Both the position numbers and the translations under genes were made by a program. A stretch of 25,543 nt of DNA from positions 1-25,543 of IMG/VR virus record IMGVR_UViG_3300018428_000161; one strand, written 5' to 3'. Below are positions 1 through 25,543 of the stretch, one piece after another. The notes beneath the pieces were generated by a model. That model saw only the letters and a list, made by a program, of their open reading frames with translations, was not told the origin of the DNA and did not search any database. Source of the stretch: a virus. Every line of letters starts with the position of its first letter. Position 1 is the first letter of the stretch.

Positions 1-387
1 AAGGTTGATGAAGCTGTTGACAATACAAAGGCATCAATAGAAACTTTTGAAATCAAGACTGAGAACACAATTGATAAGTTTGAAGATAAGACAAAAGCTC
101 AATTAGATGAAGCAGAAGCTGATCTGAAAGAAGCCCAAGATGAACTAGAAGAGATGTCAAACAATCTAAAGCTAGAGCTTGAAAAGATCAGAGACACTAT
201 GGGTGAAATCAGATCTGAAACATCTGCAACTCTAAGAGATGTTGAAATGACTATGAGAGAATCAGAAAAAGATACACGTGATGTGATGAAAGAGACCAGG
301 GCTGATCTAGAGTTCAAGATGGATGAACTTGAAACCGATATAAAAGAAACTATAGAAGAAGCACTTGATAACCCACTCAATGACTAA
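1..387 (+). CDS. Coiled-coil protein, 5' truncated by the window edge
   Basis: The frame is open from base 1 to the TAA at 385-387, so the gene starts before the window. The visible 128 residues are almost wholly charged and helical, with heptad-like Leu/Ile/Met spacing and runs of Asp/Glu/Lys, and no Cys, Pro-rich or membrane segment. It ends in ALDNPLND. This suggests a long coiled coil, as found in phage fibre, chaperone or baseplate-linked proteins, but the specific role is unknown. A late-type promoter and a new gene follow within 33 bases. An internal ATG at 154 exists but nothing marks it as a start, because the frame is open and equally helical upstream of it. Confidence 0.75.
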   Translation, partial: KVDEAVDNTKASIETFEIKTENTIDKFEDKTKAQLDEAEADLKEAQDELEEMSNNLKLELEKIRDTMGEIRSETSATLRDVEMTMRESEKDTRDVMKETRADLEFKMDELETDIKETIEEALDNPLND

Positions 388-392
388 TAACT

Positions 393-400
393 GATAAATA
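393..400 (+). promoter_or_regulatory. Candidate T4-type late promoter (GATAAATA)
   Basis: GATAAATA differs by one base from the T4 late promoter box TATAAATA. Counting the box as -13 to -6, transcription would start near 406, giving a short leader that carries the AAGGAG site (407-412) for the gene at 420. The position between genes and in front of a strong RBS supports it. The octamer alone is weak evidence in AT-rich DNA. Confidence 0.4.
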
Positions 401-419
401 CCTTTGAAGGAGAGAAGGT

Positions 420-884
420 ATGATTGATCCAGTTACTGCAATTGGGTTGGCTACGTCTGCGTATAATGGAATCAAGAGTGCTATAGCCACCGGTAGAGAA
501 ATTCAAGATATGGGATCACAACTTGGCCAGTGGGCCAAAGCCATAAGTGATCTTGACTATGCCCATCAAAAAGCAGAGAAGCCACCTTGGTACAAAGCTC
601 TTGGTGGTGGTGTTCAGGCCAATGCAATGGAAGTCTGGATGCACAAGAAAAAAGCACAGGATATGAGAGAAGAGCTCCGTTCGTATATTTCTCTTTACTA
701 CGGGCCTTCGGCTTGGGACGAAATCGTATCAATAGAAGCTCAGATGCGTAAAGCCCAAAAAGAAGAAATTTATCGCAAAGAGGAATTAAAACAATCTATT
801 ATAGAGTGGTCGCTTGGTATACTTTGTTTTGTATTAGGGGTTTCAATATTAGGTGGTATTACATACTTAGCTTATATAGGATAA
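420..884 (+). CDS. Conserved T4-like marine phage protein with C-terminal membrane anchor
   Basis: This is a 154-residue protein starting at an ATG with AAGGAG seven bases upstream. The N-terminus (MIDPVTAIGLATSAYNGIK) and the PPWYKALGGGV stretch near residues 55-65 match a protein pattern I recognise from T4-like cyanophages, where it has no assigned function. Residues 70-125 are a charged helical region. Residues about 128-152 form one hydrophobic span (SLGILCFVLGVSILGGITYL), so the protein is probably a C-tail-anchored membrane protein with its bulk in the cytoplasm, or a virion component with a hydrophobic tail. A holin-type role is conceivable but there is only one membrane span and no direct support. 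Confidence 0.8.
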   Translation: MIDPVTAIGLATSAYNGIKSAIATGREIQDMGSQLGQWAKAISDLDYAHQKAEKPPWYKALGGGVQANAMEVWMHKKKAQDMREELRSYISLYYGPSAWDEIVSIEAQMRKAQKEEIYRKEELKQSIIEWSLGILCFVLGVSILGGITYLAYIG

Positions 885-1022
885 ATGGAAATAAAACAAT
901 GTAAACTTACCAGAAGATGGATTGTCTACGATGACAAGGGATACATTGTTGTGATCACTTCACACAAAAGAATTGCTGTAAATTTATTTAAAAAAGGTAA
1001 AAATGTTAGCGCTAACATTTGA
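885..1022 (+). CDS. Small basic protein, 45 residues
   Basis: The ATG at 885 follows directly on the TAA (882-884) of the gene before, suggesting translational coupling; no separate Shine-Dalgarno is visible. The product is basic (MEIKQCKLTRRWIVYDDKG at the start) with alternating beta-like stretches (WIVYDD, YIVVIT, RIAVNLF) and may be a small single-domain beta protein. It resembles short unassigned proteins found next to the same membrane-anchored gene in other marine T4-like phages. The last six codons lie inside a perfect 20-bp palindrome (1001-1020). Confidence 0.6.
   Translation: MEIKQCKLTRRWIVYDDKGYIVVITSHKRIAVNLFKKGKNVSANI
1001..1020. repeat. Perfect 20-bp palindrome
   Basis: AAATGTTAGCGCTAACATTT equals its own reverse complement over all 20 bases. 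It overlaps the last codons and first stop base of the preceding gene, about 40 bases before the next ATG. As RNA it could form an 8-bp stem closed by a GCGC loop, but no T-run follows, so it is a poor intrinsic terminator. A dimeric DNA-binding protein site or an RNA hairpin marking the operon end are both possible. Confidence 0.6.
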
Positions 1023-1061
1023 TATATAACGCATCCCTTCCACATAAGTTAAGGAGATGTT

Positions 1062-1310
1062 ATGTGTTCCCCATTCGTCCGTAAAGAAGCAAATCGATTA
1101 AATTGGATTATCAAAGGAAAACTTATCGACAAATCTTGGTCCGATGAAGATGTAGAAAAAACCTATCATTCATATACGAAACGATTATGGGGTAACAACG
1201 AAAACTATCTCCATGAAGGTGGTTTCGAACAGGCATGGAAGGTCAGAGAAGCAGAAATGCTACAAGAAGACGTTAAACATGTAGCTGTTCTTGGCGGTCA
1301 CTACGACTAA
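1062..1310 (+). CDS. Small protein of unknown function, 82 residues
   Basis: The ATG is preceded by AAGGAG with good spacing (AAGGAGATGTT-ATG), which makes the start secure. The protein is hydrophilic with many aromatic residues (W15, W26, W43, W59) and a charged helical middle. It has no membrane span, signal peptide or known motif that I recognise. It stands at the head of an island of similar-sized small genes, which in T4-like phages are usually early host-takeover genes, but that role is inferred only from position and size. Confidence 0.7.
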   Translation: MCSPFVRKEANRLNWIIKGKLIDKSWSDEDVEKTYHSYTKRLWGNNENYLHEGGFEQAWKVREAEMLQEDVKHVAVLGGHYD

Positions 1311-1338
1311 AAAAAATCAAAAAAATTCATTTTCCGGG

Positions 1339-1367
1339 TTGACATCAGATCAACAATGCCCTATATT
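1339..1367 (+). promoter_or_regulatory. Sigma70-type promoter TTGACA-17-TATATT
   Basis: TTGACA at 1339-1344, a spacer of exactly 17 bases, and TATATT at 1362-1367, one mismatch from the bacterial consensus. The start would be near 1374, leaving a leader of about 24 bases with the AAGGAGA site before the ATG at 1398. The box and leader are nearly the same as those at 2228-2284. It would be read by host RNA polymerase without phage factors, as expected of an early gene. Confidence 0.8.
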
Positions 1368-1397
1368 ATTAATATAAGGTAATGAAGGAGATATATC

Positions 1398-1637
1398 ATG
1401 ACTTACAATTGGATGGTTACGGCTACTAATGCAAAAGGCGATTTCTTTGAGGAGTATTTCGTAGAAGCTAAAGAAGCTGATATTCGTCATAAGCAACTTT
1501 ATAATGAAGTTGATGATCGTGGTCTTTGGAAGTGGGGATCTATTCGTACGACTAATATGGATACAATGCGAGCTGATCTTATCACGGGTATCTTGGGTCA
1601 GTCTCGTGAAGGACAAGTTCCTAATTGTGTAGCATAG
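1398..1637 (+). CDS. Small early-type protein, 79 residues
   Basis: The start is fixed by GAAGGAGATATATC-ATG behind a strong promoter. The sequence begins with a beta-rich stretch (MTYNWMVTATNAKGDFFEEYF) followed by a helix with Lys/Glu pairs (VEAKEADIRHKQLY) and a W-x-W motif near residue 44. No family is recognised. There are no membrane segments. The TAG stop is immediately followed by the 5' strand of the long helix of the candidate RNA at 1638-1781, so the gene and the RNA are probably on one transcript. Confidence 0.7.
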   Translation: MTYNWMVTATNAKGDFFEEYFVEAKEADIRHKQLYNEVDDRGLWKWGSIRTTNMDTMRADLITGILGQSREGQVPNCVA

Positions 1638-1781
1638 GAGACTATTTACCGGATGCGTCCGTGTGGAGGACCCGGCCGGCTAAAAGCACCATTGTTAGTT
1701 TCAATCAATCTAGAGCGGCAACGTCAATAAGGCCGTGCAGGGCGATTGAAGATACTAGGGGCGTATTCGGTAAATAGTCTT
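1638..1781 (+). ncRNA. Candidate structured RNA with a 21-23 bp closing helix
   Basis: Bases 1640-1660 pair without a gap with 1759-1779. These 21 pairs include three G-U pairs (1652/1767, 1655/1764, 1658/1761). A1639-T1780 and G1638-T1781 extend the helix. Inside, 1696-1706 pairs with 1744-1757 (TAGT/ACTA and TTCAATC/GATTGAA, with a 3-base GAT bulge). 1715-1719 can pair with 1732-1736. 1661-1664 can pair with 1686-1689, giving a branched, multi-helix fold. CGGCC at 1673-1677 could instead pair with GGCCG at 1731-1735, a possible pseudoknot. The segment is visibly richer in G+C than its surroundings, the usual mark of a structured RNA in an AT-rich genome. It sits between two small genes, its end touching the RBS (AAGGAG 1783-1788) of the next. 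It could be a stand-alone RNA processed from the transcript or a leader element controlling the gene at 1795. I cannot place it in a known RNA family. The strand is taken from its neighbours. Confidence 0.6.
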
Positions 1782-1794
1782 GAAGGAGATTAAG

Positions 1795-2001
1795 ATGAGA
1801 ACTGTACACTATGTAGGAATGGATTATGCTACCTATCAACGTGCTCGTCGCGTTTGGGGAGGTCCAGCATATTATCACAAGTGGATGGACGATCGTGTTT
1901 GGACTGAGGTTGGTGATAGCGATGTTGTTGTCGTCGGCGATCCTACTCATCGTCAATATGTTTGGGATGCTTCTGCAGTTAGTAAGGAGTATACAGATTG
2001 A
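1795..2001 (+). CDS. Small early-type protein, 68 residues
   Basis: The ATG at 1795 has AAGGAG at 1783-1788, six bases away. The TTG at 1780 in the same frame is rejected as a start because it lies in the RNA helix before this RBS. The product is rich in Tyr, Trp, Arg and Val (YQRARRVWGG, DSDVVVVGDP), probably a compact alpha/beta domain. No family is recognised. The leader is the end of the structured RNA, so translation may respond to how that RNA folds. The gene ends in a TTGA overlap with the next gene. Confidence 0.65.
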   Translation: MRTVHYVGMDYATYQRARRVWGGPAYYHKWMDDRVWTEVGDSDVVVVGDPTHRQYVWDASAVSKEYTD

Positions 2002-2231
2002 CACCTCAAGAAATACATGAATATAAACTATCATGGAGACCTGGCTATACTGTCAGGCTCCATTCTGATTTAGAATCACAAGGCAAGGATTGGTGTAAGC
2101 ATCATCTTGATAAACCTTATTGGAACTTTACAAAATGGACTGCTGTGTATGAACATACCTTTCATTTTGAAGATGAAGACACTGCAAAACTTTTTAAAGA
2201 AAATTTTAAAAAATATGCAGATTTAGGTTGA
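1998..2231 (+). CDS. Small protein with TTG start, 77 residues
   Basis: Translation most likely begins at TTG (1998-2000), which overlaps the TGA (1999-2001) of the gene before. AAGGAG at 1984-1989, inside that gene, is eight bases upstream and decides this start. There is no nearby ATG in frame. The protein is rich in aromatic and charged residues (YKLSWRPGYTVRLHSDLE, KWTAVYEHTFHF) and ends in a basic helix (AKLFKENFKKYADLG). The beta-beta-alpha pattern is that of a small globular domain, but no family is recognised. Its own stop overlaps the -35 box of the next promoter. Confidence 0.65.
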   Translation: MTPQEIHEYKLSWRPGYTVRLHSDLESQGKDWCKHHLDKPYWNFTKWTAVYEHTFHFEDEDTAKLFKENFKKYADLG

Positions 2232-2256
2232 CATTTGAATTCAAATGAACTATATT
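2228..2256 (+). promoter_or_regulatory. Sigma70-type promoter TTGACA-17-TATATT
   Basis: TTGACA at 2228-2233, 17-base spacer, TATATT at 2251-2256. The start should be near 2263, with GAAGGAGATATAAA before the ATG at 2285. Both promoter and leader copy the arrangement at 1339-1397, including the spacer length and the TAATGAAGGAGATATA leader. The spacer carries a perfect palindrome (2232-2247) that the other copy lacks. Confidence 0.8.
2232..2247. promoter_or_regulatory. 16-bp palindrome inside the promoter spacer, possible operator
   Basis: CATTTGAATTCAAATG is its own reverse complement and starts in the last bases of the -35 box. A symmetric protein bound here would cover the promoter, so repression is the natural reading. 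AT-rich DNA makes short palindromes common, and no protein partner is known. Confidence 0.4.
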
Positions 2257-2284
2257 AATATTATGATAATGAAGGAGATATAAA

Positions 2285-3229
2285 ATGGCACATGAAGTAG
2301 AAACAATGGCATATGCGGGTGAAGTTCCATGGCACGGTCTTGGAGTAAAAGTATCTAATGATCTTACGCCAGAACAAATTATGGTAAAGGCTGGTTGTGA
2401 TTGGGAAGTCACCAAAGAGCCTATTATGACAGAATCTGGTATTGCTATTCCGGGTAAGAATGCATTGGTGCGTTCATCAGATCAAAAGGTATTTGATATC
2501 ATCGGAGATGATTGGAAACCTGTTCAGAATCGTGAAGCATTTCAATTCTTCTCAGAGTTTGTATTAGCCGGTGAAATGGAAATGCATACTGCGGGTTCAT
2601 TAAAAGGTGGTAAGAATGTTTGGTGTCTTGCTAAGGTTAATGAATCTTTTTCTATCAACGGAGATGATCAGATTGATTCATATCTGTTGTTCTCTAATCC
2701 ACATGAGTATGGTAAAGCCATTGATGTTCGCTTTACACCTATTCGTGTTGTATGTCAAAATACTCTTACATTCTCTTTACAGGCTGCATCTAAGAATTTT
2801 GTAAAGCTTAATCACCGTACAGTATTTGATCCTGATATGGTTAAGGAATCTCTAGGTATTGCATCTGAGAAGTTTGCAAAGTATAAAGAGATGGCTGAGT
2901 TCTTGTCTTCTCGTAAGTTCTCTACAGAAGCTCTTATTCAATACTACAATGAGGTGTTTCCCTTTACACATAAAGAGCAGACACCTGTTGAGGTTGCGGA
3001 TGATCTTTCCAAGAATGCTAAAGCAGCTATGGAAGTTCTCTATACACAACCTGGTGCTCAGTATGCCGAAGGTAGCTGGTGGCAGGCTCTTAATTCTGTA
3101 ACCTATCTTACAGATCATGTTATGGGTCGCCAAGCGGATACTCGTATACAGTCTTCATGGTTTGGTATTAATCAAAACCGTAAACTTAAAGCTGTTAACA
3201 AGGCAGTAGAGTATGCCCGAGCCGCGTGA
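2285..3229 (+). CDS. DUF932-like phage/plasmid protein
   Basis: This is a 314-residue protein with a secure start (GAAGGAGATATAAA-ATG). The opening (AHEVETMAYAGEVPWHGLG), the middle GDDWKPVQNREAF and the IRVVCQNTL segment near residues 155-165 are the hallmarks of the DUF932 / phage-plasmid-like protein family (TIGR03299), whose members are usually 250-350 residues. Its biochemical role is unknown. Members occur on phages and plasmids, and a link to anti-restriction or DNA maintenance has been proposed. Here it is driven by a strong early-type promoter and followed closely by a SWIM zinc-finger protein, so the two are probably co-expressed. No membrane segment or signal peptide is present. 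Confidence 0.85.
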   Translation: MAHEVETMAYAGEVPWHGLGVKVSNDLTPEQIMVKAGCDWEVTKEPIMTESGIAIPGKNALVRSSDQKVFDIIGDDWKPVQNREAFQFFSEFVLAGEMEMHTAGSLKGGKNVWCLAKVNESFSINGDDQIDSYLLFSNPHEYGKAIDVRFTPIRVVCQNTLTFSLQAASKNFVKLNHRTVFDPDMVKESLGIASEKFAKYKEMAEFLSSRKFSTEALIQYYNEVFPFTHKEQTPVEVADDLSKNAKAAMEVLYTQPGAQYAEGSWWQALNSVTYLTDHVMGRQADTRIQSSWFGINQNRKLKAVNKAVEYARAA

Positions 3230-3240
3230 GGAAAGGTACC

Positions 3241-3486
3241 ATGAGTACATTCTACGGAAAACAAAAGAATGGTCCAAAAGGGAGAGTGATACCGTCCGAG
3301 GTGATTCGGACGGAGAATCACTGGCTTATTGGTACGACATGGACAAAGAATGGATCGACCGGAAATAAATATAGTATTACAATGTTCAATAAGGGTTTTG
3401 CTTGTAGTTGTCCAGCATGGAAGAAATGCAAGCATATAACTGCTGTCGAAGAACAATTGGCTTATGAAGGAGATTATAGCACATGA
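3241..3486 (+). CDS. SWIM-type zinc finger protein, 81 residues
   Basis: The start chosen is the ATG at 3241, with AGGAAAGG about five to twelve bases upstream; the in-frame GTG at 3226 lies in the end of the preceding gene and has no RBS. Residues 54-66 contain C55-x-C57-x5-C63-x-H65, the metal-binding pattern of SWIM fingers, which bind DNA or proteins. The preceding part is a small beta sheet (NHWLIGTTWTKNG, NKYSITMFNKG), as in other SWIM domains, so the whole protein is essentially one domain. It overlaps the next gene by ATGA. The partner is unknown; the preceding DUF932-like protein is a candidate because of co-transcription. Confidence 0.8.
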   Translation: MSTFYGKQKNGPKGRVIPSEVIRTENHWLIGTTWTKNGSTGNKYSITMFNKGFACSCPAWKKCKHITAVEEQLAYEGDYST

Positions 3487-3674
3487 TACCTATTAATTCA
3501 AAAAAGGAACCTACTCTATTAGGTAAAATGGAAAACATCGAAGATCTATTTAAGGTTAGTAAAATGGTTGATAATATGAACCAGGATCTTATTGATTCGG
3601 GATTTGATCAATATCAATACATAACGGTCCAACGAGGTAAGAAACTTTACATAGAACGTAAAGAAGGCCCATAG
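3483..3674 (+). CDS. Small protein, 63 residues, last gene of the early island
   Basis: The ATG at 3483 overlaps the TGA of the SWIM-protein gene (ATGA), and GAAGGAGA lies about eight bases upstream, so the start is firm. The sequence is a helix (NIEDLFKVSKMVDNMNQDLID) followed by a beta hairpin (YQYITVQRGKKLYIERKEG). No family is recognised. Its TAG stop lies in the four-base loop of the terminator hairpin that ends the transcription unit. Confidence 0.65.
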   Translation: MIPINSKKEPTLLGKMENIEDLFKVSKMVDNMNQDLIDSGFDQYQYITVQRGKKLYIERKEGP

Positions 3675-3685
3675 GGGCCTTTTTT
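3664..3685 (+). terminator. Intrinsic terminator
   Basis: AAGGCCC (3664-3670) pairs perfectly with GGGCCTT (3675-3681) across the loop ATAG, followed by TTTT and an AT-rich tract. The stop codon of the preceding gene is part of the loop. It closes the early-type transcription unit. Confidence 0.85.
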
Positions 3686-3690
3686 ATTCA

Positions 3691-3698
3691 TATAAATA
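3691..3698 (+). promoter_or_regulatory. T4-type late promoter TATAAATA
   Basis: A perfect TATAAATA box lies six bases after the terminator T-run and 28 bases before the ATG at 3726. By the T4 rule the transcript would start near 3704. In T4 such boxes are read by the phage sigma factor gp55 with gp33 and the sliding clamp. Its place directly after a terminator and before a run of virion-type genes makes this the best late promoter of the window. Confidence 0.75.
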
Positions 3699-3725
3699 TA
3701 GTAAAAGTTTACAAATGGTGTTTCT

Positions 3726-4679
3726 ATGAAAAGATTTGCATTACATGAAGAATTATTGTCAGAGGCTTCTAATTATGAATTAGGCGCAGCATATGAGACT
3801 GCTACAGCTTTGCATCTTCATAATAGTACTCATTCTGAAAGAAATACTTCTCCCGAACATTTAGAACGTATTAAAAAGATGAAACAGCTTCATGATGAAG
3901 CAATGTCTAAATTTTCTCCAGAGAAGCAAAAGGAAATTCTTCAGCGTGGAAAAGATTCTGCTAATGCCTATCTTAAATCTTTAAAGACTAATCATGGCAT
4001 TAATCCCGAAGACGTACATGAAGTTCATCATACATATGCAGGTATTGATTCTCTTGTAGGAAAGAAAGTATCTCAACATATGAATCCACATGATGTTGCT
4101 ATCAAAACAAAGAATGGTAAGCTTCATGGAGCATCTCTAAAATTCTCACCTGGTACTCTTTCTAACAATCCAACAAAAGCATTTGACAAAATGTCTGGTG
4201 AACTTGGTATTAAGACCGACACACATGGTGTTTGGGATCATCACTCCAATAAAGCCGGCCTTAGTGGTATGACTAAGAAACAAAAGAAAGAAGTAAGAGA
4301 TAAACCCGAAATAAAAGATGCTAACATGGAAGCAAAGAAGCAATCAGCTTTGCACCATACAGAAGCTTGGAATAATGCCAAACACGAAGATCATAAAAGA
4401 TTTTTGCAGCATATTACAAAATCGGATCCGCATATTCCATATGACTACGTTGTAGGTCATAAAGGTGGAACAGCAGAACCCATCAAAGATAAACACATTC
4501 ATAAACTTATTGCCAATGCAAAGTCTCTAAAGGCTACACATAATGGTACTAACTTAGTTCATATTCACGACCATGAAGGTAATCATGTTATGACATTTGA
4601 ACATAGACCTACACATGGATCATTTATTTCAACCCAAGTAAATGCAAAGTATGGTTCAGGAAAAGCAAAGGCTAAGTAA
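3726..4679 (+). CDS. Late protein with capsid-targeting-like N-terminus, possible PD-(D/E)xK-like nuclease
   Basis: The 317-residue protein begins MKRFALHEELLSEA. L11-S12-E13 followed by Ala fits the (L/I)xE cleavage rule of T4-type prohead proteases. The body is rich in His and Lys. Residues 15-32 (SNYELGAAYETATALHLH) hold a conserved-looking Glu. D123 followed by SLK at 137-139 (GASLKFSPG) recalls the D...(E/S)xK core of PD-(D/E)xK nucleases, with Ser in the place of the usual acidic residue. I recognise the overall pattern from T4-like marine phages, where it is unassigned. The nuclease reading is tentative. It is the first gene behind the late promoter at 3691, and its TAA overlaps the next ATG by one base. 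The RBS is weak (GGTG at 3717-3720). Confidence 0.65.
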   Translation: MKRFALHEELLSEASNYELGAAYETATALHLHNSTHSERNTSPEHLERIKKMKQLHDEAMSKFSPEKQKEILQRGKDSANAYLKSLKTNHGINPEDVHEVHHTYAGIDSLVGKKVSQHMNPHDVAIKTKNGKLHGASLKFSPGTLSNNPTKAFDKMSGELGIKTDTHGVWDHHSNKAGLSGMTKKQKKEVRDKPEIKDANMEAKKQSALHHTEAWNNAKHEDHKRFLQHITKSDPHIPYDYVVGHKGGTAEPIKDKHIHKLIANAKSLKATHNGTNLVHIHDHEGNHVMTFEHRPTHGSFISTQVNAKYGSGKAKAK

Positions 4680-5404
4680 TGGCAACGACAAGATATTTTT
4701 CCAATACATTTTATGCTGAGGGGGTAGACATTGCCAAAGGTGTGGTGATGGACGCGTCTCAGCGTAATATATTTGGAACGTGTGGTGACACAGCAAACAT
4801 TGTTACAACTGAATTTAGAACGCCTTGGGAGTTAGCAAGCAACTATATTTTTCCAAGCGCAGCTGCTCAGATGAGTTTAGTAAGCACCAGTGCTTCAGAT
4901 ACAGCAGTAACTGTTTTAATCTTGGGGTTAGATGCGGATTATAATATTATTCGAGAAACCCAAACTTTAACTGGGACAACCCCAATTACAACAGATAATA
5001 CTTATTTTAGAATTAACGATATTGTTTGTGTAGCAGGAAATGCGGTTGGTGATATAACATTAAGTGTTGGCGCTAATGTATATGCAAAGATATTGGCTGG
5101 AACTGGAAGAGACCAAAAAGCTGTTTATACTGTACCTAAAGGATACTGCTTTTTTCTTCAACGTATTGATGCTTTCTGTACAGATGCAAATGGTGGTAAA
5201 GCAGCAAGATTTAGAAACTTTTTAAGATCACCCAATGGTAGAGAACTCAGAGTAGCCGATACAACATTTTTTGAGAATATGCAAATTCTTAGACAAACAC
5301 CTTTTAAGTATGATGAAAAGACGGATATTGAAATGCAGCTAAGATCGTTATCCGGTTCAACATTTGGATCTATATTTGCAGAAGGAATATTAGTAAAACT
5401 TTAA
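4679..5404 (+). CDS. Putative virion structural protein
   Basis: This 241-residue protein is rich in Thr, Ala, Asn and Gly, is beta-strand dominated and has no long helices. The stretch YNIIRETQTLTGTTPITTDN (about residues 83-102), followed by YFRINDI, is typical of a group of marine phage virion proteins. A later segment (GYCFFLQRIDAFC...AARFRNFLRSPNGRELRVAD) ends in a C-terminal EGILVKL strand. Such proteins are found in virions, but the exact position (decoration, neck or fibre-linked) is not known. The ATG overlaps the stop of the preceding gene by one base, so the two are translationally coupled and share the late promoter at 3691. Confidence 0.7.
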   Translation: MATTRYFSNTFYAEGVDIAKGVVMDASQRNIFGTCGDTANIVTTEFRTPWELASNYIFPSAAAQMSLVSTSASDTAVTVLILGLDADYNIIRETQTLTGTTPITTDNTYFRINDIVCVAGNAVGDITLSVGANVYAKILAGTGRDQKAVYTVPKGYCFFLQRIDAFCTDANGGKAARFRNFLRSPNGRELRVADTTFFENMQILRQTPFKYDEKTDIEMQLRSLSGSTFGSIFAEGILVKL

Positions 5405-5413
5405 AAAATGTTG

Positions 5414-5442
5414 TTGACAATTGAAATTAAATCAAATATAAT
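5414..5442 (+). promoter_or_regulatory. Perfect consensus promoter TTGACA-17-TATAAT
   Basis: TTGACA at 5414-5419, exactly 17 bases, TATAAT at 5437-5442: a full match to the bacterial sigma70 consensus in both boxes. The usual start point, seven bases after the -10 box, is 5449, with 5448 (A) the nearest purine, yet the ATG of the next gene is 5448-5450. A transcript from here would carry no leader. Confidence 0.75.
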
Positions 5443-5447
5443 AAGAT

Positions 5448-6677
5448 ATGGAAAATTTTAGAACACATATAACAGAACAAAAAAATACTCATATGACTCA
5501 CATCGAAGATAAGGTTATCTACGGTGGTGTCAAGGGCACACGTCAAGCCATACTCGCTTTGCGAGAGCTTCGTGATATGTTAAGAGGAGTACATGATGGT
5601 AATGTCTCTGTTAAGTGGGATGGTGCCCCTGCTATTTTTGCTGGCACTGATCCTCGCGATGGTAAATTCTTTGTCGCCAAAAAAGGAATCTTTAATAAGA
5701 ATCCTAAAGTCTATAAGTCTAGTGCTGACGTGGACGCTGATACTTCTGGTGATCTGGCTGCTAAGCTTAAACTCGCACTAAAGCATTTGCCTGCTTTGGG
5801 TATTAAAGGTGTGGTACAAGGTGACTTTTTATTTGGTCCAGGTGATATAAAGACTAAGAAAATAAAGGGATCGTCGTATGTTACATTTCATCCTAACACT
5901 ATCGTCTATGCGTTGCCTAGCGAGTCGGCTGGAGCTAAGGCTGTTAAGTCAGCAAAAATTGGAATCGTCTGGCATACAACCTACACTGGTAATTCCTTCG
6001 AGTCAATGCGAGCTTCTTACGGAGTTGACGTCTCCAAGTTTAACACAACCAGAGCTGTGTGGTCGCAAGATGCAATGCTCCGGGATCTAAGCAAAGTTAC
6101 TATGAGTAAAAAGGACACAGAGTATGTTAATGAACTTCTTTCAGAAGCTGGGTTTCTCTTCAACAAAATCGCTGGATCGACTCTTAGGCAGCTCGAGAAT
6201 GAGGAAGAGCTACCGCGCCTCATTGAGCAATTCTATAATAAACATGTCAGAAAAGGAACGCTTATCGGAGATTCAGAACGACATGTATCCAAGCTCATTC
6301 GTTGGATTAGATTACGTTACGCAAAAGAGATTGCCAAGCGCAAAACAGAAAAAGGAAAATCTGGACAAAGAACTAAACTAGATAATATATTATCTTTCTT
6401 TTCAGAAGAAAATAAAAAATCTTTGAAATATATGTTTGACCTTCAAAAAACTATTGTGCTTGCAAAACTTAAACTTATAAATACACTTAATAAACTAGGT
6501 AATGTAGATACATTTGTGAAAACAAGCCGAGGTTACAAAGTAACCGGAGCAGAAGGTTATGTAGCAATTGATAAACTTGGTGGTGAAGCGGTGAAGATTG
6601 TTGATCGTATGGAGTTTTCATACAACAACTTTTCACCAGATATATTAAAAGGATGGGATAAGCCAACGAGGAATTAA
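5448..6677 (+). CDS. DUF6267-like protein with a KxDG nucleotidyltransferase motif and capsid-targeting-like N-terminus
   Basis: This is a 409-residue protein of a family I recognise from T4-like marine phages (DUF6267-like). Residues 53-62 read VSVKWDGAPA. K56-W57-D58-G59 is the motif I pattern of covalent nucleotidyltransferases (DNA/RNA ligases, capping enzymes), where the Lys takes up AMP or GMP. A later GVVQGDFLFGPGD stretch may correspond to motif III. No activity has been shown for this family to my knowledge. The N-terminus MENFRTHITE has I8-x-E10, as in the capsid-targeting peptide of T4 IPIII, which supports the ATG at 5448. Without it, the next in-frame ATG is 5493 (MTHIEDKVIYGG), where the conserved body begins. 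Neither start has a clear RBS. Upstream lies a consensus promoter that would give a leaderless message. Confidence 0.75.
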   Translation: MENFRTHITEQKNTHMTHIEDKVIYGGVKGTRQAILALRELRDMLRGVHDGNVSVKWDGAPAIFAGTDPRDGKFFVAKKGIFNKNPKVYKSSADVDADTSGDLAAKLKLALKHLPALGIKGVVQGDFLFGPGDIKTKKIKGSSYVTFHPNTIVYALPSESAGAKAVKSAKIGIVWHTTYTGNSFESMRASYGVDVSKFNTTRAVWSQDAMLRDLSKVTMSKKDTEYVNELLSEAGFLFNKIAGSTLRQLENEEELPRLIEQFYNKHVRKGTLIGDSERHVSKLIRWIRLRYAKEIAKRKTEKGKSGQRTKLDNILSFFSEENKKSLKYMFDLQKTIVLAKLKLINTLNKLGNVDTFVKTSRGYKVTGAEGYVAIDKLGGEAVKIVDRMEFSYNNFSPDILKGWDKPTRN

Positions 6678-7130
6678 ATGGCCAAAGCAGATTTTAAAAC
6701 GTTTCTGAACGTAGACTATACACAAACGGGTGATCCGCAACTAGCGTATAATGCTAAGAAAAGAAAAATGGACACACCTACTGGCAATACAGGTGAATCT
6801 GTAGAACCTGCAGACGAAGCTCTTTCTATGACTCAACGCAGAGCGCGTTCACGTCAGATGAAAAAGTATCAGGCTCGTCTAAAGGTTGGTCGTAAAAAAG
6901 CCTCTATGAAAGTTGCTGATGCAAAAAGATTAGCCAAGAGAGCACAGCGTACAGCACGTCTTGCATTGGCCAAAAAGATTACCAAAGGTATTCCTAAATC
7001 TGAACTTACTCCCGCCCGCAAACAAGAGATTGAGAAGAAGCTTGATAAGATGAAGCCTCGTATTAATCGATTGGCCAAGAAGATGCTACCAAAGATTAGA
7101 CAAGCAGAATTAGGCAAACGGCGCGGATAA
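6678..7130 (+). CDS. Strongly basic conserved phage protein
   Basis: This 150-residue protein starts at an ATG directly after the TAA of the preceding gene, with GAGGA eight bases upstream. The first 45 residues are neutral. From about 50 on it is extremely rich in Lys and Arg (RRARSRQMKKYQARLKVGRK; PRINRLAKKMLPKIRQAE), with the look of a helical nucleic-acid-binding or head-internal protein. I recognise the pattern from T4-like marine phages, where it is listed as hypothetical. It lies among genes whose products carry capsid-targeting-like peptides but does not itself have a clear one. A role as an internal head protein bound to packaged DNA would fit the charge and the context; this is inference. 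Confidence 0.7.
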   Translation: MAKADFKTFLNVDYTQTGDPQLAYNAKKRKMDTPTGNTGESVEPADEALSMTQRRARSRQMKKYQARLKVGRKKASMKVADAKRLAKRAQRTARLALAKKITKGIPKSELTPARKQEIEKKLDKMKPRINRLAKKMLPKIRQAELGKRRG

Positions 7131-7133
7131 AAT

Positions 7134-8498
7134 ATGATTAGCAGATTTAGTCAGTTTCTCGTTGAGGAGGAAAAAACCGTTTTCTTCGGCTTCGGTCGAA
7201 TGAACCCTCCTACTATTGGTCATGGAAAGTTACTAGACGTATTATCTCAAAAGTCTGGGCGTAATCCATATAGAATGTTCTTATCACAATCACAAGATAA
7301 GAATAAAAACCCTCTTGTATATAAAGAAAAAGTTAAATATGCTAGGAAAATGTTTCCTAAGCATGCTCGTTCTATTATGCTTAATAATAAAGTAAGAACT
7401 GCTTTAGATGCTTTAGTAATTTTATATAATGAAGGTTTTGTAAACGTTGTGATGGTTGTTGGATCTGATCGTATTAATGAGTTTAATGTATTGTTAAACA
7501 AATATAACGGCAAAGATTCACGTCATGGTTTTTACAATTTTAAATCAATCAAAATAATTTCTGCTGGTGAAAGAGATCCCGATTCAGAAGGTGCAGAGGG
7601 CGCATCTGCTACTAAACAAAGACAATATGCTAAGGATAATAACTTTACATCCTTTGCACAAGGTCTACCAGCCGCTATGACTAATCCTGATGCTAAGAAA
7701 TTATTTAATGCTGTGCGTAAGGGAATGGGTCTTAAAGAAGCTAAAGAATTTAAAAATCACATTCAACTAGAACCTGTTTCAGACATCCGTGAATCATATC
7801 TTAGAGATAATATCTTTAAGGAAGGTGAACAAGTTGTAATGACTAAACATGGTATTGTTGGTAATATCAAATACCTTGGCACAAACTATCTAATTGTTGA
7901 ATCTAAAGGCGAGACATGGAGATGCTGGCTGGATGATGTATCTAAGGTAGATCCTAATGATATTCCTCCAGGACATATAGAAGCCGATTATGGTGCTGAT
8001 CCTGAACAAGGACCATATAGAAATTTATCGGAAGCAAATCAGTCTGTTAAACCTCACCCTGAGGTTGTTAAAGCTTATAAAAAGACTTTAGATGCAGAAG
8101 ATCAAGCTGGCGATTATAACTATAGAAGCAATAAAGCTAGAGTTACTAGAGCAGCAAATCATTTAAGTAAAAAAATTAAACAGCATCATCCTGATCTTGA
8201 CATGAAAGATAAGATTGCTCTTCGTACACACCTGCAAAATATGAAGGAAGCAAATCAACCTGAATGGGGCACACCTGAGTCTACTGCCAAAGCAAAGAAA
8301 ATTACTCCTGGGGAAGATACTGTTAAAAAATTTAAACAGCATTCCGAAGAAAAAGATACACATGTAACTAAAGACGGCAAGGTTGCTAAAAAAGGTCTTT
8401 GGTATTATATTAATAAAAGAAAGAAAAAAGGTCTACCTGCAAAGAAACCAGGTCAGAGGGGATATCCAAAGACCTTAGACATTGAGGGCAAAAAATGA
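7134..8498 (+). CDS. Cytidylyltransferase/NMNAT-fold nucleotidyltransferase with C-terminal extension
   Basis: This is a 454-residue protein. Residues 14-30 (KTVFFGFGRMNPPTIGH) carry the nucleotidyltransferase signature, with T27-I-G-H30 as the (T/H)xGH site. VGSDR at 109-113 and SATKQR at 158-163 match the later conserved motifs (ISSTxxR-like). Enzymes of this fold transfer a nucleotide to a phosphate group, as in NAD or CDP-lipid synthesis; the substrate here is unknown. Residues about 215-270 form a small beta domain (EQVVMTKHGIVGNIKYLG ... WRCWLDDV) like a KOW/SH3 fold, followed by a low-complexity basic tail. The N-terminus MISRFSQFLVE|E fits the capsid-targeting pattern (L9-x-E11). It is a known late-region protein type of T4-like marine phages. 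The start has no strong RBS, but the N-terminal motif supports it. Confidence 0.8.
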   Translation: MISRFSQFLVEEEKTVFFGFGRMNPPTIGHGKLLDVLSQKSGRNPYRMFLSQSQDKNKNPLVYKEKVKYARKMFPKHARSIMLNNKVRTALDALVILYNEGFVNVVMVVGSDRINEFNVLLNKYNGKDSRHGFYNFKSIKIISAGERDPDSEGAEGASATKQRQYAKDNNFTSFAQGLPAAMTNPDAKKLFNAVRKGMGLKEAKEFKNHIQLEPVSDIRESYLRDNIFKEGEQVVMTKHGIVGNIKYLGTNYLIVESKGETWRCWLDDVSKVDPNDIPPGHIEADYGADPEQGPYRNLSEANQSVKPHPEVVKAYKKTLDAEDQAGDYNYRSNKARVTRAANHLSKKIKQHHPDLDMKDKIALRTHLQNMKEANQPEWGTPESTAKAKKITPGEDTVKKFKQHSEEKDTHVTKDGKVAKKGLWYYINKRKKKGLPAKKPGQRGYPKTLDIEGKK

Positions 8499-9331
8499 AA
8501 CAATTTAAACAACTCTTAGAAGAAGTATCTGACGTTAGATTAAAAACAAATCAAACATTGTCACGGATTGCCAGTTCTCCCGGGCATCCAATGGCAACCG
8601 CTGCTAAGGCTGAATTGGCTAGACGTAAAGAACAACAAGAAGCAAAAGAAGTTGATGAAATAAGCTTGGATGCCCTTACCAAGAAAATTTCTAATTCTGG
8701 TCTAGACAATATTAAAAAAGCTATGAAGGCCGGCGATATTAAAAAGGATCTTGAAAAGCTAAAGTCTAAAATAGATCCTACTAAACCCGTTACTAATGAA
8801 AAGACTCTTACACCTGCTGAGAAGAAAAAGCGTGAAGAGATTGCTAAGGCTATCGAAAAAGATAATCCTGATATGCCAATGGATAAGAAAATGGCAATTG
8901 CGACAGCACAAGCCAAGAAGGTGGCTGAAGCTCCCGATGAAGGTGCCATGAAACGTATAGCAACTACGCAATCAAATAAAGCAGATCGTATGGCGTCTAC
9001 TGACAAGAAAGGTCTTGAGACATTTAAGAAAAAGGTTGCTGCGACTGAAGATGTAAATGAAATGGGTCCACGACATACATCTTCTCCAATGAAAGACAGA
9101 TTTGGTGGGGCAGTAGATTCTAAGAAGTTTGGTACATATAAAGCTCATATGAAAAAACATAATTTAGATGAACCAACTGTACGCATGATTCATAAGAATC
9201 CCGATGCCGGGGAATCAAAGCGTATGATGAAAAATCCAAAGTATGCTCAGGCTGTTTCTCTGTATAAAAATGCTCAAAGAAAAGAATCAACAGACCTTAC
9301 TAAGATTCGTACTATGTTAGATAAGGAATAG
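8495..9331 (+). CDS. Lys-rich late protein with capsid-targeting-like N-terminus
   Basis: The ATG overlaps the TGA of the preceding gene (ATGA). The 278-residue product starts MKQFKQLLEEVSD, with L8-E9-E10 at the same place as the cleavage site of T4 IPIII. The rest is helical, highly charged and rich in Lys, Ala and Met. It includes a central repeat-like segment (AEKKKREEIAKAIEKDNP) and a C-terminal folded-looking part (KKFGTYKAHMKKHNLDEPT ... NPKYAQAVSLYKNAQ). This composition is that of prohead core or internal head proteins. Function is not known. I place it as a candidate internal virion protein from the N-terminal peptide, the charge and the neighbours. Confidence 0.65.
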   Translation: MKQFKQLLEEVSDVRLKTNQTLSRIASSPGHPMATAAKAELARRKEQQEAKEVDEISLDALTKKISNSGLDNIKKAMKAGDIKKDLEKLKSKIDPTKPVTNEKTLTPAEKKKREEIAKAIEKDNPDMPMDKKMAIATAQAKKVAEAPDEGAMKRIATTQSNKADRMASTDKKGLETFKKKVAATEDVNEMGPRHTSSPMKDRFGGAVDSKKFGTYKAHMKKHNLDEPTVRMIHKNPDAGESKRMMKNPKYAQAVSLYKNAQRKESTDLTKIRTMLDKE

Positions 9332-9336
9332 AAGAT

Positions 9337-9927
9337 ATGAAAAGTTTAGTTACCTATTCAGTTGAAATGGATGAACAAGAGGTCAAAGAAGCCGTAGACT
9401 TTATGGCCGAAAAAGATATTGTGTTTACAGAGAATGTTTTTAGACCTGGTTCAGAAAAGTATTTTCTTTTCTTTAATGAAGCAAGACGCCTAATGGATAT
9501 GGATATGCTTCAGGTAGAAGGTGTTAATAAAGAGATTCTGGAAACAGACATTGGTAAATTTGATATGTATGAAAATGTGAGAGTGCCACTTGATTGTCCA
9601 ATGCCCTATCTAGGTGAAGAGAATCTTGGTGAAGAAGAGAAAAAAGAAATTGGGAAACCTAAAAGAGGTGGTTCCAAAAAGTTTTATGTTTATGTTAAAA
9701 AAGGAGATTCTGTGAAGAAGATTTCCTTTGGTGATAAAGGTGGAGCGTCAGACGGCTCTACTCTTAAAACAAAAATTAATGATCCAGAAGCTCGTAAATC
9801 ATTTGCTGCCAGACATCAATGTTCAACACAAACGGATAGAACATCTGCTGCCTACTGGTCTTGCAGACTGCCAAGATATGCTAAGTCTTTGGGCATGCAG
9901 GTCAACAATCCAGGAGCGTTCTGGTGA
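9337..9927 (+). CDS. Conserved late protein with C-terminal DUF5872-like domain
   Basis: This is a 196-residue, two-part protein. Residues 1-100 form an acidic region ending in the segment LDCPMPYLGEENLG. Residues about 106-186 (KPKRGGSKKFYVYVKKGD ... KSFAARHQC ... YWSCRLPRYAKSLGM) match a small domain repeated across T4-like phages (DUF5872-like, with the RSFxARHxC...YWSC signature). C162 and C176 are well placed to bind metal or form a pair. The domain occurs in late proteins of unknown function. The gene follows the preceding stop by five bases and its stop overlaps the GTG start of the next gene. A virion-assembly role is likely from the context only. Confidence 0.7.
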   Translation: MKSLVTYSVEMDEQEVKEAVDFMAEKDIVFTENVFRPGSEKYFLFFNEARRLMDMDMLQVEGVNKEILETDIGKFDMYENVRVPLDCPMPYLGEENLGEEEKKEIGKPKRGGSKKFYVYVKKGDSVKKISFGDKGGASDGSTLKTKINDPEARKSFAARHQCSTQTDRTSAAYWSCRLPRYAKSLGMQVNNPGAFW

Positions 9928-10193
9928 CAATTGGTAAACCATATGTTGATATGGTATTAGGAAATAAAAAGATAAGAACCTTTGATATGAATGCCGATCA
10001 AGATGAATATGAATGGCACCGCGATAAAATAGATAGGAATATTAAAGTATTAGAGGGTGACAATTGGCTACTACAGTTTGATAATAAAATGCCAATGCCT
10101 CTAAAGGTTGATGATGAAGTGTTTATACCTCATGGAGTATTTCATAGAGTATATAAAGGCACCACACCCTTAAAAATAGAGATAAGAGAATAA
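9924..10193 (+). CDS. Small cupin-like protein (GTG start)
   Basis: The start is GTG at 9924-9926, overlapping the TGA of the preceding gene, with CAGGAG at 9911-9916, seven bases upstream. The 89 residues form a single beta barrel pattern: WHRDKIDRNIKVLEGDNW, then FDNKMPMPLKVDDEVFIPHG with VFHRVYKG. PHGVFH matches the second cupin motif (PxGxxH). H32 (in WHRD) and the later His could hold a metal, but the full set of metal ligands of enzymatic cupins is not evident. Similar small proteins are found in T4-like marine phages next to the same genes. The role is unknown and a structural or binding use of the fold is possible. Confidence 0.7.
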   Translation: MTIGKPYVDMVLGNKKIRTFDMNADQDEYEWHRDKIDRNIKVLEGDNWLLQFDNKMPMPLKVDDEVFIPHGVFHRVYKGTTPLKIEIRE

Positions 10194-10194
10194 A

Positions 10195-10467
10195 ATGGAT
10201 ACTGATACACGTTTAGATAGAATAGAAGAAAAGCTGGATAAGCTTAGTGATGTAATAGTATCTATTGCTCGCTTTGAAGAGAAGATGGATGCTTATAATG
10301 AGTATCGTGAAAGATCATGGGATCGTATGAACAAGTTTTCTGAAAAACTTGATGATATTGAACATAAGGTAGATGATAATTGCCGAACAGTTCATACCAT
10401 AAATAAATTATTCTGGATAGCTTTAGTTGCTATAGCAGGATCAATCGCAGCTCAACTTTGGATGTAA
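10195..10467 (+). CDS. Coiled-coil protein with C-terminal membrane anchor
   Basis: This 90-residue protein starts one base after the preceding stop. Residues 3-65 form a coiled coil with clear heptads (RLDRIEEKLDKLSDVIVSIA; MNKFSEKLDDIEHKVDDN). Residues about 70-90 (KLFWIALVAIAGSIAAQLWM) are one membrane span at the C-terminus. This layout resembles XhlA-type proteins and many unassigned phage proteins. A lysis-linked or virion membrane role can be suggested, but there is no catalytic motif. The spanins of this phage lie 2.7 kb away, which neither supports nor excludes it. Confidence 0.65.
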   Translation: MDTDTRLDRIEEKLDKLSDVIVSIARFEEKMDAYNEYRERSWDRMNKFSEKLDDIEHKVDDNCRTVHTINKLFWIALVAIAGSIAAQLWM

Positions 10468-10478
10468 GGAGAACAATC

Positions 10479-11588
10479 ATGAGCGAATGGATCAAAAGGT
10501 TGGCTGAGAGATTTGCTGAAGTCAACGAATCAAAATTTTTAATTCCGGAAGAAATTCCAACACAAGAACGTACTGCGTTTATGGGAGCAGCAGCTGCCGC
10601 TCATAAAGCAGGTAAGACATCTTTTGAGTTTGGTGGTAAGACTCATAAGGTTACAATGAAAAAAGATACAGCCAATGCAATTGCTGATGAAAAAGAACCT
10701 ACTAAAGAAGCAGTAGACCTTGATAAGGATAATGCTGATAAGGCCATTCGTCACGATTGTGCTACACATGTTAAAAGTGAATCATGGGGCTATGGTGAAT
10801 GCATTAGTGGTCAACACACTATTGTAGAAACTACTGAAGGTGAAGGTTATGTTACACATTATGACGTAATGTTTGAACATGGCATCGAACGTAATGTACC
10901 AGTAGAAGATTTAGAAATTCTACAAGAGATGTCACATTCACATTCTAAAAAGAAAAAAGAGAACGTAGAAGTTGAAATGAATCCTAAAAAAGAAAAGAAA
11001 AAGGATGATAAAGCATCTACTGAAACCGATATGGCAGCCGAAGCAAAGGTTGATGAAATCTCGGTAGGTAGGCTGCAGAGATGGGCTAAAGATGCTAAAA
11101 AAGACATCGAACAAAAACGTAACAAAGTAAAAGCGGCTTTAGATCAACCAGCAAGTGTAAAGCACGCAAAAGCAGGTCTTGATGCAATGAAAGGTTTGGC
11201 CAAGAGATCTAGAGGATCAGACATGTACGTTGATAAGATGACAGGTCGTTCTAAGGTAAAGCCAACTGCAGAAGAAGCTGAGGTATGGCCAATCTACAAA
11301 CGTATCCAGGAAAAGGCAGATGCTGATCGTGCAAAGCATTATAAAGGTGCTGCTAAGCCCGAGGATTGGGATGAAAAGGAAAAGAATAATAAGGGCGCCA
11401 TGGATATGAGAAAAGACATGAAAGCCGATGCTCCTGATGAATCCCCATACAAAGAAAAAGATGGTCATGATGATGCGTCTAAAGCAGGCCGTGTAGGACC
11501 TAATGCAAAGACAAGATCAGGTGATAATAAACAAGGTGATAAAAAAGTTATTAATCCTGTAGCAGGTGTCGTAACCAAAGAAAAATAG
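10479..11588 (+). CDS. Late head-type protein with capsid-targeting-like N-terminus
   Basis: The start is the ATG at 10479, with AAGGAG at 10466-10471; an in-frame upstream TTG near 10458 lacks this. The 369-residue product begins MSEWIKRLAE (L8-x-E10, W at position 4). Residues 29-62 (QERTAFMGAAAAAHKAGK ... HKVTM) are a segment I recognise from T4-like marine phages. Residues about 95-147 form a small beta domain (WGYGECISGQHTIVE ... GIERNVPVEDLEIL) like a KOW/SH3 fold. The rest is low-complexity, charged and Lys/Glu/Asp-rich, as in internal head or prohead core proteins. The next gene follows nine bases after the stop. Function is not established. Confidence 0.65.
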   Translation: MSEWIKRLAERFAEVNESKFLIPEEIPTQERTAFMGAAAAAHKAGKTSFEFGGKTHKVTMKKDTANAIADEKEPTKEAVDLDKDNADKAIRHDCATHVKSESWGYGECISGQHTIVETTEGEGYVTHYDVMFEHGIERNVPVEDLEILQEMSHSHSKKKKENVEVEMNPKKEKKKDDKASTETDMAAEAKVDEISVGRLQRWAKDAKKDIEQKRNKVKAALDQPASVKHAKAGLDAMKGLAKRSRGSDMYVDKMTGRSKVKPTAEEAEVWPIYKRIQEKADADRAKHYKGAAKPEDWDEKEKNNKGAMDMRKDMKADAPDESPYKEKDGHDDASKAGRVGPNAKTRSGDNKQGDKKVINPVAGVVTKEK

Positions 11589-11597
11589 GAGAAGATT

Positions 11598-11990
11598 ATG
11601 GCTATAAAACCACCCGGATGGTGTACAAACGCAGTACCAGGTAAAAATGGATGGACTGATCCAGTATCAGGTGAAGTGTATGTATCTGCAAGATTTACAC
11701 AGGCAGAAATTGATGAGTATAATGGTGTTCAGATTGATCAAGCTATTCATGATGATATTCAGAATGGAAAGATTGAAGCTGCCATGGCAAATTCTGATTA
11801 TGCCGAACCCGTTATTGTAGACGAAGATGATGTAATTCAAGATCTTAACGAAGATGGTGTTATTGATGATTTAGAATCAATGACCAAAAAAGAACTAGAA
11901 GATCTTGGTAGAGAGCATGGTGTTGAACTTGATCGTCGTAAGAACAAAAAGAGTTTAATTTCTACTATGAGAAATCTTTTGTCTAAATAA
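11598..11990 (+). CDS. Conserved phage protein with C-terminal SAP/HeH-like helix-extended loop-helix motif
   Basis: The ATG has AGGAGAAG just upstream. The 130-residue protein starts with IKPPGWCTNAVPGKNGWTDP, a pattern seen in T4-like marine phages where a Trp/Pro-rich N-terminus is followed by an acidic linker (residues 72-92). The last 35 residues (MTKKELEDLGREHGVELD, then KKSLISTMRNLL) have the helix-loop-helix spacing of SAP/HeH or Rho-N-type domains, which bind nucleic acid in known cases. A role at the DNA-head or DNA-neck interface would be consistent but is inferred. A small hairpin covers its stop codon. Confidence 0.7.
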   Translation: MAIKPPGWCTNAVPGKNGWTDPVSGEVYVSARFTQAEIDEYNGVQIDQAIHDDIQNGKIEAAMANSDYAEPVIVDEDDVIQDLNEDGVIDDLESMTKKELEDLGREHGVELDRRKNKKSLISTMRNLLSK

Positions 11991-12006
11991 AGTAAACACT
12001 TTATTT
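11985..12006 (+). promoter_or_regulatory. Stem-loop across stop codon, before next RBS
   Basis: AAATAAAGT (11985-11993) pairs perfectly with ACTTTATTT (11998-12006) across AAAC. The stem is AT-rich and no T-run follows beyond its own arm, so termination would be weak. It ends right before GGATG, the likely RBS of the gene at 12016. Confidence 0.4.
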
Positions 12007-12015
12007 GGATGTGAC

Positions 12016-12384
12016 ATGAAACTCTTTGAAACTTTAGACGATAAAAATATTTTGATCTTCGCTGCTAAGCATTATTACAAACCAAATGTAATTGATGCAG
12101 AAGAATTTTATGATGACCTTAAACGGTTTATGTATATTAAAAGATTATTTAATAGGTATTCTAAATCGGGAGAGATATCCGAAAGACTTATTTTAAATCA
12201 TCTTATTGTGATATTTAATGTATTTGGTATTCAACCTAGCCTACAAATGTTGGAGTACCACATTGAACAAAAATATTGGACATCACTTAAACCGTTTTTG
12301 GTCTTTTTAAAGTATATTAAAAATGATGAGTATACAAACATACCATTGGATCAACACGTGGTAGATAGATTAAGGAAAATCTAA
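12016..12384 (+). CDS. Conserved T4-like phage protein, 122 residues
   Basis: The protein starts MKLFETLDDKNILIFAAKHY and continues with an all-helical body (EEFYDDLKRFMYIKRLFNRY; ERLILNHLIVIFNVFGI; LKPFLVFLKYI). I recognise the pattern from T4-like marine phages, where it is conserved without assigned function. It has no signal peptide. The hydrophobic helices are amphipathic rather than long enough for clear membrane spans. RBS GGATG lies four bases upstream. The next gene follows after three bases, and this block (12016-13160) keeps conserved company just upstream of the spanins, consistent with late virion or lysis timing. Confidence 0.7.
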   Translation: MKLFETLDDKNILIFAAKHYYKPNVIDAEEFYDDLKRFMYIKRLFNRYSKSGEISERLILNHLIVIFNVFGIQPSLQMLEYHIEQKYWTSLKPFLVFLKYIKNDEYTNIPLDQHVVDRLRKI

Positions 12385-12387
12385 ACT

Positions 12388-12987
12388 ATGGGCATTATTA
12401 AAAGAGCCGGTGATTTAGTATATACATTTAGATTTTTGCGTCTTCTTACTACTAGGTTTGAAGATACCAAAGCTTATGAATTGGGTATTATTGATGCTGA
12501 TGGAAAAAGACTAAAGTCATATAATATGGATAGTATGCAATCTCGTGATGATTATAAAAACTACTATACACCTTTTCATAGACTTGTTTTCAATATTAAA
12601 AAGATTATGGCAAAGGCACCTGGTGGTGGAAGTAGAATTGCAAGTTATGCTGCAGCTCTATATCTACTTAAAGAAAAGTTTTCTATTTCGGATAAAGCAA
12701 TTAAAGATGCGTTACAAGAACACGATATTGATCCATTAGACTTTATGGCTGAATCAACACAATGGTTTGTATTAGAAGATAAAAGATTATCACCAGGTGT
12801 TTATAAAATTGGATCTGATAAACTTATTAATAATACACTTGAGGAAATGGCTCACCAAAAAGATAATATAAGAGTTAATGATAACTGTTATCCTGTAGGT
12901 GAAATATTTGGTTTAGATATTTACGAGGTGACACATATCAAAACAAAGCAACCTGTATACGTTACAGTGGGAGAACTAGCAAGATGA
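12388..12987 (+). CDS. Conserved T4-like phage protein, 199 residues
   Basis: The N-terminus (GIIKRAGDLVYTFRFLRLL) and the segment TPFHRLVFNIKKIMAKAPGG (about residues 60-79) form a pattern I recognise from T4-like marine phages. No enzymatic motif is evident. The first 120 residues are mainly helical, and the last 60 form a beta-rich domain (LSPGVYKIGSDKLI ... NCYPVGEIFGLDIYEVTH). The gene starts three bases after the preceding stop and ends in an ATGA overlap with the next. It is likely a late virion protein, judged by its neighbours; the precise role is unknown. Confidence 0.7.
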   Translation: MGIIKRAGDLVYTFRFLRLLTTRFEDTKAYELGIIDADGKRLKSYNMDSMQSRDDYKNYYTPFHRLVFNIKKIMAKAPGGGSRIASYAAALYLLKEKFSISDKAIKDALQEHDIDPLDFMAESTQWFVLEDKRLSPGVYKIGSDKLINNTLEEMAHQKDNIRVNDNCYPVGEIFGLDIYEVTHIKTKQPVYVTVGELAR

Positions 12988-13160
12988 AAAAAGAAACAAA
13001 AGAAGATGCTATGACAACCGCAGATGCAGGTATTCCTGCTGATACTAAAGATATGGGTCCTAGATTAAAAATGGTGAATATGACTGACCGCAGACGAAGA
13101 AAGGATAAACTTCCTGTTCTGTTAAAACGGTTCCGGAAGTATATAGAAGATAATGGCTAA
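12984..13160 (+). CDS. Small basic late protein, 58 residues
   Basis: The ATG overlaps the TGA of the preceding gene (ATGA at 12984-12987). The protein runs from an acidic/polar N-terminus (KKETKEDAMTTADAGIPADT) to a very basic C-terminus (DRRRRKDKLPVLLKRFRKYI). It overlaps the i-spanin gene by eight bases. The composition suggests binding to nucleic acid or to an acidic partner. Proteins of similar layout occur at this position in T4-like marine phages, but no function is known. Confidence 0.6.
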   Translation: MKKETKEDAMTTADAGIPADTKDMGPRLKMVNMTDRRRRKDKLPVLLKRFRKYIEDNG

Positions 13161-13602
13161 AATATATTTATTTTTTATAATTGTTTCTTTATTGGGTGGC
13201 GTAGGATATGGTGGCTATAGTTACTATCTTTGGTCACAAGAAACTATTGGCACTCTTAGAGAAAATAATGTAAAATTAAAAACAGCGGCTGAGACTCTAC
13301 AAAACACTGTTGAGAAGATGGCAGCAGATGCAAAGAAAAACGAACAACTAAATAAAGATTTAACAAAGAGACTACAACAGTCCCAAGAGCACCTTGATAA
13401 ACTTAGAGGTGTGTTCGCTAAAATTGATTTGACTATGGAGGCATTAACAAATGCACAAGGACTTGAAGACCGAGTTAACAATGCCGTTAACAAACTCATT
13501 GGACGTATCAAAGATGAAACTACCCCTCCTTCTGACCGGCCTGCTGATACTGACAGCGTGCGGGGCGAGACTACCGGAGAAGGAAGTAGTAGTAACAACT
13601 GA
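13153..13602 (+). CDS. i-spanin (Rz-like inner-membrane lysis protein)
   Basis: This 149-residue protein has one N-terminal membrane span (residues about 4-24, IYLFFIIVSLLGGVGYGGYS), then a long periplasmic coiled coil (about 30-110) and a Pro/Ser/Gly-rich tail. That is the layout of Rz-type i-spanins, which join an outer-membrane lipoprotein across the periplasm and fuse the membranes in the last step of lysis. The identification rests on the layout and on the gene overlapping its 3' end in the +1 frame, which encodes a lipoprotein. Its ATG overlaps the preceding gene by eight bases. No sequence motif is shared among all Rz proteins, so the context carries the call. Confidence 0.8.
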   Translation: MAKIYLFFIIVSLLGGVGYGGYSYYLWSQETIGTLRENNVKLKTAAETLQNTVEKMAADAKKNEQLNKDLTKRLQQSQEHLDKLRGVFAKIDLTMEALTNAQGLEDRVNNAVNKLIGRIKDETTPPSDRPADTDSVRGETTGEGSSSNN

Positions 13603-13897
13603 ATACCAAGAACAAAATATTCCAATTCAAGAAAGACCTAAGGCTGTAGATTTTCCCCCGGTTGATTGGTTTGTTATTACAGAACAGAATATGGAAGAAA
13701 AGATTGCCGAGATTAATTCTAAGACCGGCAATGTTGTTTTGTTTACTATTACGCCAAAAGGTTATGAGAACCTAGCTATTGGGATCGCAGATCTTAGAAG
13801 GTATGTTAAGGATCAACAGGCGATTATTGCTTACTATGAAGAGGCGTTAACACCAGATAAACCTAAGGAAGAAGTGACCTCTACCGAAGAAAAATAA
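13514..13897 (+). CDS. o-spanin (Rz1-like outer-membrane lipoprotein)
   Basis: The chosen start is ATG 13514. The first residues MKLPLLLTGLLILTAC form a short lipoprotein signal with lipobox L13-T-A-C16, so the mature 112-residue protein would begin at Cys16 with a lipid anchor. The earlier in-frame ATG at 13451 would put 21 polar residues before the signal and is rejected. The gene starts inside the i-spanin gene in the +1 reading frame and extends 295 bases beyond it, the overlapping Rz/Rz1 arrangement. The mature part is longer and less Pro-rich than lambda Rz1, and has a central helix (YENLAIGIADLRRYVKDQQA) likely to meet the i-spanin coiled coil. Confidence 0.8.
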   Translation: MKLPLLLTGLLILTACGARLPEKEVVVTTEYQEQNIPIQERPKAVDFPPVDWFVITEQNMEEKIAEINSKTGNVVLFTITPKGYENLAIGIADLRRYVKDQQAIIAYYEEALTPDKPKEEVTSTEEK

Positions 13898-14037
13898 AAA
13901 AAATATTTTTATTTAAATCGCATATATGGCCCGTTCCGAGGTCATAGAAATAATATATACTACTATCAATTCAATAATCAACTATTAACGTCTATTGTAC
14001 GGATAGGCGCTGTCATTTTTTGTCCAAGAGGTATAAT
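13898..14037 (+). promoter_or_regulatory. Intergenic region before the RNR gene, with small stem-loops
   Basis: This is the longest gap in the lysis/RNR area (140 bases). A 7-bp stem, TATGGCC/GGTCATA, flanks CGTTCCGA at about 13926-13947. A second, weaker stem, GATAG (14002-14006)/CTGTC (14010-14014), is followed by A and six T at 14016-14021, which looks like a weak terminator or attenuator just before the RBS AAGAGG (14026-14031). I see no good sigma70 or late promoter here, although the RNR gene probably starts a new unit. A phage-specific middle promoter would not be recognised by me. Confidence 0.3.
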
Positions 14038-16266
14038 ATGCTTAAAGCAGTTCCAAACTATAAAGATACCGACCTAAGAGGTCTAATGTCACAAACAAAA
14101 TTTTATGAGGGGTATAGTAGATGGGACGAAGACAACGAGCGATATGAATCTTGGGAAGAATCTGTATCACGTGTAATGGATATGCATCGTGATTATTATA
14201 AAGATAAAATGACACCCGAACTAAGCCTTCTTATTGATGAAGCAGAAGCATCCTATAAATTAAAATATGCTTTGGGTGCACAACGCGCATTGCAATTTGG
14301 TGGCGATCAGTTAATGAAACATCAAATGAGAATGTATAATTGTACTTCTACATATGCCGACCGCCCACGCTTCTTCTCAGAACTATTTTATGTTCTACTA
14401 TGTGGCGCTGGTGCTGGATTCTCAGTACAATATCATCATGTTGATAAACTACCAGATATTCAAGAACGTAAGAAGCAGGCTAAAGGATGGGTCGTTGAAG
14501 ACTCAGTAGAGGGATGGGCCGATGCTCTTGGAGCTCTATTGTCATCTTACTTTGTGGGTGGTGGTCAGTTCCCAGAAATGGAAGGTCGTAAAGTCTACTT
14601 CGACCTAAATAATGTACGTCCCAAAGGTGCTATGATTAGTGGTGGATTCAAAGCACCTGGACCAGAACCACTACGGAAAGCGTTAGATAAAATTGAACAT
14701 CTCATTCAGTCTCGAGTCCTTAGTGGGCACAATCGTCTTCGACCTATTGATGTATATGATATTGCCATGCATGCTGCTGATGCTGTGCTTGCTGGTGGTG
14801 TTCGTCGTTCTGCAACTATCTGTCTCTTCAGTGCTGAAGATGAAGAAATGGTCTCAGCCAAAACAGGAAATTGGTTCATTGATAATCCTCAGCGCGGCCG
14901 TAGCAATAACTCTGCTGTCATTGTTCGTTCCGAGATTACTAGAGAGCAATTCAAGTCAATTATGGGGTCCATCAAAGAGTTCGGTGAGCCCGGATTTTAC
15001 TTCGTCGAAGATAGAGATTTCACCACTAACCCCTGTGTCGAAATAGGAATGTACCCACAGATTGATGGTAAGTCTGGGTGGCAGGGATGTAACCTAACAG
15101 AAATTAATGGAGGTAAATGTACATCATCAGCCGAATTCTATAAAGCATGTAGAGCAGCTGCTATTCTTGGAACATTACAAGCAGGTTATACAAGCTTTAA
15201 GTATTTGGATAAAACAACCAAAGATATCTTCGAAAGAGAAGCATTGTTGGGTGTATCTATCACGGGATGGATGAATAACCCGAGTATTCTTTTCGATGAA
15301 GAGTTTCAAACAAAAGGAGCTGAAATTGTTAAACAAGTTAATAAAACCGTTGCAGAGCTTATCGGAATTAATGCGGCAGCAAGAACAACGTGTGTTAAGC
15401 CTAGTGGAAACGCTTCCGTTCTACTCCAAACGGCGAGCGGTATACATGCTGAGCATTCTCCTCGTTATATCCGTCATATACAACTAAACAAGGATACAGA
15501 GGTAGCTCAACTACTTGCTGAATCAAACCCATATATGGTTGAAGAGTCTGTGTGGTCATCTAACAATACAGACTACTGTGTCGGCTTTCCTATTATCTCA
15601 CCAGAAGGTTCTCTATTCCGTGAAGAACTATATGGCACAGCACTATTGGAGAAAGTAAGACTAGTACAACAGAATTGGGTTGAGGCAGGTACAAACAAAG
15701 AATTATGTGCGGATTCTAGGGTCCGCCATAATGTATCCAATACTGTAACTGTAATGCCACACATGTGGTCTCAAGTGGAGGATTATGTATATGACAATCG
15801 CGATTCTTTTGCAGGTATATCGTTCTTGGCGGGCTCGGGTGACAAAGACTTTGCACAAGCGCCAATGACCGAAGTATTAACAGAAGACCAAATAGTTGAA
15901 AAATATGGTAAGGCGGCATTGTTTGCTTCTGGCCTTATTGTAGACACCCGCAAACAAGGATTTAGAGATCTATGGGACGCAACCATGCAAGCTCAAATGC
16001 CAGAGGAATATCGTGGCGAGATCTCAGATCTAAACAAAGAATGGATTCGTAGATTCAAAAAATTTGCCGATAACTACTTTGAAGGTGATCTTAAAGAAAC
16101 AGAGTATTGCCTTAAAGATGTATTCCTATTACATAAGTGGACTAAGATTCAACAAAACATTAGTCCTGTAGATTTTAAGACACAGCTTTCACAAAAGCGA
16201 TTTACCGATATAGATACTATGGGTGCGATCGCATGTCAGGGCGGTGCATGCGAAATCACATTCTAG
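14038..16266 (+). CDS. nrdJ: Class II (adenosylcobalamin-dependent) ribonucleotide reductase, monomeric type
   Basis: This 742-residue enzyme is close to the size of the monomeric ribonucleoside-triphosphate reductase of Lactobacillus (739). It makes deoxynucleotides for phage DNA synthesis, using coenzyme B12 to make a thiyl radical. C102 (in YNCTST) and C351 (in GCNLTEI) fit the reducing pair. N331-P-C333-V-E335 is the active-site loop with the radical Cys. C733-x4-C738 near the end is the tail pair that re-reduces the site. GVRRSATICLF (about 254-264) and the Gly-rich LCGAGAGFSV are also typical. Between C333 and C351 there are 18 positions, against 11 in the Lactobacillus enzyme, a small insertion. 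The ATG at 14038 has AAGAGG at the right distance; TTG 14020 is rejected. A zinc-ribbon microprotein gene follows. Confidence 0.92.
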   Translation: MLKAVPNYKDTDLRGLMSQTKFYEGYSRWDEDNERYESWEESVSRVMDMHRDYYKDKMTPELSLLIDEAEASYKLKYALGAQRALQFGGDQLMKHQMRMYNCTSTYADRPRFFSELFYVLLCGAGAGFSVQYHHVDKLPDIQERKKQAKGWVVEDSVEGWADALGALLSSYFVGGGQFPEMEGRKVYFDLNNVRPKGAMISGGFKAPGPEPLRKALDKIEHLIQSRVLSGHNRLRPIDVYDIAMHAADAVLAGGVRRSATICLFSAEDEEMVSAKTGNWFIDNPQRGRSNNSAVIVRSEITREQFKSIMGSIKEFGEPGFYFVEDRDFTTNPCVEIGMYPQIDGKSGWQGCNLTEINGGKCTSSAEFYKACRAAAILGTLQAGYTSFKYLDKTTKDIFEREALLGVSITGWMNNPSILFDEEFQTKGAEIVKQVNKTVAELIGINAAARTTCVKPSGNASVLLQTASGIHAEHSPRYIRHIQLNKDTEVAQLLAESNPYMVEESVWSSNNTDYCVGFPIISPEGSLFREELYGTALLEKVRLVQQNWVEAGTNKELCADSRVRHNVSNTVTVMPHMWSQVEDYVYDNRDSFAGISFLAGSGDKDFAQAPMTEVLTEDQIVEKYGKAALFASGLIVDTRKQGFRDLWDATMQAQMPEEYRGEISDLNKEWIRRFKKFADNYFEGDLKETEYCLKDVFLLHKWTKIQQNISPVDFKTQLSQKRFTDIDTMGAIACQGGACEITF

Positions 16267-16274
16267 GAGAGCAG

Positions 16275-16409
16275 ATGGAAAAAGAATATTGGGTAGAATG
16301 TCATGCCTGTGATGTAGAGACTCAGGTATTAGTAGTCGACGAAGATGAAATACCACAATATTGTCCTATGTGTGGATTTTCTGTTGAATACGAAGAATTA
16401 GAAGAGTAG
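16275..16409 (+). CDS. Zinc-ribbon microprotein, 44 residues
   Basis: The start is ATG 16275 with AGGAGA six bases upstream, eight bases after the RNR stop, so the two are co-transcribed. The protein has two knuckles, C9-H-A-C12 and C30-P-M-C33, separated by a short acidic hairpin (ETQVLVVDEDEIPQ). This is a complete zinc-ribbon fold with an acidic tail (EYEELEE). Small zinc ribbons of this look occur in T4-like marine phages. Possible jobs include binding to RNA polymerase, RNR or another enzyme. Its place after RNR suggests, but does not prove, a link to nucleotide metabolism. It is the last gene before a strong terminator. Confidence 0.75.
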   Translation: MEKEYWVECHACDVETQVLVVDEDEIPQYCPMCGFSVEYEELEE

Positions 16410-16417
16410 TATAAATA
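16410..16417 (+). promoter_or_regulatory. T4-type late promoter TATAAATA inside a terminator hairpin
   Basis: A perfect TATAAATA box whose last five bases are also the start of the left arm of the hairpin at 16413-16442. By the T4 rule transcription would start near 16423, so the late message would lack most of the left arm. The AGGA at 16433-16436 would then be single-stranded, 10 bases before the ATG at 16447. Confidence 0.65.
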
Positions 16418-16446
16418 GTCCTGTAGAAATGCAGGACTATTTTTTT
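16413..16446 (+). terminator. Strong intrinsic terminator with GAAA tetraloop
   Basis: Bases 16413-16425 pair with 16430-16442. This gives 13 pairs, including one G-U pair (16424/16431), closed by the stable GAAA loop, with a run of seven T (16440-16446). It ends the RNR/zinc-ribbon unit. Its right arm also holds AGGA, the only RBS-like site for the next gene, so the hairpin would block translation on read-through messages. Confidence 0.9.
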
Positions 16447-16872
16447 ATGTGGCTATACAATGATAAAGAGTTTGATGAGACGCCTGAAGAGTATCAGGGC
16501 TTTGTCTATATCATAACAGATCTTACAAATAATAAAAAATACTTAGGTAAGAAATTCTTTTGGAAACCCAAGACACTTCCCAAAACAAAAACTCGTAAGA
16601 GACGCGTTAAAACGCGCGTAGAAAGCGATTGGCGTACCTACTATGGTAGCAGTAAGGAAGTACAAGAACTAGTAGAAAATAACGGCGTAGAGAGCTTTAA
16701 AAGAGAGATTCTAAGGTTATGTAAGACCAAAGGTGAATGCTCATACTTTGAGGCTAAATACCAATTTGACTTGGACGTATTACTTCGCGATGATTTTTAT
16801 AATGGAATTATAAGTTGTAGAATTCATAAAAATCACGTAAAGGAAATAAAAAATGAATACGAACGAGTATGA
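16447..16872 (+). CDS. GIY-YIG-like nuclease-fold protein
   Basis: The start chosen is ATG 16447, giving 141 residues. The in-frame ATG at 16429 lies in the terminator loop and stem. Residues 19-21 (FVY) and 32-34 (YLG) stand for the GIY and YIG elements, spaced as in the family. W62...Y66-G67-S68, R86-E-I-L, E102 (SYFEAKYQFDLD) and a later YNG with Asn complete the order of conserved sites, including candidate catalytic Tyr, Glu and Asn. The Lys/Arg-rich insertion at about 40-58 is likely to contact nucleic acid. Related T4-like phage proteins are small stand-alone nucleases or homing-type enzymes, and T4 endonuclease II also has this fold. Late control through the hairpin is suggested by the upstream sequence. 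It overlaps the next gene by 20 bases. Confidence 0.7.
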   Translation: MWLYNDKEFDETPEEYQGFVYIITDLTNNKKYLGKKFFWKPKTLPKTKTRKRRVKTRVESDWRTYYGSSKEVQELVENNGVESFKREILRLCKTKGECSYFEAKYQFDLDVLLRDDFYNGIISCRIHKNHVKEIKNEYERV

Positions 16873-17323
16873 CGTAGTTCTATTAAAATGTGTAGATGGC
16901 GATACTGTAGACGTTGATATTAACTTGGGCTTTGGTGTTTGGTTAAAAGATGAACGTGTACGTATCATGGGTATTGATACACCCGAGAGCAGAACAAGTG
17001 ATAAAGTAGAAAAGTTATTTGGCACAGCTGCTAAGAATAGACTAAAAGAATTATTAAGTGAGGGTGGCAAACTTATTACCACTGAAGACAAAGATGGTGA
17101 AGACATGAAGGGCAAGTTCGGCCGAGTATTGGGAGATTTCTGGGTTGAACGTTATGAAGGTAAACGTGAGAAGGTTACAGACATCATGATTGAAGAAGGC
17201 CATGCCGTAGCCTACTTTGGCGGTTCAAAGGAAGAGATCCAAATGAAGCATATGGCCAACAGAGAAAAACTGCTTAGAGAAGGTATTGTAGATAAAGCAG
17301 ATTATGATAAATTAATGGGTTGA
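16853..17323 (+). CDS. Thermonuclease (SNase)-like nuclease without signal peptide
   Basis: This is a 156-residue single-domain protein of the staphylococcal nuclease family, about the size of the catalytic core. VDGDTVDVDI at 14-23 gives D17. RVRIMGIDTPES at 35-46 gives R37, D42 and E45. KFGRVLGDF at 88-96 gives R91. These correspond to the S. aureus D21, R35, D40, E43 and R87, so the active site is complete and Ca2+-dependent cleavage of DNA or RNA is expected. It lacks the usual export signal and would act in the cytoplasm, where it could break down host nucleic acid. The ATG follows AAGGAAAT and overlaps the end of the GIY-YIG gene by 20 bases. The -35 box of the next promoter overlaps its stop. 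Confidence 0.85.
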   Translation: MNTNEYDVVLLKCVDGDTVDVDINLGFGVWLKDERVRIMGIDTPESRTSDKVEKLFGTAAKNRLKELLSEGGKLITTEDKDGEDMKGKFGRVLGDFWVERYEGKREKVTDIMIEEGHAVAYFGGSKEEIQMKHMANREKLLREGIVDKADYDKLMG

Positions 17324-17348
17324 CCTTTAAGGCGAACCGGTATATAAT
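17320..17348 (+). promoter_or_regulatory. Sigma70-type promoter TTGACC-17-TATAAT
   Basis: TTGACC at 17320-17325, a 17-base spacer and a perfect TATAAT at 17343-17348. Transcription should start near 17355, giving a leader of about 28 bases that includes GGGAG before the ATG at 17383. It allows RNase H, and probably the genes after it, to be made by unmodified host polymerase. Confidence 0.75.
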
Positions 17349-17382
17349 AAATTAACATTTGTTGCACCCAGGGAGATATGGG

Positions 17383-18246
17383 ATGATTTTGATTGATTAT
17401 AATGGTATCGCGGTTTCTAATGTAGTAACACAGAGGCTCGATATTGATGAAAATTTAGTGCGCCATATGATTCTTAATAGTATTCGTATGTATCGTTCTA
17501 AGTATAAAAATAAGTATGGTGAGGTTGTCATCTGTTGTGATGGTTTCCAGAACTGGCGCAAAGACTATTATCCACAATATAAGTATAAGCGCAAAGCAGA
17601 CCGTAAGAAATCCAATATTGATTGGAAAGAGTTGTTTCGTATTACCAATATGGTTCTTGAAGAAATAAAAGAAAATTTTCCATATAAGGTAGTAGAGCAT
17701 GATAGATGTGAAGCAGATGATATCATTGCTGCTATTGTAGAAGATACTCAAGAGTTTGGTAAGTATGAACCAGTGATGATTATATCTTCGGACAAAGATT
17801 TTGCTCAGCTGCAAAAGTATGATAATGTATCTCAGTATTCTCCTATCACAAAGAAAATGATTAAGGAAACACATCCACGCAAACAATTAATGGAATTGAT
17901 TCTTAAAGGTGATCAGGCGGATGGCATTCCTAATGTATTATCTAATGATGATGTATTTGTGGAAGGCATTCGTCAAACACCTCTTCGTAAGAAAGTTATG
18001 GAAGACATAATTGATAAATTATCAACCACCTACAAAGAGCCGTATGGTAAAGATGAAGAGTGGATGCGTAATTATATTCGTAATAAAACATTGATTGATC
18101 TTTCAGAAACACCGAAAGACATCAAAACAGAAATTATATATAATTATGATAACCAAGATAAATGGTCTAACAAAGGCAAAGTATTTCCCTACCTAATTGA
18201 AAAACAGTGTCGTCTACTAATGGATGACCTACAGGATTTTATTTGA
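17383..18246 (+). CDS. rnh: T4-type RNase H (5'-3' exonuclease / flap nuclease family)
   Basis: The start is ATG 17383, with GGGAG at 17371-17375; the upstream in-frame TTG (17359) has no RBS and would lie in the promoter's leader. The 287-residue protein (T4 RNase H is 305) begins MILIDYNG with D5. D53 (CCDGF), E110-A-D112-D113, D137-K-D139 (SSDKDF) and D177/D180 (KGDQADGIPN) supply the acidic residues that hold two Mg2+ ions in this family. R70 and K71 (YKRK) match the conserved basic positions of the arch. In T4 it removes RNA primers from lagging-strand fragments. It shares a unit with the DUF6433-like gene and has its own host-type promoter. Confidence 0.9.
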   Translation: MILIDYNGIAVSNVVTQRLDIDENLVRHMILNSIRMYRSKYKNKYGEVVICCDGFQNWRKDYYPQYKYKRKADRKKSNIDWKELFRITNMVLEEIKENFPYKVVEHDRCEADDIIAAIVEDTQEFGKYEPVMIISSDKDFAQLQKYDNVSQYSPITKKMIKETHPRKQLMELILKGDQADGIPNVLSNDDVFVEGIRQTPLRKKVMEDIIDKLSTTYKEPYGKDEEWMRNYIRNKTLIDLSETPKDIKTEIIYNYDNQDKWSNKGKVFPYLIEKQCRLLMDDLQDFI

Positions 18247-18247
18247 G

Positions 18248-18682
18248 ATGGTAAACAAAACTACATATTATACATTTGAAATTTTAGAAAAGATTTCTAC
18301 GGCTAAAACAAAAGCCCAAAAAATTAAACTTCTCCAGGAACAAAATGATAACTGGGCTCTAAAGGATCTTCTTAGAGGTACCTTTGATGATGCAGTTCAA
18401 TGGCTATTACCTCAGGGTAAAGTTCCATATGAACCAGCAACTCCAGAATCACATCCTTCAAACTGGACACAGCATAATAAAAAACTAGCTTATTTTGTTA
18501 AGGGCGGTCAAGGTGAACGTATGAGCGTCGTTAAACGAGAAAAGATGTTTTTAGATATTCTCGAGACAGTGCACCCTCGAGATGCAGAACTTCTTGCTGG
18601 AATGATCAACAAGAAACTGCCAATTAAAGGTGTCACAAAAAAACTAGTACAGGAGGCTTATCCCGGTTTAATTTTACGTTAA
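18248..18682 (+). CDS. DUF6433-like conserved T4-like phage protein
   Basis: ATG 18248 is taken as the start (144 residues), because the family begins with a TYYTFEILEKI-type segment. An upstream in-frame ATG at 18224 lies within the RNase H gene and would add eight residues. Typical features are KDLLRGTFDDAVQWLLPQG, then YFVKGGQGERM (about residues 82-92) and VHPRDAELLAGMINKKL, ending in GVTKKLVQEAYPGL. The family is widespread in T4-like marine phages near replication genes and has no known function. It starts one base after the RNase H stop, so coupled expression with DNA replication is likely. Confidence 0.8.
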   Translation: MVNKTTYYTFEILEKISTAKTKAQKIKLLQEQNDNWALKDLLRGTFDDAVQWLLPQGKVPYEPATPESHPSNWTQHNKKLAYFVKGGQGERMSVVKREKMFLDILETVHPRDAELLAGMINKKLPIKGVTKKLVQEAYPGLILR

Positions 18683-18698
18683 CAAATAAGGAGTACTT

Positions 18699-18848
18699 AT
18701 GAGTAGAATACAACTAGATAGATTAAGAAACGATTTACTTGAACTTACCAGTTATATGGAAAAAGTCAAACAAAGAGGTAATAAGGATCTTTTATCTAAG
18801 TTGAAACGTAAACATGATTTTTTAAAGTCTAAATTGGAAACCACTTAA
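18699..18848 (+). CDS. Small helical protein, 49 residues
   Basis: The ATG at 18699 has AAGGAG with six-base spacing, giving a firm start. The protein is a charged helix throughout (RIQLDRLRNDLLELTSYMEK; KDLLSKLKRKHDFLKSKLE), likely a short coiled coil or helical hairpin. It has 10 Lys against few acidic residues in the second half. No family is recognised. It may bind another protein or nucleic acid. Confidence 0.6.
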   Translation: MSRIQLDRLRNDLLELTSYMEKVKQRGNKDLLSKLKRKHDFLKSKLETT

Positions 18849-18850
18849 CT

Positions 18851-18889
18851 AGGAGGAGGGACTGGTGCCAAGCCAGTCCCTTAACACAA
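18851..18889 (+). promoter_or_regulatory. Shine-Dalgarno site joined to its start codon by a hairpin
   Basis: A strong AGGAGG (18851-18856) is followed by GGGACTGG (18858-18865), loop TGCCAAG, and CCAGTCCC (18873-18880), a perfect 8-bp stem extended by A18857-T18881. The ATG is at 18890. Linear spacing is 33 bases, far too long. With the hairpin folded, only about eight bases (18882-18889) remain between the RBS and ATG. No other RBS precedes this start. There is no T-run, so it is not a terminator. Confidence 0.7.
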
Positions 18890-19117
18890 ATGCCATCATA
18901 CACAATGATAGATATAGAAACAAACGAAGAACATGAAATGGTTCTGTCTTTGGCAGAGCGAGAAGAATTATTGGCTACAGGAAAGTATAAACAAAAACTT
19001 TCTACTGCCAAGTTTGTATCTGATACTACATCTACTCTTCGTAGAGCTGGATCAGAATGGAATAATATGTTAGGTAGAATTAAAAAGAACAATCCTGGAA
19101 GCACGATTAATAATTAA
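18890..19117 (+). CDS. Small conserved-type phage protein, 75 residues
   Basis: The protein begins MPSYTMIDIETNEEHEMVLS and continues with SLAEREELLATG, a pattern seen in short T4-like marine phage proteins that start MPxY. The C-terminus (MLGRIKKNNPGSTINN) also fits that group. This supports ATG 18890 over the internal Met6. Structure is a short beta hairpin followed by helices; some relatives carry zinc-ribbon Cys pairs, but none are present here. Its start depends on a hairpin-bridged RBS, which may allow control of translation. The PhoH gene follows with no gap. Confidence 0.7.
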   Translation: MPSYTMIDIETNEEHEMVLSLAEREELLATGKYKQKLSTAKFVSDTTSTLRRAGSEWNNMLGRIKKNNPGSTINN

Positions 19118-19813
19118 ATGAAAAGAGTCAAGACTCAGAATAATTCCATGACGGTCAAATTGGATGATCTTCTTCAGTTTGACCCATTAACCAAAAATCA
19201 GGAAATTGCTTATAAAGCTTGGGATGAGGGAGACAATTTAGTATTAGCTGGAACTGCGGGTACTGGTAAAACATTTATGGCGTTATATCTTGCATTAGAG
19301 GATATGCTTGATAAAGAAACCGAGTGGGATCAGGTTGTCATAATTCGATCAATGGTACCCACAAGAGATATGGGATTTCTGCCAGGAGCCAAAGAAGATA
19401 AAGAAGAAGCCTTCACTACACCCTATAGAGCTATCTGTGCTGAATTGTTTGGTGATAAATCATCATATAACAAATTGGTTACATCAAAACAAATAATGTT
19501 TGAATCTACATCATTTATTCGCGGGACAACATTTGATAATTCTATTATAATTGTAGATGAAATGCAGAACCTTAATTTTCATGAATTAGATTCTGTAATC
19601 ACAAGAGTCGGAAGACACTCTAAAATAATTTTTTGCGGTGACTATAAACAAAGTGATTTTAAGTATGATGATGACAAAAACGGTATTATGAAATTTATGC
19701 AAATTGTTGAACAATTGAGAAATTTTACAGTCATTAATTTTGGATGGGAAGACATCGTAAGGTCAGACTTTGTAAGAGATTATATTATGACAAAAGAAAT
19801 GTTAGGCTACTAA
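19118..19813 (+). CDS. phoH: PhoH-like ATPase
   Basis: This 231-residue P-loop protein carries Walker A at 45-52 (GTAGTGKT) and Walker B at 143-149 (IIIVDEM) followed by QN, as in PhoH. The RSMVPTRDMGFLPG segment (77-90) and CGDYKQSD (173-180, sensor region) are family hallmarks. PhoH proteins are ATPases, some shown to act on RNA. In marine phages phoH is common, and its use during infection is not settled. The ATG directly follows the TAA of the preceding gene, with only a weak RBS (GGAAG), so coupling is likely. Confidence 0.9.
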   Translation: MKRVKTQNNSMTVKLDDLLQFDPLTKNQEIAYKAWDEGDNLVLAGTAGTGKTFMALYLALEDMLDKETEWDQVVIIRSMVPTRDMGFLPGAKEDKEEAFTTPYRAICAELFGDKSSYNKLVTSKQIMFESTSFIRGTTFDNSIIIVDEMQNLNFHELDSVITRVGRHSKIIFCGDYKQSDFKYDDDKNGIMKFMQIVEQLRNFTVINFGWEDIVRSDFVRDYIMTKEMLGY

Positions 19814-19822
19814 GAGGAGAAC

Positions 19823-20008
19823 ATGGCTAAGTATTCAAGATTCGATCCACGCAATAAGAAACGTGGCAAGCATAAATCACAATCGGAAAATAAAGACCTA
19901 CGAATTCGAGAAGTGATAGACCGAGAAGAAAAACAATTGTTAAGTGAAGTAATGTATGATGATGAACATGACTATGATGAATACGAACCCCGATCATTGC
20001 ACGGATAG
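19823..20008 (+). CDS. Small charged protein, 61 residues
   Basis: The ATG has AGAGGAGA upstream with good spacing. The protein has a strongly basic first half (RFDPRNKKRGKHK) and a very acidic second half (DDEHDYDEYE), with a helix between (LRIREVIDREEKQLLSEV). It is probably disordered at the ends. Similar short proteins follow phoH in T4-like marine phages; the function is unknown. Its end overlaps the start of the next gene in another frame. Confidence 0.65.
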   Translation: MAKYSRFDPRNKKRGKHKSQSENKDLRIREVIDREEKQLLSEVMYDDEHDYDEYEPRSLHG

Positions 20009-20237
20009 TATATTTACAATATTGAATTTGAGATCTCAATGGGAGGAAATCACTCTCGGTAATAGATCTACATATAAATTAATTAATGAAGATAGTACTA
20101 TTGATACCTTAAAATGGTTTGTCAATAGTGGATCTAAATCTAACCGCTTTCGTAAAAACTTTAAACAGGCATTATCATTGGCTAATGATATAGTTAATTA
20201 TTATGAAAACTCTAATTTATCAGGTATATGTCGGTAA
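19977..20237 (+). CDS. Conserved-type phage protein, about 86 residues, start uncertain
   Basis: The body (LRSQWEEITLGNRSTYKL, then TLKWFVNSGSKSNRFRKNF and KQALSLANDIVNYYEN) looks like a genuine small helical protein of T4-like marine phages. The start is uncertain: ATGs at 19956, 19959, 19962, 19968, 19974 and 19977 are all in frame and none has a clear RBS. The last is used here as the shortest choice. It overlaps the preceding gene by 32 bases and the first glycosyltransferase gene by 35 bases, each in a different frame. The function is unknown. Confidence 0.55.
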   Translation: MNTNPDHCTDSIFTILNLRSQWEEITLGNRSTYKLINEDSTIDTLKWFVNSGSKSNRFRKNFKQALSLANDIVNYYENSNLSGICR

Positions 20238-20997
20238 GCGATCAGCTGTTCACGATCTATGTGTTAATTCTGTTAAAGACTATTCAGAATGTATAGGTTC
20301 AGATTACATTTGCCAAACACAGCCGTTACTACGCATAAAACCAAATCCATTCACATCAAATAGATCTGAGAACTCATGGAAACAACATGGTGGGTTTTTG
20401 CCTATCTATGAGAAAGAAAATGTATTTAATTACATCTACGATTATGATAGGGTTTGTGTAATTGACAATGACATATGGATTAGACCCGGCACTCCTAATA
20501 TTTTTAATGAAATAAAAGACGAAGATATTGCGGCTCAGTTTGAAAGAGAACTACCTGCAGATCCATCCTATCGTAAAAGAATAAAGTTATATTCCGAACA
20601 GCAGTTGGAACCCCTCAAACAATACGATTGGGATTGGAATGAGAATGGTGGTAATTTCTTTAACTCTGGTGTCGTAATATATAATTCATCAATAAAGGAT
20701 ATTCTCAAGGGCCAGAAAGCAAAAGAGTTTATGGAGAGAGTTGACTTTCAGGACTTTATTGATGGTAAGGGTTTTTGGAAATGGCAGACAGATCAAATCA
20801 TGTTGAACTATTGGGCCAAGAAAGAAAACCTTAAAGTAAAACATCTTGATTGGAAATGGAATGCTCTATATAATCCATTCTTTGGTGGTGTAGATAAAGA
20901 CAGAGTCAAAGAAGCCCATTTCGTCCATTTCTTTCAATCTGGTAGATTAGCACAATATGCAAGAGATACTAAAGATCTTTTAGAGTTAGTAAAATGA
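20203..20997 (+). CDS. GT-A-type glycosyltransferase, first of a tandem pair
   Basis: This 264-residue protein starts MKTLIYQVYVGKRS. D88-N89-D90 in VCVIDNDIWIR is the DxD site that holds the metal and sugar nucleotide in GT-A glycosyltransferases; the layout recalls GT8-like enzymes. W and H residues in the second half (GKGFWKWQTDQIMLNYW; HFVHFFQ) recur in the next gene's product, with which it shares length, start and the TDQ(I/T)(M/L)LN stretch. The donor sugar and acceptor are unknown. Its start lies in the end of the previous gene. It overlaps the next gene by ATGA, making it the head of the glycan cluster. Confidence 0.75.
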   Translation: MKTLIYQVYVGKRSAVHDLCVNSVKDYSECIGSDYICQTQPLLRIKPNPFTSNRSENSWKQHGGFLPIYEKENVFNYIYDYDRVCVIDNDIWIRPGTPNIFNEIKDEDIAAQFERELPADPSYRKRIKLYSEQQLEPLKQYDWDWNENGGNFFNSGVVIYNSSIKDILKGQKAKEFMERVDFQDFIDGKGFWKWQTDQIMLNYWAKKENLKVKHLDWKWNALYNPFFGGVDKDRVKEAHFVHFFQSGRLAQYARDTKDLLELVK

Positions 20998-21785
20998 AAA
21001 CCTTAATATATCAAGTATACGTTGGCAAACGTAGTAAACTTTATGACTTTTGCACAGAGTCAGTAAAGGCTTATGCTAAACGTATAGGCGCTGATTATCA
21101 GGTACAACGGCAACCCATACTTATGATTAAACCCGATCCCTTTATGACCAATCGTAAGGGTAAAACTGGTGGTTGGGAAAAGCTGGGTTATCTTCCAATC
21201 TTTGAAAAAGAAAATGCATTTACGTTTTTAAAGACTTATGATAGTATAGCAATTATTGATAGTGACATTTATATTAGAAATAATATGAATGAATCTATCT
21301 TTGATCAAATTGGATCAAATGACTTTGCAGGTGTACTAGAAAGAGATTTACCCATTACAAAAGAACATAAGAATAAAATTGTAAATTATTCTCGTATGCA
21401 ATATCAATCTATCCGTAATGTTAATTGGCAATGGAATGATCGTGGGGCCGCCTTCTATAATATGGGTATGATGGTTATTAACAAATCAATCACTAAATAT
21501 TTGAATGGTGAAACACCTCAACAATTTTTACGTAGACCAAACTTTAAACCCTTTATTGATGGTGTAGGTCCATGGCAATGGTCTACAGATCAGACTTTAC
21601 TTAATGTCTGGGTAAAGGAATCCGGAATGAAAACCAAGAACCTAGACTGGACCTGGAATGCTCTTTATACTGCAATTGACGATTCAAGATTATCAGAAGC
21701 AAAGTTCATTCATTTTTATTTAAAAGACAAACTACCTGCCAATGGTGAGAATGTCGAACAACTTAGAGGTATTATAAATGATTAA
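20994..21785 (+). CDS. GT-A-type glycosyltransferase, second of a tandem pair
   Basis: This 263-residue paralogue of the gene before has the same opening (MKTLIYQVYVGKRS), a DxD at D89-S90-D91 (IAIIDSDIYIR), and matching segments GGWEKLGYLPIFEKENAF, WSTDQTLLNVW and LDWTWNALY. The two genes must come from a tandem duplication, but the identity is only moderate, so the copies are old and probably differ in substrate. It acts in the cytoplasm, as no membrane span is present. The start overlaps the preceding stop by four bases, and its end overlaps the methyltransferase gene by eight. Confidence 0.75.
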   Translation: MKTLIYQVYVGKRSKLYDFCTESVKAYAKRIGADYQVQRQPILMIKPDPFMTNRKGKTGGWEKLGYLPIFEKENAFTFLKTYDSIAIIDSDIYIRNNMNESIFDQIGSNDFAGVLERDLPITKEHKNKIVNYSRMQYQSIRNVNWQWNDRGAAFYNMGMMVINKSITKYLNGETPQQFLRRPNFKPFIDGVGPWQWSTDQTLLNVWVKESGMKTKNLDWTWNALYTAIDDSRLSEAKFIHFYLKDKLPANGENVEQLRGIIND

Positions 21786-22383
21786 ACCTGACCTTACGGC
21801 ATCAGCAACTAATCTTGAAGAATTTTATGAACAGATCACTGCAGCACAACAGGGATCTCATGGTAAAGAATATACAGAACATCATAAGTCACTTATAGCA
21901 TGTGCTAATGATCCAGATGTAAATGTTATTAAAGAATTAGGTGTTTGTCAGGGAGCCACCTTTGCGGCACTTATGATGACAAAGCCAAAGAAGCTTATTG
22001 GTTATGATATTGCTTCTAGATATATTGATCCCTACAAACATCTATTTGATAAGTATGCTGAGGAACATAACCTTGATTATGAGTTTCATGAAATGAGTAG
22101 TCATGACACTAGATCGGTATCTCAGGTTGATATGTTACACATTGATAGTCTTCATACACCAGCACACCTACAACAAGAACTTCGGATGCATGCACCAAAG
22201 GTTAGAAAGTATATTGTATTACATGATACAGCTAACTTTAAGGGTTCATCTGGGCTGTTTGTTACTATTGCTAAGTATATTACAGAAATGGAACAACTCT
22301 GGAAAGTCCATACACATTATATTCATCGTGTAGGATATACAGTATTGGAACGTGTAAATCGTATTCAACCCGAATGGAAGTAA
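21778..22383 (+). CDS. SAM-dependent methyltransferase, Methyltransf_24 / cephalosporin-hydroxylase-like
   Basis: This is a 201-residue Rossmann-fold protein. VIKELGVCQGATFAALMMTK (about residues 50-69) fits the SAM-binding motif I with E/G at the usual places. LIGYDIAS is the acidic end of strand 2. VDMLHIDSLHTPAHLQQEL (about 117-135) is the hallmark ID-x-x-H of this family, and KYIVLHDTA is strand 5. Relatives act on sugars or glycan ends. With glycosyltransferases on both sides, methylation of a sugar residue or glycan terminus is likely. The acceptor is unknown. It overlaps the previous gene by eight bases. Confidence 0.75.
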   Translation: MIKPDLTASATNLEEFYEQITAAQQGSHGKEYTEHHKSLIACANDPDVNVIKELGVCQGATFAALMMTKPKKLIGYDIASRYIDPYKHLFDKYAEEHNLDYEFHEMSSHDTRSVSQVDMLHIDSLHTPAHLQQELRMHAPKVRKYIVLHDTANFKGSSGLFVTIAKYITEMEQLWKVHTHYIHRVGYTVLERVNRIQPEWK

Positions 22384-22384
22384 A

Positions 22385-22954
22385 ATGAAACTTTATGAAT
22401 ACAAAGATCATAATGAATATGTAAATGAACAAACTAGAGCCAATGTTGTAAAGTTACATAAGGTTTGGGTTTCTAAGCAAACTATTATTCTTATCAAATC
22501 TTTGGTCAACTATGCATCAAATGTCTTATGTCATGGTACTCGAAATGGCGCTGAACAAAATTATTTTAAAGAAGAGTATCCTGAAGCCAATATAATTGGT
22601 ACAGAGATAGCATATACGGCAACACAATTTCCAATGACAGTACAACATGACTTTCATGAAGATAGAGAAGAATGGTTTGATAAGTTTGATATTGTTTATA
22701 GCAATTCATTTGATCATTCCTATGATCCTACTAAAAGTCTTACGGCCTGGAAAAAACAAATTAATGATTCAGGAAAAATTTTTATTGAACTTATGACAGG
22801 CGATGATCAAAAGTCAAAGAGTACAGATCCATTAGAAATATCAGAAAGTGAATTTGCGGCTTTATGTGTTGAAATTGATTTGAAAATAGAAGGTACATAT
22901 AGAACAATAGGCGGTGAAGGTCGTCATTCTATTCTATATCAATTGTCAAAATGA
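22385..22954 (+). CDS. Class I SAM-dependent methyltransferase, Methyltransf_11-like
   Basis: This 189-residue protein begins one base after the previous stop. NVLCHGTRNGAEQNYF (about residues 46-61) replaces the classical E-x-G-x-G loop with CHGTRNG. NIIGTEIAYTA gives the acidic residue of strand 2, and KFDIVYSNSFDHSYDP (about 99-114) is the strand-4 motif with Asn and His. KIFIELMTGDDQ is strand 5. The fold is complete although motif I is atypical. The target may be a sugar or a nucleotide-linked intermediate, judging only by its neighbours. It overlaps the following glycosyltransferase gene by ATGA. Confidence 0.7.
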   Translation: MKLYEYKDHNEYVNEQTRANVVKLHKVWVSKQTIILIKSLVNYASNVLCHGTRNGAEQNYFKEEYPEANIIGTEIAYTATQFPMTVQHDFHEDREEWFDKFDIVYSNSFDHSYDPTKSLTAWKKQINDSGKIFIELMTGDDQKSKSTDPLEISESEFAALCVEIDLKIEGTYRTIGGEGRHSILYQLSK

Positions 22955-23637
22955 AAGTCCAAATAATCTATATTGATACCGAGAAGTCAAAAAAACAGGC
23001 CCAGACTTCTTTAAAGTCATTTAAGATGTATGGCTGGGATGCAGAGTTATATGAAGGTATTACTCCTTCTACTTTAGATGAAAATGACTTTCCCTATAAA
23101 GATCTAAAGGATGGTAGATTAGAAGCCTTTAAATATAATGAGCCACATAAGTATCCCATAAAGAAAAGTTGTCTATTTAATAATTTAAAATTTGCTGAGA
23201 GAGTTATAGAAGCAAATGAACCAATGGTGTTTGCAGAACATGACTCTCTTTGCATTAGTAAACCTGAAGAATATTTCTTTACCGATTATTTGTTTTTATC
23301 TTTTGAGTATGCCTTTAGTCCCCCCACAGCATTAGCCAAAGAACCCTTTCTAAGTTATAAAACACCCTTTGGTATTGGTATATCCGATTTTCCTGGTGAT
23401 TACCCGTTGCGTTATTATAGAGATACATTATATAATAATCATATTATGAGTCCGGGTACAGCATGTTATGCTTTATCTCCTACAGGTGCAAGAAAGATAT
23501 TGGCCGCAGCAGAACGTAATGGTTTGGAACAATCTGATTTTATTTACAATTCATATAATGTTTCAATGCAATATGTTAATCCAAGTCCCGTCAGATATCA
23601 AAAAGAAAACCTCAATACATCACATGTGATAATATGA
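22951..23637 (+). CDS. GT25-like glycosyltransferase, first of three
   Basis: This 228-residue protein has the GT25-like order: a beta strand and helix at the start (KVQIIYIDTEKSKKQAQTSL), then KMYGWDAELYEGITP, the ExD site at about 95-97 (VFAEHDSLC) and, near residue 170, a GTACYALSPTGARKIL segment typical of the acceptor side. GT25 enzymes add galactose or glucose to lipopolysaccharide or to proteins. The donor is unknown. It belongs to a run of three genes with the same EHD motif and ATGA joints. Confidence 0.75.
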   Translation: MKVQIIYIDTEKSKKQAQTSLKSFKMYGWDAELYEGITPSTLDENDFPYKDLKDGRLEAFKYNEPHKYPIKKSCLFNNLKFAERVIEANEPMVFAEHDSLCISKPEEYFFTDYLFLSFEYAFSPPTALAKEPFLSYKTPFGIGISDFPGDYPLRYYRDTLYNNHIMSPGTACYALSPTGARKILAAAERNGLEQSDFIYNSYNVSMQYVNPSPVRYQKENLNTSHVII

Positions 23638-24326
23638 AAACATATGCTATAGTCATAAAAGATTCTGAAGTATCGGAATTTGGATACAATAACCTTTTAA
23701 CTAGTTCAAAAAAGGTTAAAAACGATTTTGAAGTAAATCGATTTGATGCTATAGTTCCAAAAGACGTTGATAAACTTCTTATGATATATGGATTAAAATG
23801 GAACTATCCATGGAGTGGTGAAGTCATAGACATGCAATCCGGTTTGGTTAAAAGAGCATATGTTACCGCAAATCCTAAAGCAAGAATAGCATGTGCTCTT
23901 AGTCACTATACATTATGGAAAAAAGCGTCTATGATGGATGAACCTATTTTGATTATGGAACATGATGCATATTTTCAAAATAAAATAGATTTTGATCCTA
24001 AAGAATGTAAGGGTAACATAATTGGAATTAATAATCCTTTGGGTTGTACTCGCAGGGCCAATCTTTATTATGAATCAATTTTATCTAAGCAAGATAAATT
24101 TCAATTGGTACCATATATTGATGATCAAAAGATACCTCAAGGCCTAGCCGGAAATTCATCATATATAATTAACAGAAAAGGCGCAGAAGATATGTTAAAA
24201 TTGGTTAACGAATATGGTCTGTGGCCCAATGATGCTTTGATGTGTCGCCAACTAGTGCAGGGGTTATATGTCACTAGAAAATTTTATACTCATATTCAAA
24301 ATCTAAAGAGCACCACAACGCTATGA
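23634..24326 (+). CDS. GT25-like glycosyltransferase, second of three
   Basis: This 230-residue protein starts MKTYAIVIKDSEVSEFGYNN. The segment ACALSHYTLWKKASMMDEPI leads into LIMEHDAYF, with E-H-D as the metal-binding site, and GNSSYIINRKGAEDMLKL is the acceptor-side motif of GT25. It is clearly related to the next gene (SHY-LWKK and EHDA shared), so the pair arose by duplication. The Cys in the CALSHY segment is not conserved in the partner. No membrane segment; a cytoplasmic enzyme. Donor and acceptor are unknown. Confidence 0.75.
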   Translation: MKTYAIVIKDSEVSEFGYNNLLTSSKKVKNDFEVNRFDAIVPKDVDKLLMIYGLKWNYPWSGEVIDMQSGLVKRAYVTANPKARIACALSHYTLWKKASMMDEPILIMEHDAYFQNKIDFDPKECKGNIIGINNPLGCTRRANLYYESILSKQDKFQLVPYIDDQKIPQGLAGNSSYIINRKGAEDMLKLVNEYGLWPNDALMCRQLVQGLYVTRKFYTHIQNLKSTTTL

Positions 24327-24976
24327 AAAACTACGTAATTACAATTATGGATAATCCCAATTCTGTAGAGGTGGCCGAAAGATGTATTTCTTCGGGGCAA
24401 CGTTTTGGTATGCCCATAGAAAAGTTTGAGGCCATAACTCCTAAATCTGATTTGACGGAATTAATGGCAAAGGAAAAAATAAAAAAGGAAGGTTTTGAAG
24501 AGCGCTGGTCACGTATGCCAGAATGTATGTCAGCATTTATGTCACACTATAGTTTGTGGAAAAAATCTGTAGAATTAAATGAAGAGATTACCATATTTGA
24601 ACATGATGCTGTTATTATGGATCCTATACCATACATAAATGATTATAGAGGTTGTATATCTTTTGGTAGACCTTCTTATGGTAGATATAATAATCCTCCC
24701 AGTCTTGGAGTCAATGGTTTAATTTCTAAACCCTACTTTCCGGGAGCTCATGCATATAGAGTCAAACCTAACATAGCACAATTACTTATTGACGAAGCAA
24801 AGTATCATGCTCGTCCTACTGATGTATTTTTAAACATAAACACCTTTCCATTTTTAGAAGAATATTATCCATGGCCAGTAGAGGCCCATGATTCCTTTAC
24901 GACCATACAAAATGAAAATGGAATTCAAGCCAAACATAATTATGTAAAATTAAAAGATAAGTATGAGATCATTTAA
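24323..24976 (+). CDS. GT25-like glycosyltransferase, third of three
   Basis: This 217-residue protein has the family order: KNYVITIMDNPNSVEVAERC, GMPIEKFEAITPKSDL, then SAFMSHYSLWKKSVELNEEI and TIFEHDAVI with the E-H-D site. PGAHAYRVKPNIAQLLIDEA is the acceptor-side helix. The end of the protein has an FTTIQNENG segment near the site where GT25 proteins close. It overlaps the previous gene by ATGA, and the following gene shares the single base A of its stop. Confidence 0.75.
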   Translation: MKNYVITIMDNPNSVEVAERCISSGQRFGMPIEKFEAITPKSDLTELMAKEKIKKEGFEERWSRMPECMSAFMSHYSLWKKSVELNEEITIFEHDAVIMDPIPYINDYRGCISFGRPSYGRYNNPPSLGVNGLISKPYFPGAHAYRVKPNIAQLLIDEAKYHARPTDVFLNINTFPFLEEYYPWPVEAHDSFTTIQNENGIQAKHNYVKLKDKYEII

Positions 24977-25543
24977 TGTTGATACCAAAACAAATTGAAC
25001 ACTACCTTGATGTACCAGGGTTTAATAATCCTAAACATTTAGACGCACTAGCAGAAACCGCAAGTAGCATTCAACCCGGATCGAGAGTATTAGAAATAGG
25101 CCCCGCGTTTGGTTGTTCTACTTGGGTGTTGATGACAAATCTACAAAAGGGGGTTGAGTTACATACATGTGATACATTTGGTATGAACCACCCAGCTCTT
25201 AAACAAAGACATTATAATGGTGTTATGGCAAAGCATGGACACAATTCAGCCATATCATATGCTATGAATCTTTATCTTGAAAAAGATCACAGAACATTGT
25301 TTAATCATAATGTCAATCAACATCCAAGGCGTTATGAAGTACTTAAAGAAATTCATGCATATCCCAGCTTGGAATTATTGGCTAAAGATACTAATTGGGA
25401 TATGGTCTACATTGATGGTTTACATTCATATGAAAATGTATCAGCTGAATTAAACTTCTTGAAGGATGTACCACTTCTATGTGGTGATGATTATCATCCC
25501 GCACATCCCGGTACCATGCAGGCCATTGATGAGTTTGTTGCTA
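24976..25543 (+). CDS. SAM-dependent methyltransferase, Methyltransf_24-like, cut by the window end
   Basis: The ATG at 24976 uses the last base of the preceding TAA. The 189 visible residues contain motif I, VLEIGPAFGCSTWVL (about 38-52), with the acidic residue and Gly loop. LHTCDTFG ends strand 2, and WDMVYIDGLHSYENV (about 150-164) is the family's ID-x-x-HSYE motif. PLLCGDDYHPAHPGTMQAI follows and may hold a second metal site. It resembles the methyltransferase at 21778 in type but is not a close copy. The gene continues beyond base 25543, and the cassette probably does too. Confidence 0.75.
   Translation, partial: MLIPKQIEHYLDVPGFNNPKHLDALAETASSIQPGSRVLEIGPAFGCSTWVLMTNLQKGVELHTCDTFGMNHPALKQRHYNGVMAKHGHNSAISYAMNLYLEKDHRTLFNHNVNQHPRRYEVLKEIHAYPSLELLAKDTNWDMVYIDGLHSYENVSAELNFLKDVPLLCGDDYHPAHPGTMQAIDEFVA

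Follow-up and report, generated by a model that had tools for sequence, protein, structure and literature searches.

Marine T4-like phages carry RNA motifs such as manA and wcaG, and in a different type of phage the phi29 pRNA combines paired 5′ and 3′ ends and a three-way junction with contacts between molecules, in which two different loops join by a few pairs to form a ring. The element described here also comes from marine T4-like phages, but it matched neither manA nor wcaG at any threshold, and its likeness to pRNA lies in the paired ends, the three-way junction and the proposed loop contacts, with no Rfam match. Like the element, GOLLD and ROOL are structured RNAs of phages and prophages that often lie near tRNAs and have self-complementary kissing loops, proposed for the element and supported in GOLLD by covariation of adjacent loop bases; they are, however, several hundred nucleotides long and form 14-mers and 8-mers (PMC12286853), whereas the RNAs of the present family span about 86–220 nt. 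The same covariation argument has been applied to loop L9.3 of OLE and loop L21a of GOLLD, and cryo-EM shows the contact (PMC12286853). The OLE L9.3 tetranucleotide switches between the palindromes GGCC, GAUC and AGCU (PMC12286853) and that of the present family between GGCC, GAUC, GUAC, GCGC and CCGG, although OLE is a large extremophile RNA with protein partners and its model does not match the element. In size and setting the element resembles rnaC (139 nt) and rnaD (119 nt) of T4, which lie in the tRNA cluster of a T4-type phage (annotated in AF158101) and whose function is not known (PMC9697503). The fold of T4 rnaC is a different one, which includes a tRNA-like T-arm, and identity with rnaC or rnaD was rejected: with filters off, our model R1 reached no more than 10.1 bits across the tRNA region of T4 versus 147.6 bits for the element.

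The window, a 25,543-nt stretch of an uncultured virus (IMG/VR record IMGVR_UViG_3300018428_000161, positions 1 to 25,543), is a fragment of a T4-like phage with T4 RNase H, PhoH, DUF932, DUF6267 and RNR. The features around the element are listed in Table 1. Its closing stem runs for 21 pairs without a break, with G-U at three positions (G1652-U1767, G1655-U1764 and U1658-G1761), and is lengthened to 23 bp by G1638-U1781 and A1639-U1780. When G-U pairs were allowed and the span was limited to 250 nt, this was the longest stem in the window, followed by one of 16 pairs, and the longest stems in 20 random order-1 windows had 14–17. The region 1630–1790 folds at −58.5 kcal/mol (z = −4.29), a value equalled by none of 200 shuffles, and the GC content of the element is 0.51 compared with 0.365 for the window. 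The first-pass annotation had described this stem with its two outer pairs, a GC-rich block in an AT-rich genome and a position abutting the ribosome-binding site of the next gene, and the analysis bore it out on each of these points. The inner helix that it had drawn between 1696–1706 and 1744–1757, with a GAU bulge at 1751–1753, is likewise present and is supported by homologues. A pseudoknot proposed between 1673–1677 and 1731–1735 did not hold up: the two strands are complementary in the window, but the corresponding positions are paired in only 62% of cases in relatives and show no two-sided change.

Table 1. Coordinates of the structured RNA element, its parts and the flanking genes in the window.
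Feature	Position	Strand	Remarks
Sigma-70-like promoter TTGACA-17-TATATT of the RNA-containing operon	1339..1367	+	11/12 matches
Upstream ORF, 79 aa, without known family	1398..1637	+	Stop codon 1635–1637, 2 nt 5′ of the element
Structured RNA element	1640..1779	+	Scores 147.6 bits with R1; two optional outer pairs lengthen it to 1638–1781
P1 closing helix, 5′ arm	1640..1660	+	Two-sided changes in 10/20 pairs; 97% of cells paired
P2 hairpin	1661..1689	+	Outer pairs 1661–1664/1686–1689, inner pairs 1667–1668/1680–1681; conserved RG/RAAA internal loop
P2 loop tetranucleotide GGCC, self-complementary	1674..1677	+	Proposed kissing-loop dimer contact
Optional P3 hairpin site	1690..1694	+	P3 absent in the window genome
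P4, 5′ strand, variable third arm	1695..1706	+	Supported by homologues
P5 hairpin GCGGC-AACGUCAAUAAG-GCCGU	1715..1736	+	GCGGC/GCAGC covariation; conserved 12-nt loop, its conservation partly forced by the search pattern
P4, 3′ strand, with conserved GAU internal loop (1751–1753)	1744..1758	+	
P1 closing helix, 3′ arm	1759..1779	+	AAGGAG here in 33/91 distinct elements, in 29 just 5′ of a start codon
Shine-Dalgarno AAGGAG of the downstream gene	1783..1788	+	Outside P1 here, 3 nt past the element end
Downstream ORF, 68 aa (MRTVHYVGMDYATYQRARRVWGG...), without known family	1795..2001	+	Relatives with and without the RNA

The window also contains two near-identical early promoters with their 5′ leaders (TTGACA-17-TATATT...TAATGAAGGAGATATA) at 1339–1395 and 2228–2282, which share 79% identity over 61 bases and head successive operons.

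The first relatives, near-copies of the window and one diverged copy, L041/L042 (75% identity), came from loci found via the DUF932 protein. A conserved-core pattern search of IMG/VR returned 106 stretches, 100 of which scored at least 85 bits with model R1, and homologues were placed on about 100 contigs of uncultured viruses. Five matches to the first pattern (L089, L111, L112, L115 and L166) were discarded as chance hits, their surrounding sequence being unlike the element; R1 found no match in L089, L112, L115 or L166. The first-pass annotation had been unable to assign a family, and Rfam 15 agreed: the window gave no match at gathering thresholds and region 1600–1810 none at E ≤ 10, with manA, wcaG, GOLLD, ROOL, group I introns and riboswitches all unmatched by the element, and across 13 homologous loci only tRNA and tmRNA were matched. 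Words resembling the R and S segments of group I introns were set aside as a mere resemblance. Among 50,697 phage records of INPHARED no match was found, and the four pattern matches among 84,980 prokaryote species of GTDB all failed R1, although the exact core pattern used there could miss a diverged copy. The literature search found no described relative. The element is the first to be recognised from an RNA family that is so far unreported and known from uncultured viruses only, and this adds a well-supported family missing from Rfam and from cultured-phage collections.

To assess conservation of the fold, 25 members were aligned with MAFFT from sequence only (alignment A1, not fitted to structure) and scored against the proposed structure. 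Pairing was intact in 97.9% of 1117 pair cells, and two-sided changes occurred at 22 of 47 pairs, including three of the four outer pairs of P2; none of 500 shuffles did as well on any measure, and folds slid along the alignment were only 37–42% paired. The P1 column pair 10/152, for instance, takes CG, AU, UA and GC. Parsimony on a tree built without P1 counted 44 two-sided pair swaps in this helix, a number that whole-arm exchange by recombination could inflate relative to truly independent changes. Two wobble pairs, U-G at columns 19/143 and G-U at columns 94/115, are invariant in all 25 members and G-U intermediates also occur, which places the constraint on the RNA. Taken together, the comparative data show that the element is a real folded RNA under selection, and the earlier proposal of a multi-helix structure kept at the RNA level stands, with covarying and retained helices in homologues. 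A long inverted repeat in single copy could also be expected of a DNA-level feature such as a cruciform, a replication origin or a protein-binding palindrome, but invariant G-U pairs and G-U intermediates are sensible only in RNA, and the element lies, where checked, on the coding strand of its neighbouring genes; this explanation is largely refuted and has become extremely improbable.

In the window, an alternative local pairing was observed at 1695–1713 (element positions 56–74), where UUAGUUU and AAACUAG (56–62/68–74) could form a hairpin in place of the long-range P4. This hairpin is paired in 95% of cells and shows no covariation, and L037 keeps just a short hairpin of this type in that arm. 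The sequence would allow a two-state switch between the local hairpin and P4 as a possibility.

The P2 loop varies in a way that helices within one molecule do not account for. In A1 the loop tetranucleotide (columns 35–38) is self-complementary in 25 of 25 members, with AU, GC, CG or UA as the inner pair, a pattern seen in 0 of 500 shuffles; the tetranucleotides found are GAUC, GGCC, GUAC, GCGC, CCGG and UCGG. In the window, GGCC lies inside the 8-nt palindrome CCGGCCGG (1672–1679). All 24 distinct P2 loops of the wider locus set are self-complementary as well (22 strict palindromes and two that need G-U), with the caveat that one search pattern fixed CCGG in the loop while the others left it open; a further listed loop, at L056/L057, was a false positive and is outside the 24. 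On a tree built without P2 the tetranucleotide switched 12 times, 11 of them between strict palindromes. Adjacent loop bases cannot pair within one loop, so that the partner must be a second molecule, and the covariation of the P2 loop thus suggests a kissing-loop homodimer; a self-complementary, covarying loop is the same type of evidence on which homodimeric contacts are recognised in PMC12286853 (section 8). Members of the main class have only one self-complementary loop, where a phi29-type pRNA would have two different interlocking loops and bind portal and ATPase. The shortened third arms of two members also end in palindromic loops (GAGCUC in L217 and CUGCAG in L218). If dimerisation is borne out, the element would widen the known range of self-assembling phage RNAs from GOLLD and ROOL down to a short RNA of 90–220 nt that is easily made and tested.

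Comparison across the family revealed a modular build, in which P1 (19–20 bp) and the P2 hairpin form a constant chassis and the remainder differs among members. About 100 members have a conserved domain as their third arm, about 40 have something different there, and in L234 and L245 the arm is nearly absent. Members with the P4–P5 domain occur with or without the optional P3, which in relatives carries GAAA, UUCG or other loops or 40-nt insertions. L037, L217 and L221 have just a plain short hairpin there, L192, L193–L209 and L207 have arms of other types, and L308 and L310 combine third arms of unequal length with a diverged P2 whose loop is GGCC. With its third arms swapped and its chassis fixed, the family is a natural experiment on RNA domain exchange. 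As a speculative generalisation, to which we give little weight, the family may be a general phage RNA platform in which the dimerising chassis presents interchangeable third arms as cargo swapped between phages, the arm setting the target (e.g., a host protein or defence factor) and the chassis setting dimer geometry and stability.

The genomic setting of the RNA bears on its function. An R1 scan of 47 records gave a match in 40, and 39 of these, including contigs of 135–275 kb, held a single copy; L095 has two different copies in tandem, and in L100 a second, weaker R1 match lies beside the first. In 13 distinct elements a tRNA-Thr, -Pro, -Asn or -Trp begins 4–13 nt 3′ of the RNA, and five have their own promoter directly 5′ of it (L088, L093, L095, L117 and L179). 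Terminators follow the RNA in some loci, and elsewhere it lies between small genes of several unrelated families. Positions flush behind a stop codon also occur. A single copy beside tRNAs recalls the long-unexplained stable RNAs of T4.

This variety disfavours the riboswitch-like leader considered in the first-pass annotation, since tRNAs, terminators and several unrelated genes, not one class of downstream gene, follow the RNA, and many relatives of the downstream gene do not have it in front of them. Among the HYVG-gene loci, some of which end short upstream, just 25 of 61 have an R1 match, several with an intervening gene. Deletion variants are also found: in L278 and others nothing is left of P1 but its Shine-Dalgarno end, the RNA being gone, and in L273 and L277 just a collapsed P1 hairpin remains. 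Because the downstream gene has relatives both with the RNA and without it, and because these deletion variants exist, the RNA is not a leader that this gene requires.

Presence at different sites in different phages and loss in relatives could also be the signature of a selfish or ribozyme-like insertion that lands harmlessly between genes, as short intergenic mobile repeats do. Such an insertion agrees poorly with a single copy, with covariation across the fold and with the lack of a known ribozyme match, and no exact empty target site or target duplication was found in the loci examined; we consider it very unlikely.

Of the functions first proposed, a stable RNA released from a transcript, or a protein-binding RNA, would fit these observations best. 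We lean, with a little better than even confidence, towards a gene, found in uncultured marine T4-like phages, for a small structured non-coding RNA that would be a stand-alone, processed, kissing-loop dimer acting in trans. The RNA would be made either as part of an early mRNA or a tRNA precursor or from a promoter of its own, and may be excised from the longer transcript by RNase III-type cleavage at P1 and by RNase P at an adjacent tRNA. Two copies would then pair via the P2 loop, and the dimer would act in trans, its most likely partner being a protein or RNP of host or phage. Cleavage at P1 could also be an end in itself, with P1 serving as an RNase III site at which the upstream message is parted from the message or tRNA that follows, and the interior as scaffolding. 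The length of P1, always 19–20 bp with invariant ends, and its position always at joints of transcript units, beside tRNAs or between cistrons, are in keeping with such a processing or insulating element; there is, however, generally one copy per genome despite many joints, and neither the strongly conserved unpaired positions nor the palindromic loop would be needed, which makes this role improbable.

When folded, P1 would bring the stop codon of the upstream gene close to the ribosome-binding site of the next one, which would let the RNA sit between cistrons without harm. The same geometry is also usable for translational coupling, the main rival to a trans-acting RNA gene: in a cis-acting intercistronic element P1 would hide the downstream ribosome-binding site until opened by a ribosome terminating upstream, or by a ligand or protein on the core. 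In support of coupling, AAGGAG in the 3′ arm of P1 is followed by a start codon within 12 nt in 29 distinct elements versus 4 without such a start, and in most such elements the stop codon of the gene before ends between −9 and +2 relative to the element. In the window, however, P1 does not include the Shine-Dalgarno sequence. The RNA also occurs before tRNAs and terminators, which offer nothing to translate; the genes downstream are unrelated; many HYVG-gene loci, as noted above, have no R1 match; and for a ligand switch a helix of 20 bp is very stable. A cis-acting role is accordingly a doubtful explanation, and a trans-acting small RNA remains our preferred reading.

Other structured RNAs were noted in these phages. 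A second conserved one (L187 ~6200–6355, L121 10067, L093 7552, L133 5844 and L195 10945, all +, as well as L156 and others) ends ...CACTGGTACCG..CCCAGTCGGTTG.TGCATACG..AAATAAGGGGAGRGGCACTGCAGAAAGYCYCTCCC and is sometimes located immediately 5′ of the element. Pairing is retained in its last stem, which is variable, and this RNA has no Rfam match. A third structured block, GGTAAGG...GAGATAGGCAGCCGGGGCGGGGGGCGTGYTTATCACC, also without an Rfam match, lies upstream of the element in L097 (8930–9005, +), L186 (3010–3095, +), L202 and L222. In addition, alphaproteobacterial or permuted tmRNA genes (RF01849, RF04321) are phage-borne in L088 (9451–9796, +) and L156 (6599–6949, −), a hint of an alphaproteobacterial host.
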